From Alishewanella agri BL06 (GTDB lineage: Bacteria > Pseudomonadota > Gammaproteobacteria > Enterobacterales > Alteromonadaceae), in the NCBI RefSeq assembly GCF_000272005.1, contig NZ_AKKU01000025.1, positions 215,493 through 279,492 on the forward strand: DNA of 64,000 bases. The letters are read 5' to 3'. Every line of letters starts with the position of its first letter. The stretch's first letter is position 1. The position numbers were made by a program, and so were the translations under genes. The notes beneath the pieces are model-generated. The model was not told the DNA's origin and searched no databases. It saw only the letters and a program-made list of their open reading frames with translations. Below, in pieces: positions 1 through 64,000 of the stretch.

Positions 1-1085
1 ATGATATTGTATGGGATATCCCGGTTGTTGACGGTGGCAATTTGTTGCGCTGAGCCAAGGTTATCGTAGGAAGCGACACCGATAACATGTTCACCAAGAC
101 CAGGCACTCCGGCTGAATATAAGCCATTAGCCCCACTGTTGCCGATAGAGGCCACAACAACAACACCTTTTTCTACCAGTCGGTCTGCTGCCTGAGCGGT
201 TGGATATTGCGGCCACTGAAACGCCGCGCCCAGGCTCATATTTACGATATGCATACCATCGTTATAGGCTTTCTCCATTGCCTCGATGATAATATCAGCC
301 GACGTGCTACCGGCACAGCCAAATACCCGGTAGGCGCCGAGGGTAACGTTGGGCGCGACACCCTTTACCCGACCGTTGGCACCAACAATACCCGCAACGT
401 GGGTACCGTGACCACCACAGTCATCTGGGTTGAAATCCGGGGTAGGAACGGGATTATAAGTCGCACTGCTTGGGTCGGCGTTGAAGGCATCGCCAACAAA
501 ATCATAACCGTAGGCAATTCGTGTAGTAGGGAAAGACGTTGAACCGTTGCTACCGGAGCCCCCGAAATCCGGATGGTCGATATCAATACCAGAGTCGATA
601 ATCGCGACCTTAATACCAGTACCGTCCAGATTCATACTATTCTGGGCAAAATTAGCGCCCGTCATGCCCAGTGCAACGGCCATATCAGCGGCTGAGCCGC
701 CTTCGCTACTCTCTACTGCGGGAGCATGAAATACCTCTACCGGGTAAATCGCTTTGACACCAGGGATCTGCATCAGTTTAGCCCGGTTTGCTGCAGAAAT
801 TTCGACCGAGAAACCGTTAAACAGTGTTTCAAAACGGCGTTTTTCAACAAAGCTCAGATCTGCATCTCTTGCCGCATCTTTGAATTTGTTTTGTGCTGCG
901 CGCACGTTACTTTTGCTATTGCCGCCCGCTACCGGTTTATCACTCAATTCGATAAACCACAGGTTAGTGCTCTCGCTGTCGCTGATATTTAGTTGTTCGG
1001 CCGCCGCACAGGGTAGCCCGAGTGCCAGCATACAGGCTAGGGTCAGCCGGTTTCTGGCGACCTTGAAATGTTTTTGATAAGACAT
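1..1085 (-). CDS. Secreted S8 (subtilisin-like) serine protease, 3' end outside the window
   Basis: I translated the 361 codons present and found no stop. An N-terminal signal peptide (about residues 10-29, ending CAAAEQ) is followed by an inhibitor-like propeptide (about 42-120) and the peptidase S8 core. The catalytic Asp is D164 in AIIDSGIDIDHPDF and the His is H226 in GGHGTHVAG. The catalytic Ser lies beyond the window edge. The reading frame is open to base 1, so this is a truncation by the window, not a broken gene. By family it is an exported endopeptidase for extracellular protein. It lies near a second S8 protease in the same orientation, but the two are not one operon. Start is the ATG at 1085, directly before the hydrophobic signal. 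Confidence 0.93.
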   Translation of the reverse strand, partial: MSYQKHFKVARNRLTLACMLALGLPCAAAEQLNISDSESTNLWFIELSDKPVAGGNSKSNVRAAQNKFKDAARDADLSFVEKRRFETLFNGFSVEISAANRAKLMQIPGVKAIYPVEVFHAPAVESSEGGSAADMAVALGMTGANFAQNSMNLDGTGIKVAIIDSGIDIDHPDFGGSGSNGSTSFPTTRIAYGYDFVGDAFNADPSSATYNPVPTPDFNPDDCGGHGTHVAGIVGANGRVKGVAPNVTLGAYRVFGCAGSTSADIIIEAMEKAYNDGMHIVNMSLGAAFQWPQYPTAQAADRLVEKGVVVVASIGNSGANGLYSAGVPGLGEHVIGVASYDNLGSAQQIATVNNRDIPYNI

Positions 1086-1331
1086 AGATTTATTTGCTCC
1101 GATTTTATTCTGGTTTTTAGTTTTGTTGGTTTAATTATCGAGCTGAATTAGAGTGGGTTTTTGCCAGCGTTGTGCCGGCGACTTATCATGCATAATCAAT
1201 GCCGGGAACGTGGTGGTGGTGGCAGGACAGATGCCACGCGATATGAGGCCGGATTTAACAACAGCTGTTGTCGGTGACTGTAAAAAAAGCTGACACTTTT
1301 GAACGTTATAAAGGATGCTGTCTGAGGGGGG

Positions 1332-2225
1332 TCAGGACACCTGTCGTCCCGCAATTACAGTGCCGGGTTTTAACACCAGCATATCGGTCGGTGTTTGCTG
1401 ACATAGATAATGTGCTGTATTACCCAATACCGCCGACAAACGACTGTGGCAGTGGTTATTGCCAATTAAAGTTAAGCCCGCTTGTAACTGGGCTGCGACT
1501 AACGGAACTTCATTATCCGGGCAGCCCTCTTTGATGTGAATTTGGCAGGGCGAAACTACATTGCCCTGTAGCAGATAAGACTGCAACAGCCGTTGATGAT
1601 TACCCAGCTCATCAGGGTGTTTTTTGAAACCATGCGCAGTGTCATAGCTCAAATCCATCGTCATTAACTCGTCCTGAAAACAGTTTAACAGGTGGAGCGG
1701 CTCTCCCAACGCATTGGCAAGCTCCGCCGCGACCTGCAGTATCACTTCATTTAGATGTTGGTTGCGTAGCGAAGCATCTTCAATATCTAAACATGCCAGG
1801 ATGCTGTCTTCCGTGAGTGGTAGGGGTGTTTTCACCAACCAAACTGGTAACTCGCAGTCATTGATCAGAAAGTGACACAGTTTGTCGTATAAGCCTGGCA
1901 GTAAGCCGCTGCCGCTAAGTGGCGCCGTAATCACTAAACTGATATCTGACTCATTCAGATAATTACGTAACCAGTGGATTTCGGCATTACCTTTATTTTC
2001 AGAGATCAAATAGTCGCTGGTTACTGCGGATAGCTCGCTCAGTTGCTGCTTTGTTAAGCTCCCGACCAGTTGCGGATCCGGACGCGGCAGTTTCACTGGG
2101 TTAGCGATAAAAATAGAAAAATGACAAGGTTGGCAGGCAGCCAGACGTTGCGCTTTTTGCAGCGTATATTGGTCTTCGGCGGTTTGCCGCAGAATAATCA
2201 GAATGTGGTGAAACATGGGTTGCAT
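1332..2225 (-). CDS. Tandem universal stress protein (UspE-like)
   Basis: About 297 residues, close to E. coli UspE (316). The N-terminal half opens with the strand FHHILIILRQT. The C-terminal half ends with a Usp nucleotide-loop-like stretch (GNTAHYLCQQTPTDMLVLKP), matching the G-x-T/S...VLVVK pattern that closes Usp domains. The two halves look like tandem Usp folds, but the first is divergent. A cytoplasmic stress-survival role is family knowledge, not visible here. The frame can be extended to a TTG at 2249. I chose the ATG at 2225 because it precedes the first beta strand; another ATG lies at 2216. None has a convincing ribosome site. The gene stands alone. Confidence 0.75.
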   Translation of the reverse strand: MQPMFHHILIILRQTAEDQYTLQKAQRLAACQPCHFSIFIANPVKLPRPDPQLVGSLTKQQLSELSAVTSDYLISENKGNAEIHWLRNYLNESDISLVITAPLSGSGLLPGLYDKLCHFLINDCELPVWLVKTPLPLTEDSILACLDIEDASLRNQHLNEVILQVAAELANALGEPLHLLNCFQDELMTMDLSYDTAHGFKKHPDELGNHQRLLQSYLLQGNVVSPCQIHIKEGCPDNEVPLVAAQLQAGLTLIGNNHCHSRLSAVLGNTAHYLCQQTPTDMLVLKPGTVIAGRQVS

Positions 2226-2301
2226 GATAGATTGCCGGAGCAAAGCCAAACAGTGGTTAAGTATAGCCGCTGCTCACCGTTTAGCCTGCTGGTCAGCGCA
2301 G

Positions 2302-2997
2302 CTAGAGTGGCGTTTGAATAAACTGGTCGCCAAGCAGGTTTGCGCCCAGATGGCCGGTTTTTACGTAAATTAACGCCCCTTCAGCGCCAGTGTAGGGCGC
2401 GTGATTGCTATAACGCGGGTTACGCAGCCAACTACCGGCCGGATATTCGCCAAACTCATCACAAAACAGGCCTTCCAGTACCAGGATTTCCTCGCCTCCC
2501 GGATGGGTATGGCGGTTAAACCGGGTATTCGGCGCCCAGCGCACTAAGGCGGTATTAACGCCATTATGCTCGTGCAGAGGCTGCACCGACAGCCCCGGAA
2601 CTAAGCCCTGATACCAGTTACCGTCTTTAGTATTGAGTACTAACGGACTGTTATCATTAGCAGCGAATTGCCACAGTTTGACCAGTAACAGACAACCCTG
2701 CTCTGAGTAGGGCTGATGCGTGGTCCCAGGCGGATTACGCAGGTAGGTGCCGGCAGGGTAATGGCCATGTTCATCTGAAAACACGCCTTCCAACACCAGG
2801 ATTTCTTCGCCACCATCATGGCGATGCGCACTGAAACCTGAACCTGGCTCATAGCGTACCAGGCTGGTTGCCCGCGCAACTTCTTCACCAGCCCGATCTA
2901 ACATCACCCGGCTGACGCCGGGTAGAGGTGAGGGGACAAATTGTTGTTGCCCCGGCAGCAGCACAACGCGGGCACTAAAATCAGCGTGAATTTGCAT
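2302..2997 (-). CDS. Tandem cupin protein (ChrR-type cupin)
   Basis: The 231 residues hold two copies of the same cupin module. Copy one has HRHDGGEEILVLEGVFSDE and copy two has HTHPGGEEILVLEGLFCDE, each followed by YPAGTYLRNP or YPAGSWLRNP. The H-x-H and E residues of each copy form a typical cupin metal site, so two metal sites are likely. The repeat resembles the C-terminal cupin domain of ChrR anti-sigma factors, but the zinc-binding N-terminal anti-sigma domain is absent. It is therefore probably a metal-dependent enzyme or sensor of unknown substrate rather than an anti-sigma factor. It starts 2 nt after the stop of the VOC-family gene at 3000 and is probably co-transcribed with it. Confidence 0.85.
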   Translation of the reverse strand: MQIHADFSARVVLLPGQQQFVPSPLPGVSRVMLDRAGEEVARATSLVRYEPGSGFSAHRHDGGEEILVLEGVFSDEHGHYPAGTYLRNPPGTTHQPYSEQGCLLLVKLWQFAANDNSPLVLNTKDGNWYQGLVPGLSVQPLHEHNGVNTALVRWAPNTRFNRHTHPGGEEILVLEGLFCDEFGEYPAGSWLRNPRYSNHAPYTGAEGALIYVKTGHLGANLLGDQFIQTPL

Positions 2998-2999
2998 GC

Positions 3000-3374
3000 T
3001 TAACCGAAATGACAGAAGCAGAGTTTATTACCATCGGCATCGCGCACGTAAGCGCCATAAAAGGTGTTCGGAATGCGTTGCCCCGGTGCACCATCGCAGG
3101 TGGCACCCAGTGCAATGGCTTTGTGATAGAGCGCGTCAACCGCTTCTTTGGAGCCCGGTGCCATTGACACCATATTGCCGTTACCCGGTGCCGCAGCTTC
3201 CTGATTGAATGGAATGCACACTGCCAGCATCGGTTCTTTCATGCTTTTACCGAAAAAGGTAATACGATCCATATTTAACAAGGTTTTGGCGCCAAGTTCA
3301 CCTAGCAAGTCACCATAAAACTTCCGGGCTGCAGCAATATCACTGACACCTAAGGTTACATAACTAATCATCAT
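3000..3374 (-). CDS. VOC family protein (glyoxalase/bleomycin resistance-like)
   Basis: A 124-residue protein with two beta-alpha-beta-beta-beta modules typical of the vicinal oxygen chelate superfamily. It opens with ISYVTLGVSDIAAARKFYGDLLG and closes with YGAYVRDADGNKLCFCHFG. The second motif (DADGNKLCF) is the usual C-terminal metal-ligand strand. Substrate cannot be told from sequence. A GGAGAAA site precedes the double ATG at 3374/3371. It is first in a two-gene unit with the cupin gene. Confidence 0.87.
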   Translation of the reverse strand: MMISYVTLGVSDIAAARKFYGDLLGELGAKTLLNMDRITFFGKSMKEPMLAVCIPFNQEAAAPGNGNMVSMAPGSKEAVDALYHKAIALGATCDGAPGQRIPNTFYGAYVRDADGNKLCFCHFG

Positions 3375-3501
3375 TTTCTCCGTTCACGGTTCTGGGGTAG
3401 TATGGGCTGGCACTGAGTGATAACAGCGCACGGCCTAAGTATACGAACGAAACCGCTGCTTGGTGTTGTTATTTTAGAAAAAAATTAAGGATGCTTCAGC
3501 C

Positions 3502-4704
3502 ATGCACAGCCACATTACCAAGTTATATCAGCTGGCAGCTAAACCCAGCCGCCGGATTATCGGCTTAATGAGTGGTACTTCGCTGGATGGCCTGGATATT
3601 GCGCTCTGTCACATTCACGGCAGTGGGCAGCAGAGCTCGGTTAAGGTCGAGCAGTTTATTACAGTGCCATATTCGGATGAGTTTCGCAGCCGGGTGCAAG
3701 CGGTATTTGCTAAACGTCAGGTCGATTTGCAGCAACTAACCTTGTTGCATCCATGGATTGCTGAGCAGCATGCGCAGATGATTAATCAGGCGCTTCACGA
3801 CTGGCAAGTGCCGGCGTCAGAGGTGGATCTGATTGCCAGCCATGGCCAGACCGTTTATCACTGCCCGAAACGGCAGCATCAGGATCCAGCATGGGGTAAT
3901 GCTACCTTGCAGCTGGGCGATGGCGATCATCTGGCGGTGCATACCGGCATTATTACTGTCAGTGACTTCCGGCAAAAACATATCGCGGCAGGCGGCGAGG
4001 GCGCGCCACTGGCTGCTTATGGTGATTATCTGCTGTTTGGTTCAGCGACGGAGCACCGGATCCTGCTAAATATCGGCGGCATTGCCAACCTGACGTATTT
4101 GCCTGCCGGTGAGACGTTGAGTGGCGTATTTAGTACTGATATCGGACCTGGTAACACCTTGATGGATGCCTATGTGCGGCAACATTTTCCGGGGTTACAG
4201 TATGATGCGGATGCCCGCCTGGCAACAACGGGCACCGTCCAGCAAAAGTTATTAGCTGCTTTGTTGGCGGCGGAATTTTTTCAGCTAAGTCTGCCAAAAA
4301 CTACCGGGCCAGAGGTGTTTAATCTGGCTTATCTGGCGCGCGCGCAACAACAGAGTGGGTGTCAGGATCTGCCGGCGGTTGATGTACTGGCTACCTTAAA
4401 TGCCTTTAGTGCGCAGGCCATTATCAAGTTGGTGCAACAGCTGTTGCAGCCTGAGCGGCCAACCGTGCTCTATGCCAGTGGTGGGGGTATTCACAACCCA
4501 CTGTTAATGCAGCAACTAAAACAGGGTTTACCACAGCTGAGTTTAACAACGACAGCGGAGCTGGCAATACTGCCGGATGCTAAAGAAGCGGTATTATTTG
4601 CGCTGTTGGCGAATGAGTGCGTAGCCGGAACCACGACGACCTTCAATCATCTCAGTACTGGTATGCCAGCGGTGACGATGGGAAAAATCAGCTTTGCAGA
4701 TTAA
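3502..4704 (+). CDS. anmK: Anhydro-N-acetylmuramic acid kinase
   Basis: The product converts 1,6-anhydro-MurNAc to MurNAc-6-phosphate in cytoplasmic cell-wall recycling. The N-terminal phosphate loop GLMSGTSLDGLDIAL (residues about 22-36), the ASHGQTVYH stretch, the LNIGGIANLTY strand and the STDIGPGNTLMD motif are diagnostic of AnmK. At 400 residues it is about 30 longer than E. coli AnmK, mainly from an N-terminal extension. An AAGGA site at 3486-3490 supports the start. Transcribed alone, convergent with the S8 protease and separated from it by a shared hairpin terminator. Confidence 0.96.
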   Translation: MHSHITKLYQLAAKPSRRIIGLMSGTSLDGLDIALCHIHGSGQQSSVKVEQFITVPYSDEFRSRVQAVFAKRQVDLQQLTLLHPWIAEQHAQMINQALHDWQVPASEVDLIASHGQTVYHCPKRQHQDPAWGNATLQLGDGDHLAVHTGIITVSDFRQKHIAAGGEGAPLAAYGDYLLFGSATEHRILLNIGGIANLTYLPAGETLSGVFSTDIGPGNTLMDAYVRQHFPGLQYDADARLATTGTVQQKLLAALLAAEFFQLSLPKTTGPEVFNLAYLARAQQQSGCQDLPAVDVLATLNAFSAQAIIKLVQQLLQPERPTVLYASGGGIHNPLLMQQLKQGLPQLSLTTTAELAILPDAKEAVLFALLANECVAGTTTTFNHLSTGMPAVTMGKISFAD

Positions 4705-4733
4705 CAGAGCGGTAGTTAAACCACCGCTCTGTT
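4703..4733. terminator. Bidirectional rho-independent terminator between anmK and the S8 protease
   Basis: A perfect 11-bp stem, AACAGAGCGGT (4703-4713) with ACCGCTCTGTT (4723-4733), has a 9-nt loop. It includes the anmK stop codon and lies between two convergent genes. The T-run is short on the plus side, so efficiency is uncertain. Confidence 0.75.
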
Positions 4734-4746
4734 TAAATCGACTGCT

Positions 4747-6498
4747 TTATGGATTGTAGCTAACAGTCAGCGTTACACCGCTAAAGCTGCTGTAAGCGCG
4801 GATACTAACGTGCCATACATCTGCTGCCGGGTTGCTGAAATTACAGCTCTCATTATTGCCCTGCAGATAAGGCCGGCAATCAAAGGTGGTGGTGGTCGGT
4901 CTGGCGCCGCGACGAACGTAGAGATCCGCATCGCCGGTACCGCCGGAGATACTTGCCGTCAAGGTACTCATACCTGCAGGTACCGTCACGGTGTAGTGCA
5001 GCCAGTTATTCGTAGTTGCGGATAAGTTTGACACGGTACCACCGCCGCCGCTGCCACCACTTGTGCCTTGAGCAGCCTGCACCGCAGCATTGGCATCAAT
5101 AATACCGGTGCCGCAGCCGCTGCAGCTGGCAGGGAAACTGCGCGCAGTATTCTTCAGGATGGTTTCAATTTCATCCGGGGTGGCAGCGGGCTTAACCTGT
5201 TTGATCAGTGCCGCAACACCGGCAACATGTGGTGCTGCCATCGAGGTGCCCTGACTATAGCCGTAACTATCGGTACTTGGCGTTGTAGAACCGCTGTTAT
5301 AAGTCGACAGTACACCGGCGGGATCATTTGCCGAGTTCATGGCGCCACCCGGTGCTGCTACATCGATACTGGTGCCATAGTTAGAGTAATAAGCCCGGCC
5401 ACCCTGACGATTGGTGGCAGCAACGTTTATCACACCGGCACAGTTGCCCGGGTTAAAGTTATTGGCATTGGCATTACTATTGCCGGCAGCCACTACAACA
5501 ACAGCACCGCGGCTGCGAGCCTGATTGATAGCGTTTTGAGTGGTGCTTGAACAAGTACCCGAGCCGCCAAGACTCATATTAATTACGCTGGCTGGGTTAG
5601 CATTAGCTGGTACGCCGGATACTGTGCCACCTGCTGCCCAGATAATACCGTCAGCGATGTCAGAGGTGTAACCACCACATTTGCCTAATACCCGCACCGG
5701 AACGACTTTGGCGTTGAAGGCAACACCAGCCACACCGTTATTGTTATTGCTAACAGCCGCAATGGTGCCGGCGACATGGGTACCATGCCAGCTGGAGGCG
5801 CGGAATGACGTGGGTTGGCCGCCACCACATTCACCAACGTTAGTCCAATCGCCCGGATCTCGGGCATCGCTGTCACGGCCATTCCCATCATTACCGATAA
5901 AGGTATCAGAAATCATGTCGTAACCGGGTAGGATATTGGCGTTAAGGTCAGCGTGTGGCCGGTAACCTGTGTCTAATACCGCGACTACCACACCCTGGCC
6001 GGTTGCTCTGTCCCAGGCTGCTGGTGCCCGGATGCCGCCGGTGCTCTCGTAGTAATGCCACTGATTAGCGTATTGCGTATCGTTTGGTGTTAACGCAACC
6101 TGCAACAGTTGATCTTCTTCAACGAATTCAACTTCGTCATCGGCTGCCAGCTGGCTCAGCAAGTCTGCAGTCTCTTGTGCAGATAAACGCCGCTCGGCAC
6201 TGAACACCGCATGCCGCTCAAGCGCTGTTTCTCGGACAAATTTAACCCGCTCGCCGGCGCGTTGACTAAAGCGCTCGGCTTTAGCCTGCATGCGTTCTGC
6301 CCGTCGTTGCTGCGCGACAACAGCGGGTAGGGCGCGAGTCAGGTTATCTGTTTGGTTTTCTTTGTATTTTACAATTACGCGGGTTACTGGACCCTGTTGA
6401 TAATCGTTACTGTCATCGGCCTGAGCCGTTTGCGCTAAGAACGCCGCCGGTACGCACAGCAACGCCAGCGTCCGGAGTTTAAAATTATTATTCGGCAT
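4747..6498 (-). CDS. Secreted S8 serine protease with C-terminal PPC domain
   Basis: A complete 583-residue precursor. Signal peptide is about 1-27 (TLALLCVPAAFLAQTAQA), followed by a charged propeptide (about 35-135). The S8 catalytic domain carries D176 (VVAVLDTGY), H238 (HGTHVAGTIAAVSNNN) and S419 (GTSMAAPHVAGVAA). A Gly/Ser linker (about 477-487) leads to a bacterial pre-peptidase C-terminal (PPC) beta-sandwich (about 488-583, with GDADLYVRRG and SCNFSNP). PPC domains are commonly cleaved after export. The layout matches extracellular alkaline proteases of Alteromonadales and Vibrionales. It is single, with about 400 bp of non-coding sequence upstream. Confidence 0.97.
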   Translation of the reverse strand: MPNNNFKLRTLALLCVPAAFLAQTAQADDSNDYQQGPVTRVIVKYKENQTDNLTRALPAVVAQQRRAERMQAKAERFSQRAGERVKFVRETALERHAVFSAERRLSAQETADLLSQLAADDEVEFVEEDQLLQVALTPNDTQYANQWHYYESTGGIRAPAAWDRATGQGVVVAVLDTGYRPHADLNANILPGYDMISDTFIGNDGNGRDSDARDPGDWTNVGECGGGQPTSFRASSWHGTHVAGTIAAVSNNNNGVAGVAFNAKVVPVRVLGKCGGYTSDIADGIIWAAGGTVSGVPANANPASVINMSLGGSGTCSSTTQNAINQARSRGAVVVVAAGNSNANANNFNPGNCAGVINVAATNRQGGRAYYSNYGTSIDVAAPGGAMNSANDPAGVLSTYNSGSTTPSTDSYGYSQGTSMAAPHVAGVAALIKQVKPAATPDEIETILKNTARSFPASCSGCGTGIIDANAAVQAAQGTSGGSGGGGTVSNLSATTNNWLHYTVTVPAGMSTLTASISGGTGDADLYVRRGARPTTTTFDCRPYLQGNNESCNFSNPAADVWHVSIRAYSSFSGVTLTVSYNP

Positions 6499-6908
6499 AG
6501 TGATACCTAATTTATTGTTATGGATTCCCTGGAAAGATGACTACTTACTGTTACACCACAGTAACATCTGTAATAGGTTTTAAGGTAAAGACTGAGTGCT
6601 GTAAATCTGCAAAATATGGACAAAAAAATCTGGGTTACACCAGAATGGGGACAAAGTTCCCGAAAAAGGTTTTTCTCAGTTATTTTAGTAAAAGCTGGGT
6701 TACTCGCTAGCCCTGATGACATCTGCGTTGTTGCTTTTATTTTACGCGTGACGGTTATAACTAATCGCTATAACTTATTGCTAAAACGTTTTTAAAATCA
6801 TGCTGGAATGGTGTGTAAGCAGCTGAATTAAATAATCTATTTGGACTAGTTGTGTGCAGGAAGGATTAATAGCGCCAACGTGGAATAACCGGGTTGGCGC
6901 CGTAACGC
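6499..6908. other. 410-bp intergenic region upstream of the S8 protease
   Basis: AT-rich sequence between two minus-strand genes. It should hold the protease promoter and the 3' end of the DUF4097 operon. An inverted repeat TTACTGT-N6-ACAGTAA lies at 6545-6564 in the protease leader. A hairpin lies at 6872-6900. The short frame in this region has no recognisable protein signature and no ribosome site, so I do not call a gene. Confidence 0.6.
6872..6900 (-). terminator. Hairpin after the sigma/anti-sigma/DUF4097 operon
   Basis: GCGCCAAC (6872-6879) pairs with GTTGGCGC (6893-6900) nine bases after the stop at 6909. On the minus strand the following sequence (TATTAAT) has only a weak T tract, so this is a plausible but imperfect terminator. 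Confidence 0.5.
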
Positions 6909-7862
6909 TTAGTTTTTGGACAGCTCCAGCCGGCCACTGACTGTGCTAATGTCGATACTGCCGCTGCCATTTCCGCTGCTAAATTGCAGGTTACTGGCCG
7001 GGCCATATTTATCGCGGCTTGGCTGATCATTGGTTAAGCTATTTTTGATGCTGCCGCCGGCAGAGGTTTTCATGCTGACTGAAGCATCCAGATTAGGGTC
7101 GAGTTTTAATTCAAACTTACCGCTGACCGAAGAGCCTTTAATCCGGGGAGCATTTTGCTGCTTTAACTCGACCTCAACACTGCCATTAACACTGGAAATC
7201 TCAATTTTGGCGGTGCGGGTCAGATCCAGATCGACTTCGCCATTAACAACGGTCAACATCAGTTCATCGGGCTGACTCTCCAGATCGATTTCGCCATTAA
7301 TCGATTCCACCTGTAAGCGACCTGTGGCACCTTTATCCTCAATTTTTCCGTTCACCGTTTTTAGGCGTAGCTGACCGCTCAGCCCCTGGCTGTCGATAGC
7401 GCCATTTACGGTTGCCAGCTCGACAGTTTCGCTGAGGTTGTTGGCTTTGATATCGCCATTGACTGTGCTGATCAGGCTGCCACCCGATATATTTTCGACT
7501 ACGATGCTACTGTTCACACCTTTAAACTCCAGGCTGGCGCCCTGTGGCACCTCAAACACCAGTTCAGCGCCTTGTTGATTGCGGTCACTGTGCATTTGTC
7601 TTGGCATTTTCATCACAAACTGGGTAAAACCGGCATTGGAGTCTAACGTAAAGCCTTCCGCTTGCTCGTCGAGCTTACCTGAGACCTTAAACTGATTTTG
7701 CTGGCTACCGCGGATGGTGACTTTGCCACGTTGTACTTCAAGCGTGACCCGCTCGTTCGCGGCGACACTGCGCACTTCATCAATGCTCTGCCGGTTGTCG
7801 GCCAACGCCAGGCTGGCGCAGCAGAGCAGCCAGAGGCCGGTACTATATTGGATTAGTTTCAT
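6909..7862 (-). CDS. Exported DUF4097-type beta-strand repeat protein
   Basis: 317 residues with a signal peptide (about 1-21, GLWLLCCASLALA). The rest is a run of short repeats of about 18 residues built around VNG or INGEI/VD turns (for example STVNGDIKANN, ATVNGAIDSQ, KTVNGKIEDK, ESINGEIDLE). This is the parallel beta-helix pattern of the DUF4097/adhesin-like family. Likely periplasmic or envelope-attached. It is third in an operon behind an ECF sigma factor and a probable anti-sigma protein, separated from the latter by 12 nt, so it is likely an output or sensor of that pathway. Substrate or ligand unknown. Confidence 0.85.
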   Translation of the reverse strand: MKLIQYSTGLWLLCCASLALADNRQSIDEVRSVAANERVTLEVQRGKVTIRGSQQNQFKVSGKLDEQAEGFTLDSNAGFTQFVMKMPRQMHSDRNQQGAELVFEVPQGASLEFKGVNSSIVVENISGGSLISTVNGDIKANNLSETVELATVNGAIDSQGLSGQLRLKTVNGKIEDKGATGRLQVESINGEIDLESQPDELMLTVVNGEVDLDLTRTAKIEISSVNGSVEVELKQQNAPRIKGSSVSGKFELKLDPNLDASVSMKTSAGGSIKNSLTNDQPSRDKYGPASNLQFSSGNGSGSIDISTVSGRLELSKN

Positions 7863-7874
7863 CTTGAGCTCCTG

Positions 7875-8312
7875 TTAGGGGGATGTCATGGCGAGTTGAT
7901 CAACATAAGACAATTGTTGTTGATATAACGACGCCAATTGTTGTTGTAACCCCGGATCATCCGGGTAAAAACTAAGGGCTTGCCTAACCTGGCTGACTGC
8001 CTGTTGCCACAGTTGCAACTGCCATTGCCAGTCGCCAAAGGCGCTATCAACCTGTTGCAAGGTCGCCAAACGTTCGGTAAGTGCCTGTTGATACTGTAAC
8101 TCTTGTTGCAGAGCAGAAAGTTGTAACGCTGGTGTCGCCGGCCAGTACCAGTACAGTAACGACGCCAGCAGTAAGGAGGCGGCGCTGGCAAGCGGCCAGC
8201 GCTTTGGCTTCGGATGCGGTAATTGTGCCTCGAGTGCCGGCCACAGATCACGCGCCGGAGCCAGGTCCCGCGGCAGGGTTGCAATCAACTCATCCAGTTT
8301 AGTCTCGTTCAT
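7875..8312 (-). CDS. Probable membrane-bound anti-sigma factor
   Basis: A 145-residue protein with an N-terminal cytoplasmic part (LDELIATLPRDLAPARDLWPALEAQL), one membrane segment (about 41-59, LASAASLLLASLLYWYW) and a Gln-rich, probably coiled-coil periplasmic tail. It overlaps the 3' end of the ECF sigma gene by 14 nt, so the two are translationally coupled. Position and topology are those of an anti-sigma factor. The short RDLAPARDLWP motif recurs in anti-sigma-like proteins next to ECF factors, but there is no zinc-binding HxxxCxxC, so the assignment rests on context. Confidence 0.7.
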   Translation of the reverse strand: MNETKLDELIATLPRDLAPARDLWPALEAQLPHPKPKRWPLASAASLLLASLLYWYWPATPALQLSALQQELQYQQALTERLATLQQVDSAFGDWQWQLQLWQQAVSQVRQALSFYPDDPGLQQQLASLYQQQLSYVDQLAMTSP

Positions 8313-8823
8313 TCAGATACTCCTGCAATAGTTGACGGGCCCGGTGGTACTGGGCTTTGCTACTGCCCTCGGCAATTTGCAGCAGTGTCGCAATCTCCCG
8401 GTGCTGATAGCCCTCCAGCGCAAACAGTACAAATACCGCCCTGGCCTGAGCTGGCAAGCGTTGGATAGCTTGCTCCAGCTTCTGCTGTTGTTCGTCACTA
8501 TGCTGCGGGCAGCAGACCGTTTCCGGTATGGCGTCGCCATCCTCCAGTCGTAAACCTTTGTCCTTGCGCCACAAATCAATAGTGGTGTTAACCGCCAGCC
8601 GGTGCAGCCAGGTGCTGAATTCACTGTCGCCACGAAAGGCCGGTAATTGCTGCCATACTTTTAAAAAGGTTTCCTGCACCGCATCTTCAGCCCGACTGCG
8701 ATTTGCCAGTAAGCGCCAGGCAATAGCATAAACCCGCCCCACAAAGTGCTGATACAGCCGGGCAAAGGCATGGCGGTCGCCGCTGGCCGCTTGCTGCAAA
8801 ATCTGGGGTTCAAGTTGTAACAT
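8299..8823 (-). CDS. ECF-type RNA polymerase sigma factor
   Basis: 174 residues. Region 2 (about 12-85) has the FARLYQHFVGRVYAIAWRLL, DAVQETFLKVWQQL and FSTWLHRLAVNTTIDLWRK stretches of sigma-70 r2. Region 4 (about 115-168) has LPAQARAVFVLFALEGYQHREIATLL and a helix-turn-helix ending SSKAQYHRARQLL. No region 1 or 3 is present, which defines the ECF class. First gene of an operon with the anti-sigma-like and DUF4097 genes. A candidate self-recognised promoter lies at 8850-8880. Confidence 0.94.
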   Translation of the reverse strand: MLQLEPQILQQAASGDRHAFARLYQHFVGRVYAIAWRLLANRSRAEDAVQETFLKVWQQLPAFRGDSEFSTWLHRLAVNTTIDLWRKDKGLRLEDGDAIPETVCCPQHSDEQQQKLEQAIQRLPAQARAVFVLFALEGYQHREIATLLQIAEGSSKAQYHRARQLLQEYLNERD

Positions 8824-8849
8824 GCCGTGTTCTAATCTGTTGTTTCAGG

Positions 8850-8880
8850 CTTAGTCGCACCGGCAGGCGAAAAGGTTTAA
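8850..8880 (-). promoter_or_regulatory. Candidate ECF-dependent promoter of the sigma operon
   Basis: On the minus strand the sequence reads AAACCTTTT followed about 11 bases later by GCGACTAA. It resembles the AAC-type -35 and CGxCTAA-like -10 elements seen before many self-regulated ECF genes. The start codon is about 27 bp further down. The assignment is by eye only. Confidence 0.4.
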
Positions 8881-8937
8881 AAGGGATTAAAATTATTTGC
8901 CACTGGACAGTCTGCCGGCTTTCACCATACTTGGATT

Positions 8938-9822
8938 ATGTCCTGCCAATTGCAAGCCGCAATAATGCCGCTACAAAACTTTCCGGAAATTGTGCCTATT
9001 TTGTCGGGTGGCGGTACCCGCCTTAGTTGTCATATTGGTATTCTGCAGGCGCTGGCAGAGCTGGGATTACGCTACCGGCATTTGGTTGGGGTATCTGGGG
9101 GCAGTATTGTCGCCGCCTTTTGTGCCGCGGGTTGGCCATTATCCCGCATTGAACAACTTGCGCTAAATACCGACTTTCGGCGGTTTAAAGGCATTTCGTT
9201 AACCACCTTATTACGAACGGGTGGCCTCTGTAATGGTAACCGTTTTGAGCAATGGCTGGATGAGAAACTGGAGGGGCGGACTTTTGCCGATCTGCAGTTG
9301 GATCTGCACGTTCTGGCCACCGATATCAGTGGTGGCGGGCCGGTGGTATTCAGCCGGCAACTGACGCCGGATTTACCGGTTTCTGCCGCCATCCGCTATT
9401 CGATGTCGATCCCGCTGTTTTTTTCGTTTAAAAGCTATCGCAATAAAGTACTGACAGATGGCGTGATTTTGTCGGAAGATGCGCTGCACTATGATTGGTC
9501 AGGGCAGGGGCTGCCATTGGTTTGCTTTCGCCTGAAAAGTGAGAGTGAAACCCGGCCCATTCGTACCAGCCGCTATTTACCTGTTTTGTCCTATATGCAG
9601 ATGTTGATTCAAACCTTTATGAACGCGGTATCGCGCGAATATGTGCATGCAGAGTACTGGCACAATACAGTGGTGGTAAATACCGGGGAGGTGTCGGCAG
9701 TCAACTTTGAATTAACGGTGGCGCAAAAGCAAACGTTGTATCAGCAAGGTTATAAGACGGCGTTGGATATCGTGCCACGTAAATTACCCCAGTTATTTTT
9801 GCCTGCTGTCGCCGGTGGCTAG
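8938..9822 (+). CDS. Patatin-like phospholipase
   Basis: 294 residues with the full patatin signature. The oxyanion loop is SGGGTR (23-28). The nucleophile elbow is GVSGG with S53, and the catalytic dyad Asp is D174 in TDG. The family hydrolyses acyl ester bonds of lipids. No signal peptide is seen, so the enzyme is probably cytoplasmic or membrane-associated. The ATG at 8938 and another at 8965 are both possible; neither has a strong ribosome site. Transcribed away from the ECF operon. Confidence 0.9.
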   Translation: MSCQLQAAIMPLQNFPEIVPILSGGGTRLSCHIGILQALAELGLRYRHLVGVSGGSIVAAFCAAGWPLSRIEQLALNTDFRRFKGISLTTLLRTGGLCNGNRFEQWLDEKLEGRTFADLQLDLHVLATDISGGGPVVFSRQLTPDLPVSAAIRYSMSIPLFFSFKSYRNKVLTDGVILSEDALHYDWSGQGLPLVCFRLKSESETRPIRTSRYLPVLSYMQMLIQTFMNAVSREYVHAEYWHNTVVVNTGEVSAVNFELTVAQKQTLYQQGYKTALDIVPRKLPQLFLPAVAGG

Positions 9823-9908
9823 GGCCTGAAGCAGAACTGGCCTGACCTGACTAGGCGGGCGTCGCTCAGACTGTTAGCATGCAACTTTTTGCTGACAGGA
9901 AGCCGTTG

Positions 9909-10295
9909 ATGCATCGAACTGAGTTTAAAGTGCGTGATTATGAGTGCGATATGCAAGGTATCGTCAATAACGCGGTGTATTTCAATTACCTGGAACATGC
10001 GCGGCATGAGTTTTTGCATAGCCGGCAGATCGACTTCGCGGCGTTGGCCAGAGCGAAGGTCAATCTGGTCGTCGTCCGGGCGGAGATGGATTATAAAGCC
10101 TCACTAACCAGTGGTGACCAGTTTTACGTCACAACGCAGTATCAGCCGGTTTCCCGCTTGCGCTTTGGCTTTAAACAACAGGTCTGGCGCAGTGCTGACC
10201 AAAAGTTGATGTTAGAGGCGCTGATCACGGGTACTGCGCTGAATGAAGCGGGTAAACCCTTTTTACCGCCTGAGTTACAGTTGCTGCTGGATTAG
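9909..10295 (+). CDS. Acyl-CoA thioesterase, 4-hydroxybenzoyl-CoA thioesterase (hotdog) family
   Basis: 128 residues of a single hotdog domain. The motif YECDMQGIVNNAVYFNYLEHARHEFL contains the family Asp (D14) and NN-Y pattern of the 4HBT/YbgC group. The upstream frame opens at 9879, but the ATG at 9909 has an AGGA ribosome site at 9897-9900 and starts just before the conserved first strand (MHRTEFKVRDYE), so I use it. Substrate is unknown. It follows the patatin gene by 86 nt in the same direction; both act on acyl esters, which may be chance. Confidence 0.88.
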   Translation: MHRTEFKVRDYECDMQGIVNNAVYFNYLEHARHEFLHSRQIDFAALARAKVNLVVVRAEMDYKASLTSGDQFYVTTQYQPVSRLRFGFKQQVWRSADQKLMLEALITGTALNEAGKPFLPPELQLLLD

Positions 10296-10346
10296 CGCCA
10301 GATGAGGCTGCCAGCAGGCAGCCTCAGAATAACCAAGAGAAAGAAA

Positions 10347-10748
10347 TTATCCGTGCTGACTTACTTTGAGTAAGTCGCCTATAACAAAGCGCAAGGTGCG
10401 TCTTAAGATCTTCACCTGTACTTGCTCGCCGGTCGTTTTACCAAGCAATGCTTGCCCCAGTGGCGACCAGATTGAGATGACTGAACCACTGCTATCCGCT
10501 TTGGGATCGGCACTTAGCGTAACCCAGCAGGCATCGCCATCCGGTAATGCAATTAAACGTACCGTGCAGCCTGGCGCGGCCCGTAACGGCTTGCCAGCTC
10601 TGGCCCGTCGTTGTGGGCAATCCTCCAGAAAGCGAAGTATTTGTGCCAGTCGGGTTGGTTGTAGCGGCAGCCAACTGGCGCGCAGCAAATAGCGCTCAAT
10701 TGCCGATAACGGCAAATCTTGTAAAGAACTACGATGCAGCACAGGCAT
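10347..10748 (-). CDS. GreA/GreB-family C-terminal domain protein (Rnk-like)
   Basis: 133 residues. The C-terminal half carries the GreA/GreB C-terminal fold, with VTLSADPKADSSGSVISIWSPLGQALLGKTTGEQVQV matching the S-P-L/I-G-x-A-L-L-G-x-x-x-G-D/E signature. The N-terminal half is short and lacks the long acidic coiled coil of GreA, like Rnk, which binds RNA polymerase without cleavage activity. The start is ambiguous. GGAGG abuts the ATG at 10748 with no spacing, but it sits 6 nt before a GTG at 10742, which may be the true start. A TTG at 10757 is also in frame. Confidence 0.82.
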   Translation of the reverse strand: MPVLHRSSLQDLPLSAIERYLLRASWLPLQPTRLAQILRFLEDCPQRRARAGKPLRAAPGCTVRLIALPDGDACWVTLSADPKADSSGSVISIWSPLGQALLGKTTGEQVQVKILRRTLRFVIGDLLKVSQHG

Positions 10749-11303
10749 CCTCCGCAAAGTTCAGCGTAAAAACGTAAAAGCAGTAAACAGGGAAAGGTGT
10801 ACTCCGGGCGCGACAAAGCGCACCCGGCTTAGAGCTGGAAGGCGGTAGCGAAACTCAGTTTGGTAGACCACAGGGTCGTAAGCACAGACGTACTCCGGTA
10901 AATCTTGGGGTGGCAGCGATAAGCGGGCCGCGACATACCATAGCAAAGTTGCCGGTAAATGCAAGCCGGGTTACCGGGCCCTGCTCATTGTGAGGGCCCG
11001 TAGCCAGTGTTATCACTGTGCGGTATGCAAATTTCGCGAATATTGTAATTAAATTACAAGATAACTTGTGCGGATTAATAAGTACTGATGCTAGCAATTT
11101 AATTTGCCATTTAATTAATAAGCGTTAAAAATCAAACTATTATTTTATTTTAGGTGTGTAATTCAATTCGAGGTACGTACAGGTTAATTTTTCTAACCTA
11201 TCTCTTTAGATCTTCTCGTTTGTCAGTTATTGATGGTTTTTGTAAATTTATTACGTGCCACACACTAGGCACGCCAAATAAATTTTTGCAGGAGAGACCA
11301 GAG
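10749..11303. other. Intergenic region of about 550 bp with palindromes
   Basis: No convincing gene is seen. A minus-strand frame at 10761-10964 starts only with TTG and has no recognisable family. A hairpin CGGGCCCT-N10-AGGGCCCG lies at 10975-11000. A near-perfect palindrome TTGTAATT-a-AATTACAA lies at 11043-11059. Two leader hairpins follow: GGTTA-N7-TAACC at 11182-11198 and CGTGCC-N8-GGCACG at 11254-11273. The second half is very AT-rich and must hold the promoter of the gene at 11304. Confidence 0.6.
11043..11059. promoter_or_regulatory. Palindromic operator candidate
   Basis: TTGTAATT and AATTACAA flank a single A. The site lies in the AT-rich region about 245 bp before the exported TPR-like gene. 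It has the size and symmetry of a dimeric regulator site, but no regulator can be named. Confidence 0.35.
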
Positions 11304-11828
11304 ATGACTTTTTCAACATCAAAATTATGCGCCGGTTTGACGGTACTAATGTTGTCGTCAAGTCCATTGCTCGCTTCTGCCGCGGGTAATGCTTACCAAA
11401 TGGGCTTGCCGGAGGACGCGCCGGGTGCTGAGCTGATCAAAGCCGGTCAGTTCCAGGCGGGAATTGCACAGGCGCAGAGCCCACAGCAAGCGGATACCGA
11501 TCCGTTTTTCCGGCAGCTGAGTTTGTGCGTTGCCTATAGCCGGACTGCTGATTTTACAGCGGCAGCCACTGCCTGTAACGATGCGGTACAACGCGCTGGC
11601 GCTTTACAAGCGGTACCGCGTTCGGCGAAACGTGAAATGCGCGCGCTGGCATTGAACAACAGAGCAGTAATGAATCTGTTAGCAGGCGACAAAGTCGCTG
11701 CGTTGCAGGATCTGATGCAAGCCGTGCGCCTGGATAATGCAGAGCTGATGCTGGCAAACCTGCAGCGCCTGACGCAGAGCATCAATGGTGTTGAAGCGCC
11801 ACAATTAGCCTTGCAAGCTGCCGAGTAA
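11304..11828 (+). CDS. Exported TPR-like protein of unknown function
   Basis: 174 residues. A signal peptide (about 1-25, LCAGLTVLMLSSSPLLASAAG) is followed by helical repeats resembling tetratricopeptides (FFRQLSLCVAYSRTADFTAAATACNDAVQRA and ALALNNRAVMNLLAGDKVAALQDLMQAVRLD). The frame extends upstream to 11154, but AGGAGAG at 11290-11296 and the signal peptide set the ATG at 11304. Probably a periplasmic protein-interaction scaffold. A long AT-rich leader with hairpins precedes it. Confidence 0.8.
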   Translation: MTFSTSKLCAGLTVLMLSSSPLLASAAGNAYQMGLPEDAPGAELIKAGQFQAGIAQAQSPQQADTDPFFRQLSLCVAYSRTADFTAAATACNDAVQRAGALQAVPRSAKREMRALALNNRAVMNLLAGDKVAALQDLMQAVRLDNAELMLANLQRLTQSINGVEAPQLALQAAE

Positions 11829-11847
11829 GTCGTATCGGTTTAGTCAA

Positions 11848-11871
11848 AGCAGCCTGCGATTGCAGGCTGCT
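11848..11871 (+). terminator. Hairpin terminator candidate after the TPR-like gene
   Basis: AGCAGCCTGC (11848-11857) pairs perfectly with GCAGGCTGCT (11862-11871) around a GATT loop, 20 bp after the stop. The following T tract is weak (GCGTTAATT). Confidence 0.6.
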
Positions 11872-11998
11872 GCGTTAATTACCCATACCTTACGGCCAGG
11901 AGTTAGCCTTTCGGCTTTCAACTATTTTTGCAATAAATTTGTAAATTATTTACATGAAATCTATGCTTGTGTTCTGGATAAAAACCGGACTAAAGCTG

Positions 11999-12931
11999 AT
12001 GAAATCCCCTGTGATATTTTCGATACTGCTGCTAGTCAGCGCCTTGCCGCTCGTTGGCGCGACATCTGAGCCAGCCGACTCTTTTTGCACATCTGAGTTA
12101 TGTCAAACAGATTTTGTGAAGTTAGAAAAAATGGCATGGTATGGCAGTGGCATGGCTGCCACCATTGTTGCGACTGCTTATGCTACCGGTGAGGGCGTAC
12201 CTCAGGACGTTAAAAAAGCGCGCCGCCATATTAAGCAGGCAGCACGCTGGCGTGAACCTATGGGGATGCACGTCATGTCCAACTGGTTGCGTGCCGGCTT
12301 CATATTGGAGCAAGACATAGATAAGGCAGATGTCTGGTTGGAACGTGCGATTCGGGCAGGCTATTTGCCGGCGGCTTACGATAAGGCGAAATTGCTGTTA
12401 CAGCAAAATAATCCGCAAGCCGACCAGCAAGCGATCGCTTTGTTACAAACTGCAGAGCAAGGTTTTTACCTGCCAGCCCGTTATCTGTTGGCTAAGTTGT
12501 ACGTCGCGGGTATAGGTGTAGAATCGGATTTAGTGCAGGCCGCTCAGTTGTTTAAAAAGTTGGCACTGCAGGATTATGAAGATTCGCGTCAGCATTTTAG
12601 TGAGCTTTTGCAAGTACTGGAAGCGGTGAGTCAACAAGATGCGATTGCCGATCCGCAATTGTTGTCTGTTGTTAGCGAGCTTAAAACAGCCGGCGATATC
12701 GAGGTAATTCGAATCTATGGTCAACAGTTTAATACCGAAAGTGAGCTGAGTAATGTCAGGCAGCAACTCGCGGCATCGGGCTTGTACCAACCTGGGGCAA
12801 ACACCTCTTCGCGTATCCCCGGAAATTTATGTGGTCGTGGTACCGGACTCTGTTCCGTCGCATTTGACCGCGATAGTCTGGCCTCTGAAACCGCTATTAT
12901 TCTAAAAGATATTTTACGCTTTAACCGATAA
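11999..12931 (+). CDS. Exported Sel1-repeat protein
   Basis: About 310 residues. The signal peptide is MKSPVIFSILLLVSALPLVGA. Sel1-like repeats follow: ATAYATGEGVPQDVKKARRHIKQAA, then DKADVWLERAIRAGYLPAAYDKAKLL, then AKLYVAGIGVESDLVQAAQLFKKLA. The C-terminal third has no repeat and contains several Cys (CGRGTGLCSVAF). Probably a periplasmic scaffold; function unknown. The frame also has an ATG at 11954, which would add 15 residues. I prefer 11999 because it gives a clean signal peptide. Confidence 0.78.
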   Translation: MKSPVIFSILLLVSALPLVGATSEPADSFCTSELCQTDFVKLEKMAWYGSGMAATIVATAYATGEGVPQDVKKARRHIKQAARWREPMGMHVMSNWLRAGFILEQDIDKADVWLERAIRAGYLPAAYDKAKLLLQQNNPQADQQAIALLQTAEQGFYLPARYLLAKLYVAGIGVESDLVQAAQLFKKLALQDYEDSRQHFSELLQVLEAVSQQDAIADPQLLSVVSELKTAGDIEVIRIYGQQFNTESELSNVRQQLAASGLYQPGANTSSRIPGNLCGRGTGLCSVAFDRDSLASETAIILKDILRFNR

Positions 12932-12988
12932 GAAGACAGTCTGCCCAGCAACCCTGGGCAGATGCTATCACTTCTAACGATCTGGGCA

Positions 12989-13486
12989 CTACAGCAAATA
13001 GTCACTGCCATCTTTGGCAGTAAAGCTTTTTTCTGCCCGGCTGCGACAACTGATTTGCCGGCCACTGATTAGGCTGAACCAATGACACTCGGGTACCGTT
13101 GTTTGCAGCTGAATATCGTCAATACCTGCCGGATCCTGACTACCCTGCATACCGCGGCGATTCAGGACTAACTCGACATGGCGGCCATCATTTTGTAACA
13201 GTAAGGCTTCTGGTGTCTCACGATGACCAATCAGCGCGATAAATTGCGCCGGCTCTTGTAAACCACTGGTGCTGCCATCCTGAAAGAACGCCAGTAGTTG
13301 CTGGTAGTAGACAACATAACTTGCCACGTCTTTATGCGAACCCCGGGCCAGTGGAAAGGTTTTATCCAGAAAACCTTTTGAGTAATCCATCACCTGACGC
13401 ACATGCTGTTGATTCAGTTCGGTGATCAATTGGATCTGTTGCTGGATTTGCAGCTCCTGCTGCATTGGGTTAGCTAAAGTTGTCAT
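12989..13486 (-). CDS. Small protein resembling one domain of malate synthase G
   Basis: 165 residues. Residues about 35-130 match, from memory of the family, the non-catalytic domain just before the barrel core of malate synthase G. FLDKTFPLARGSHKDVASY corresponds to FLDexxPLxxGSHxDV, and LLQNDGRHVELVLNR...DPAGIDDIQLQ to LLKNxGLHxEIQID...DxAGVKDVxLE. The rest of the about 720-residue enzyme, including all catalytic residues, is missing, and no continuation is visible in other frames downstream. GAGGA lies about 8 nt before the ATG. It is divergent from a DUF3612-type regulator gene, a family often found beside glyoxylate-shunt genes. It is either a stand-alone domain with a new role or a remnant. 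Confidence 0.7.
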   Translation of the reverse strand: MTTLANPMQQELQIQQQIQLITELNQQHVRQVMDYSKGFLDKTFPLARGSHKDVASYVVYYQQLLAFFQDGSTSGLQEPAQFIALIGHRETPEALLLQNDGRHVELVLNRRGMQGSQDPAGIDDIQLQTTVPECHWFSLISGRQISCRSRAEKSFTAKDGSDYLL

Positions 13487-13571
13487 CTTCTGTTCCTCAT
13501 CGGGTAGGGTCGGTACTTGGCCTCTGATAAGGCTTAATCCTGGTTTTCGCGCCAGCTTTTGCTATTGCTTG

Positions 13572-13593
13572 AAAACTAGTCTAGATTAGTTTT
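13572..13593. promoter_or_regulatory. Inverted repeat in the divergent regulator promoter
   Basis: AAAACTA (13572-13578) and TAGTTTT (13587-13593) are separated by 8 bases, giving half-site spacing of about one and a half turns. The repeat lies between the malate-synthase-like gene and the regulator gene and is a candidate operator for the regulator. Confidence 0.4.
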
Positions 13594-13613
13594 AAGCATA
13601 ATTTCACAATAAA

Positions 13614-13636
13614 AATTTTACAGTGTGAATTTTACA
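13614..13636 (+). repeat. Direct repeat AATTTTACA at the regulator start
   Basis: AATTTTACA occurs at 13614-13622 and again at 13628-13636, 14 bp apart, the second ending 2 bp before the regulator ATG. TTTACA/TTTGCA repeats are typical of binding sites of RamB/ScfR-type regulators (family knowledge), so autoregulation is plausible. Confidence 0.4.
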
Positions 13637-13638
13637 AA

Positions 13639-15150
13639 ATGAAAGTGAACAAAAGTCTGCTACGAAAGTCCCATTTTTTGGGCACTAAAATAAGAAATTT
13701 GCGTAAACGCAATAACTTAACCATTGAAGATTTGTCGACCCGTTGTGTGCGGCTGAATCCGGAAGCGGCACCTTCGGTGTCGTATCTGTCGATGATTGAA
13801 CGCGGAAAAAGGGTGCCGGCCGTCGAAATGTTGGCAGTGATTGCGCAGGTATTTCAAAAAGAACTGGACTGGTTTTTAGATGGCGAAGCGGAAGAGCAGG
13901 ATTTGGTGCTGCCAAAACAAACCAAAGGCGGCTTAAATGGTATGCCGCTGGAGCCGGGCTTTTTGTTTAGTGGCGATATTCTGCAAATTGCCATTCCGGA
14001 GCTGCTGTCGCAAACCGGCACCAGCGGCCGGCAGTTTGCGCAACTACTGATCCGTGCGCATCAGGAGCATCACCAGAATCATTTTCCTGAGCTGGAGCGG
14101 GCGGCCGAGGAAGTCGGCTTAAAACGGTTGCCGTTATCGGTTGAGGAATTATTGGCCATCGTGCAACAACTGGGGCTGAGTATTCACTGGTTTGATGAAG
14201 CACCGCGCGAGTTAATCGACGAATTGGGTGTGCGCTCGAATAATATTCAGACCTCGTTTTTTGTGCCACCGCAGAGTTTGCATTTGCACCGTATCTTGCA
14301 GCAATGGCCAACCCGCCTGAAATATGAATTGGCGGTACATATCGGCCATGCAGTACTGCATAACAAAGATGGCGTGAAAAGTTCAATGGCAGTCGGCGGG
14401 GCGCATGACGATGTGTTTGCTGACAGCAGTAGCATGGCACCGCAGGACATTTTGCATGCCTGGCGCGACTTTGAGTCGAGTTTTTTTGCCGGTGCGCTGC
14501 TGTGCCCGAAACAGCCATTCCGGCAGTTGCTGGAGCGACGTGGCTACGAGATTGCCAGTCACTTGCAGGCTGAAGTGTCGGCTTCGGTGGCGATGCGGCG
14601 GATGACGGCAGTATCACCTTATCCGCACTGGCACTATTTTGATGCGTACAGCCCCGGTAAATTAAAGGCAGTGTATCGCGGTAATGGTATCCCGCTGCCC
14701 TGGGGCAATATGCGGCAAGTCCAGGATCCTTGCCAACACTGGGCGGTATTCCGGATGTTTGAAGTAAAAGAGTCGGGTAGTGCGGCGCAACTATCTTTAC
14801 TGGATGTGCAGGGACAACCGAGAATTTATTGCTGTGAGTCGACCAAGGTCAAAGATTTGGCCGGTAATGACCATGTATTATGTGCTGGTATTGATTTGAA
14901 TCCGGCTTTGGCGGCTCAGGGGCTGGATGCCGATGCGCTGGCGCAGGAGATGAAGGCACGTTGTATCAGTTACGGTGGCGCTGCTACTGTACCGCAAAGT
15001 ATTCAGACCACGCTAAAGCGAGTGGCAAATATTCTGAATATTAATTGGGTTAGCCGCAGTATGAATAAGCCAGCACAGCTGATTTGCGCCCGGGGCGGCA
15101 GTTGCCCGCGCTCGCCCAGTTGCTATCAATGTCCGGGCAGCAGCAGTTAA
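13639..15150 (+). CDS. XRE-family transcriptional regulator, DUF3612/ScfR type
   Basis: 503 residues. An N-terminal helix-turn-helix of the XRE type (about 14-80, LGTKIRNLRKRNNLTIEDLS...SYLSMIERGKRVP) is followed by a long ligand-binding region. Its centre holds ELAVHIGHAVLH (231-241), which resembles the HExxH helix of DUF955/ImmA-IrrE proteins with the Glu replaced by Ile. The C-terminus has four Cys at 483, 489, 495 and 498. This layout is that of short-chain-fatty-acid regulators such as RamB and of DUF3612 proteins, which usually control glyoxylate or acetate metabolism. The adjacent malate-synthase-like gene fits that. ppk2 follows 13 nt downstream. Confidence 0.85.
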   Translation: MKVNKSLLRKSHFLGTKIRNLRKRNNLTIEDLSTRCVRLNPEAAPSVSYLSMIERGKRVPAVEMLAVIAQVFQKELDWFLDGEAEEQDLVLPKQTKGGLNGMPLEPGFLFSGDILQIAIPELLSQTGTSGRQFAQLLIRAHQEHHQNHFPELERAAEEVGLKRLPLSVEELLAIVQQLGLSIHWFDEAPRELIDELGVRSNNIQTSFFVPPQSLHLHRILQQWPTRLKYELAVHIGHAVLHNKDGVKSSMAVGGAHDDVFADSSSMAPQDILHAWRDFESSFFAGALLCPKQPFRQLLERRGYEIASHLQAEVSASVAMRRMTAVSPYPHWHYFDAYSPGKLKAVYRGNGIPLPWGNMRQVQDPCQHWAVFRMFEVKESGSAAQLSLLDVQGQPRIYCCESTKVKDLAGNDHVLCAGIDLNPALAAQGLDADALAQEMKARCISYGGAATVPQSIQTTLKRVANILNINWVSRSMNKPAQLICARGGSCPRSPSCYQCPGSSS

Positions 15151-15163
15151 CACAGGAGAGCCA

Positions 15164-16270
15164 ATGACGGAAATTCAGCAAACAGCAACACCTCAGACCG
15201 TCGCTACTGCGCCGGACCCGCAAACCGAGCAGGTCAGTCAACGGTTAACCGCCAGTCAGCAAGCCAAGGCAGTGGCGATTGAGGACATTATTGCAGCCCG
15301 GGCAGCTGGCGATTTACATCAGTTATCACAGCATCTGTTAGCGATGCTGGATGGTTTGTCGCCTGATGACCTGAGTCAACTTAGCAAGGCGCTACTAAAA
15401 GGGGAGTCAGCACAAACCGAAAAACGCCGCGAAAAAGCCGACCAGCAATTACGGCAGGACTGGCGTGATGGTGGTTATCCTTATCAAAACCGGCTTAGTC
15501 GAAAAAGTTATGAGCAGCAGAAATATCATCTGCAAGTGGAGTTATTAAAGTTACAACGTTGGATAAAAGCCACCGGACAACGGGTAGTTATCCTGTTTGA
15601 AGGGCGGGATGCCGCCGGTAAAGGCGGTACCATTAAACGTTTTATGGAACATTTAAACCCACGTGGCGCACGGGTAGTGGCGTTGCAAAAACCCAGTGAG
15701 GCAGAGCAAGGGCAATGGTATTTTCAGCGTTATGTTGCTGAATTACCAACCAAAGGCGAAGTAGTGCTGTTTGACCGCTCCTGGTATAACAGAGCCGGTG
15801 TCGAGCGGGTGATGGGCTTTTGTAGCGATGAGGAGTATCAGGAATTTATGTTGCAGGTACCGGAGTTCGAACGCCAACTGGTACGTAGTGGTATCCATCT
15901 GATTAAGCTTTGGTTTTCAGTCAGTCGCGACGAGCAACGTCGTCGTTTTACTGAGCGTGAGGCCCATCCGTTAAAACAATGGAAGTTAAGCCCGGTCGAT
16001 TTAGCCTCGCTGGATAAATGGGATCACTATACGAAAGCAAAAGAGGCGATGTTTGCCTGCACGGATACCAGCTATGCGCCCTGGACCGTGATTAAATCCG
16101 ATTGTAAAAAACGCGCCCGCCTAAACGCGATGCGCTATGTGCTGCAGCGTTTGCCTTACGAGAACAAAGACGCCGCTGTCGTCGGAGTGCCGGATCCGCT
16201 GCTGGTGGGGCGTGCCAACGTGATTTTCGAACAGGGCGAACATGGTTTTCTACTGGAAACGAGTGCCTGA
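15164..16270 (+). CDS. ppk2: Polyphosphate kinase 2
   Basis: 368 residues. Residues about 115-345 form the PPK2 core, with Walker A EGRDAAGKGG (146-155), Walker B and lid VLFDRSWYNRAGVERVMGFC (201-220), and RRRFTEREAHPLKQWKLSP. It transfers phosphate between polyphosphate and nucleoside diphosphates in the cytoplasm. An N-terminal extension of about 110 residues, rich in Gln and Ala, is longer than in single-domain PPK2 of about 270-300 residues. An AGGAG site lies at 15154-15158. It starts 13 nt after the XRE regulator and is probably co-transcribed with it. Confidence 0.95.
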   Translation: MTEIQQTATPQTVATAPDPQTEQVSQRLTASQQAKAVAIEDIIAARAAGDLHQLSQHLLAMLDGLSPDDLSQLSKALLKGESAQTEKRREKADQQLRQDWRDGGYPYQNRLSRKSYEQQKYHLQVELLKLQRWIKATGQRVVILFEGRDAAGKGGTIKRFMEHLNPRGARVVALQKPSEAEQGQWYFQRYVAELPTKGEVVLFDRSWYNRAGVERVMGFCSDEEYQEFMLQVPEFERQLVRSGIHLIKLWFSVSRDEQRRRFTEREAHPLKQWKLSPVDLASLDKWDHYTKAKEAMFACTDTSYAPWTVIKSDCKKRARLNAMRYVLQRLPYENKDAAVVGVPDPLLVGRANVIFEQGEHGFLLETSA

Positions 16271-16381
16271 GTCGGCCCTCATACTTTGTTACAACTTAAT
16301 CGCCAGCCAAAAATTGGCAAGGTGCGCCGGAGGGCGTAAGATGAGTTGTTAACTCTCTCCCGCGTATAACAGGACATAACA

Positions 16382-18466
16382 ATGAAAAAAACTACTTTAG
16401 TCGCCACTGCCGTGGCCTTAGCCCTTGGGCTGAGTGCCTGCGGTAAACAAACTGCCACCGAACAGAGCGCTGGTAGCCAACCTGCAGCTGCACAAACACA
16501 ACAACAAGCGGCTCTGGTGTCAGGCATTGATAAGCAATACTTTGATCAGAGCGTGGCCTTTGGGCAGGATTTCTTTTTAGCGGTAAACGGTAAGTGGTTG
16601 GCAGAGACTGAAATTCCTGCTGACAAGGCGACTTACGGCTCTTTCCATATGCTGGCGGACCAATCGCAGCAAGCGGTAAAAGCCATTATCGACGAAGTTT
16701 CTGCGAAAACCGATTTAGCCGCGGGCTCAGATGAGCAGAAGCTGGGGCATTTTTATAACAGCTTTATGGATGAAACGACGATTGAACAGCGCGGCTTAAC
16801 ACCATTGCAGCCACAGCTGGATGCGATTAAAGCCTTGGCCGATAAAGCTCAGCTACCGGCACTGTTTGCCAGCTTACAACGTGACGGTATCGCTATTCCT
16901 TTTGGTTGGTTTGTTAATAACGATGCGAAAAACTCCACCCAGTATGCGGTGTATTTAAGTCAGGGTGGTTTGGGCTTACCAGATCGTGATTACTACTTTA
17001 AAGATGATGAAGCCTCACTGAAAATTATCAGTGAGTATAAAACCTATCTGCAGGATATGTTTGCGCTGGCTGGCCATAGCGATGCGGCTGCCGCAGCAGA
17101 ACGGGTGTACCAGCTGGAAAAAGCCCTGGCAGAACATCACTGGACCCGTTTGGATAGCCGTAATGCCGACAAAACCTACAACAAGCTCAGTGTGGCTGAT
17201 TTAAACAGCAGCTTGGGTGATTTTGACTGGGCCGCTTACGCGAATGGCGTGAAATTAGCGCAGGTAAATGAAATTATTGTGCGTCAGCCAAGCTATTTTG
17301 AAGGTTTAGGCAAGGTTATCGCCGCCACCGATCTACAAAGCTGGCAAGATTACCTAACGATCAAAACCGTCAACAGCTACGCCGATAAACTGAGCAGTGC
17401 CTTTGCTGATCGCCGTTTTGCGTTTTACGGCACGACGTTAAGTGGAATTCAGGAGCAACAACCACGCTGGAAACGGGCTGTTGATGCCGCCGATCAGGTA
17501 CTGGGTGAGCTGACCGGTAAACTCTATGTTGAGCGTCACTTCAGCCCTGCCGCTAAAGCACGGATGGAAGTGCTGGTCGCCAATCTGATCAAAGCTTACG
17601 AGGTGTCGATCAAAGAGCTGGAATGGATGAGCGAAGACACCAAGGTGGCGGCGTTGGAAAAGCTGAGCAAATTTACGCCGAAAATTGGCTACCCGAACAA
17701 GTGGAAGGATTATTCCGCGCTGGAAATCAAAGCCGATGATTTAGTCGGTAACTTTGTCCGTGCCAGTCACTGGGGCTATGACGAGATGGTGAGTAAGCTG
17801 GGCAAACCAATCGATAAAGACGAGTGGTTTATGACACCGCAAACGGTCAATGCCTACTACAACCCGGTAAACAACGAAATCGTGTTCCCAGCCGCGATTT
17901 TACAGCCACCGTTCTTTAATATGGCGGCCGATGATGCGGTAAACTACGGCGGTATCGGTGCAGTAATTGGCCATGAAATCGGCCATGGTTTTGACGATCA
18001 GGGCGCTAAATACGACGGTGACGGTAACCTGCGTAACTGGTGGACCGAGCAGGATAAAGCCCAGTTCCAGGCGCGCGGTGCTAAGCTGATTGGTCAGTAC
18101 AATCGTTTTGAGCCGCTGCCGGGCGTTAATGTGAACGGTGCTGTGGCACTGGGTGAAAATATCGGTGACCTCGGCGGGATGACGGTCGCGCTGAAAGCTT
18201 ATCAGTTGTCACTGAATGGTCAGGACGCACCAGTAATGGACGGCTTTACCGGTGAGCAACGCTTCTTTATCAGCTGGGCGCAAATCTGGCGTACCAAGTT
18301 CCGTGAAGAAGCGCTGCGTCGTCAGCTAAGCACTGGCCCACACTCACCAGCCCATTTCCGGGTAATAGGGGTGTTGCCAAATATGCCTGAGTTCTATACT
18401 GCTTTCGATATCAAAGAAGGTGATGCGATGTACTTACCGGTCGAGCAACGCGTCAAGATCTGGTAA
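16382..18466 (+). CDS. M13-family zinc metallopeptidase, lipoprotein
   Basis: 694 residues. A lipoprotein signal peptide ends at LGLSACG, so Cys20 is the likely lipidated residue. The M13 (neprilysin/PepO) zinc motif IGHEIGHGFDDQG (HExxH) and downstream ENIGDLGG (third ligand Glu) are present, as is the NAYYNPVNNEIVFPAAILQPPFF substrate-side motif. It is a cell-envelope oligopeptidase by family. Transcribed alone, with a strong terminator after it. Confidence 0.96.
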   Translation: MKKTTLVATAVALALGLSACGKQTATEQSAGSQPAAAQTQQQAALVSGIDKQYFDQSVAFGQDFFLAVNGKWLAETEIPADKATYGSFHMLADQSQQAVKAIIDEVSAKTDLAAGSDEQKLGHFYNSFMDETTIEQRGLTPLQPQLDAIKALADKAQLPALFASLQRDGIAIPFGWFVNNDAKNSTQYAVYLSQGGLGLPDRDYYFKDDEASLKIISEYKTYLQDMFALAGHSDAAAAAERVYQLEKALAEHHWTRLDSRNADKTYNKLSVADLNSSLGDFDWAAYANGVKLAQVNEIIVRQPSYFEGLGKVIAATDLQSWQDYLTIKTVNSYADKLSSAFADRRFAFYGTTLSGIQEQQPRWKRAVDAADQVLGELTGKLYVERHFSPAAKARMEVLVANLIKAYEVSIKELEWMSEDTKVAALEKLSKFTPKIGYPNKWKDYSALEIKADDLVGNFVRASHWGYDEMVSKLGKPIDKDEWFMTPQTVNAYYNPVNNEIVFPAAILQPPFFNMAADDAVNYGGIGAVIGHEIGHGFDDQGAKYDGDGNLRNWWTEQDKAQFQARGAKLIGQYNRFEPLPGVNVNGAVALGENIGDLGGMTVALKAYQLSLNGQDAPVMDGFTGEQRFFISWAQIWRTKFREEALRRQLSTGPHSPAHFRVIGVLPNMPEFYTAFDIKEGDAMYLPVEQRVKIW

Positions 18467-18493
18467 TCAGTAGTTCGCAGTAACTATAATTAG

Positions 18494-18542
18494 GCTGTGG
18501 TTGTCTGGTTCTCGCAAGGAGGCAGGCGCCACAGCTTTTTTT
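18494..18542 (+). terminator. Rho-independent terminator after the M13 peptidase
   Basis: GCTGTGG (18494-18500) pairs with CCACAGC (18529-18535), followed by seven T. The 28-nt loop is large but may itself fold. Confidence 0.75.
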
Positions 18543-18736
18543 GCCTTGGTCAGACCACTATAACTAAAAATTACCTGCCCGGCCCTTTGTATTCAGTAAA
18601 TTTATAACCATTATAAGTCTGTGTGCATTAGTGTTATTATGCTTTTGCTTTGATCTTTCTTATAATTGAGCCCATTCATTCACCGGAATGACGTTGCAGT
18701 AACCCGACTGCAAGCAACGACCGAGAGGACATAACT

Positions 18737-21334
18737 GTGCTACAAGAATATCGTGAACACGTGGCGGAACGCGCCGCCCAGGGTATCCCGGCTAAGCCCT
18801 TAAATGCTGAGCAAGTTGCTGCCTTAGTTGAATTATTAAAGAACCCGCCAAAAGGCGAGGAAGAAGTTATTTTAGATTTGCTGGTCAACCGGGTACCACC
18901 TGGTGTTGACGAAGCCGCTTATGTTAAAGCCGGCTTCCTGGCTGCTGTCGCCAAAGGTGAAGCCAAAAGTCCACTAATCAGCGCCGAGCGTGCCGTTGAG
19001 CTGTTGGGTACCATGATGGGTGGTTACAATATTGAGCCACTGATCAGCCTGCTGGATGATGCCAAGCTGGCGCCAGTTGCCGCCAAAGCCCTGTCACATA
19101 CCTTACTGATTTTCGATGCTTTCCACGATGTCACTGAAAAAGCTGAAGCGGGTAATCAGTATGCCAAGCAAGTACTGCAAAGCTGGGCTGACGCCGAATG
19201 GTTTGAAGCCAAGCCAGAGCTGGCGAAGAAAATTACCGTTACCGTGTTTAAAGTTGCCGGTGAAACCAACACCGACGATTTATCACCAGCACCGGATGCT
19301 TGGTCACGCCCGGACATCCCACTGCATGCGTTAGCCATGCTGAAAAACAGCCGCGAAGGTATCGAACCGGATCAGCCTGGTACTGTTGGCCCGATCAAGC
19401 AGCTGGAAAAACTGAAAGAAAAAGGTTTCCCACTGGCTTATGTCGGTGACGTAGTGGGTACCGGTTCATCACGTAAATCAGCGACGAACTCAGTGCTGTG
19501 GTTTATGGGTGACGATATTCCATACGTACCGAACAAGCGCGGTGGCGGCTTTGTGTTAGGCGGCAAGATTGCGCCGATTTTCTTCAATACTATGGAAGAC
19601 TCAGGTGCACTGCCAATTGAAGTTGATGTCAGCAAGCTCGAGATGGGCGATGTGATCGACATTCTGCCATATGAAGGCAAAATCGTGCGTCATGGTAGCG
19701 GCGAAGTGCTGGCTGAATTTAGCCTGGCAACTGACGTGTTAATTGATGAAGTGCGTGCCGGTGGCCGTATTCCACTGATTATCGGCCGTGGTTTAACTGA
19801 CCGTGCCCGGGAGTTCTTAGGTTTAGCTGCTTCTGATAAATTCCGTCGCCCACAAGCCAAAGCTGACTCAGGCAAAGGCTTTACGCTGGCACAGAAAATG
19901 GTGGGTAAGGCGTGTGGCGTGAAAGGTGTGCGTCCTGGTACTTACTGTGAGCCGAAGATGACGACAGTGGGTTCGCAAGACACCACTGGTCCCATGACCC
20001 GTGACGAGTTAAAAGACTTAGCCTGTTTAGGTTTCTCTGCCGATCTGACCATGCAGTCGTTCTGTCACACTGCCGCTTATCCGAAGCCGGTCGACGTTGA
20101 TACGCATCATACTCTGCCAGACTTTATTATGAACCGTGGCGGTGTCTCACTGCGTCCGGGCGATGGTATTATCCACAGCTGGTTAAACCGTATGTTGCTG
20201 CCAGATACCGTGGGTACCGGTGGTGACTCACATACCCGTTTCCCAATTGGTATTTCATTCCCGGCTGGTTCTGGTTTAGTGGCGTTTGCTGCGGCGACCG
20301 GTGTGATGCCTCTGGATATGCCAGAGTCGGTACTGGTGCGCTTTAAAGGCGAAATGCAGCCTGGTATTACGCTGCGCGACTTAGTGCACGCCATTCCTTA
20401 TGTTGCCATTCAGAAAGGTTTGCTGACTGTTGATAAGAAAGGTAAGAAAAACATCTTCTCTGGCCGTATCTTAGAAATCGAAGGTTTACCGAATCTGACC
20501 GTAGAGCAGGCGTTTGAGTTATCTGATGCCTCTGCGGAGCGTTCAGCAGCCGGTTGTACCATCAAGCTGTCAAAAGAGTCGATTGCCGAATATCTGGAAT
20601 CGAATATCGTGATGCTGAAGTGGATGATCGCGGAAGGTTACGGCGATGTGCGTACTATCGAGCGCCGGATCAATGCGATGCAGGCCTGGCTGAAAGATCC
20701 ACAGCTGATGGAAGCCGATGCCGATGCCGAATACACTGAAGTGATCGAAATCGATCTGGCCGACATTAAAGAGCCGGTGCTGTGTGCACCAAATGATCCG
20801 GATGATGCCCGTTTACTGTCTGAAGTTGCCGGCGACAAGATTGATGAAGTGTTTATCGGTTCTTGTATGACGAACATTGGCCACTTCCGTGCTGCCGGTA
20901 AGTTACTGGATAAGTTCAAAGGCCAGTTACCAACCCGGTTATGGATCGCGCCACCGACTAAGATGGACCAGGCCCAGCTGACCGAAGAAGGTTACTACGG
21001 TATTTATGGCAAAGTGGGTGCCCGCACCGAGATGCCAGGCTGTTCACTCTGTATGGGTAACCAGGCACGCGTAGCTGAGAAGTCAACGGTGGTGTCTACT
21101 TCTACCCGTAACTTCCCGAACCGTTTAGGTCAGGGTGCTAACGTGTATCTGGCGTCAGCTGAGCTGGCTGCGGTATCTTCAATTATCGGAAGATTACCGA
21201 CAGTGGCAGAATATATGGAATATGCGAAACAAATCGATGCTACGGCAGCCGATACCTATCGCTACCTGAACTTCCATAAGATGCCGCAGTACACCAAAAA
21301 AGCGGATAATGTAATTATCCAGCAAGCGGTGTAA
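18737..21334 (+). CDS. acnB: Aconitate hydratase B (bifunctional aconitase/2-methylisocitrate dehydratase)
   Basis: 865 residues, the usual AcnB length. Domain order is the B-type one: HEAT-like N-terminus, swivel domain (about 165-370), then the cluster domains. The [4Fe-4S] ligands are in [14 protein letters not shown] and [14 protein letters not shown]-cycle enzyme interconverting citrate and isocitrate in the cytoplasm. The start is a GTG at 18737, preceded by GAGAGGA at 18722-18728. A TATAAT at 18661-18666 may be the -10 element. It is followed by a strong hairpin and then yacL, as in E. coli. Confidence 0.98.
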
Positions 21335-21350
21335 GCACTTAGTAACGACT

Positions 21351-21385
21351 AACAACGCCTGCCTTGTGCAGGCGTTGTTGTTTTT
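21351..21385 (+). terminator. Rho-independent terminator after acnB
   Basis: A perfect 12-bp stem, AACAACGCCTGC (21351-21362) with GCAGGCGTTGTT (21368-21379), around a 5-nt loop is followed by GTTTTT. It lies between acnB and yacL, so yacL depends on readthrough or its own promoter. Confidence 0.88.
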
Positions 21386-21416
21386 ACCGCCGTAATAAAG
21401 CAAACAGTTGGCAAAG

Positions 21417-21806
21417 ATGGAATACGACTTTATCTACGATCGCGACAGCCGGCGCTACCGGCTTAAACTCGCCACTGAACAAGCGGCGCTGCAGCAATTT
21501 CTGCTGGATGAGTTTGCGCACCGCGCCAGTGCTTACCAGCCGCTGCTAAACCAGCTAAAGGCACTCAAGCCTTATCAGGACTGGCAATATCAGGGGCGTG
21601 AATTTAGCTTACTGGTGCAGCAGCAGGAAGTGCGGGTTTGTCATAATAGTCTGTTGGCAACGGAGAGCGGTGAGTTGGCCGTACAATTACTGCCGGAGGA
21701 GCTGGACGACGATTTACAACTGGATGAAAGCGGGCTTAGCAGCGAATGTGGGCTGGCAGACTTGTTGCTGTTACTGCAAGCCTGGCAGGAATTTCTGCCG
21801 GCATAG
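21417..21806 (+). CDS. yacL: YacL/UPF0231 family protein
   Basis: 129 residues of unknown function. The MEYDFIYDRDSRRYRLKLA start and the SSECGLADLLLLLQAWQEFL end match the E. coli YacL pattern (MDYEFLRD...SLCGVEDFLQVVAAYRNF). The acnB-yacL order is conserved in Enterobacteria and relatives. Acidic and cytoplasmic. The frame opens at a TTG (21408), but the ATG at 21417 gives the family N-terminus. Confidence 0.87.
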   Translation: MEYDFIYDRDSRRYRLKLATEQAALQQFLLDEFAHRASAYQPLLNQLKALKPYQDWQYQGREFSLLVQQQEVRVCHNSLLATESGELAVQLLPEELDDDLQLDESGLSSECGLADLLLLLQAWQEFLPA

Positions 21807-21881
21807 CCCGAAATATAACGTCATGCCGATACGATGCTTTTCAGGCCGCCGGCGCGGACACTGGCTTGCACTCTGGCAGGG

Positions 21882-21911
21882 AAAAACGCACTAAACTGGT
21901 GCGTTTTTTTT
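21882..21911 (+). terminator. Terminator after yacL that also reads as an NtrC-type enhancer site
   Basis: AAAAACGCAC (21882-21891) and GTGCGTTTTT (21899-21908) form a 10-bp stem with a 7-nt loop and a T-run, a good terminator. The same bases contain GCAC-N7-GTGC (21888-21902: GCACTAAACTGGTGC), matching the NtrC consensus TGCACC-N5-GGTGCA closely. It lies roughly 100 bp upstream of the sigma-54-type promoter of glnK. Confidence 0.75.
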
Positions 21912-21964
21912 CGCCGACTGTAACCGTCTAAAATTAAGTGTTTGTTTTGTATGAAATAAAAATC

Positions 21965-21981
21965 TTGGCACAAGGTTTTCT
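21965..21981 (+). promoter_or_regulatory. Sigma-54-type promoter of glnK-amtB
   Basis: TTGGCAC-AAGGT-TTTCT matches the -24 element perfectly (TGGCAC), but the -12 element reads TC in place of GC. A start near 21992 would leave a leader of about 36 nt. Nitrogen-regulated glnK-amtB operons normally use RpoN. Confidence 0.65.
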
Positions 21982-22009
21982 TATCTTTTTAAGCGAACAG
22001 CATAATTAG

Positions 22010-22366
<357 letters not shown>

Positions 22367-22377
22367 GGAGCCTTGCC

Positions 22378-23646
22378 ATGCAAGAACAAATTTATCATTT
22401 ACAGTTTGCAATGGACACCTTCTACTTCCTGATGTGTGGGGTGCTGGTGATGTGGATGGCGGCAGGCTTTTCGATGCTGGAAGCCGGCTTGGTAAGAGCG
22501 AAGAATACCACCGAAATTCTGACTAAGAATATCGCGCTGTACTCGATTGCTTGCATTATGTATTTAATCTGTGGCTACTACTTTATGTACGATGGCGGCA
22601 TTTTCCTGCAAGGTATTGCTGAAATCGACGTTGATACTACTTTAGCCTCCTTTGCGGAGCAAAATGACTTTACCGGTGATGCTGTCTATTCCGGTGCATC
22701 AGACTTTTTCTTCCAGGTCGTGTTCGTTGCTACTGCCATGTCTATTGTCTCTGGCGCCGTAGCAGAGCGGATGAAGCTGTGGGCCTTTTTAGCCTTTGCT
22801 GTGGTCATGACCGGTTTTATCTATCCGATGCAAGGTGGCTGGACCTGGGGCGGTAAAGAAGTGTTTGGCTTGTATAACTTAGGCGATCTGGGTTTCTCGG
22901 ACTTTGCCGGCTCAGGTATAGTGCATATGGCGGGTGCCGCTGCTGCGTTAGCCGGGGTATTGCTGTTAGGTGCCCGTAAAGGTAAATACAGTAAAGATGG
23001 TAAAATTAATGCGATTCCAGGCGCTAACATGCCACTGGCGGCGCTGGGCACGCTGATCCTGTGGATGGGCTGGTTTGGCTTTAACGGCGGCTCAGTATTA
23101 AAACTGGGTGATATTGCCAATGCGCATAGTGTCGCTGTGGTGTTTCTGAATACCAATGCAGCTGCCGCTGCTGGTGTGGTCGCTGCCCTGATTACCTCGG
23201 TGATCCTGTTCCGTAAAGCTGATCTTACCATGGCGCTAAACGGTGCCTTAGCCGGTCTGGTTGCTATTACCGCAGAACCTTCTACACCAACACCGCTGCA
23301 AGCCTCACTGTTTGGCGCTATTGCCGGTGTGTTAGTGGTCGCCTCTATTCTGGCGCTGGATAAAATTAAAATCGACGACCCTGTTGGTGCGATTTCTGTG
23401 CACGGCGTAGTCGGCTTATATGGTTTGTTATTAGTGCCTATCACTAATGCTGATAGCAGCTTTAGTGGCCAGATCATAGGTGCCCTGACGATCTTCGGCT
23501 GGGTATTTGCCACCAGTCTATTAGTGTGGTTCGTACTGAAGTTAGTCATCGGCATCCGGGTTAGTGAAGAAGCCGAATACGAGGGTGTTGACAGTTCAGA
23601 GTGTGGTATTGAAGCCTATCCTGAATTCGTCGCCTCGGTAAAGTAA
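22378..23646 (+). CDS. amtB: Ammonium transporter
   Basis: 422 residues with 11 membrane segments, inner membrane. Conserved features include the start DTFYFLMCGVLVMWMAAGFSMLEAGLVR, MSIVSGAVAERMKL, the FAGSGIVHMAGAAAALAG pore His region, and DPVGAISVHGVVGLYG with the second pore His. There is no extra N-terminal signal peptide, so it is an Amt form slightly different from E. coli AmtB. RBS is AAGGAG. Partner and regulator is GlnK from the same operon. Confidence 0.96.
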   Translation: MQEQIYHLQFAMDTFYFLMCGVLVMWMAAGFSMLEAGLVRAKNTTEILTKNIALYSIACIMYLICGYYFMYDGGIFLQGIAEIDVDTTLASFAEQNDFTGDAVYSGASDFFFQVVFVATAMSIVSGAVAERMKLWAFLAFAVVMTGFIYPMQGGWTWGGKEVFGLYNLGDLGFSDFAGSGIVHMAGAAAALAGVLLLGARKGKYSKDGKINAIPGANMPLAALGTLILWMGWFGFNGGSVLKLGDIANAHSVAVVFLNTNAAAAAGVVAALITSVILFRKADLTMALNGALAGLVAITAEPSTPTPLQASLFGAIAGVLVVASILALDKIKIDDPVGAISVHGVVGLYGLLLVPITNADSSFSGQIIGALTIFGWVFATSLLVWFVLKLVIGIRVSEEAEYEGVDSSECGIEAYPEFVASVK

Positions 23647-23650
23647 GCAG

Positions 23651-23679
23651 CCCGCAGCGTGCAGGTGGCACGTTGCGGG
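23651..23679 (+). other. Stable stem-loop directly after amtB
   Basis: CCCGCAGCGTGC (23651-23662) pairs with GCACGTTGCGGG (23668-23679) with one G-T pair and a 5-nt loop. It starts 4 nt after the amtB stop and has no T-run, so it may protect the 3' end rather than terminate. Confidence 0.5.
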
Positions 23680-23779
23680 AGCCTGTGGCTGAGCCTGTGT
23701 TAGCACCGCTAATCGGGAGCACCCACTAGACTTGTCCCACCTAAACACGTCTATCCTTGTCCTTTGTCTGAATTTGACG

Positions 23780-23808
23780 CCCCGTGGTGAAAACCGCGGG
23801 GTTTTTTT
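23780..23808 (+). terminator. Rho-independent terminator of glnK-amtB
   Basis: CCCCGTGG (23780-23787) pairs with CCGCGGGG (23794-23801) around TGAAAA, followed by seven T. Confidence 0.88.
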
Positions 23809-23954
23809 ATAACTGCCGCAGAGAGTAAAAGTCATAAGGCTGGAAAGCGAACGGAGCATGACAAAAAGTACAGTTTAGCTCGTCACAACTGGCAGTGAGA
23901 TTCCGCAACAAAAGAAGCGCAGCTGATTTAGTGGTGTGTGGGTTTTAGTAGGTG

Positions 23955-24393
23955 TAAAAAGAAAGCTGGCCGCAAACTACGCGGCCACTGTTTCCTGATG
24001 CTTCCTTAGCGGTCTCTTTCCATGAGACTTATCCGGTATTCCTGTCGCATCCTGCTGCTGCTTCCTGCAACTGATTTCCGGTCAGTATTCCTGTGAGTCC
24101 TTAAGGTTGAATTCCTATTTCAACCCCTGCATCCTGCAGTCATCTCCGACGACTTGTCCGTTGATGGCTATCTTCATCCCTGTTACCATCTGTCTGGCCG
24201 CACCCTGCAACCGACATTGAATATTGCCATCCAAGGCTGTCCCGTTATGCTCTTTCATCCTGCCGAGCCTTCTTCATCCTGAAGGTGTCCAGTTTCATCC
24301 TTGAGCTTCCTGCCTGCTGTAATCCACAGCATTATACTTCCTGTGTGGCATCTTGCCTGTTACTGACTTCCTGCCAGTCATCGTTCCGTCGAT
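23955..24393 (-). ncRNA. csrB: CsrB-type small RNA (CsrA/RsmA-sequestering)
   Basis: Read on the minus strand, this stretch contains about 25 GGA motifs, many as CAGGATG, CAGGAAG or CAAGGATG, the consensus of CsrB repeats. Many sit in loops of short hairpins: CCTTC-AGGATGAA-GAAGG (plus 24265-24285 region), GACTGGCAGGAAGTCA, and GGTTGAAA-TAGGAA-TTCAACC. The 3' end is a terminator: TGGCCGC-N7-GCGGCCA (plus 23967-23987), then CTTTCTTTTT. The 5' end is estimated from a CATAAT -10-like element (plus 24400-24405) and could be up to 40 nt further out. By family it titrates the translational regulator CsrA. A GacA/UvrY-type palindrome lies about 180 bp upstream. Plus-strand frames here are not genes. 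Confidence 0.9.
23964..23987 (-). terminator. Rho-independent terminator of the CsrB-type RNA
   Basis: On the minus strand TGGCCGC and GCGGCCA form a 7-bp GC-rich stem with a 7-nt loop, followed by GCTTTCTTTTT. This fixes the RNA strand and its 3' end at about 23955. Confidence 0.85.
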
Positions 24394-24562
24394 GTGAGTA
24401 TTATGCATCTTAGCTCGTACCTTAGGGGCGATTTCTGACGATCCATAGTGTTGTCATAAGCTTGTAAGAATAAATTATTTTCTATTTTAGCTTTACAAAA
24501 CAATTTCTTAGCTTGGATTTTCTCAGTTTTTACAACAGAAAATAGCGCTTTGGCTGCAGCAT

Positions 24563-24582
24563 TTGTGAGATATATCTCACAA
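24563..24582. promoter_or_regulatory. GacA/UvrY-type upstream activating site for csrB
   Basis: TGTGAGATATATCTCACA (24564-24581), a perfect palindrome extendable by one base on each side, matches the GacA/UvrY box TGTAAG/TGTGAG-N6-CTTACA/CTCACA. It lies about 180 bp upstream of the inferred csrB start, the distance known for rsmY, rsmZ and csrB genes. Confidence 0.8.
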
Positions 24583-24636
24583 GGTTTAGGGGGATTAAGC
24601 TCATGCTGATTTACAGGTATACTGTGTACAGAGTGA

Positions 24637-24907
24637 CTAGGGCGTGTTGACGTTTGCTGCTTGTTTTTGCAGCCGTTTGGCTGGTGTTTATACAAGGCAG
24701 AGCTTGTGATGTGTAGTTATTCTACATGAACAAGCGATAACGCAGTAGAAACGCCAGCCAAACGCTGCCCGAAGGGTTCGCGCTGGCGGCGCTTTGCTCT
24801 TTGTCACTCGTCGTTTATTTAGAATAACTAAACCGCACTCCTCGTTTCGCGATCAAAGCGCCGCCAGTGCGAACAAAATCTAAGCAGCAAACGTCAACAC
24901 GCCCTAG
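24637..24907. mobile_element. MITE-like element with perfect 26-bp terminal inverted repeats
   Basis: The left end at 24637-24662 (CTAGGGCGTGTTGACGTTTG then CTGCTT) is the exact reverse complement of the right end at 24882-24907. The outer CTAG or TA may be a target duplication. Inside are nested inverted repeats: CAGCCGTTTGGCTGGTGTTT with AAACGCCAGCCAAACGCTG, CGCTGGCGGCGCTTTG with CAAAGCGCCGCCAGTGCG, and AGTTATTCTA with TAGAATAACT. There is no transposase frame. It is therefore a non-autonomous element. It ends 15 bp before the Dyp-peroxidase start codon. Confidence 0.82.
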
Positions 24908-24922
24908 GGGTCAGGGAGCAGC

Positions 24923-25873
24923 ATGGCACGCGAACAATTAGGTATTTGTGCGGAGGCAAATTTACATGGCAGTTATCTGCTATGTAATGTACTGGACGGT
25001 CAGGAAGCGATACTGCGACAAAAACTGGCGCGGATTCCGCATATCATGCAGCGCTTGGCAGAGCACTTTTCGGAAGCGATGTTAAGCGGGTTGGTGGCGG
25101 TTAGTAGTCACTATTGGGATAACCTTTACCCGTGGCAAAGACCTGTTGGTCTACAGGCATTTCCTGTCTTGCCGTCAGAGCATTTGGCCGTAAGCTGTAC
25201 GATGGCCGATTTACTTATCCAGATCCGCTCAGATCGTTTGGATGTCAATTACATTGCGCTGCAGCAAATTCAACAGCTGTTGATGGCGAATGTTGAAGTG
25301 GTAGAGCAATTAAGTGGGTTCCGTTATCTGGATGGGCGTCAACTCACCGGCTTTATTGATGCGCCGCAAAACCCGCGCGGTCTGAAACGCCGGCAAGCAG
25401 CTTTGGTGACAGCTGACGAGTCGGCAGTATTTGCCGGCGGCAGTTATGTGCATTTTTATCGTGCCAGTCTGGATCTAAAACACTGGCAACAGCTCACCTT
25501 ACCGCAACAGGAAGATATTCATGGTTATGTTAAGCTGGATGCGAAGCCGCTGAGCATGGCGCGCTTGCAGCCGAATAGCCACCTGTTATGTTGTCAACTT
25601 AATGAACAGCAGCAGTTGCCTATCTTGCAGCAGAATATGCCTTTTGCACATAACAGCAATCAAGGTTGCCTGCATTTAAGTTTTAGTCAGCAGCCGGAGC
25701 ACTTTGTCCGGCAATGGTGTTATCGCCTGGGTCTAAACGAGGGGCGTTACTATGACAGCCTGCTGGACTATTATCGTATCGATCTGGCAGCCGCCTATTT
25801 TGCACCCTCTGTAAGTTTTTTAGAGGCTGCGGCGCATGGCAGTTTAAACGCTACCGCCAGCGACGTTTATTGA
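24923..25873 (+). CDS. Dyp-type peroxidase family protein with altered distal site
   Basis: 316 residues, typical of class-B Dyp peroxidases. The family motif reads GFIDA (143-147; usually GFIDG), keeping the distal Asp D146. The proximal heme His is probably H220 in PNSHLLC. The distal stretch ILQQNMPFA (234-242) has Gln236 where the family has Arg (ILRDN or ILRRS), while Asn238 is kept. Loss of that Arg abolishes or lowers peroxidase activity in studied homologues, so the role may differ. No signal peptide. AGGGAG lies just before the start, right outside the MITE end, so the native promoter was probably displaced. Confidence 0.88.
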   Translation: MAREQLGICAEANLHGSYLLCNVLDGQEAILRQKLARIPHIMQRLAEHFSEAMLSGLVAVSSHYWDNLYPWQRPVGLQAFPVLPSEHLAVSCTMADLLIQIRSDRLDVNYIALQQIQQLLMANVEVVEQLSGFRYLDGRQLTGFIDAPQNPRGLKRRQAALVTADESAVFAGGSYVHFYRASLDLKHWQQLTLPQQEDIHGYVKLDAKPLSMARLQPNSHLLCCQLNEQQQLPILQQNMPFAHNSNQGCLHLSFSQQPEHFVRQWCYRLGLNEGRYYDSLLDYYRIDLAAAYFAPSVSFLEAAAHGSLNATASDVY

Positions 25874-25874
25874 C

Positions 25875-26342
25875 TTAAACTTTTTCAAATAACTCAGTGA
25901 CTTTTTGCAGGGTAAAGTCGATATTTTTCACGCTAATCGGCGCAATGAAAATCGTATCGTCACCCGCTATGGTCCCCAATACGCCTTCAGCCTTGCCAAC
26001 TGAATCCAGCAAACGGGCAATCAGTTGCGCCGCACCCGGGCTGGTTCGGATAATAATCATCACATCGTTGTGTTCGATGTCCAGCACTAGCTGCCGTAGC
26101 GGGCTTTTGGTGGTGGGTACCCCCAGCTCCGGTGGCAGGGTGTAGACCATTTCCTGTCGGGCATTACGGGTGCGTACCGCACCGTATTTGCTCAGCATAC
26201 GGGAGACTTTGGACTGGCTAACGTTATCAAACCCTTCTTTTTTCAGCGCATCGACAATTTCGCCCTGAGAACCAAAACTTTCCGTTTTCAATAAGGCTTT
26301 AAAAGCATGGATCAGCGCTTCCTGGCGGTTTTGTTTTGTCAT
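25875..26342 (-). CDS. argR: Arginine repressor
   Basis: 155 residues. An N-terminal winged helix (about 1-75, [35 protein letters not shown]) precedes the C-terminal arginine-binding oligomerisation domain with [11 protein letters not shown]. It represses arginine biosynthesis and forms hexamers. The frame extends upstream to 26453, but the ATG at 26342 gives the family N-terminus. It is divergent from mdh, the usual order in this group. I did not find a clear ARG box in the 215-bp gap. It is convergent with the peroxidase gene, 1 nt apart. Confidence 0.96.
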
Positions 26343-26557
26343 AGTTTGAGTTTCCGCGTTATTCGTTAGACGGATACTAACAAAAATCGCGCAACAATGC
26401 AGTTGGTACAGTAAAATAGGCTTTACGCTTTTAAAGCGCTCTGGCGAAGGCAAAGTCGCCGAAATTGCTTAGACTTTAGGCGTAAGATATTTGTAATTTC
26501 GCGGCCATTTCAGTATTGTTGGCGCGGTTATTCTGAACTGTAAAATTGGAGAGAATC

Positions 26558-27496
26558 ATGAAAGTTGCCGTATTAGGTGCAGCCGGTGGTATCGGTCAGG
26601 CACTGTCTTTATTACTGAAATTAGATTTACCTGCCGGCACAGACTTAGCCTTATATGATCTGGCTCCAGTAACACCGGGCGTGGCGGTAGATTTAAGCCA
26701 TATCCCAACCGCAGTAAAAGTAACGGGTTATGGTAAAGAAGACCTGAGCAAGGCGCTGGTCGGTGCTGATATCGTGATGATTCCTGCTGGTATGCCGCGC
26801 AAGCCAGGTATGGACCGCTCTGATTTATTCAATATCAACGCCGGCGTAGTAAAAACCCTGGCCGAAGCCATTGTTGAAAATTGCCCGAAAGCGCTGGTGG
26901 GTATTATCACTAACCCGGTCAATACCACTGTTGCTATCGCTGCTGACGTGTTCAAAAAAGCTGGCACTTACGATCCGCGTCGCTTGTTCGGTGTGACGAC
27001 GCTGGATGTAATCCGTGCTGAAACCTTCGTTGCCGAATTAAAAGGCAAAAGCCCTGTTGATGTGGCCGTGCCTGTTATCGGTGGTCACAGTGGCACCACT
27101 ATTCTGCCATTATTATCGCAAGTGGCTGATGTCAGTTTCTCGGATGAGGAAGTGAAATCTTTAACGCACCGTATTCAGAACGCCGGTACTGAAGTGGTTG
27201 AAGCTAAGGCGGGTGGCGGATCGGCTACGCTGTCTATGGGTCAGGCAGCTGCCCGTTTCTGTTTGTCACTGGTTAAAGGTTTACAAGGTAAAACGGTTAC
27301 TGAATACGCTTATGTAGAAGGTAACGGTGAATATGCCCGTTTCTTCGCTCAGCCAATCGTACTGGGTAAAAACGGTGTCGAGCACCTGCTGCCAATCGGC
27401 GAGCTGAGTGCTTTTGAACAAAAAGCCATGACCGATATGTTAGGCACCCTGAAAGCGGATATTACGCTGGGTGAAGAGTTCGTTAAGAACAATTAA
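26558..27496 (+). CDS. mdh: Malate dehydrogenase (NAD)
   Basis: 312 residues, the size of E. coli Mdh. The nucleotide fold starts at [21 protein letters not shown]. Catalytic motifs are [16 protein letters not shown] (substrate Arg), TNPVNTTV and [15 protein letters not shown] (catalytic His). TCA-cycle enzyme in the cytoplasm. The start at 26558 is preceded by GGAGAGA, although the frame opens at 26546. A terminator follows. Confidence 0.98.
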
Positions 27497-27517
27497 GCCT
27501 GGTCGTCGCTATAACAA

Positions 27518-27546
27518 TAAAGGCGCCGTTGGCGCCTTTATGTTTT
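27518..27546. terminator. Bidirectional terminator between mdh and ispB
   Basis: TAAAGGCGCC (27518-27527) and GGCGCCTTTA (27531-27540) form a perfect 10-bp stem with a GTT loop, followed by TGTTTTT on the plus strand. It lies between convergent genes. Confidence 0.85.
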
Positions 27547-27605
27547 TGCGGATTCGGTTTGTGCTATCACCTTTAAGTGACAGCACCCGTAAGTGACAGC
27601 GCGCG

Positions 27606-28577
27606 TTAGTGACTGCGTGATACGGCGATATCCGCCAAGGCCAGCAGCGCCTGCTTGTAAGGGCTATCCGGCAGCGGCTGCAGCGCCAATTGTGCGGCTT
27701 TCGCTTCCTGCTCGGCTTTGTTGCGGGTATAGTCAAAAGCGCCGGTTTGCTCTAAAGCTGCCATAATTTCAGTAAAGTGCTGCATACCATTGCCCTCGGT
27801 AATGGCCTCGCGAATTAATTGTTGCTGCCGTTCGTTACCCAGTTTTAATGCATGCAGTAGTGGCAGGGTAGGCTTGCCTTCAGCCAGATCATCACCGATA
27901 TTCTTACCCAGCTCTGCAGCATCGGCCTGATAGTCCAGCACATCATCGATTAGCTGAAAGGCAGTACCCAGATGCATACCATAGGCCTGCATCGCCTTTT
28001 CAATCACGGCGGGCTGATTGGAAATAACCGCTGCTAACTGGGTTGCCGCTTCAAATAATTTGGCCGTTTTGCAGTAAATGACCTGCATATAGCTTTGCTC
28101 GGTAGTATCCGGATCATTCACATTCATCAGCTGCAGCACTTCACCTTCAGCGATAATGTTAGTGGCGTCGGCCAGTACTTGCATTACCCGCATACTGTTT
28201 AATGACACCATCATCTGAAACGAGCGGCTATACAGGAAATCACCAACTAATACACTGGCCTGATTGCCGAATAGCGCGTTAGCGGTTTCTTTACCACGGC
28301 GCATGGTTGACTCATCCACCACGTCATCGTGCAGCAGGGTTGAGGTGTGAATAAACTCGACAATAGCGGCAACACTAATATGTTGTTCACCCTGATAACC
28401 CAGGGCCCGCGCGGCTAATACGGCCAGCAGGGGGCGTAACCTTTTACCGCCGCTATTGACGATATAGATGCCAAGTTGGTTAATCAGCGCCACGTCTGAG
28501 CTGAGCTGAGAGAAGATCTGCTGGTTTACTGCCGTCATATCGGCGGCCGCGAGGCGTTGAATTTCGTCGAGCGTCAT
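27606..28577 (-). CDS. ispB: Octaprenyl diphosphate synthase
   Basis: 323 residues of a long-chain trans-prenyltransferase. The first Asp-rich motif is LLHDDVVDES and the second LIDDVLDYQ. GGKRLRPLL is the substrate-binding strand. It makes the side chain of ubiquinone and menaquinone. It is divergent from rplU, as in E. coli, with 217 bp between the start codons. Confidence 0.96.
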   Translation of the reverse strand: MTLDEIQRLAAADMTAVNQQIFSQLSSDVALINQLGIYIVNSGGKRLRPLLAVLAARALGYQGEQHISVAAIVEFIHTSTLLHDDVVDESTMRRGKETANALFGNQASVLVGDFLYSRSFQMMVSLNSMRVMQVLADATNIIAEGEVLQLMNVNDPDTTEQSYMQVIYCKTAKLFEAATQLAAVISNQPAVIEKAMQAYGMHLGTAFQLIDDVLDYQADAAELGKNIGDDLAEGKPTLPLLHALKLGNERQQQLIREAITEGNGMQHFTEIMAALEQTGAFDYTRNKAEQEAKAAQLALQPLPDSPYKQALLALADIAVSRSH

Positions 28578-28692
28578 TTGCCAACAACTGCGTTAAGTCT
28601 CTGAATGGCGGCAATTCTACACTAATAGCAGGCTTGGCTAAAATGAAATCTGGATCCTTTTCTGCGTCAGCAGATCTTTTTCATAATTGTGC

Positions 28693-28721
28693 TTGCGGCT
28701 GTGGGGGAAATTGCGTACAAT
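28693..28721 (+). promoter_or_regulatory. Promoter of rplU-rpmA-obgE
   Basis: TTGCGG (28693-28698), 17-bp spacer, TACAAT (28716-28721), a good sigma-70 match. It leaves a leader of about 67 nt before the rplU start. Confidence 0.6.
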
Positions 28722-28794
28722 TCGCGCCCTGTGAATTGAATTAACACGCCCCTTTATTTTAACAAGCGATGGCGTGCTTTGTACGGAGTTAACT

Positions 28795-29103
28795 ATGTAC
28801 GCGGTTTTCCAAAGTGGTGGCAAACAGCACCGTGTGACGGAAGGTCAGACTCTTCGTCTGGAGAAGTTAGACCTGGAAACAGGCGCAACAATCGAATTTA
28901 CCCCGTTGATGATCGCTAACGGCGAAGTTATCAACATCGGTGCCCCTTTAGTTGAAGGTGGTAAAGTAGTAGCGGAAGTGGTCAGTCATGGCCGTGGCGA
29001 TAAGATCAAGATCGTCAAGTTCCGTCGTCGTAAGCATTCACGCAAACAGATGGGCCACCGTCAGTGGTTCACTGAAGTGAAAATCACCAGCATAAGCGCG
29101 TAA
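28795..29103 (+). CDS. rplU: 50S ribosomal protein L21 (bL21)
   Basis: 102 residues starting [25 protein letters not shown], with the L21 signature [16 protein letters not shown]. The frame extends upstream to 28774, but GGAG before the ATG at 28795 and the family N-terminus decide. First gene of the rplU-rpmA unit. Confidence 0.98.
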
Positions 29104-29118
29104 CAGGAGTATCGACAC

Positions 29119-29376
29119 ATGGCAAGTAAGAAAGGTGTAGGTAGCACTCGTAACGGTCGCGATTCAGAAGCTAAACGCTTAGGTGTTAAGCGTTTCGGTG
29201 GTGAGTCTGTATTAGCAGGTAACATCATTGTGCGTCAGCGTGGTACTAAGTTCCATGCCGGCAGCAACGTTGGTATCGGTAAAGACCACACTTTATTCGC
29301 CTTAACCGACGGTAAAGTGAAATTCGAAGTGAAAGGCGAACACAACCGTAAGTTCGTTAGCATCGTCAGCGAATAA
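29119..29376 (+). CDS. rpmA: 50S ribosomal protein L27 (bL27)
   Basis: 85 residues. [29 protein letters not shown] is the L27 signature; the N-terminus reaches the peptidyl transferase centre. It lies 15 nt after rplU with AGGAG before it. Confidence 0.98.
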
Positions 29377-29394
29377 GCTGCAGATCTTCGAAAG

Positions 29395-29420
29395 AACCCC
29401 GCCTGGTGCGGGGTTTTTTT
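29395..29420 (+). terminator. Rho-independent terminator after rpmA
   Basis: CCCCGC (29397-29402) pairs with GCGGGG (29408-29413) around CTGGT, followed by seven T. It separates the ribosomal genes from obgE, so obgE likely needs readthrough or its own promoter. Confidence 0.88.
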
Positions 29421-29479
29421 ATAAATTTTCCGCACCCCCCGACATAGGTTATACTTGGCTGCATAAGTCAGGTTCCTAA

Positions 29480-30661
<1,182 letters not shown>

Positions 30662-30669
30662 GCCCGACG

Positions 30670-31158
30670 ATGCGGATTTCGATGATAGCCGCAATGGCGC
30701 AGCAGCGGGTGATTGGTTTAAATAACCAAATGCCCTGGCATTTACCCGCTGATTTACAACACTTTAAAAAAGTCACGCTCGGCAAGCCAGTAGTGATGGG
30801 GCGTAAGACCTTTGAGTCGATTGGCCGGCCCTTACCGGGGCGGCGTAATATCGTTATCAGCCGGCAAACGCCAGCGGTCGATAGCCCGGTCGAGTGGGTC
30901 AGTAGCATCGAGCAGGCATTAGCCTTATTGGCGGAACAGCCGGAAGTGATGATTATTGGCGGTGCCGAGATTTACCGGCAGTGTCTGCCGCTGGCCCAGC
31001 GTTTATACCTGACGGAAATCGCGCTTGAAACTGCCGGAGACGCCTTTTTCCCGGATTACCATGCTGCGGGCAACTGGCAGGAGATCGCGCGCGAGGAACA
31101 TCCACAGAGCGCAGAGAATCCGCTGGGTTATCGTTTTATTACGCTGGAACGGCAGTAG
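30670..31158 (+). CDS. folA: Dihydrofolate reductase
   Basis: 162 residues. The N-terminal MRISMIAAMAQQRVIGLNNQMPWHLPADL contains the Met20 loop and substrate Asp28 region; VVMGRKTFESIG and MIIGGAEIYRQ are NADPH-binding motifs. Makes tetrahydrofolate. It follows obgE by 8 nt without a strong ribosome site of its own. Confidence 0.97.
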   Translation: MRISMIAAMAQQRVIGLNNQMPWHLPADLQHFKKVTLGKPVVMGRKTFESIGRPLPGRRNIVISRQTPAVDSPVEWVSSIEQALALLAEQPEVMIIGGAEIYRQCLPLAQRLYLTEIALETAGDAFFPDYHAAGNWQEIAREEHPQSAENPLGYRFITLERQ

Positions 31159-31229
31159 GCATTACAGCGCAGTGGCTGAGTGACGCTTCAGGCAATAAGC
31201 AAGCCGTCAAATAGCTATACAACAGATAA

Positions 31230-31256
31230 AAAAGGCCAGCATCACGCTGGCCTTTT
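31230..31256. terminator. Bidirectional terminator between folA and the chemotaxis receptor
   Basis: AAAAGGCCAGC (31230-31240) and GCTGGCCTTTT (31246-31256) form a perfect 11-bp stem with a 5-nt loop. It works for both convergent genes. Confidence 0.88.
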
Positions 31257-31271
31257 GACGTCTGAGTCAGG

Positions 31272-33281
31272 TTACACTTTAAACTGATCGACTGAACGCC
31301 GCAGCTCTTCGGCCAGCTTCGCCACTTCATGGCTGGAGGCTGAGGTTTGTTCGGCACCTGAGGCAGTTTGTTCAGCAATGGCCACAATAGACTCCAGCAA
31401 ACCGCTAATTTCAGCTGATACCTGATGCTGCTCTTTGGCGGCACTGGAAATCTGCTCGCTCATGTCGTGAGCCAGATGTACCGCATGGGTAATCGAATCC
31501 AGTGCTGAGGTGGCGACTTCCGTCTTGGCAACACAATCCTCGGCTTGCTTTTTACCTTTGTTCATCGCTTCTACCGCGGCATGAGCACCGGTTTGCAGCG
31601 CCTGGATCATTGCCTGAATTTCCTGGGTCGAAGCCTGCGTCTTGCTGGCCAGCGAGCGTACTTCATCGGCAACAACGGCAAAGCCGCGGCCCTGTTCACC
31701 GGCACGGGCTGCCTCAATAGCAGCGTTTAACGCCAGCAGATTGGTTTGCTCCGCAATGCCGCGGATAACATCCAAGATGCTGCCAATAGAGGCGCTGTCT
31801 TTATGCAGCTTGTTGATCACCTGTGACGCTTGCTCTACTTCGCGTGACAGCTGGATAATGATGGCTTTGTTTTCCAGTGAAATGCCTTTTACCCGCTCGG
31901 CTTCTTTATCGGCATTCTTGATCTCGTTAAGCGCATCATTCGAACTTTGCAGCACGCCTTGCGAGGTACTGCTCATTTCGGTGGTGGCGGTTGCTGCCTG
32001 AGTAACCTGAGATTTTTGCTCGCGGATAGCCTGAGTGGTTTGCAGCGTGATGGCTGAGGTTTCTTCTGACGCTGCGGCCAGCTGGGTTGAGCGCGAGATA
32101 ATACCCTGAATTAGTTGCTGCAGACTCTGGTTAACCTTGTTGATATTACGGGAAAGTTCACCAAATTCGTCCTGGCTACGATCGTTGAGTTGCTGGGTTA
32201 AATCACCCGAAGCAACGATACCAAGCATGGCGTTGATTTTCCCCAGCGGCTTCACAATGGCAGTGACCGTGCGGTAGGCGATAAAAACGGCTACCAGGGT
32301 TGAGATCAACATTACGACAAAAATAGCTATGACGGCATTACTGACACTTTTCTGACTCTCGTCCTGAATCGTGGTGGCAACCTGAGTACTTTGATTCAGC
32401 AGGGCGTCCAACCGCGTTAGAGCCAAAGCTGTTTGTTCATCAGCCTGCAGTAATAGTTGATTCGCACGTTCTTTACCTGCGAGAAGTTTGGCTTTGGTGC
32501 CGGGAATACCCTGGTTAGTATCCAGCAGACTGTTAACTATAGTGAGCTTTTCTTCTAAATCAGCCGGCATTGGCACTTGTGAGGCTTCGCGCAGCATTAC
32601 CGAGAGTTGTGTTGCCAAATCTTGTAACCGGAATGCGATATCGTTACTGATGGTGGTAGCAGTACTATCATTAGTCGTGCGGTTTAAATCGACCACTACA
32701 CTGAGCAGACTGTTGATGCCGGTTTCCATTTGGGTTGCCGCCTGATAGGCTTGTGGAAAACGGTTACGAACGTTGCTGATATCGGTGAAATCCAGTAACA
32801 GCGCTGCCATATCATCGGCAGTCATTTCCAGTTCACTCAGCTTATCGTCAATCTCGTTTTGTGAGCGAAGATTTTGCTCTAATTGCTCAAATAGCTGGTT
32901 TGAGAGTGGAATAAAGGCATCATAGGCAAGATTAACTTGCTGCGCCGCACCAGCCAGAGTTTGTTGTTGTTGTACTGCAGTATTAAGTTGGCTAGCAGCC
33001 GTTTGGTAAGCCTGTTGCTCGGTATTAAACTGTTGCCGTAGCGCAGTGATCTGACTTTGTTCTTGCGCGTTAAAAGCTTGCAGACTGATCTTACTCATCA
33101 GTACAAACTCGCTTTTCATCAGCGCGCTATTTTCCAAAGCCGGGATTGAGATGGTGTTCACCTCAGCGGTGGACTTACTGATACCGCTGAGCTGCGTATA
33201 AGCAGTTAAACCAATAAACAGCAGCAATAAGGTGATAACGCTAAAACCGCCAACTACCCTCAGTTTTACGGTCAACTTCAT
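31272..33281 (-). CDS. Methyl-accepting chemotaxis protein
   Basis: 669 residues. TM1 is about 12-31 ([21 protein letters not shown]), then a long helical periplasmic sensor (about 32-310), TM2 ([21 protein letters not shown]), a HAMP domain and the signalling domain. The hairpin tip [23 protein letters not shown] is fully conserved. Gln/Glu pairs such as [13 protein letters not shown] are likely methylation sites. The helical-bundle sensor gives no ligand. No CheR-binding pentapeptide is at the end (SVDQFKV). GGAG lies before the ATG. Confidence 0.96.
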
Positions 33282-33358
33282 AACAACTCCAATCGAAAGT
33301 TCAGGCCGGTACTGCGGCCGTTGCCACTAGGTAGCTATTGCCAGCCGGTATCGACTTA

Positions 33359-34165
33359 TTATTTTTGTTCTGCCCAGACACTATAGCGTTGTCTATTCTC
33401 AACGCAATAGGCAGTCAGCATATTTCCCCAGACGCAGCCCGTATCGAGCGCATGAATGCCTGGTACCGGACTATAACCATTTAACGCCGCCCAATGTCCG
33501 AAAAAGAGTTCAGGGTGAGCTTTGTCACGCCAGAACTCGTACCAGGGACGCAAGCCAGGGGTTTGTTCTGGCGCAGTTTTACTGGTTAACTCAAGGGCAC
33601 CATCTGTTTGACAGAAGCGCATTCTGGTACAAGCGTTAATGGTATAGCGCCAACGTTGCTCAGCGGTGATGGCATCTGTCCAGCGAGTCGGTGTGTTTCC
33701 ATACATGGTGGCAAGTAAGAGCTTTGGGTCCTGTTGCAATAGCAAACTGACTTCAGCGGTTGCGGCAAGTGCCGTGGTCAGATCCCAATCAGGTGCCAAA
33801 CCGGCATGGACCATCAGATAACTGCCGTCTGTACTTTGCTGAATTAAAGGTTGTTGCCGAAGCCAATCGATCAGCTCCGGCAGCTGCGGTGCTTGCAGCA
33901 GTTGCTGTAATTGGTCGCTGGCTTTAACTTTGCCAAAGCCGTAATAATGGGCGATAAAGTTCAGGTCATGATTTCCAAGCACGGTTTTAGCCGTCGCACC
34001 CAGCTCCCGCACGAACTCAATACAGGCTAGTGAGTCAGGTCCACGGGCAATCAGATCACCGCAGAACCACAGCTGGTCGCTAGCGGCATTAAAGTTGATG
34101 GTGTTTAGCAGCCGTTGCAGAGGCTCAAAGCAACCCTGCAAATCGCCGATGATATAAGTGGCCAT
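33359..34165 (-). CDS. apaH: Bis(5'-nucleosyl)-tetraphosphatase, symmetrical
   Basis: 268 residues. Metallophosphatase motifs GDLQGC, GDLIARGPDS, GNHD and HAGL are present. It splits Ap4A into two ADP and also acts on nucleotide-capped RNA. It shares one base with the apaG stop, so it is translationally coupled at the end of the lptD-apaH cluster. Confidence 0.97.
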   Translation of the reverse strand: MATYIIGDLQGCFEPLQRLLNTINFNAASDQLWFCGDLIARGPDSLACIEFVRELGATAKTVLGNHDLNFIAHYYGFGKVKASDQLQQLLQAPQLPELIDWLRQQPLIQQSTDGSYLMVHAGLAPDWDLTTALAATAEVSLLLQQDPKLLLATMYGNTPTRWTDAITAEQRWRYTINACTRMRFCQTDGALELTSKTAPEQTPGLRPWYEFWRDKAHPELFFGHWAALNGYSPVPGIHALDTGCVWGNMLTAYCVENRQRYSVWAEQK

Positions 34166-34542
34166 CAGTTTAGGATATTTGGCATCGCCAGGCGAAACAG
34201 TGGAATAGGGGCATTGAAAGCCCGCTGATCAGCAGCCTGCATTTCATAATGCCCCTGCATGGTGCCTACCGGGGTTTCCAGTACGGCGCCGCTGGTGTAA
34301 CTATAAGTCTCACCAGGCTGCAGTTCAGGTTGCACACCAATCACGCCGTCACCCCTCACTTCAGATTGTTTGCCGTTACCGTCGGTGATTTGCCAGTAAC
34401 GTCTTAATAACTGTACCGCTTGTGGCCCATTATTAGTGATGGTGACACAGTAGGCAAACACATAACGATGTTCGGCTGGATTAGATTGTGCCCCCAGATA
34501 AAAACTGTCGACCGTTACGGCTATCGGAGATTCAATTTGCAT
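34165..34542 (-). CDS. apaG: ApaG/CorD protein
   Basis: 125 residues. The single beta-sandwich is marked by [45 protein letters not shown] and MQGHYEMQ. Exact role is unknown (CorD in Mg/Co homeostasis). It overlaps the rsmA 3' end by 11 nt and apaH by 1 nt. Confidence 0.97.
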
Positions 34543-35350
34543 AACCTGCTTCCTGTGTCGCTAACCATTGCGCCACGCGAATAAAGTCCGCAACAGCTAA
34601 TTGCTCTGGCCGCAGCGTGGGATCAATACCCAGCGCTTGCAGCTGTTCTGCCGTGGCAAAATTACTAAAACAATTACGCAGTGTCTTGCGTCTTTGATTA
34701 AAGGCTTCTAAGCAAACCCGATTTAGAATCGCCGGATCAACGGCTGCGCGTTCAGCTTTATTGTAAGGCAGTAACCGCACGACTGCGGAGTCAACTTTGG
34801 GTGCCGGTTTAAAGGCGCCGGGGCCTACCTGAACCACCGGCAGCGCTTTACAGTAAAACTGCGTCATCACGCTTAAACGGCCATAATCTTTACTGCCATG
34901 ACTCGCTGTCATCCGCTCAACCACTTCTTTTTGCAACATAAAATGCATGGTGTCTATTTCATCTGCATATTCAAAGAGATGGAACAGAAGTGGTGTTGAA
35001 ATGTTATAAGGCAGGTTGCCAAATACCTTCAGTTTTTGCCCTGGTTTAACTAACTGGCGGAAATCGAATTTCATCGCATCGGCTTGATGGATGGTAAGTT
35101 TGCTGGCAAGCGTTGGATGCTGACGCAAGCGTTCAGCCAGATCGCGATCCAGCTCAACTACCGTCAGGTGTCCGGCTTGTTCAGCAACAGGTTCGGTCAG
35201 CGCACCCAAACCCGGGCCGATTTCGACCAATACATCATCGGCCTTGGGTGCAATAGCTTTAACAATACGGCCTATTACCTGAGGGTCATGCAGAAAGTTT
35301 TGCCCGAAACGTTTGCGGGCGCGATGGCCTTGATGAATATTATCGTTCAT
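34532..35350 (-). CDS. rsmA: 16S rRNA dimethyladenosine transferase (A1518/A1519)
   Basis: 272 residues. [14 protein letters not shown] is the family start, [13 protein letters not shown] the SAM loop and GNLPYNIST the catalytic motif. It methylates two adjacent adenosines late in 30S assembly. It overlaps the end of pdxA by 11 nt. Confidence 0.98.
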
Positions 35351-36338
35351 GAGTCTCTTGGGTTCGTTGTGCCAGTTGAATGGCCTCTCGGACGGCGTGA
35401 AACAGGCTGCCTGGGTCCGCTTTGCCTGTCGCTGCTAAATCCAAAGCTGTGCCGTGATCAACTGAAGTACGGATCAGCGGTAAACCGAGGCTGATATTAA
35501 CGGAGCGGCCAAAGCCTTTATATTTCAGCACTGGCAGCCCCTGATCGTGATACATCGCCAGCACGGCGTCAGCCTCATTCAAATATTTTGGTTGGAATAA
35601 GGTGTCTGCCGGCAGCGGCCCCACCAGTTGCATCCCGCTTGCTCTGAGTTCATCAAGGGCGGGAATAATAATGTCGATCTCCTCGCGGCCCAGATGGCCA
35701 CCCTCGCCAGCATGCGGATTTAAACCACAGACATAGATTTTAGGCTTGGCAATGCCAAATTTTTGCTGTAGGTCCTGGTGCAAAATACTTAACACTTTTA
35801 ATAGTCTTTCACGGGTAATGGCTTTAGCCACATAAGCAAGCGGGATATGGGTGGTTGCCAGCGCAACTCGCAATCCTTCTGTGGCAAGCATCATTACGAC
35901 ATAAGGCGTGTTAGATTGCTGAGCAAAAAATTCGGTATGCCCGCTAAAGGCAATACCGGCTTGATTAATAATACCTTTATGTACCGGCCCCGTTACGATA
36001 GCTGCAGCCTCGGCAGAGATAACCATCTCGCCCGCTGCAGTTAGGGTATCGACAACATAGTGGCCATTGGCTGCATTGAGCTGACCCGGGATAACGGGCG
36101 CAGCTAACGGAAAGTCGCGCACTGTCAGAGTGCCCGCGCTCTGCGGCTTGGCGGCTGCCTCCGGGTCAAATGGCAACAAAGTGACATTAATACCCAGTTG
36201 CTGTGCGCGCTGCATCAGCAATTGCTGGTTGGCGCAGATAACCAGCTCAACGGGCCAGTCCTGTTGGCTCAGTGCCAGCACCAGGTCCGGGCCAATGCCC
36301 GCTGGCTCACCGGGTGTAATAGCGAGCCGTAATGTCAT
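35340..36338 (-). CDS. pdxA: 4-hydroxythreonine-4-phosphate dehydrogenase
   Basis: 332 residues. [12 protein letters not shown] is the family start; [25 protein letters not shown] and [15 protein letters not shown] contain the metal-binding His. It acts in vitamin B6 synthesis. I chose the ATG at 36338, which shares one base with the surA stop (TGATG), over the in-frame TTG at 36341. Confidence 0.97.
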
Positions 36339-37627
36339 CAATTTTCTGCCAACACTTCGATATAGGCTTCATCACGCAATTCACGTAAGAAACTCGCTGA
36401 CTCTTCGTTGAAACGACGATTGAAGATCATGCGATAAACCTGATCCCGTTTACGGTCTGCGGTCGCATCTACTGAGCGGCGGTCCAGTAACTGTGCGATA
36501 TGCCAGCCGTGTTCAGTGCGGAACGGCTCACTGATTTCGTCTAACTCCAGACGCTTCAGCGTGTCACGGAAGGCGGGTACATAAATATCAGGCTCACTCC
36601 AGCCCAGTTCCCCACCATTGAGTTTCGAGCCAGGATCTTCAGAGTATTGCTTGGCTAACTCAGCAAAGTCAGCTTCACCAGCGCGGACCTTTTGCACGAT
36701 GTCGCTCAACAGACTGCGAGCACGCTCCTCACTGACAATAATCGAGGGTTTAATCAGAATATGCCGGGCTTTGACTTCCTGCAGTTCTGTGACATTTTCA
36801 CCGCGAATATCGAAAATTGTCAGCACGTGAAAACCAGCACCGGAACGCAGCGGGCCAACCAGGTCGCCGCGCTTACGGCCGCGGATTGCCTCAGAGAATA
36901 GGGTTGGCATTTCATTAATGCCCATCCAGTCTAACTCACCACCTTCTAAGGCGTTAGACGCGCTGGAGGAAGCGATCGCGATACGACGGAAGTCACTGCC
37001 TTCGCGTAATAACTTGACCACCTGATCAGCACGGTCACGCGCTTCGTTAATTTGCTCGGTTGTCGCTTGGCTGGGGATCGCAATCAGAATATGACCAAGT
37101 TTATATTGTTCATTGATTGCACCCTGATCTTCCATTAACTTCAGTAAGTTATCGACTTCTTGCGGGCTGATATAGATCCGGCGTTGCACATTAGCGCGCA
37201 TCACTTCGCTGGTGATGATTTCTTCCCGTACTTTTTCGCGAAACCGCTCAAAGTTACCTTCTTCCGCCGCTACCCGTTGTCTAAATTGTTCGAGAGTCAG
37301 CTTCTCTTCCTGAGCAATATTACGAATCGTATCGTCCAGCTGCGCATCCGATATTTGTAAACCCATCCGCTGCGCCATTTGTAACTGTAGGCTGGTCATG
37401 ATCAAGCGTTCTGTGGCCTGAGTACGTAGGGCCTGATCTGATGGCAGAGTTTGTCCCTGCGCTTGGGCATTGCGCTTCACGCGTTCAACAATTTCATCTA
37501 TATCACTTTTTAACACTACCCCGTTGTCGACGATAGCAGCAACCCGGTCAATTTCGCGTTCTGCGGCACCCAGAGTTAAGCTGGCAGCGCCAAGCATTAG
37601 TGCACAGATAAGTTGTTGTAACTTCAT
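36338..37627 (-). CDS. surA: Periplasmic chaperone/peptidyl-prolyl isomerase SurA
   Basis: 429 residues. Signal peptide is about 1-20 ([15 protein letters not shown]), then the SurA N-domain (about 22-165), two parvulin domains (about 170-275, 283-385; GGELDWMGI and [16 protein letters not shown]) and a C-terminal helix. It helps outer-membrane proteins fold, including the adjacent LptD. I chose the ATG at 37627, with GGA six bases before, over the ATG at 37639. Confidence 0.97.
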
Positions 37628-37638
37628 AAAATTCCACA

Positions 37639-39903
37639 TTAATTTGTTAGTAAATACGGCCGGCGGTAACTAAAAATACCATTCGACAGCATATCGGAAA
37701 CACCAAAACCGGCTTTATCGCCAAAACCTTTAAACACAAACTGCAAGCTGAAACCACTATCTAAGCGGGCAAACTGGCTTAGATCAGTAATGCTACTCTC
37801 TAAATCAACCCGCACTTGCCGGCGTGCGACTAAGCGAACCGCCCAGCAACAGGACTCATACTGCAGTCCAAGATTGGCGTCTATCATACGATGATTTGTA
37901 ACATCACGATAGTAACTGGCAATCAGTTGCCAGTTTTGTTTGATGGGTACCGCACCGAACAGGCCAAGTTGCTGGATCTCAGCACCTGAGACTGCCCGGC
38001 TATAGCGATGGTTCAATTGAAATAACGTATTCTCGCTACCTCGATAGTCGAGACTGGCATTACTCTTAATCAGTTTTTTACTATCAATATCATATTGTAC
38101 GGCACTGCTGACATACCAGCGGCGGTACCAATGCCAGATCATTTCAGAAGCCAGCATCGACTCGGTCGAAACCAGATCCTGCGTCAGAAGGTCATCAGTT
38201 ATTTCAGGCTCTTTCAAGAAAAAGATTTGGCCGAGACTAAAACGGAATAGCTCGTTATCGGTATTATCGTAAAAACGGGTGGTCCAGCCGACGGTGAGCT
38301 GATTAGCTTCATTAATCCGATCTAAACCGGAAAAGCGGTTTTGCCGGAATAAGCCATAATAGTCATCTTGTAGCCTGGTCGTGTCATAAAGACCAATCTG
38401 GCTTTGATCGCGAAATGGGATATAGAGATACTGAACTTGCGGTTCAAAAGTTTGCAGCGCTTGTTCACCGAACCAGTCATATTCCCGTTCAAAATTGACC
38501 CGGGCGTGTAAACGAACTTTCGGCAGCGCGCGGCTGATTTCCGATTGTCCATCCGTTAGCTGTTGTGTACTTTTTTGCTGATAGTAGGTGTACAACAAGC
38601 TGGTTTCAGCGGTCAGTTCGAAAGCCGGGGTAATGAGTGGCAACCTGAGAGTCGGCTCCAGGTGCAACCGGTCTGCACTACTATAAAACGCCTGATCATT
38701 GCGGAAGTGCGCGTATTGCCCCTGCCACAGCCACTGTAAATGTTCGGTCAGTTGTTCAGGTTTGGCGGCTGCAAGGCTTAACTGTGGTAAGACCTGATAA
38801 GCCTGGTTGTAGTTTCCGAGGATTTCAAAACCCTGTACTTTCAGATGGGAGTGCAGATTATCGCCAAAATAGCTCAGGCTGGCTTCCCGGTAGAGTTGAG
38901 AGTCGCTTTGACTGTTGTAATCCGACCCCAACTCCGTCAGGTAGGCGTCGTCGCTGACATCGGTAAAGTCAATATAGCCGCGCCAGCGGCTGGTAAAATC
39001 TGAGCGATGACTAAGATGCCCCAGATAACGCTGGCCAAAATCCCGCGGTTTATCGCTATCATTGTGCAGATATTCCAGTTGCAACAAACCCTGGTGTTCG
39101 GTGGTTAAATAACGAAACTCAGATTTTAATTGGGTGCCTCTTTTACTCATATAGCGCGGGGTAAGGGTCAGGTCGTAGTTTTCTGCCAGATTAAAATAGT
39201 AGGGTAGTTCAAAATCTAAACCTACCCGCTGTGAGCTGCCAACTTTAGGTAACAAGACGCCACTTTTACGCTGATCATCAACCGGAAACGTTAGATAAGG
39301 CAGGTAAAAAACCGGAATATCTTTAATTTTAAACACCGCATGCCTGGCTTCCCCCCAGCCTGAGTCGGCGGCAATGCTGATTTCTTCTGCATGCAGGCCC
39401 CAGCTATTATCCTGTTGCGGGCAAGTGGTAAACAGCGCCCGCTCCAGCCGTAATTCGTCAGCTGATGCCACCAGAGCGTTGGCCGCTCCGCGCCCAGCCT
39501 GGCTGATAAACTGATAGTTAGCATCAGTTAGTCTGGCACTGTTATTTGCCAGATCTGCGGAGAACATCCCACCACTGACGTAGAGGTCCTGGTTATAGTA
39601 TTCGATGCCACCATCCGCCAGTAATTGCTGTTCGGAAGCACGATAGCGGGCCCTTGGCGCCTGTAGCAAGGTATCACGCTGCAGAATTTGTACTGAGCCG
39701 GAGAAATCGGCTTGCTGATTGTCTTGCAATCTTACCTGATCAGAATAAATCCTTACGCTATTGTCATTACTATCAGCATTTTGCAGGATCTGGGGGAGGC
39801 TCAAGGGTTGATAACAAGCGGTAATCGCGGGCTGCTCAGCGTAAACTGTACCTGTATGCAGTATCGCCCAAATCAGCCCTGTTAAACTCAAACCCTGTTT
39901 CAT
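37639..39903 (-). CDS. lptD: LPS-assembly protein LptD
   Basis: About 754 residues. The signal peptide ends at TVYA. The periplasmic jellyroll (about 35-190, NSVRIYSDQVRLQDNQQADFSGSV) is followed by the 26-strand barrel with FYLPYLTFPVDDQRKSG and YESCCWAVRLVARRQ. The CC pair near the end and an early Cys (TACYQPL) are the disulfide-forming residues. It inserts LPS in the outer membrane. Starts at 39903, 39915 and 39966 are all in frame. I use 39903 for a clean signal peptide. First gene of the cluster to apaH, divergent from djlA. Confidence 0.95.
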   Translation of the reverse strand: MKQGLSLTGLIWAILHTGTVYAEQPAITACYQPLSLPQILQNADSNDNSVRIYSDQVRLQDNQQADFSGSVQILQRDTLLQAPRARYRASEQQLLADGGIEYYNQDLYVSGGMFSADLANNSARLTDANYQFISQAGRGAANALVASADELRLERALFTTCPQQDNSWGLHAEEISIAADSGWGEARHAVFKIKDIPVFYLPYLTFPVDDQRKSGVLLPKVGSSQRVGLDFELPYYFNLAENYDLTLTPRYMSKRGTQLKSEFRYLTTEHQGLLQLEYLHNDSDKPRDFGQRYLGHLSHRSDFTSRWRGYIDFTDVSDDAYLTELGSDYNSQSDSQLYREASLSYFGDNLHSHLKVQGFEILGNYNQAYQVLPQLSLAAAKPEQLTEHLQWLWQGQYAHFRNDQAFYSSADRLHLEPTLRLPLITPAFELTAETSLLYTYYQQKSTQQLTDGQSEISRALPKVRLHARVNFEREYDWFGEQALQTFEPQVQYLYIPFRDQSQIGLYDTTRLQDDYYGLFRQNRFSGLDRINEANQLTVGWTTRFYDNTDNELFRFSLGQIFFLKEPEITDDLLTQDLVSTESMLASEMIWHWYRRWYVSSAVQYDIDSKKLIKSNASLDYRGSENTLFQLNHRYSRAVSGAEIQQLGLFGAVPIKQNWQLIASYYRDVTNHRMIDANLGLQYESCCWAVRLVARRQVRVDLESSITDLSQFARLDSGFSLQFVFKGFGDKAGFGVSDMLSNGIFSYRRPYLLTN

Positions 39904-40066
39904 GCCTTTTCTCATTAATGTCTTTGCTTTAGCGCCCTGCAACGCGGGTTTGCTATGATAAATCAATTTTAGAATTCCTGCTAATCCGATATAGTGCGAA
40001 TGGTTGCGGAGTTCAAGCTCATACTGCGCGTGGCAGCTTGGGTAGTAAAAATGCGGAGAAGTTCAG

Positions 40067-40864
40067 GTGTGGGGTAAAGTTCTGGGCGCCTTGTTCGGGT
40101 TGGCTCTGTTAAAGCTGCCTGGTTTAATCCTTGGGGTGCTGTTAGGTCATTTGGCTGACCAATGGTTTGCGCGTAAATTTGCCGACTGGCGGGGGTTAGC
40201 CGCCATGTCGGGCTCCGACGACGAACAAGCTTTGTTTATGTACAGTACTTTCGCGGTGATGGGGCATCTGGCTAAAGCAACCGGCATTGTTACTAAAGCA
40301 CATATTGAGCAGGCAAATTTGTTTATGCAACAGCTTGGTTTGTCCGCCCGGCAACAACGGGAAGCACAAGCTGCGTTTCGGGATGGTAAAGCGGTTAATT
40401 TTCCTCTGCGGGCTCAGGTTAACGAATTCTATTATTGCTATCGCCGTCGGCCAGATGTGTTACAACTATTTTTAGAAATTCAGCTCAGCATCGCCTGTAC
40501 TGGTGGGAAAATGGTGGCCGGACAACGAGAGTTACTGTGGCAAATTGCGGACATCCTGCAAATACCACGGGCAACGTTAGAGCAATTATTGCGTGCTTAC
40601 CAGGCCCGTAGTGGCAGCCAACCAACAGAACATACCTCAACAGAACAACGACTGGTTGCCGCGTATCAGGTGCTGGGTTGTGATAGCACAGTGACAGATC
40701 TGCAATTAAAGCGGGCTTATCGTAAGCTGATGGCGCAGCATCACCCGGACAAATTGATGTCGCAAGGGGTACCTGCTGCGATGCTGGATGTCGCCAAGCG
40801 ACGTTCGCAGGATATTCAGGCCGCTTACGAAGTGATTAAGCAATACCGGGCTAAAAACCACTAG
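40067..40864 (+). CDS. djlA: Co-chaperone DjlA
   Basis: 265 residues. An N-terminal membrane helix (about 4-27, GALFGLALLKLPGLILGVLLG) is followed by a TerB-like helical domain (about 50-175) and a C-terminal J domain (about 196-262) with the HPDK motif (MAQHHPDKL). It recruits DnaK at the inner membrane. The start is GTG at 40067, preceded by GGAGAAG. Its last 14 nt overlap the convergent gene. Confidence 0.95.
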   Translation: MWGKVLGALFGLALLKLPGLILGVLLGHLADQWFARKFADWRGLAAMSGSDDEQALFMYSTFAVMGHLAKATGIVTKAHIEQANLFMQQLGLSARQQREAQAAFRDGKAVNFPLRAQVNEFYYCYRRRPDVLQLFLEIQLSIACTGGKMVAGQRELLWQIADILQIPRATLEQLLRAYQARSGSQPTEHTSTEQRLVAAYQVLGCDSTVTDLQLKRAYRKLMAQHHPDKLMSQGVPAAMLDVAKRRSQDIQAAYEVIKQYRAKNH

Positions 40865-41594
40865 TTTTAAGCCAGCCACTGATTTCGCGCAGCAGCCATT
40901 GTTGCTGGCTACTGTGATAACTAAAATCGTTTAGCGCGCGTTGCCGGTAGAATGGCGTTTGCAGAGTACGAGCCAGCTGCTGCCGTTGCTCAGCACCACG
41001 TATCGCTCCGGGATGATCAGCCTGGGTGAGTAGATCCAGCACGGGTAGGTTTTGCTGCGCAATGTGCTGTTGTAACTGGTTATCAAGTTTCGGATCTGAC
41101 AGATAGGCGCCTAGACTGACCAGCGCATCCAGCTGAAATTGAGTATCTTTATCTTCGGCCAGCGCCAAATTTAGGGTGCCGGCGACCTCGCCCTGAGCAA
41201 TAACGACTACTGGCCTTTGTAGCAAAGGTTGTACTAGTTGCCAGCGTGCCCGGAGTTCAGTGTTTAGTAATGCTTGTCGCGCGACATCTGGGGGTGTGGT
41301 GTCGGGGGCAGGCATAAATACCAGTTGCCAGCCTTCGGCACTTAATTGCTGTAGGGTGTGAAAGAGATCAGGGCTATATGGATGGCGCCCTGCGGCAGGC
41401 AACAGCAGCAAGGTTCCGCGGACTACCGCGGTTTGGGCTGGCAGTTGCAATACCTGTATAGATAATGTCGCCGACTGTAATTGCTGCAGAGACTGTTGCG
41501 GGTATTGACGTTGCAGATCCTGCCAGACCGCAGCCTGGTTGGTAACCGGATAGGATAAGATTCCAGCTAAAGTCAAACAAGCCGCAAGTTTCAT
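40851..41594 (-). CDS. DUF3530-type exported protein (alpha/beta-hydrolase-like)
   Basis: 247 residues with a signal peptide (about 1-22). The layout follows DUF3530: an early strand RGTLLLLPAAGRHPYSPDLFHTLQQLSAEGWQLVFMPAP, a central VVVIAQGEVAGTLNLAL where a hydrolase would have G-x-S-x-G (here GEVAG), and a C-terminal helix. The missing Ser suggests it is not a classical hydrolase. Periplasmic. Function unknown. It is convergent with djlA. Confidence 0.72.
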   Translation of the reverse strand: MKLAACLTLAGILSYPVTNQAAVWQDLQRQYPQQSLQQLQSATLSIQVLQLPAQTAVVRGTLLLLPAAGRHPYSPDLFHTLQQLSAEGWQLVFMPAPDTTPPDVARQALLNTELRARWQLVQPLLQRPVVVIAQGEVAGTLNLALAEDKDTQFQLDALVSLGAYLSDPKLDNQLQQHIAQQNLPVLDLLTQADHPGAIRGAEQRQQLARTLQTPFYRQRALNDFSYHSSQQQWLLREISGWLKTSGF

Positions 41595-41648
41595 AGGGAT
41601 CAGATTGCTGTCAGTGATAGCAGGCTATCGGCTAATAACAGGCAAACT

Positions 41649-41984
41649 TTATGGTGTACTACTGACCAAATGTTCAGCAAAGGTAAAAAGCACTCTGTTG
41701 TCATGACTGAATTTGACATAACCACCATGGTTTTCAAGTAGTTTAACCAGCACCGAAGGTTGCATGATAAAACAGTATTTGGTGGCTTTAAATTCGACCA
41801 GTGCTTTTGCCATTTCCCGCAGATGATCATTGGCGGCTAATCTTTTGGCTTCCTGTTCGTCATTACAGACATGAGCGGCATGTTGTAATTGGATCATGTC
41901 GTTGGCTGATGCCGTGTCAGCGGATGCGGAAGCACAGCTTAACAATAGGGAGCCCGCGACAAGTGAATTGATAAAACCAGACAT
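41649..41984 (-). CDS. Small exported protein of unknown function
   Basis: 111 residues. Signal peptide ends around ASASA (about 1-22). The mature part has Cys residues in AAHVCNDEQEA and TKYCFIM that could form a disulfide bond. No family recognised. GGGAAAG lies upstream of the ATG. It is the single gene between the DUF3530-type gene and the OmpA-family gene. Confidence 0.6.
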   Translation of the reverse strand: MSGFINSLVAGSLLLSCASASADTASANDMIQLQHAAHVCNDEQEAKRLAANDHLREMAKALVEFKATKYCFIMQPSVLVKLLENHGGYVKFSHDNRVLFTFAEHLVSSTP

Positions 41985-42085
41985 CTTGACTCTTTCCCGG
42001 AGTTTATAGGTTCGGGTAGAAAATTAGCAGTCTTGGTAGTAGTCAGCAACAGAAATTTGTTAGAAAGGCCCTAACCGAGCAAAAA

Positions 42086-42110
42086 TAAAGCCGCTGAAGC
42101 AGCGGCTTTA
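42086..42110 (-). terminator. Terminator of the OmpA-family gene
   Basis: TAAAGCCGCT (42086-42095) and AGCGGCTTTA (42101-42110) form a perfect 10-bp stem, and on the minus strand the stem ends in TTTATTTTTGC. It lies 24 bp after the stop at 42135. Confidence 0.85.
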
Positions 42111-42134
42111 TACGTAACTAATACTTACTGGCTA

Positions 42135-43214
42135 TTAGCGCAGTACCGGCTCTTTAACAGTTGCCGTTACTTTTGCTTCAATACGCTGGTTAGCACGGTG
42201 TGCTTCGCGGGTATTACCCTGTACACGTGGCTGAGTTACGCCAAAACCCTTAGAGGTAATGCGTGATGTCTCAACACCTTGTGCCACTAACAAATCAGCG
42301 ATAGCTTTAGCCCGACGCTCTGATAAGCGCATGTTGTAATCCGCGCTACCGATGTTGGAAGCGTGGCCTTCGATAAAGACTACCGCTTCCGGGAAGCGTT
42401 TCATAAAGGCAGCTAACTGATTAACTTCAGTACGGCCTTCCGGAGAAACAACGGCTGAGTCGAAAGCGAAGCGAACTTCGATATCCACATCACCTACACG
42501 GTCCATTTTTTCGGTGTAGATAGTACAGCCCTGCGCATCCACTTTGTGTGCCGCTGGCGTATTAGGGCAACGATCCTGGCTATCAGGTACGCCGTCACCG
42601 TCTGAATCTACAACAACAGGAGCAGGTGCTGGTGCCGGCTCTGGCTGTGGTGCCGGAGTAGGGGCAGCGGCAGGCGTTGCACCGAAGATCCAGCTGGCGC
42701 CTAACTTAATTGATGCATCGTTCCACTGACCACGGCTGATGCCGCGGAAACGGTTACCTTCGACGAACAGTGCAACACTTTCGTTGACAAAGTAACGATA
42801 ACCGACACCGACATTCAGTGCATCGAACGCCACATTATGTTCGAAGTGTTTCCAACCACCGACGATGTAAACGTTTGTGTTAGCCAAGTGGTACATCGCG
42901 TCTAAACCGAAACGATCACCGGTTACCCGAGAGTTTTGTGTTAGCGAGTCCAGGCTCTGACGGGCGTACTCAGCACGAATACCCCAGGTTTCATTTAAGC
43001 GGTAACCCAGCTCGACACCGACGCCCCAACCATTATCAACATTGTCCCAGGCAGCAGACTGACCTTTACGGATATCCGTAAAGTAAGCCTCACCAAATAA
43101 TGAACCAAAAACTTTCTTCTCCAAATCCTGTGCAGAAGGTGCATTGGCAAAAGCTTGTACACTTAGCAGAGGCAGCGCAGTCAGGACTGCAATAGCGGTT
43201 GCTTTAAGTTTCAT
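42135..43214 (-). CDS. OmpA-family outer membrane protein
   Basis: 359 residues. Signal peptide is about 1-24 (AVLTALPLLSVQAFANA). An 8-stranded N-terminal barrel (about 35-185) is followed by a Pro/Ala-rich linker (APTPAPQPEPAPAPAP), a thrombospondin type-3 calcium-binding turn (DSDGDGVPDSQDRCPNTPA) and an OmpA C-terminal peptidoglycan-binding domain (FIEGHASNIGSADYNMRLSERRAKA). It tethers outer membrane and peptidoglycan. The ATG at 43214 follows AAGGAGA; the frame extends to 43265 but that part is leader. Confidence 0.95.
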   Translation of the reverse strand: MKLKATAIAVLTALPLLSVQAFANAPSAQDLEKKVFGSLFGEAYFTDIRKGQSAAWDNVDNGWGVGVELGYRLNETWGIRAEYARQSLDSLTQNSRVTGDRFGLDAMYHLANTNVYIVGGWKHFEHNVAFDALNVGVGYRYFVNESVALFVEGNRFRGISRGQWNDASIKLGASWIFGATPAAAPTPAPQPEPAPAPAPVVVDSDGDGVPDSQDRCPNTPAAHKVDAQGCTIYTEKMDRVGDVDIEVRFAFDSAVVSPEGRTEVNQLAAFMKRFPEAVVFIEGHASNIGSADYNMRLSERRAKAIADLLVAQGVETSRITSKGFGVTQPRVQGNTREAHRANQRIEAKVTATVKEPVLR

Positions 43215-43377
43215 CCGTTTCTCCTTAGATTCATCCAACTTAGCAAACTCATGCAAGTTTACCATATTGTTTTGACAGTATTATTAGTTTTGCAGAATTT
43301 TCGGTTATTTTTTATTCCACTCGACTATATTAGCTGAGTTAACTGAATGTTGCGTTAATAAAAAGCTAAATATTTGC

Positions 43378-44028
43378 CTAAAACGGGCAAACGGCAGCAA
43401 ACTGCAGCCGTGCGCCGGACACCGGATGCCAGAGCATTAACTCTGCTGCGTGTAATTGCAAGCGGGGGGCTGTCGGTGTGTTAGTTGTGGCATAGAATTT
43501 ATCACCGAGTATCGGATGTCCGATAGCCTGCATATGCACCCTTAACTGGTGTGATCGGCCAGTCACTGGCTCCAGCTCCAGTCTGCTGTATTCCGAATAG
43601 CGTTGCAGCACGCGGAAATGAGTCAGCGAGGGTTTGCCGTGCTCGAAACACACCTTTTGCTTCGGGCGGTTAGGCCAATCACAAATCAATGGCAACTCGA
43701 TACTGCCAATGTTAGCCTGCGGCTGACCTTGTACCAGCGCAATGTATCGTTTCGCTGTGAGCCGTTGTTGAAACTGGCGGTTTAATTCCCGTTGCGCTGC
43801 TTTAGTCAGCGCCATCACCATCACGCCTGACGTTGCCATATCCAGCCGATGTACTACAGTAGCTTGCGGCCAAACCCGCTGTACCCGGTATTGCAGGCTG
43901 TCAAAATGCTCCTGCGCTTTACCCGGAACCGAGAGCAAACCGCTGGGTTTATTCAGTACGACCAGTTGTTCATCCTGATACAGAATATCCAAATACGGCC
44001 AAAGCGGTGGCTGATACTCCAACAGCAT
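43378..44028 (-). CDS. rluA: Dual-specificity tRNA/23S rRNA pseudouridine synthase RluA
   Basis: 216 residues, the size of E. coli RluA (219). The catalytic motif VVHRLDMATSGVMV has the Asp nucleophile; LEPVTGRSHQLRVHM and IGHPILGDKFYA are the other family motifs. It has no S4 domain. E. coli RluA makes pseudouridine at tRNA 32 and 23S 746. It starts 1 nt after the rapA stop, the same order as E. coli. Confidence 0.94.
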   Translation of the reverse strand: MLLEYQPPLWPYLDILYQDEQLVVLNKPSGLLSVPGKAQEHFDSLQYRVQRVWPQATVVHRLDMATSGVMVMALTKAAQRELNRQFQQRLTAKRYIALVQGQPQANIGSIELPLICDWPNRPKQKVCFEHGKPSLTHFRVLQRYSEYSRLELEPVTGRSHQLRVHMQAIGHPILGDKFYATTNTPTAPRLQLHAAELMLWHPVSGARLQFAAVCPF

Positions 44029-44029
44029 C

Positions 44030-46933
44030 TTAATCGTGACTCACAACAATGACCCGGATCGCGTCTAATTTTAAACGGGCTTTCTCGAGGTAGGCTAAAC
44101 CTTCCTGTTGTTGTTGTTTTAAATGCGCGATTTCCTCGGGGCGTACCAGCGGGTTTACGCTTTGCAGTGCCAGCAGCCGCTGAATCGCTTCGTCTAGTTG
44201 CTGTTTGAGCTTGCTGCTCGCCGCTGTTTTTAACGCCGCCAATTGTCCTGCAGCTTGCTGCTCTGCTTTGCTAAGGAGTGGATGGATCAGCGTTTGCAGG
44301 GCGTTAACCAGCTTGGCTGCAGTTTGCCGGCCCACAGGCTTTAATTGCCGGTTAAAGTTATCAAATGGCACTTTAGCAGCCAGATCTTTGGCTGTTTTGT
44401 CGAGCAACAAACGGATCGGTGTTGGCGGCAGATAGCGATTCAGTTGCACACTTGCCGGTGCGCTGGCTTCGGCAATATAAATCAGCTCAACGAAAAAGCT
44501 GCCAACCGGTAGCGCTTTATTCGGCAATAACGCGACCGAGCTGTTGCCGAACTGCTCGTTGGTTAAAATATCTAAAGTGCCGGTAACCATCGGATGATCC
44601 CAGCTTAAAAACTGAATATCCTCTTCCGCCAGCGCGGTGGCACGATCAAAAGTAACGGTAGTACCTTCATCATCGAGGCCCGGGTAGTTCATTTGTAACT
44701 GTTCGGACGGGCGCAGAATAATACTGGTATCTGAACGGTCTTCCTGATTAACGCCAAGCAGATCCCAGGCTTTAAACATCAGCATCGGTAGCCGGACATC
44801 CTGATCTAATTGGGCGATCTCTGTCGCTAGTGCTACCGCTTTACTGCCACCCGCAGAGTTAAGTTCCAGTAAGCGGTCACGGCCTTGCTCAAGCTCGCGC
44901 TGCAATTGTCTGGCCTGCGCGGCGGTACTGTTAATTAATTCTTGCACCAGCACTGAGTCTGGTGTGGCAGAGGCAAGTAAGGGTAACAGCAGCGCTTTTT
45001 GTTGTTCAAAAATAATGCGTCCACTCTGACAAGTCGTAGCAAAAGCATTCAGCCCGTGCTGATACCAGTCAAATAAGACTTGTTGCGCACTATTGGCAAA
45101 AAAGGGCAGGTGGATCTGGATGTCATGCTGTTGCCCGATCCGATCCAGCCGGCCGATCCGTTGCTCCAGCAGATCAGGATTTAACGGTAAATCGAATAAC
45201 ACTAAATGATGAGCAAATTGGAAGTTCCGGCCCTCACTACCAATTTCAGAGCAGAGCAGCACCTGAGCACTGTACTCTTCCTGCGCAAAATAAGCGGCTG
45301 CTTTATCGCGCTCGACAATCGTCATCCCTTCATGGAATACCGCCGCTCTGACCCCTTCCAGAGTACGCAGCGCTTCTTCCAGCGCAATAGCTGTCGCCGC
45401 TTTACTGCAAATGAGTACAAATTTTGCCTGCTTATGGGCTTTTAGCAGCTGCAGTAAATAACTGACTCTGGGGTCAAATTGCCACCATTGGCTGCTCTGG
45501 CCTTCAAAATCCTGAAACACTTGCTCCGGAAAAAGTTGCGCCTGAATTCGGGTGGTTACGGGGGCGTCTTGTTGCAGATTACTAAAAACTTTTAATGCAT
45601 TTTCGTATTGTGCAGGCAACGGCAGGGCAACGGGTATCGGACAACGTTGCGGAAAGCCTTTGATGCCAGCGCGGCTGTTACGAAACAGGATTCTGCCGGT
45701 GCCGTGACGGTCCAGTAACTGTTTTAACAACGCGGCTTTCACCTCGGGTAATTCAACCTCAGTATGCACCAATTGATTTAGCAAGCTGCCACTTTCATCA
45801 TCGTCTAACAGTTGTTGCAACTGCTCAAGCAGAGGTTGTTCGAGCTGGGTCGTTTGCAGTAATTGTCTGGCCAGCTCAGCGATTTGCTGATAAGACTGCT
45901 CTTGTGCCAAAAACGTTTCATAATCATGAAAGCGCGCCGGATCCAATAAACGCAGGCGGGCGAAGTGGCTCTGATGGCCCAGTTGATCGGGTGTGGCCGT
46001 AAGCAGGATTAAGCCTGCCGTATCCTGCGCCAGTGCTTCAATGCGCTGATATTCACTACTGGCCGCTTCTGGTTGCCAGTGCAAGTGATGGGCTTCATCG
46101 ACGACCAGGATATCCCAGTGACTGCTGACAGCTTGTTCATGCCAGCTTTTCTTCTTGGTTAGAAACTCCAGGCTGCACAGTACTAGCTGCTCAGTATCAA
46201 AAGGGTTATCCGCATCTAATTGCGCTTGCTGGCAGCGCTCCTCATCGAAAATCGAGAATCGCAGGTTAAAGCGGCGCAGCATTTCAACCAGCCATTGATG
46301 CTGCAAGGATTCAGGAACGACAATTAATACCCGGCTAGCAAGGCCGGTCAGCAGTTGCTGGTGCAGGATCAGACCCGCTTCAATGGTTTTGCCCAGGCCG
46401 ACTTCGTCAGCCAGTAACACCCTGGGCGCGTGGCGCTGGGCAACTTCGCTGGCAATATAAAGCTGATGTGGAATTAAACTTACACGGCCGCCGGCTAAGC
46501 CACGCAGTGGGCTTTGTTGCAATTGTTGCTGCTGTTGCCAGCTTTGGTAACGCAGCGGGAAGTACTCAAAGCGATCAATCTGGCCGGCAAATAAACGGTC
46601 TTGCGGTTTATTAAAGCTTAAAAAATGATCCAGAAAGGTTTCCCGCAATACCACGGCTTCGCCATTATCAGTGCGTACACCATGATAACTAAGCAGCTGT
46701 TGTTGCTCGGTAACGTCTTGCACCAGCATGCTAAAGCCTTCTGCACTTTTTACTTCATCGCCACTGTTAAAACTGACACGGGTTAAAGGGGCTTCTTGCT
46801 GGGCATAGTGGCGGGTATCGCCACTGGCTGGAAACAACAAAGTTAGCATCCGCCCCTCAATCGCAATGACGGTTCCTAAACCTAAATCTGATTCCGCATC
46901 GCTGATCCAGCGCTGGCCCAGTGCAAATCTCAT
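44030..46933 (-). CDS. rapA: RNA polymerase-associated ATPase RapA
   Basis: 967 residues (E. coli 968). Two N-terminal Tudor-like domains (FALGQRWISDAESDLGLGTV) are followed by a SWI2/SNF2 helicase core: Walker A LADEVGLGKTIEAGL, DEAH box VDEAHHL, motif III TATPDQLG, motif VI QRIGRLDRIGQ. It recycles stalled RNA polymerase. I chose the ATG at 46933 because it gives the family N-terminus; the frame reaches 47005. It ends 1 nt from rluA. Confidence 0.98.
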   Translation of the reverse strand: MRFALGQRWISDAESDLGLGTVIAIEGRMLTLLFPASGDTRHYAQQEAPLTRVSFNSGDEVKSAEGFSMLVQDVTEQQQLLSYHGVRTDNGEAVVLRETFLDHFLSFNKPQDRLFAGQIDRFEYFPLRYQSWQQQQQLQQSPLRGLAGGRVSLIPHQLYIASEVAQRHAPRVLLADEVGLGKTIEAGLILHQQLLTGLASRVLIVVPESLQHQWLVEMLRRFNLRFSIFDEERCQQAQLDADNPFDTEQLVLCSLEFLTKKKSWHEQAVSSHWDILVVDEAHHLHWQPEAASSEYQRIEALAQDTAGLILLTATPDQLGHQSHFARLRLLDPARFHDYETFLAQEQSYQQIAELARQLLQTTQLEQPLLEQLQQLLDDDESGSLLNQLVHTEVELPEVKAALLKQLLDRHGTGRILFRNSRAGIKGFPQRCPIPVALPLPAQYENALKVFSNLQQDAPVTTRIQAQLFPEQVFQDFEGQSSQWWQFDPRVSYLLQLLKAHKQAKFVLICSKAATAIALEEALRTLEGVRAAVFHEGMTIVERDKAAAYFAQEEYSAQVLLCSEIGSEGRNFQFAHHLVLFDLPLNPDLLEQRIGRLDRIGQQHDIQIHLPFFANSAQQVLFDWYQHGLNAFATTCQSGRIIFEQQKALLLPLLASATPDSVLVQELINSTAAQARQLQRELEQGRDRLLELNSAGGSKAVALATEIAQLDQDVRLPMLMFKAWDLLGVNQEDRSDTSIILRPSEQLQMNYPGLDDEGTTVTFDRATALAEEDIQFLSWDHPMVTGTLDILTNEQFGNSSVALLPNKALPVGSFFVELIYIAEASAPASVQLNRYLPPTPIRLLLDKTAKDLAAKVPFDNFNRQLKPVGRQTAAKLVNALQTLIHPLLSKAEQQAAGQLAALKTAASSKLKQQLDEAIQRLLALQSVNPLVRPEEIAHLKQQQQEGLAYLEKARLKLDAIRVIVVSHD

Positions 46934-47162
46934 ACTCAATCCTGGCAGTCTAAAAATGGGGCGCCATGGTACAGCGAAATGACGGCGGATGCATCTGTTA
47001 AACAAGGGCGGCTAGTCATTTTTCTGTCATCAGAATGTCGCATGGTTAGAGGCAGCGGATTCAAAAAATTTGCGTTCAGTATAGCAGTCTCGGAGGGATG
47101 CACTATGCTGAGTAAACAGGATGAGAAACGTGGTACGTTACGAACATAAAGGAGCAGTGCCT

Positions 47163-48554
47163 ATGGCGCGGAAAAAATCGAAAGAAAAGAAAATCTACGT
47201 CCTTGATACCAACATACTGCTACACGAACCTTTCGCTTTCCTAAACTTTGAAGAACATGATGTCGTGATTCCGATGACGGTATTGGAGGAGCTGGATCAT
47301 ATTAAAGACCGGCATAAGGATGTCAGTCGTGACGCCAGGGTGGCGATCCGGGCGCTGGAGGATGTGCTCAAGGATGCTTCGCCGGAGCAAATGTTGCACG
47401 GTGTCGCCTTACCGGCCCGCAGTGATGAAAGACCCAGCGGGCATATCTTTATTATCAACGACCACCATTTAAAAGATGAAATTCCTGGCTTACCCGGTGG
47501 TGAAAACGATCACCTGATTATTAACACTGCCCTTTATTTACAGCGCGAAAAGAGTCCGGTCAAAGTCATACTGGTCACTAAAGACATCAATATGCGGCTG
47601 AAAGCTAAGGGCGCCGGGTTAAAACTGGTCGAAGATTACCGTACCGACCAATTAATCGACGATGTCAGGTTCCTATACAAAGGCTATTACAAGTTTAGCG
47701 GCGAGTTTTGGTCACAGGTTGGCGAATGCCGCACAGTAAATGAAGGGCGTGAGGTGGTGCATTACGTCAGTCGTAAAGTACTACCCAATGCCTATGTAAA
47801 TGAATACCTGATTGATGACGCTGAAACTTTTGCTGGTAAGGTGTTGGCTATTACAGAGCAGGAATTGAAAATTGCTGATTATGGCGTTGAACGGCTAATG
47901 CATCGTCATGCCTGGGGCATCCATCCGAAAAATATCTATCAGGCGATGGCTCTGCAGGCGTTGTTGGATCCGCAGATGGATCTGGTGATCCTGACCGGTC
48001 CCGCCGGTTGTGGTAAAACGCTCATTGCCTTAGCGGCAGCACTGGAATTGGTGATTGAAAAAGGGCTGTATGACAAGGTAATTGTAACAAGGAATACCCC
48101 GGAAATTGCCGAGTCGATAGGGTTTTTACCAGGTTCCGAAGAGGAGAAAATGGCGCCCTGGCTGGCGGCTATCACCGACTCGCTGGAAGTGTTACACAAA
48201 ACTGACGAACACCCGCATGCCAGCGTTAACTACATTATGGAAAAAGCCAATATTCAGTTTAAATCAGTAAACTTTATGCGTGGTCGCAGCATTCAGAATG
48301 CAATAGTCATTCTGGACGAGTGTCAGAATCTCAGCGCCGCCCAGTTAAAAACCATTATTACCCGTTGTGGTGAAGGCACTAAGTTGATTTGTTCCGGTAA
48401 CCTGTCACAAATTGACAGCAATTACCTAACCGCGGTGACCTCTGGCCTGACCTATATCGTAGAGCGATTTAAAAACTTTGAAGGCAGTACCACCATCAAT
48501 TTAAATGGCGTGGTGCGCAGTCGGCTGGCGTCTTTTGCCGAGGCAAACTTATAG
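47163..48554 (+). CDS. PIN-PhoH family ATPase
   Basis: 463 residues. N-terminal PIN nuclease domain (about 10-145, YVLDTNILLHEPFAF and DVSRDARVAIRAL) is followed by a PhoH ATPase domain (about 245-455): Walker A LTGPAGCGKTLIALA, Walker B VILDECQNL, ARCGEGTKLICSGN-like sensor. PhoH2-type proteins are RNA-acting helicases or nucleases. AGGAG lies before the ATG at 47163; the frame opens at 47121. It is divergent from rapA. Confidence 0.94.
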   Translation: MARKKSKEKKIYVLDTNILLHEPFAFLNFEEHDVVIPMTVLEELDHIKDRHKDVSRDARVAIRALEDVLKDASPEQMLHGVALPARSDERPSGHIFIINDHHLKDEIPGLPGGENDHLIINTALYLQREKSPVKVILVTKDINMRLKAKGAGLKLVEDYRTDQLIDDVRFLYKGYYKFSGEFWSQVGECRTVNEGREVVHYVSRKVLPNAYVNEYLIDDAETFAGKVLAITEQELKIADYGVERLMHRHAWGIHPKNIYQAMALQALLDPQMDLVILTGPAGCGKTLIALAAALELVIEKGLYDKVIVTRNTPEIAESIGFLPGSEEEKMAPWLAAITDSLEVLHKTDEHPHASVNYIMEKANIQFKSVNFMRGRSIQNAIVILDECQNLSAAQLKTIITRCGEGTKLICSGNLSQIDSNYLTAVTSGLTYIVERFKNFEGSTTINLNGVVRSRLASFAEANL

Positions 48555-48659
48555 GTCACTTTTCAGCTGGCAGATAGCGGCTGGTGCTATCGCCGCTATT
48601 TGACTATTCTGAAAAAAATACTATGTTGTCACTATCTTAACCTGCAGCAAGGACTGCCG

Positions 48660-49673
48660 ATGCAGAATCCAGCAACCAGCGATTTTCAGCGTAATCTGCG
48701 CATCGCTTTGGTGTTTATCTTATTGCTCTCGGTCGGAGCCGCTTTTATCCATTTCTTATTGACCCTAGACCAGCGGATGACCCGGCAGGCGAAGCAATTA
48801 GAATTAAAAGCATTACAGCTGGATATCCAACTGGCACCCTTGCTAAAACTGGGTGAATGGTTACAACAGCAGGCGCTGAGTCACTCGCCTATCATTCCGG
48901 CGTTACCTTTAACATTGTATAACCGCGATGGACAAACACTTACAGAAGCTGATGCGCAGCAACGTGCTTCTGCGGTGGAGCGGAGTTTTCTGCAGGTAAA
49001 CACCGGCGCCTTTAACGCCAGCCGCCTGCTTTATCCGTGGCTAGAGCGGGTGCTTTACACTTCTGATAGCGGCTTTATTTATTTGCAGCCACAGCAGCTG
49101 TCATTACTACAAATCCAGGCGCTCAGCCCCTGGCTAGCTGGCAATCTGAGTGCTGACAACAAAGTGGCGCTAAGCAAATCTGATGACAATAAACTGATTT
49201 TTAGCACGCCGCTGAAATTTACCTCCGGCGAAACCGGCAGACTGTTATTTGTTGTTGATATCCCAGCGCTTTTGCAGCCGTTGCAGAAGGTAACGCCGGA
49301 GGCTGATTTTCTGTTACTGGATGAAAGTGGTCAGATCCTGGGAGGCACCGTTGCCGCGAGCAGTCAGTTAGAGCAACGCTTGTTGCAGTTACAGCGGATC
49401 GGTCAACAACCTTTATCTTTGGTGATGCTGGAGCAGCGTCATGGCCTGATTAGTGAGGGGATGGCAGGCTTTCTTGGCTATTGGTTTGGTTATTTATTCG
49501 TATTGGCGGCTGCCTTGCTGGCGTTTTTTTACCGCTACAAACAAAAAGTGTTACAGCCATTGCAGCGGTTGGGGATCCATATTGAGCGGTTAGCGCGAAA
49601 TCAGGGTGGGGTCAGGCATATTCCTGGTGGTTGGGAAGAAATGTTTGATAAGATCACCCGTCTCAAACCCTGA
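48660..49673 (+). CDS. Orphan two-helix membrane sensor-like protein
   Basis: 337 residues. TM1 is about 16-36 (IALVFILLLSVGAAFIHFLL), then a periplasmic region of about 220 residues, then TM2 (about 280-300, GYWFGYLFVLAAALLAFFY) and a short tail like the first helix of a HAMP domain (VLQPLQRLGIHIERLARN). There is no kinase, cyclase or methyl-accepting domain. Either a truncated receptor or a partner for another protein. AAGGA before the ATG at 48660 supports this start over 48600. It shares the strand with the PhoH gene. Confidence 0.75.
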   Translation: MQNPATSDFQRNLRIALVFILLLSVGAAFIHFLLTLDQRMTRQAKQLELKALQLDIQLAPLLKLGEWLQQQALSHSPIIPALPLTLYNRDGQTLTEADAQQRASAVERSFLQVNTGAFNASRLLYPWLERVLYTSDSGFIYLQPQQLSLLQIQALSPWLAGNLSADNKVALSKSDDNKLIFSTPLKFTSGETGRLLFVVDIPALLQPLQKVTPEADFLLLDESGQILGGTVAASSQLEQRLLQLQRIGQQPLSLVMLEQRHGLISEGMAGFLGYWFGYLFVLAAALLAFFYRYKQKVLQPLQRLGIHIERLARNQGGVRHIPGGWEEMFDKITRLKP

Positions 49674-49709
49674 TAACGCGCAGCTAAGATAAGCTGCTGT
49701 TGGAGCAGC

Positions 49710-50558
49710 ATGAAAATAAGTCGTCAGATTACCGCGACCACTGCAGGCAGTGCCATTGAGCTACTGGCCGCTCAGGTGCCTGAACTTGCCAAGGCTAGGC
49801 TAAAAGATGCAATGCAAAAAGGGGCAGTACAACTGTTGACCAAACCGGTCAAGCGGTTGCGGCGCGCCCAATTTATGCTAAATCCCGGCGCTCAACTGGC
49901 TCTGCACTATGATGCTGAGCTTCTGCAACGCCAATGTAAACCTGCCCGGTTATTGTTTGATCAGCGGGAATACAGTATTTGGTTTAAACCGCCAGGTATG
50001 TTGAGTCAGGGTAATGAATGGGGTGACCATCTGAGTTTAATGCGTTACGCAGAGCAGCATTTGCAGCCTGCGCGGCCGATTTTTTTACTCCATCGCCTGG
50101 ATCGTGAAGCTAGCGGTTTAGTGATGTTGGCACATAATAAAAAAGCCGCAGCAGCGCTGAGTAAGCTGATTGCACAGCAACAAATCAATAAGACCTATTG
50201 GATACGGGTAAAGGGGCAGCTGGCCGCAGATTTACAAAGTCAGGCCGTTATCCGGCAGTCGCTGGATGGTAAAGCCTGCGAAAGTCGCTTTCGTGTGCTG
50301 CGTTATGATGCCAATCAGGATTACAGCGAATGCGAAGTACAACTCATTACCGGGCGCAAACATCAGATCCGACGACACTTTGCTGCAGTGGGGCATCCGG
50401 TGCTGGGCGATCCGCAATACGGCAAAGGAAACAAGTCGGCATCAGGTCTGGCGTTACAAGCAATTGCCTTAGGTTTTAACTGTCCGCTTACGCGACGCCA
50501 GCAACATTTTACGTTGCCAGCGTCGTACTACTTTGATGTGTTACAGCCTGGCCTTTAA
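49710..50558 (+). CDS. RluA-family pseudouridine synthase
   Basis: 282 residues. An N-terminal S4-like region (about 1-70, ARLKDAMQKGAVQLL) is followed by the catalytic core with LLHRLDREASGLVML (Asp nucleophile), LITGRKHQIRRHF and VGHPVLGDPQYGKG. The SIWFKPPGMLSQGNEWGDH strand is typical of the TruC/RluA branch. Target RNA unknown. It is the second RluA-type gene in the window. GGAG precedes the start. Its 3' end overlaps the convergent gene by 18 nt. Confidence 0.9.
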   Translation: MKISRQITATTAGSAIELLAAQVPELAKARLKDAMQKGAVQLLTKPVKRLRRAQFMLNPGAQLALHYDAELLQRQCKPARLLFDQREYSIWFKPPGMLSQGNEWGDHLSLMRYAEQHLQPARPIFLLHRLDREASGLVMLAHNKKAAAALSKLIAQQQINKTYWIRVKGQLAADLQSQAVIRQSLDGKACESRFRVLRYDANQDYSECEVQLITGRKHQIRRHFAAVGHPVLGDPQYGKGNKSASGLALQAIALGFNCPLTRRQQHFTLPASYYFDVLQPGL

Positions 50559-52574
50559 TTCTTGCCCGTTCAGCCAAAGTTGTAACTCACCCAGTTTGCA
50601 GGCATTCAGCATATCCGTGCGTAAATTTTCAGCCTGCCATTCGCAGGGACGTGGATGCGATGCCTCTACGTCTAACTGCCAGGTAGCCAGGTCCGTTTGA
50701 GAATTGGACGCAAGGTGCCAGCCAAACCAAATGACTTCTGGCAGCGCACTTAAATCGTCTTTTTGCCAGTGCTCCCCCAATAAGGTAGCCAATGGCAGGT
50801 TAGTACAAATAATCCGCGGCTCAGCGCCGAGGGCAGTCAGTTTCTGTTGTAGCAATTGCTGGGCTTTTGGCATTAATGCATCGGCATGCTCTGTTGGTGT
50901 CGCCAGCCAGAGCATTTCACTGCCACTGTAACAAGCTGATACCTCTGGCAAGTCCAGCTCCTGCCGTACCTGTTGCAATAACGTATTGATGACCTTGCGG
51001 CCAAAGCGCTGTTGCAGAGCGGTGCGATCACGTGGTAACAGCAGCAGCAGATTTAGTGGCGTGTTGGCCGTCTGTTGTTTTACTTTATCCCTGAATTGAC
51101 TCCATTGCCGTGGCGTCAGCTCTGTCTGGCTGGGTAAGGGCCCCGCCGGCAGCTGGCGCCGGTAGAGTTGCCAGATCACGAAGGCGGTGAAAATCAGACC
51201 TACCAGCAACAATTGCAGTAGTAACTGCCGGGATTCAGACGCAGACAACTGCTGCTGCAATGCCAACACCTCTTCGCGGACATCTGTTTGGTCAGAGCTC
51301 TGCGTCAGACTGCCCTTTAACTGGGTCATTTGTTGTTGTAAGTGTTCAGTTAATTCTTGCTGATTCAGCGTAGTCGTTTTTTCCTGGGCCAGGTACGCTT
51401 GCTGCCAATCGCCTTTCGCCGCCGCTAACAGCGCGGCACTGGTATAAAAGCGCAATTGCAGATAAGTTGCGGCTTCAGCGATATTCGGGCTTAATTCGTT
51501 CAATAATGCCGTGGCGGCCGGATACTGTTGTTGTTGATAGTACAGTCTAACCAGTGCCAGAGCCGCTTCCAGTGTGTAAGTCGCTGAATTAACCTGTCGG
51601 AATTGTTGTAGTGCTTGCTGATAGAATTGCTCAGCAGCTGGATATTGCTCGCGCAGTAGGGCCACCCGCCCCAAACTGTAGTTGACTAATGCCATCCGCA
51701 AGACATGTTGTTGCTGTTCAGCGATCAGTTTGGCTTCTTGCAATAAGCTCTCTGCTTTGTCGGTTTGCACCGGCTCCTCAAGATAGGTCTCGGCCAGATA
51801 AATCAGGGTATAAGCATAATTAGATTGGCGATCCAGAGCCCGGTAACGTTCTGCCGCCTGCTGAAAATGCTCCAGCGCTTCCGGGTGCAGATCCAGTTTG
51901 CGAAAGGCCATGCCGAGGCGAAAATGCAATGATGCCAGGCTCTCATTATCCTCCAGCTTAGATGCTAAGGTTACGCCTTGTTGCAAATAATAAAATGCTT
52001 GTTGGTACTGATTGTTTTGCAGTGCCAGCCGGCCGCCGATAATCAATGCATTCAATTCACGCGCGGGTTCATTTAATTGACGGGCAAGTTTTAAGCTGCG
52101 CTCAGCATAGGTTAACCCCTGAGCCAGTTGACCACGCAAGTTATAAGCAGAAGCAAAACTATGTAGTACATCGTTAAGTAAAAGTTGTGAGGTTTTGTCT
52201 TCGGCGTTGGATAAAATCTGTTCTGCTGCAACGAGTTGTTGGATTGCCATCTCGGCGTTCTGGTAATAAATACCGTGGATCTGTGCTTTATGATAAAAGC
52301 TTAACGCTTTTAAATAAGGTGTGACCGCTGACTGCTCAGCCTTACTGGCCGCGTCCAGGGCGGCATCACGATTATTGAGCGTTTGATAACTTTCTGACAG
52401 CACCAGGTAATCCTCAGTGCTGAGCTGATCGGTCGCCTGAGTATGCAGGGCTTCGATGTTTTTTTCCGCCGCAGCCTGACTGCTGGCGGCGTCGCGCAAA
52501 CGTTCAGATAAGCTGGTAGCACACAGTGACGGGCTACTGAAGATCACTATAAAAATTATCGCTAAAATACGCAT
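50541..52574 (-). CDS. TPR membrane protein with degenerate GGDEF-like domain
   Basis: 677 residues. A signal peptide (about 1-20) leads into a periplasmic array of at least six tetratricopeptide repeats (about 50-400), a coiled coil (about 405-450), a membrane helix (about 451-471, LLLQLLLVGLIFTAFVIWQL) and a cytoplasmic C-domain (about 485-677). This domain has the order of a diguanylate cyclase fold: LNLLLLLPRDRTALQQRFGRKV, helix, then YSGSEMLWLATP where GGDEF would lie. The active-site residues are gone (SGSEM), so it cannot make c-di-GMP. Probably a sensor or scaffold. The GGDEF link is my reading. Confidence 0.8.
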   Translation of the reverse strand: MRILAIIFIVIFSSPSLCATSLSERLRDAASSQAAAEKNIEALHTQATDQLSTEDYLVLSESYQTLNNRDAALDAASKAEQSAVTPYLKALSFYHKAQIHGIYYQNAEMAIQQLVAAEQILSNAEDKTSQLLLNDVLHSFASAYNLRGQLAQGLTYAERSLKLARQLNEPARELNALIIGGRLALQNNQYQQAFYYLQQGVTLASKLEDNESLASLHFRLGMAFRKLDLHPEALEHFQQAAERYRALDRQSNYAYTLIYLAETYLEEPVQTDKAESLLQEAKLIAEQQQHVLRMALVNYSLGRVALLREQYPAAEQFYQQALQQFRQVNSATYTLEAALALVRLYYQQQQYPAATALLNELSPNIAEAATYLQLRFYTSAALLAAAKGDWQQAYLAQEKTTTLNQQELTEHLQQQMTQLKGSLTQSSDQTDVREEVLALQQQLSASESRQLLLQLLLVGLIFTAFVIWQLYRRQLPAGPLPSQTELTPRQWSQFRDKVKQQTANTPLNLLLLLPRDRTALQQRFGRKVINTLLQQVRQELDLPEVSACYSGSEMLWLATPTEHADALMPKAQQLLQQKLTALGAEPRIICTNLPLATLLGEHWQKDDLSALPEVIWFGWHLASNSQTDLATWQLDVEASHPRPCEWQAENLRTDMLNACKLGELQLWLNGQELKARL

Positions 52575-52621
52575 GAGTTGCTCTTATTATCTGGGACGCC
52601 AGCCAGACTGGTGGCTGTAGT

Positions 52622-53575
52622 CTACCGTCTGGTTTCCATTCTGCTGTTAACAAAGTTCTGAATATTGGCTGCGATTTTCAGTACCATTCTTGTTCGCGCT
52701 TCCCGACTTGCCCAACCAATATGGGGTGTAAGCAACAAGTTCGGTAAACGACATTGCAGTAACGGATGCTCAGCCGGCGGTGGCTCAGTTTCCAGCACAT
52801 CGAGTGCTGCTGCCAGCAGCTGACCGGATTTCAGGGCTGCGATTAAGGCTTCGGTTTCAATTAAACCGCCTCGGGCAGTGTTAACCAGCACAGCCCCGGC
52901 TTTTAATTGTGCCAGTCGCTCCCGGTTAAGCAAATGCTGTGTTGCCGGTGTCAGAGGGCAGTGTAAAGATAGCACATCTGCCAGTGCCAGCGCGTTGTTA
53001 AAGGCGATCCGACCCGGGCGAATCTCTGTGACATCCGGACGTTCGGCAATTAACACCCGCATGCCAAAGGCTTTAGCCAGCTCCGCTGTGGCCTGACCCA
53101 AACTACCATAACCAACAATCACCATGGTTTTGCCGGCTAACTCGAACATTGGGTAATCGAGCAAACAAAAATTCTGACTGCGGCTCCAGTCGCCCCGTTG
53201 CACTGCCTGCTGATACTGACACAGCTGATTACTCAGGGCTAACAGCAGCGCAAACACATGTTGTGGCACTGCGGTACCGGCGTAGTCCTTGACATTAAAC
53301 ACTTGAATCCCCTGCGTTGCCGCAGCGGTTAAATCAATATTATCCATACCGGTGGCGGCAACCATAATGGCTTTTAACCGCGGCAGTTGTGCCAGCACGG
53401 CGGCATCCAGCCGGCATTTATTGACAATGGCAATGTCGGCATGTTGCAGTCTGTCAACGATATCCGCTGGCGCAGAGTACGGGAACAGCTGCAGTTCACA
53501 ACCAGGTTGTTGTAGTGCGGCTAGGTCGGCATCCCCCAGGGAGGCCGCATCTAAAAATACAATGTTGTAACGCAT
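52622..53575 (-). CDS. D-2-hydroxyacid dehydrogenase (NAD-dependent)
   Basis: 317 residues. Rossmann motif VIVGYGSLGQATAELAKAFG (about 151-170) and the catalytic triad: Arg in VNTARGGLIETEAL, Glu in LDVLETEPPP and His in LLTPHIGWAS. The sequence resembles glycerate dehydrogenase (HprA), but substrate is not certain. Cytoplasmic. It lies 47 nt downstream of nothing on its strand and about 200 bp from the divergent ABC transporter genes. Confidence 0.9.
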   Translation of the reverse strand: MRYNIVFLDAASLGDADLAALQQPGCELQLFPYSAPADIVDRLQHADIAIVNKCRLDAAVLAQLPRLKAIMVAATGMDNIDLTAAATQGIQVFNVKDYAGTAVPQHVFALLLALSNQLCQYQQAVQRGDWSRSQNFCLLDYPMFELAGKTMVIVGYGSLGQATAELAKAFGMRVLIAERPDVTEIRPGRIAFNNALALADVLSLHCPLTPATQHLLNRERLAQLKAGAVLVNTARGGLIETEALIAALKSGQLLAAALDVLETEPPPAEHPLLQCRLPNLLLTPHIGWASREARTRMVLKIAANIQNFVNSRMETRR

Positions 53576-53786
53576 TATGAGATTGATCAGCTTCGCTATT
53601 TTATAAACTGCTGTTTTAGCATAGCTTGCGATCTAATGCAGCTGTAAAGGTTGCGACTATGGTCGAAAACTCAGTGGCATCGGCTGAAATCTGTACGTTT
53701 TATTACATAATTGCTAACAAATCTGTTTTTTACGTTACGGGTGAGAGCTGATACAGTAAACAAAAATACTTACAGGTCGTGCCAAG

Positions 53787-54719
53787 ATGCAGATAACAGT
53801 GAATGATATTCAAAAAAGCTATGCCACAGTGCAGGCGGTACAAGGGGTGAGCTTTCAAATTCGTCCCGGTGAAATTTTTGCCTTACTGGGCCCCAATGGT
53901 GCCGGTAAATCGTCAATTATCCGGATGCTGGTCGGCATGACCCGACCCGACAGTGGCAGTATCAGTGTGCAGCACGGTGATGAAGTATTTGATCATGTAC
54001 CGCGACGTTATCTGGGCTATTTACCGGAAGACCGCGGGCTGTATATTGATAAAAGTGTGGAAAAAAATCTGCGTTATCTGGCGCAGTTGCATGGCTTGTC
54101 GGCCACGGAAACCGAGCAGCAACTGGAACACTGGCTGGCGGTATTTGAGCTCACTGACCGGCGTAAAGAAGAATTAAAACAATTGTCGAAAGGCAATCAG
54201 CAAAAAGTGCAGCTGATTGCGGCAGTGATCCACCGGCCGGCGCTGGTGATTCTGGACGAACCCTTTTCTGGCTTGGATCCGATCAATCAGGAAAAGGTTG
54301 TACAGTTTTTACAAAGGCTGCGGGCCGAGGGGATGACGGTGATTCTGAGTGCCCATCAGATGGCGATGGTCGAAAAGCTGGCTGATCATATGTTACTGAT
54401 GGCCAAGGGTAAGGCCGTATTGGCAGGCACCCTGAGTGAAATTCGTACTCAGGCCCAGCCGCAGCCTGAGGTATTAATTGAGACTGAGCGCGCGTTAACG
54501 CCGGCCGAGCTGGAACAATGGTTGCCGGATCTGGACTGGCAACTGACTGCGCCACAACGACTCACCCTGAAACTGTCGGGCAGTGGCCAGCTATCCGACT
54601 GCTTGCAGCGCTTATTACCCCATTGCCCACTCAGAGCGGTGACGATGCAAAACCCGGATTTGCATCAGCTCTATCTGAATGCCATGAGCCAACATCAGCA
54701 GCAGGAGCCAGCAGTATGA
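53787..54719 (+). CDS. ABC transporter ATP-binding protein (NatA-like)
   Basis: 310 residues. Walker A LLGPNGAGKSSIIRML, signature LSKGNQQKVQLIAA, Walker B LVILDEPFSGLDP and switch His SAHQM. The C-terminal extension of about 90 residues is typical of ABC-2 exporters such as NatA. It overlaps the permease gene by 4 nt (ATGA), so the two form one transporter. Confidence 0.94.
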   Translation: MQITVNDIQKSYATVQAVQGVSFQIRPGEIFALLGPNGAGKSSIIRMLVGMTRPDSGSISVQHGDEVFDHVPRRYLGYLPEDRGLYIDKSVEKNLRYLAQLHGLSATETEQQLEHWLAVFELTDRRKEELKQLSKGNQQKVQLIAAVIHRPALVILDEPFSGLDPINQEKVVQFLQRLRAEGMTVILSAHQMAMVEKLADHMLLMAKGKAVLAGTLSEIRTQAQPQPEVLIETERALTPAELEQWLPDLDWQLTAPQRLTLKLSGSGQLSDCLQRLLPHCPLRAVTMQNPDLHQLYLNAMSQHQQQEPAV

Positions 54720-55897
54720 TTTCGAAACAAAGCATTACCGTGGCGAAATGGGAGTTCTTACGCTTTTTTAAATGGAAACAGCAGCTGATTTCTTATCTGA
54801 TTATGCTTGGGGTAATGGGTGCGGTCTTCGCTTGGAGTTATTTTGTGGATGAAGGCCGCCAGCAATACCGGATTGCCGTGCCGGCCGGTTTTGCGATTGA
54901 AAGCACCGAGCAGTTTCAATTTCAGCAACCGACCATTAGTTTTGCTGAGCAATTGCAGCAACTGCAAGCTGATGAAACCTGGCATGCCGTGCTTGAGCCG
55001 ACGTCAGAGCAGGTAATTATTCACACCAAAGCCGGTAAAAAATGGCAGCAACAGTTGCAAACAGTGCTGCAGGAATATTACCGCCAGCAATATGCCGCTG
55101 AGCAAGGCTGGACTGAGGCGCAGTTAACTAAACTGCAACAGCCGGTGACGCTGGAAATGCGTTTTCTGGATGACAACTACAAGGGCAAAGATCGGCCGGA
55201 GAAGCTGATTGCGTTAGCAGTGTTATTTATGCTGTTAATCGGATTATCCACCGCTTTTGGTCAGTTGCTGATGAGTATCACCGGTGAAAAACAACAACGG
55301 GTCACCGAGCAACTGTATGCGATTGTCACGCCGCAGCAGTGGATTGACGGTAAGGTGCTTGGACACAGCCTGAGTGCACTAAAAGCGATGTTTACCACCA
55401 CGCTCATGATGCTATTAGGTTTTGTGGTGGGTGTGCTGATATTTGCGAATAAGCCGTTACAGTTGGACTGGCTGAACTTTGGTGTGCTGGCCTGGTTGTT
55501 ACCCTTTGCGCTGCTCGGTGTGGTACTTTGCGCGACCTTTATGGCGGCCATCGCCGCCTCTATCGATGATCCGAATACCAGTGGCAAGGGCGCGGTGATG
55601 ATGATTACCTGGCTACCGCTACTCTTTACCTATCTGGTGATTGATAGCCCGACCGGCTGGGCGATGACCTTACTCAGCTGGTTACCTGTTACGTCCTTTG
55701 CCGCTATGCCGGTGCGACTGGCGATGGTGGAATTGCCCTGGTGGCAACCCGCATTATCGCTATTGTTACTCGTTGCAACCTTATACTGGCTGCGCCGGGT
55801 TGCCGGCCGGATCTTTTTACGTGGTATGCAAATGTATGGCAAAGAACCCAGCTGGGGCGATATTATGCGCTGGGCGCTGAGTAATAAGGTAGATTGA
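54716..55897 (+). CDS. ABC transporter permease (ABC-2 type, NatB-like)
   Basis: 393 residues. One N-terminal membrane helix (LISYLIMLGVMGAVFAWSYF), a large extracytoplasmic loop (about 45-165), then five helices (LIALAVLFMLLIGLSTAFGQLL, MLLGFVVGVLIFA, LLPFALLGVVLCATFMAAIAA, and so on). This is the ABC2_membrane_3 layout of Na+/drug exporters. The frame opens at 54518, but AGGAG and the ATG at 54716 overlapping the ATPase stop decide. Substrate unknown. Confidence 0.92.
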   Translation: MISKQSITVAKWEFLRFFKWKQQLISYLIMLGVMGAVFAWSYFVDEGRQQYRIAVPAGFAIESTEQFQFQQPTISFAEQLQQLQADETWHAVLEPTSEQVIIHTKAGKKWQQQLQTVLQEYYRQQYAAEQGWTEAQLTKLQQPVTLEMRFLDDNYKGKDRPEKLIALAVLFMLLIGLSTAFGQLLMSITGEKQQRVTEQLYAIVTPQQWIDGKVLGHSLSALKAMFTTTLMMLLGFVVGVLIFANKPLQLDWLNFGVLAWLLPFALLGVVLCATFMAAIAASIDDPNTSGKGAVMMITWLPLLFTYLVIDSPTGWAMTLLSWLPVTSFAAMPVRLAMVELPWWQPALSLLLLVATLYWLRRVAGRIFLRGMQMYGKEPSWGDIMRWALSNKVD

Positions 55898-55940
55898 TGA
55901 ACTATTCCGCCTAGACTCAGCCAAAGCAGATATGATGTTG

Positions 55941-55970
55941 ACAGGTCGGTTATGCGAACCGGCCTGTTTA
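55941..55970 (+). terminator. Weak hairpin between ABC permease and small membrane protein gene
   Basis: ACAGGTCGGT (55941-55950) and ACCGGCCTGT (55958-55967) pair with one T-G pair; the T-run that follows is weak. It likely ends the ABC operon. Confidence 0.5.
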
Positions 55971-55987
55971 AATTTTAAAGGAAAGCT

Positions 55988-56311
55988 ATGTTTGATCCTT
56001 CATTTCGCCAGCAAGCGTCGGCCTGGCAGCGCCAGTTTCAGTTGCGTAACCAGGGCAGTTTTTTGCAACGCTTACTGGCGTGGTTAGTGCTGGGTGTGAT
56101 GTTACTGGTGGGGGCGTTTTTTCTGTTGTTTGCACTGCTACTAAGCTGGATCCTGATCCCGATTTTACTCTACCGTCACCGCCAGCGGATGCGGCAATTC
56201 CGGGCGCAGGCGGAGCGTTATCAACAGCAGCAATACAGTGACAATCGCTCTGCCCACGGTAATGTTATTGAAGGCGAAGTATTACGCAAAGACGAGTCAG
56301 AACCGCGTTAA
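55988..56311 (+). CDS. Small membrane protein of unknown function
   Basis: 107 residues. A cytoplasmic N-terminus precedes a long hydrophobic stretch (about 29-60, LLAWLVLGVMLLVGAFFLLFALLLSWILIPILLY) long enough for one or two helices, then a basic, Gln-rich tail with EGEVLRKDE. No family recognised. AAAGGAAA lies just before the ATG. Confidence 0.75.
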   Translation: MFDPSFRQQASAWQRQFQLRNQGSFLQRLLAWLVLGVMLLVGAFFLLFALLLSWILIPILLYRHRQRMRQFRAQAERYQQQQYSDNRSAHGNVIEGEVLRKDESEPR

Positions 56312-56325
56312 CAACAAGCCCTAAA

Positions 56326-56796
56326 CTAAGCAGGCTGATTCGCCAGCTTGGCTTTAATAAAGTCGCTATGACGGATAAACAGTAAATCGGCAACTTTGCG
56401 CAGCATCATCTCCTCATTCGGATCAACACTGCCATCGGCCCAGGCCAGTTGCCACAGCTGATTTAGCAGCACCAAGCGCTCGGTCTCCGACAGCACCTTA
56501 AGTTTAGACGTGTAAGCATGCAGGCAGGTCGCATCCGCGGCTAACTGATTGGCCTGCGCCAGCACCTGCTGTGCGATATCGGGAGCTAATTGATATTCCC
56601 GTTGCAGATAGCCGAGCACCAGCTGTTGTTCCTGCTCGGTGCTGTCAAAGTCAGCATGACTGAGCTGCAATAATAACACCACTGCCATAAATTGGGTTTC
56701 GCTCAGGCCGGCGTTTTGCCAGACTGCCTGTTGCCCGGCGCTGCCCGCTAAGCCCTCGCTGGCTTTTTCCAGCAGATTTTTCAGGAAGTTAAACAA
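56326..56796 (-). CDS. TerB-family protein
   Basis: 156 residues, all-helical TerB (tellurite resistance B-like) fold. FMAVVLLLQLSHADFDSTEQEQQLVLGYLQREY and LLNQLWQLAWADGSVDPNEEMMLRKVADLL each contain the TerB A-D/ADGxxxxxE acidic motif. Cytoplasmic; function of lone TerB proteins is unknown. The start is TTG at 56796, with GGAG seven bases before. Divergent from mtfA. Confidence 0.85.
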   Translation of the reverse strand: MFNFLKNLLEKASEGLAGSAGQQAVWQNAGLSETQFMAVVLLLQLSHADFDSTEQEQQLVLGYLQREYQLAPDIAQQVLAQANQLAADATCLHAYTSKLKVLSETERLVLLNQLWQLAWADGSVDPNEEMMLRKVADLLFIRHSDFIKAKLANQPA

Positions 56797-56882
56797 TACT
56801 TATCTCCAATTGGGTCGATGCTTGATTTTTATCAGACGCTGCCCCACTAAAAGAGTTCGCCTGACCTTACCGGAGCACCCAG

Positions 56883-57704
56883 TTGCCGCTCGTTATTTTA
56901 ACTGTACTGACAGTCTTGATTATTGGTTTAGTCGTCGGGCAACCCTACTGGCGGCAATGGCGACGCCGTCGTGTGCTGGCAAAGCCTTTTCCGGAAGCCT
57001 GGCGTAAAATACTGAAGCAACGTATGCCGTATTTTCGGGCGTTACCGGCAGATTTGCAATTACAGCTGAAAAAGCATATCCAGGTGTTTATCGCCGAAAA
57101 AAACTTTATGGGTTGTGATGGTTTGCAGGTTACCGATGAGATGCGGGTAACTATTGCAGCGCAAGCCTGTTTATTACTGCTGAACCGGCCGAATCACTAT
57201 TACCCCGAGCTGAAAAGCATTTTGATTTATCCGGCGGCTTTTATTGTCGAGAGTGAACAAACCGATGCCGCAGGCTTAGTGCGCGAGGAGCGGCGGGTAC
57301 TGAGTGGTGAGTCCTGGGGGCAGGGTAAGGTGATTCTTAGTTGGCAGGATACCCTGGCCGGTGCTGCGGATCCGCATGACGGTCATAATGTGGTGATCCA
57401 CGAATTCGCACATCAGCTGGATCAGGAGCAAGGCCCGACACAAGGTGCGCCGGTGCTGAGTCGCAGCAGTGACTATCAACAATGGTCTGCGGTGATGCAG
57501 CAGGCCTTTAATGAGTTACAGGTGAAGGTGGCACAGGGCTTACCGGTATTGCTTGATCCTTATGGTGCGACTAATCCGGCAGAGTTTTTTGCCGTGCTGA
57601 CCGAGATATTTTTTGAGCGGCCAGCAGAGTTATCGACGCAGCATCCCGATCTTTATCAGTTATTAAGCCGCTTTTACCGCCTTAATCCACTGAGTTGGCA
57701 CTAA
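56883..57704 (+). CDS. mtfA: Zinc metalloprotease MtfA
   Basis: 273 residues. One N-terminal membrane helix (about 2-19) is followed by the MtfA peptidase domain with the zinc motif HEFAHQLD and the downstream NPAEFFAVLTEIFFE Glu-rich helix. E. coli MtfA binds the Mlc repressor and is a zinc aminopeptidase. The N-terminal membrane helix differs from E. coli MtfA, which is soluble. The start is TTG at 56883, preceded by GGAG with good spacing. Confidence 0.93.
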   Translation: MPLVILTVLTVLIIGLVVGQPYWRQWRRRRVLAKPFPEAWRKILKQRMPYFRALPADLQLQLKKHIQVFIAEKNFMGCDGLQVTDEMRVTIAAQACLLLLNRPNHYYPELKSILIYPAAFIVESEQTDAAGLVREERRVLSGESWGQGKVILSWQDTLAGAADPHDGHNVVIHEFAHQLDQEQGPTQGAPVLSRSSDYQQWSAVMQQAFNELQVKVAQGLPVLLDPYGATNPAEFFAVLTEIFFERPAELSTQHPDLYQLLSRFYRLNPLSWH

Positions 57705-57710
57705 AGTTAT

Positions 57711-57742
57711 GCTAATCAGCTAATCAGCTAATCAGCTAAACA
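57711..57742. repeat. Octanucleotide tandem repeat (GCTAATCA)3 plus one variant
   Basis: Three exact copies of GCTAATCA and a fourth GCTAAACA lie end to end between mtfA and the small membrane protein gene. The last unit includes the stop codon (TGA, plus 57732-57734) of the minus-strand gene. Units are prone to slippage. Confidence 0.9.
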
Positions 57743-57914
57743 GCATTTTGATCAGTTGCGCCAGCAGCAGAATCGCAACTAATGGCAGGATCCAGCGACT
57801 ATACTTGCGATAATCCTGCTCTGCTTGTTCGCCTTTGCTTCCGTATTTTTCCAGTAGGGGTAACAGTAAAAACAATACCAAAAATAATACCGCTAAGATG
57901 CCGATCAACGCCAT
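57732..57914 (-). CDS. Small two-helix membrane protein
   Basis: 60 residues: helix one MALIGILAVLFLVLFLLLPLL, a polar loop EKYGSKGEQAEQDYRKYSR, then helix two WILPLVAILLLAQLIKMLF. AGGAGG lies six bases before the ATG at 57914, which is a strong start. The frame extends upstream to 58046 but that part lacks a ribosome site. Family unknown. Confidence 0.78.
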   Translation of the reverse strand: MALIGILAVLFLVLFLLLPLLEKYGSKGEQAEQDYRKYSRWILPLVAILLLAQLIKMLFS

Positions 57915-58049
57915 AAAGGCCTCCTGTTCGCTTTTGTTGCAGCTTAACAGCCTGCCGACTTTGCTGCAAAAAATGCTGTGCGGCCCCGCTATTAGCCAAT
58001 TTTGCGTCATGCTACAATAAACCCAATTCACTCTCTGGAGACGCAAGCA

Positions 58050-59021
58050 ATGTTGTGGGCCGTGTTAGCTCTGATTTCGGGTTTGGCGCTGTTGGTGTGG
58101 AGCGCGGATAAATTTGTCGATGGTGCTGCGGCGACAGCAAAGTATGCCGGTATGCCGCCGCTGTTAATCGGTATGTTGATTGTCGGTTTTGGTACCTCAG
58201 CACCGGAAATGGTGGTCTCTGCCATGGCAGCGGCTGATGGTAATCCGGCACTGGCACTGGGTAATGCCTACGGCTCCAATATTACCAATATTGCGCTGAT
58301 CCTCGGGTTGGTCGCGCTGTTAAGCCCAATCGCCGTGAACTCGCAAGTGCTTCGCAAAGAGCTACCGATTTTGATGTTGGTGACACTATTCGCCGGCTGG
58401 CAATTATTCGATCATCAATTAAGCAGCTTCGATGCCTGGTGTCTGCTTGGGGTGTTCTTTGTGTTGATGGGTTGGTCGGTGTGGCAGGGCATGCGTAATC
58501 CCCAGGATGCGATGGCGGTAGAGATGGGGGATGAACTGGCCGCTGCTGAGAGTATGACGTTAAAACAAGCCATTATCTGGCTGGTGGTAGGTCTGGCGCT
58601 GTTGATCCTGGCGTCAAGGTTACTGGTGTACGGCGCAGTCTTTATCGCACAAAGCCTTGGTGTCAGTGATCTGATTATCGGCTTAACCGTGGTCGCCGTC
58701 GGGACTTCGCTGCCTGAGCTAGCGTCATCACTTATTGCCATTAAAAAAGGCGAGCATGATATCGCACTGGGTAACGTTATTGGCTCTAACCTGTTTAATA
58801 CCTTAGCGGTAGTAGGTATTGCTGCGGCCATTGAGCCGATGGCAGTTGAAGCGGTGGTATTAACCCGTGATTGGACGCTGATGGCGGTATTAACGGCAGC
58901 CATTTTCGTGATGGGATACGGCTATAAAAAACAAGGCCGCATTAACCGTGTTGAAGGCGCCTTGTTGCTGGCGATATTTATCGGTTATACCGGCTATCTG
59001 ATTAGCACGGTGCTTAGTTAA
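58050..59021 (+). CDS. Calcium/sodium antiporter (YrbG-like)
   Basis: 323 residues, inner membrane. Two inverted alpha repeats typical of the CaCA superfamily: GFGTSAPEM (first) and AVGTSLPELASS (second), plus LALGNAYGSNITNIALILG and IALGNVIGSNLFNTLAV. About 10 membrane helices. The ATG at 58050 follows GGAG; the frame reaches 58002. The next gene starts 4 nt after its stop. Confidence 0.94.
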   Translation: MLWAVLALISGLALLVWSADKFVDGAAATAKYAGMPPLLIGMLIVGFGTSAPEMVVSAMAAADGNPALALGNAYGSNITNIALILGLVALLSPIAVNSQVLRKELPILMLVTLFAGWQLFDHQLSSFDAWCLLGVFFVLMGWSVWQGMRNPQDAMAVEMGDELAAAESMTLKQAIIWLVVGLALLILASRLLVYGAVFIAQSLGVSDLIIGLTVVAVGTSLPELASSLIAIKKGEHDIALGNVIGSNLFNTLAVVGIAAAIEPMAVEAVVLTRDWTLMAVLTAAIFVMGYGYKKQGRINRVEGALLLAIFIGYTGYLISTVLS

Positions 59022-59025
59022 ACGC

Positions 59026-61275
59026 ATGGCGGTCAGACCGGAGCTGGATGCCCGTTACTATCTGCAGCACTTTCAGGAGTTACTGCAGTTTGTAAAGACG
59101 CATTATGATCCCTGTCTGACACCCTGTGCCAGCACCTGGCTTGCCGATTTCGAACAGCTCAGCATGCCGGCGCAACAGCTGCTGGTGCGGATGCTCAATC
59201 GTAAAGGCCGGGTGTTTGCTGAGAGTGAGCTGTACTATGCCGAAATTGGCCCGGTAGCGCCGCTATTGTCTGAACTGCAACAGGCTGGTTTTATCGCAGC
59301 GCTTAGTGCAGCCGAACTCCCTGATTTTTGGCTGCGGCTCACTAAAGAGACGCTGTGGCAGTTGTTACAACTGGCCGCACCGCAGCTGACACTACCTCTG
59401 GCTGTAAAAAAAAGCCACAGCAAGCCCGAGCTGCTGCGCGCGGCCCTGGCGTTGCCGGTCGATTGGCTGGTATTGATCGCACAGTTGCCGCAACAGTATG
59501 TGGCATTGCAAAGGTTGGATGCGCTTAATTATCTGTATTTTCTTTATTTTGGACGGGTCGAGCCTAACCTTTCGCTGTTTACCCTGCGCGATCTGGGGAT
59601 CCGGCAAACCGGTCAGTTTAAGCAGCAATTTAGCCCGCGTTTTACCGAGCTGGCGACCGCTGAGCTGGCTTTTCAATTAGAGCAAGCCAAACTGGCACTG
59701 GCCGATTTAAGTAAACAGCTAAAACAACAGCCGGCTGATGCCGAATCGCTGTTAACTCCATGGCTGGAACAAGTACAGCAGTGGCCGTCTGGCACTACTC
59801 CGGAGCTCGTGACCAAACGCAGCGAACGCTGCTATCAGCTTGGCAAATTGGCTGAGCAGCAGAAACTGCTACCATTGGCGCAGGCCTTTTACCAGCAAAG
59901 CAATGGCTTTCCGGCCAGCGAGCGTCTGGTGCGGCTGTACTGGCAGCAAGGTGATACCATTCAGTGCCAACGGTTACTGCAACAACTGTTAGAGGATCCC
60001 AGCTGTGATGAAGAATGGTTATTTGCTGAAGATTTTTATCAGCGTAAATTTAGTGCTGATAACAACAGCCCGCGCCGTTCGCAGCTGACACAGCTGCTGC
60101 ATGCCGCCCCGCAAATTGGCGTAGACGAGCTCTATTTAGGCAAAGCAGAAGCCGGGCTTATCGCGCATTATCAGGCGCTCGGTTATCGGGCGTTTCATAG
60201 CGAAAACAATCTTTGGCTGGCGTTGTTTGGTCTGTGGTTCTGGCATGAACTCTTTGAGCACCAAGACAGTGCGCTACATAACCCCTTTGAGCGCCGACCA
60301 CGTAATTTAAGTGCGGGGTGCTTTTATCCGCAATTTCAGGCAACCATCGAACATAAATTAACGCAGCTAGCCGCGCCAAATGCCGCTACCATCCTGCTAA
60401 GTGCGTTAACCGCGCATTATGGCAAAGCTAATAGCCTGTTTTACTGGCATAGCGATCTCGCTGAACAGCTATTACCTTTGCTGCAATACGCGCCGCGCGG
60501 CCATTACAAAAATGGCGAAAATGACAAAAGCGGCGAACCGGCTGAGAGTGCTCTTGCGCCAATACTGCGCGCCATGGCGCAGGACTTTAACCGCCATAGC
60601 AGTGGCTACCCGGATTTATTGCTGATTAAAGAGCAGCAGCTGCAGTTTATCGAAGTTAAAGCACCCGGCGATAAAATTCAGCGCCACCAGTTAGCCCGGC
60701 TGCTAGCGCTGAATAACGCCGGTTTTAACGCCCGGATTGAAAAACTGCAGTGGATAGTCGACCCCAACCGGCTCTATGTGGTGCTGGATGTCGAAACTAC
60801 CGGCGGCAAAGCTGGCACCGACAGGGTGATTGAAATTGGCGCGGTAAAAGTCCAGGCTGGCGAGGTGTTAGACACCTTTAGCACCCTGCTTAATCCTGGC
60901 CGCACTATCCCGTCTTTTATCAGCCGCTTAACCGGTATTAGCAATGCGATGGTAGCAGATGCGCCCACCTTTACTGATATCGCCACTAAGCTTGCTGACT
61001 TTTTACAAGGCGCAGTCTTTGTCGCCCATAACGCCAAGTTCGATTACGGTTTTATCCGCGCCGAATTCGCCCGCTGTGATATCACATTCGATATGCCGCA
61101 GCTCTGCACGGTAGTGAATATGCGCCGCTATTACCCGGGGCTGGCATCCTATAGCCTGGGTAAGTTATGCGAGGAGTTTGAGATTAACCTTAATAACCAC
61201 CACCGCGCCCTGGCAGATGCCACTGCTACGGCGGAGCTGCTAAAGCTGATTAATGCCCGTCGCCAGTTGGTTTAG
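59026..61275 (+). CDS. FAN1-like VRR-NUC nuclease fused to a DEDDh exonuclease
   Basis: 749 residues. About 1-360 is a helical region with a FAN1-like SAP/winged-helix and TPR-like order. The VRR-NUC domain (about 370-570) has Glu in GKAEAGLIAHY, GYPDLLL (D530) and FIEVKAPGD (E543, K545) with LQ..Q-like RHQL. A DnaQ-type domain (about 583-745) follows, with LDVETTG (D588, E590), HNAKFDYGF and HHRALADATATAEL. FAN1 cuts branched DNA and unhooks crosslinks; the DEDDh domain would trim 3' ends. The Asp, Glu, Lys and His of both sites are intact. Start ATG is 4 nt after the antiporter stop. Confidence 0.88.
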   Translation: MAVRPELDARYYLQHFQELLQFVKTHYDPCLTPCASTWLADFEQLSMPAQQLLVRMLNRKGRVFAESELYYAEIGPVAPLLSELQQAGFIAALSAAELPDFWLRLTKETLWQLLQLAAPQLTLPLAVKKSHSKPELLRAALALPVDWLVLIAQLPQQYVALQRLDALNYLYFLYFGRVEPNLSLFTLRDLGIRQTGQFKQQFSPRFTELATAELAFQLEQAKLALADLSKQLKQQPADAESLLTPWLEQVQQWPSGTTPELVTKRSERCYQLGKLAEQQKLLPLAQAFYQQSNGFPASERLVRLYWQQGDTIQCQRLLQQLLEDPSCDEEWLFAEDFYQRKFSADNNSPRRSQLTQLLHAAPQIGVDELYLGKAEAGLIAHYQALGYRAFHSENNLWLALFGLWFWHELFEHQDSALHNPFERRPRNLSAGCFYPQFQATIEHKLTQLAAPNAATILLSALTAHYGKANSLFYWHSDLAEQLLPLLQYAPRGHYKNGENDKSGEPAESALAPILRAMAQDFNRHSSGYPDLLLIKEQQLQFIEVKAPGDKIQRHQLARLLALNNAGFNARIEKLQWIVDPNRLYVVLDVETTGGKAGTDRVIEIGAVKVQAGEVLDTFSTLLNPGRTIPSFISRLTGISNAMVADAPTFTDIATKLADFLQGAVFVAHNAKFDYGFIRAEFARCDITFDMPQLCTVVNMRRYYPGLASYSLGKLCEEFEINLNNHHRALADATATAELLKLINARRQLV

Positions 61276-61286
61276 GTCAACAGGTC

Positions 61287-61733
61287 TTATGGTGAGGATG
61301 TAAAAGCCTCATCTTTGCTGAGCAGCAGTTGGCTGTACTCGCTAAAATCATCTAACCGTTGAGTAATCACATACTCGGTTATTGCCAGTTGCAGACGTTG
61401 ATATTCATGCACCGCAATATTTCTAAAGCCGACCATCTTTTTCATTTTTTCGGCTAATTCAGTTGGTAAGAAGTTTGCTGTGGCAAGCAGGGTAAATACA
61501 TCACGCGAACTTTGCGGTATACCTAGTTTGTATTTGCGGATCAGATGTTGGCCCATATCCAGTGCCGCTTCACAAGCGCGCTGGATATTTAAAATCGCAG
61601 CATCCTGACGGGTAAAATTGCTGGCGAAATTTACCGGATCTTGCTGATATTCATCCCGTGCTCGCTTAACACAGCGCTCGATAGTCGCAGCTTTATTCAG
61701 TAATACATCATCCGGTAGCTTAGTTACGGCCAT
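61287..61733 (-). CDS. hepT: HepT-like toxin RNase (HEPN)
   Basis: 148 residues, all-helical HEPN domain. The RX4HXY motif is RNIAVHEY with R104, H109 and Y111 all intact. In the Shewanella HepT/MntA pair, HepT cleaves RNA and MntA adenylylates its Tyr. The 3' end is 11 nt from the convergent nuclease gene. The start overlaps the mntA end by 14 nt. Confidence 0.93.
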   Translation of the reverse strand: MAVTKLPDDVLLNKAATIERCVKRARDEYQQDPVNFASNFTRQDAAILNIQRACEAALDMGQHLIRKYKLGIPQSSRDVFTLLATANFLPTELAEKMKKMVGFRNIAVHEYQRLQLAITEYVITQRLDDFSEYSQLLLSKDEAFTSSP

Positions 61734-62118
61734 AAACAGCTCCCTGTTCTCTGATATCCTGCAATAAACCAGCGCGGGCTTCGTTTAATGCCGTCATTTG
61801 CGATAACACCATTGCTTCGTAAATGCCGACACTGCTGTCGATAGCGTACAGGCATTTACCGGTGGTGAGGATTTGATACTGCATTACGGTGGTCGCGGCG
61901 CGAAAGTCGAGTAAATCGACTTCGCAGTTCGCCAGCTCAGCAAGGTCACTGCTAATATCCCAAAGTTCAATCACATCGGCATAGCCTGCTACCAGCACAG
62001 CTAAATCTAAGTCACTGTTTTTATCCGCGGTGCCGTGAACCTGGCTGCCAAAGGCGTACACCGCCATTAAATTTGGCAACCGTTGTTGTAATAACTGCAG
62101 TATTGGTAAGAAATTCAA
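61720..62118 (-). CDS. mntA: MntA-like nucleotidyltransferase antitoxin
   Basis: 132 residues. Minimal nucleotidyltransferase with the GSX10DXD motif (G24, S25, D36, D38). It should transfer AMP to the HepT tyrosine and neutralise the toxin. It is first in the pair, upstream of hepT, the usual order. The start is TTG at 62118 with a weak site; the next ATG in frame would cut into the first strand before the GS motif. Confidence 0.92.
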   Translation of the reverse strand: MNFLPILQLLQQRLPNLMAVYAFGSQVHGTADKNSDLDLAVLVAGYADVIELWDISSDLAELANCEVDLLDFRAATTVMQYQILTTGKCLYAIDSSVGIYEAMVLSQMTALNEARAGLLQDIREQGAVYGRN

Positions 62119-62369
62119 ACCGGGCCCCGCGTTGCAGATGGTTAGCTGATAAACGCAGTGTAACCCTTGCTTTAGGGTAGGGCAAATGGTCAGCTCCGGG
62201 GTACTAGGCTTGACCTAAGTGATTGTGATTTAGTGTCTTAACAGGCAAGCTTAGCGATAACCTCCATGGTAATGGTTAAACTGACTTTTGTGCTGAAACT
62301 TTCTTGCTATCATAGACCACTGATACAAACAGAAATAAAGCGCGCGTCGCGGCAAAGGTAATATCGGGC

Positions 62370-63329
62370 ATGCTGAGTAATATCTTCAATAAACTTCCCA
62401 ACACAGTGCGACACTGGCTAAGTATTCTGGCGGCAGCGTTGCGGCATTGGCTGGATAGCCAGGCGTTTATTTATGCTGCCGCGCTGGCATTTTTTACGGT
62501 GTTTTCGATTGCGCCTATTTTAGTGGTCGTGGTGGCACTGGTCGGGCTGGTTATCGGTGAGCGGGCCGTGCAAGGGGAGTTATTTACCCAGCTTGAGGAA
62601 ACTTTAGGGTCAGAAGCGGCCGGTGTAGTGCAAACCGCGGTCGTTAATTCGCAAATTGATCAAAGTGGTTTTGTCCCGGCGTTAGTCGGTATTGTTGCCA
62701 CCATTCTTGGTGCTACCACAGTGTTTGCGCAGATGCAGCAATCGCTGAATCAAATCTGGGGTGTAGCACCGCGGCCAAAGCGTAACAACCTTTGGGCGTT
62801 GCTGAAAAGCCGCTTGTTATCGTTAACCATTATTCTGGCAATTGGTTTTATTATGATGGTGTCATTACTGCTGTCGGTGGCACTACGCAGTGTAATGGCG
62901 TTTGCGGAGGAATGGTTGCCCGTGCCAGGCTGGACGATGGTGGGTATGGAATGGGGGCTATCCTTACTGGTGATCACCTTGCTATTTGCCGCCATGTTTA
63001 AAATTTTGCCCGACGTACTGCTGGCGTGGCGTGACGTGCTATTAGGCGCCTTTATTACCGCCTTGCTATTTACCATCGGCCGCTCTTTTATCTCTGTTTA
63101 TCTGGCCTATACCGCGACAGCCTCGGCTTATGGCGCTGCCGGTTCTTTGGCATTATTACTACTATGGGTAAATTATTCTTCGATGATTTTGTTGTTTGGT
63201 GCAGCCTTTACCCGTGCTCATCTGGAAGGGCGAGGTAAGCCTATCCGGCCGAAGAAGGTTGCGGTATGTGTGCACCGGGAGCTTATCATCGACCCGCCGC
63301 CGAATGAGCAAACGGGTACTAACAATTGA
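62370..63329 (+). CDS. YihY/BrkB-family inner membrane protein
   Basis: 319 residues. Six membrane helices with the family motif ALAFFTVFSIAPILVVVVALVGLV, the FAQMQQSLNQIWGV stretch and GAAGSLALLLLWVNYSSMILLFGAAFTR near the end. Function uncertain; older annotation as RNase BN is incorrect for this family. An upstream gap of about 250 bp holds its promoter and a small ACCCT-N6-AGGGT hairpin at 62163-62178. mtgA follows. Confidence 0.93.
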   Translation: MLSNIFNKLPNTVRHWLSILAAALRHWLDSQAFIYAAALAFFTVFSIAPILVVVVALVGLVIGERAVQGELFTQLEETLGSEAAGVVQTAVVNSQIDQSGFVPALVGIVATILGATTVFAQMQQSLNQIWGVAPRPKRNNLWALLKSRLLSLTIILAIGFIMMVSLLLSVALRSVMAFAEEWLPVPGWTMVGMEWGLSLLVITLLFAAMFKILPDVLLAWRDVLLGAFITALLFTIGRSFISVYLAYTATASAYGAAGSLALLLLWVNYSSMILLFGAAFTRAHLEGRGKPIRPKKVAVCVHRELIIDPPPNEQTGTNN

Positions 63330-63355
63330 CGGTTGCAAGTGACTAAAGAGGCAAG

Positions 63356-64000
63356 ATGACAGAGCAGAAGCGCGGTGCATTCGGTTGGCTGGGGTTGCTA
63401 TGTTGGCGTGCCTTGCAGCTGGCACTGCTATTGTTAGCGTTGGTCTTAATTTTACTTCTGATCTTACGTTTTGTGCCGCCGCCTACCACCGCCTTTATGC
63501 TGCAAAGCCCGTATCCGGTTAAGCAGCAGTGGATCAACATAGCACAATTGCCGCCACATGTACCGCTGGCGTTGGTGGCGTCAGAAGATCAGCGCTTCCC
63601 GCAGCATTTTGGTGTCGATATCGATGAAATCCGTAATGCGTTGGAGCGTTTTGACGATGGCGGCGGTTTGCGTGGTGCCAGTACCATTACTCAGCAAACG
63701 GCAAAAAACCTGTTGTTATGGCCTGGCCGCAGTTTGCTGCGAAAAGGGTTGGAGGCAGCGTTAGCGCTAAGCCTGGAAGTGCTTTGGGGCAAAAAGCGTA
63801 TCCTGGAGGTATACCTGAATATCGCCGAATTCGGACCCGGTATTTATGGTGTGGAAGCGGCCAGTCAGTATTACTTTGGTAAATCAGCCAGCCAGTTAAG
63901 CCGCAATCAGGCTGCCAGATTAGCAGTGCTGTTGCCAAGCCCGCGCCGGCGCGATCCGAATCAGTTAACACCCTACCTACAGCAACGCGTCAGTTGGGTT
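63356..64000 (+). CDS. mtgA: Monofunctional peptidoglycan glycosyltransferase, 3' end outside window
   Basis: 215 codons translated without a stop. One membrane anchor (about 21-40, LALLLLALVLILLLILRF) is followed by the GT51 domain with the catalytic Glu in ASEDQRFPQHFGVD, GGGLRGASTITQQTAKNLLLW, KKRILEVYLNIAEFGPGIYGVEAASQYYFGK and PSPRRRDPN. It polymerises lipid II. It follows the BrkB-family gene by 26 nt. Only the C-terminus is cut off by the window. Confidence 0.96.
   Translation, partial: MTEQKRGAFGWLGLLCWRALQLALLLLALVLILLLILRFVPPPTTAFMLQSPYPVKQQWINIAQLPPHVPLALVASEDQRFPQHFGVDIDEIRNALERFDDGGGLRGASTITQQTAKNLLLWPGRSLLRKGLEAALALSLEVLWGKKRILEVYLNIAEFGPGIYGVEAASQYYFGKSASQLSRNQAARLAVLLPSPRRRDPNQLTPYLQQRVSWV

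Follow-up and report, generated by a model that had tools for sequence, protein, structure and literature searches.

The small RNAs that sequester CsrA are described in several gammaproteobacteria. In E. coli, the site TGTGAGAGATCTCTTACA upstream of csrB is bound by UvrY and is centred at -183/-182 (PMC4682653). The centre is at -182.5 when recomputed on the K-12 record. In Shewanella oneidensis, the RNAs CsrB1 and CsrB2 are about 420 nt long, contain many AGGA/ARGGA motifs and have a UvrY box upstream; their transcription needs BarA and UvrY (PMC3171408). A duplicated rsmX in Pseudomonas is also a published case. Among open-licence PMC papers, none on CsrB in Rheinheimera or Alishewanella was found, and CsrA in combination with Rheinheimera apparently gave nothing on topic.

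The window analyzed here is a stretch of 64,000 nucleotides from Alishewanella agri BL06. An earlier note had read one apparently empty region of it as a CsrB-type regulatory RNA. The minus strand of this region very probably carries a csrB gene, which would be activated by BarA/UvrY and whose RNA would sequester CsrA. The coordinates of the region in the earlier note, 23955-24393, are accurate within a few bases; the putative promoter and the UvrY box lie outside of it, at 24400-24581 (Table 1).

Table 1. Features of the csrB locus and of a second candidate RNA gene in the same genome
Feature	Position	Strand	Remarks
amtB, ammonium transporter gene	22378-23646	+	convergent with the csrB RNA
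Terminator-like site	23779-23802	+	between amtB and the csrB RNA
CsrB-type sRNA gene, about 440 nt	23955..24395	-	GGA bias, RF00018 match; putative start, end set at the terminator-like hairpin
Intrinsic terminator-like hairpin TGGCCGCG-TAGTT-TGCGGCCA	23967..23987	-	8 pairs, then T-rich tail GCTTTCTTTT
GGA-loop hairpin GTCTC-ATGGAAA-GAGAC	24012..24028	-	hairpin scan; helix 10 of the pair count
GGA-loop hairpin CCTTC-AGGATGAA-GAAGG	24268..24285	-	in the segment most like the Rfam CsrB consensus
GGA-loop hairpin ACTGGC-AGGAA-GTCAGT	24362..24378	-	local hairpin scan
-10-like GCATAAT	24400..24406	-	recurs at equal distance from the box in the genus
UvrY/GacA-type box TGTGAGATATATCTCACA, perfect 18-bp palindrome	24564..24581	.	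about 179 bp upstream of the putative start
MITE-like element, inverted ends	about 24637-24907 or 24635-24906		separates the box from the peroxidase gene
Dyp-type peroxidase gene	24923-25873	+	divergent from the csrB RNA
Probable csrC	own genome C17, L019:1501-1990		UvrY-type box TGTAAGAGATCTCTCACA, 8 GGA, terminator-like hairpin

GGA motifs, folding and covariance models

In 23955-24393 (439 nt), 26 GGA motifs are found on the minus strand and none on the plus strand. These include 15 AGGA, 11 CAGGA, 4 CAGGATG and 4 CAGGAAG, in agreement with the earlier note, which had put the number at about 25 and many of them in the two longest forms. In other 439-base stretches of the window, the minus strand has at most 11 GGA (counted beyond the csrB locus and a 439-base margin) and the plus strand has a maximum of 15. 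No ORF of at least 60 aa is contained in 23955-24393; an ORF of 105 aa, without any Pfam match, reaches into its first 16 nt.

The GGA motifs tend to be located in hairpin loops, as had been proposed. Local hairpin loops (negative energy, stems of at least 3 pairs) hold 14 of the 26 motifs in the 442-nt minus strand at 23958-24399. In 200 dinucleotide shuffles of the csrB strand the loops hold 3.7 +/- 2.0 GGA with a maximum of 9, and these shuffles are also poorer in GGA (mean 14.8 vs 26). The folding of the 446-nt csrB strand beats that of 100 shuffles with a z of -3.5. Purines make up much of the strand (142 A and 136 G of 439), so its GGA richness could be an artefact of composition or belong to a purine-rich remnant without function. 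However, 2000 mononucleotide shuffles give 13.6 +/- 3.0 GGA and never more than 24, the motifs are sited in loops, and the box, the terminator stem and the peroxidase neighbour recur across the genus. This explanation is therefore extremely improbable.

No match was found in the window at the Rfam gathering cut-off. In a permissive search, the CsrB model (RF00018) matches 24396-24104 with a score of 25.1 bits (E 7.3e-5), whereas the gathering cut-off is 71 bits. No other CsrB match in the genome is better; the model covers the 5' two thirds of the RNA, and the Rfam consensus has GGACACCUCCAGGAuGGAGAA where the RNA has the block GGACACCUUCAGGAUGAAGAA. The covariance-model check suggested in the earlier note thus fails at the gathering cut-off and succeeds in the permissive search, which leaves the CsrB reading standing. 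The features of this strand argue strongly for a member of the CsrB/RsmZ class; since 25.1 bits is below the cut-off, it stands outside the curated Rfam family.

Scores below the cut-off are the rule in the genus. A CsrB match at E <=0.05 is present in 31/31 genus genomes, with a best E per genome of 2.1e-12 to 6.8e-5, and none of the 31 reaches 71 bits. The strongest has 50.1 bits and the best match of the window is the weakest among them. In the control genomes, 3/14 match CsrB at E <=0.05 (E. coli, B. subtilis and Thermotoga maritima), one of them over the cut-off. A CsrB-type locus of Shewanella sp. ANA-3 with the same box scores 54.6 bits and is also below the cut-off. At the gathering cut-off, a search of 19 loci gives three tRNAs and nothing else.

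The locus could instead encode an RsmY/RsmZ- or CsrC-type RNA, which would be a CsrA sponge of a different sequence family. The RsmY model (RF00195) does match the 3' part of the RNA weakly, with 15.9 bits (E 0.24) and a cut-off of 57 bits that is not reached; the CsrB match is better and spans the 5' two thirds. The CsrC model (RF00084) has no row at the locus in the permissive search, from which one lower-scoring overlapping clan match is omitted, and the csrC position elsewhere in the genome already holds a second, shorter RNA. A sponge of another family is very unlikely, and a CsrB-type RNA is the preferred reading.

Promoter region, terminator and gene neighbourhood

The GC-rich terminator with a T-run described in the earlier note is present, judged by sequence only, as a terminator-like hairpin followed by a T-rich tail. 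The scan for such sites finds 6 in 1251 bases vs 1.5 expected. Its GGCCGC..GCGGCC stem is found in 20/21 csrB-like genus loci, which is an unselected figure. The terminator is invariant in an alignment of 11 sequences, drawn from the 28/104 rows that pass both the -10 and the terminator patterns; since the rows were filtered on the terminator pattern beforehand, this invariance is partly a result of selection.

The sequence GCATAAT is a possible -10 element. At the matching distance from the box, 12/21 csrB-like genus loci have GCATAAT and 4 more have GCATACT. If it is taken as the -10, the csrB start would be near 24393 and the centre of the palindrome at about -179. A consensus scan gives no sigma-70 site on the minus strand, and there is no clear -35; a missing -35 plausibly fits an activated promoter. 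The box and the site bound by UvrY at E. coli csrB are equal at 15/18 bases. The spacer between box and promoter has 1 possible IHF-like site with at most one mismatch, vs 0.38 expected. A loose form of the box pattern occurs at 5 places in the genome, and the reversed pattern at 1. Of these 5 places, two fit the stricter form, and both precede GGA-rich strands.

The csrB RNA is not part of the amtB operon, since the two are convergent and a terminator-like site lies between them. On the other side, the peroxidase gene precedes argR, which is on the minus strand. Neighbouring ORFs are presumably acnB, glnK, mdh and ispB, which are putative names. The location between a nitrogen operon and a peroxidase gene had been claimed correctly; the peroxidase is usual in the genus (21/24) and amtB is found in 11/21.

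The distance from the UvrY box to the peroxidase gene is 342 bp in the window, and 53-89 bp in 20 other csrB-like genus loci when counted to the first aligned peroxidase residue. A MITE-like element lies in this interval in the window. It has 64 matching pieces in the genome, many of them partial, and close to the probable csrC there is a further copy (C17:138926-139196), downstream of a polA-like frame.

Relatives within and beyond the genus

The box pattern TGTRAGATATATCTYACA, a palindrome with R/Y at one position per arm, is found in 24/31 genus genomes. One box locus was read per genome, and ten or so genomes have two boxes. A downstream GGA excess of at least 10 is present at 21/24 of these loci, and a Dyp-type peroxidase gene adjoins the same 21. 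The ammonium transporter gene is seen on the other side in 11/21 csrB-like loci (3-kb loci), and several longer relatives, L088 and L099 among them, lack it. The neighbourhood is thus constant on the peroxidase side and variable on the amtB side. The three low-GGA loci (L024, L032 and L033) are away from the best CsrB match of their genomes. In G131 and G017, the low-GGA locus adjoins a second, weaker CsrB match, which in G017 is at the csrC position.

In named genomes, 112 exact-box stretches are found. With an excess defined as at least 12 GGA and at least twice the number on the other strand, 47 of the 80 stretches tested (L045-L124) have a downstream GGA excess and 33 do not. Shewanella loci with the box show the excess in 6/6 cases. 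The conservation that the earlier note had called for is thus observed, as relatives also have GGA-rich strands preceded by this box.

In closer relatives the RNA itself can be aligned. The two closest, which are almost identical to one another, keep the csrB RNA at 89% mean column identity. In the three closest sequences, 96.1% of the cells are paired and 3 pairs are changed on both sides; one of the changes, in the two closest relatives, is in the hairpin counted as helix 10. Since 17/500 shuffles also reach 3 such pairs, the covariation is suggestive only. The gene order is conserved in Alishewanella longhuensis, where amtB is 92.7% identical. Plain DNA comparison within the family gives matches in 9/118 genomes, including the own, and all of those in other genomes are short pieces; searches with the box pattern and with the covariance model extended further. 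The comparison with phage records gave no match.

Two relatives have csrB-type loci expanded by tandem repeats; the ends of these loci follow from a GGA-density rule made for this analysis. In the locus of Rheinheimera sp. 4Y26 (L072:7315-7680), a 50-nt unit with GGA hairpins is repeated 7.4 times in tandem, and the locus has a total of 43 GGA in about 635 nt. The locus of Gayadomonas joobiniege G7 (L054:830-1300) has 4.7 tandem copies of a 101-nt unit and 67 GGA in about 795 nt. These loci are a more surprising by-product than the csrB gene of the window. It is a tentative idea, and rather doubtful, that CsrB capacity is tuned by the copy number of tandem repeats here and in related lineages, and that the UvrY box also controls the peroxidase gene.

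Regulatory circuit and comparison with known systems

The genome encodes the other parts of the circuit. CsrA is encoded on C12 (E 1.2e-24), and so is a BarA-type sensor, the sensor domain of which scores over its cut-off. UvrY is encoded on C1 and is 61% identical to E. coli UvrY, far above 27 weaker relatives. The UvrY-type box at the expected distance and the csrA, uvrY and barA-type genes give independent support to the csrB reading. The CsrB/RsmZ-type architecture proposed in the earlier note is likewise supported by the GGA loops, the terminator-like hairpin, the permissive CsrB match and the recurrence in relatives.

A second box-bearing RNA on C17 is probably csrC by position, since E. 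coli csrC is located between yihA and yihI. The candidate has a cytochrome c gene on one side and a yihI-like gene on the other, and a yihA-like GTPase gene is nearby. It has 8 GGA ahead of its terminator-like hairpin, and its folding is only modestly above that of shuffles (z = -1.8). The CsrB model matches it weakly (20.9 bits, E 9.2e-4); the CsrC model has no match on its strand and 8.4 bits on the other strand. The box pattern was not found at E. coli csrC.

A GGA-rich sequence beside csrA (C12:137644-137989, L001:640-985) was a candidate for a third sponge RNA, but was rejected as part of a dispersed repeat; its fold has a z of -1.9. The genome has 24 pieces that match the repeat, and 31/31 genus genomes have matches to it. 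It adjoins csrA and three tRNA genes and contains GGA-loop hairpins such as AAACTTCAGGATGAAGTTT. The repeat itself might bind CsrA.

The predicted mechanism follows the known circuit. BarA would activate UvrY, and phosphorylated UvrY would bind the palindrome and switch on the minus-strand promoter, with a start near 24393. The transcript would be an untranslated RNA of about 440 nt that ends at the GC-rich hairpin. Of as many as 26 GGA sites that it would offer, about 14 would be located in local hairpin loops. The RNA would bind several CsrA dimers and draw them off their target mRNAs. Transcription, the start site, control by UvrY and the binding of CsrA are all predictions from the features above.

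Most likely, the csrB gene of the window is an ordinary regulatory part that had been left unannotated; the BarA/UvrY/CsrA circuit is already well known. Its significance is that part of a global regulator of carbon metabolism and lifestyle is located in a genus where the curated RNA library makes no call. The genus set of CsrB-like loci could be used for extending the Rfam family.

The RNA resembles E. coli CsrB (RF00018) in its number of GGA motifs (26 in about 440 nt here, 22 in 369 nt in E. coli), in its AGGA hairpin loops, in the GGACACC-CAGGATG block and in an 18-bp UvrY palindrome near -180. In contrast to E. coli CsrB, it is too diverged for the Rfam cut-off, and it lies between amtB and the Dyp peroxidase gene, whereas E. 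coli csrB lies between syd and yqcC. E. coli CsrC belongs to the same class of CsrA-binding RNA; however, its likely counterpart is the C17 locus, and the RNA of the window is longer and CsrB-like. The S. oneidensis RNAs CsrB1 and CsrB2 differ in their gene neighbours, and the RNA of the window, unlike them, is a prediction from sequence. They share with it the approximate length, the many AGGA motifs and the upstream UvrY box.
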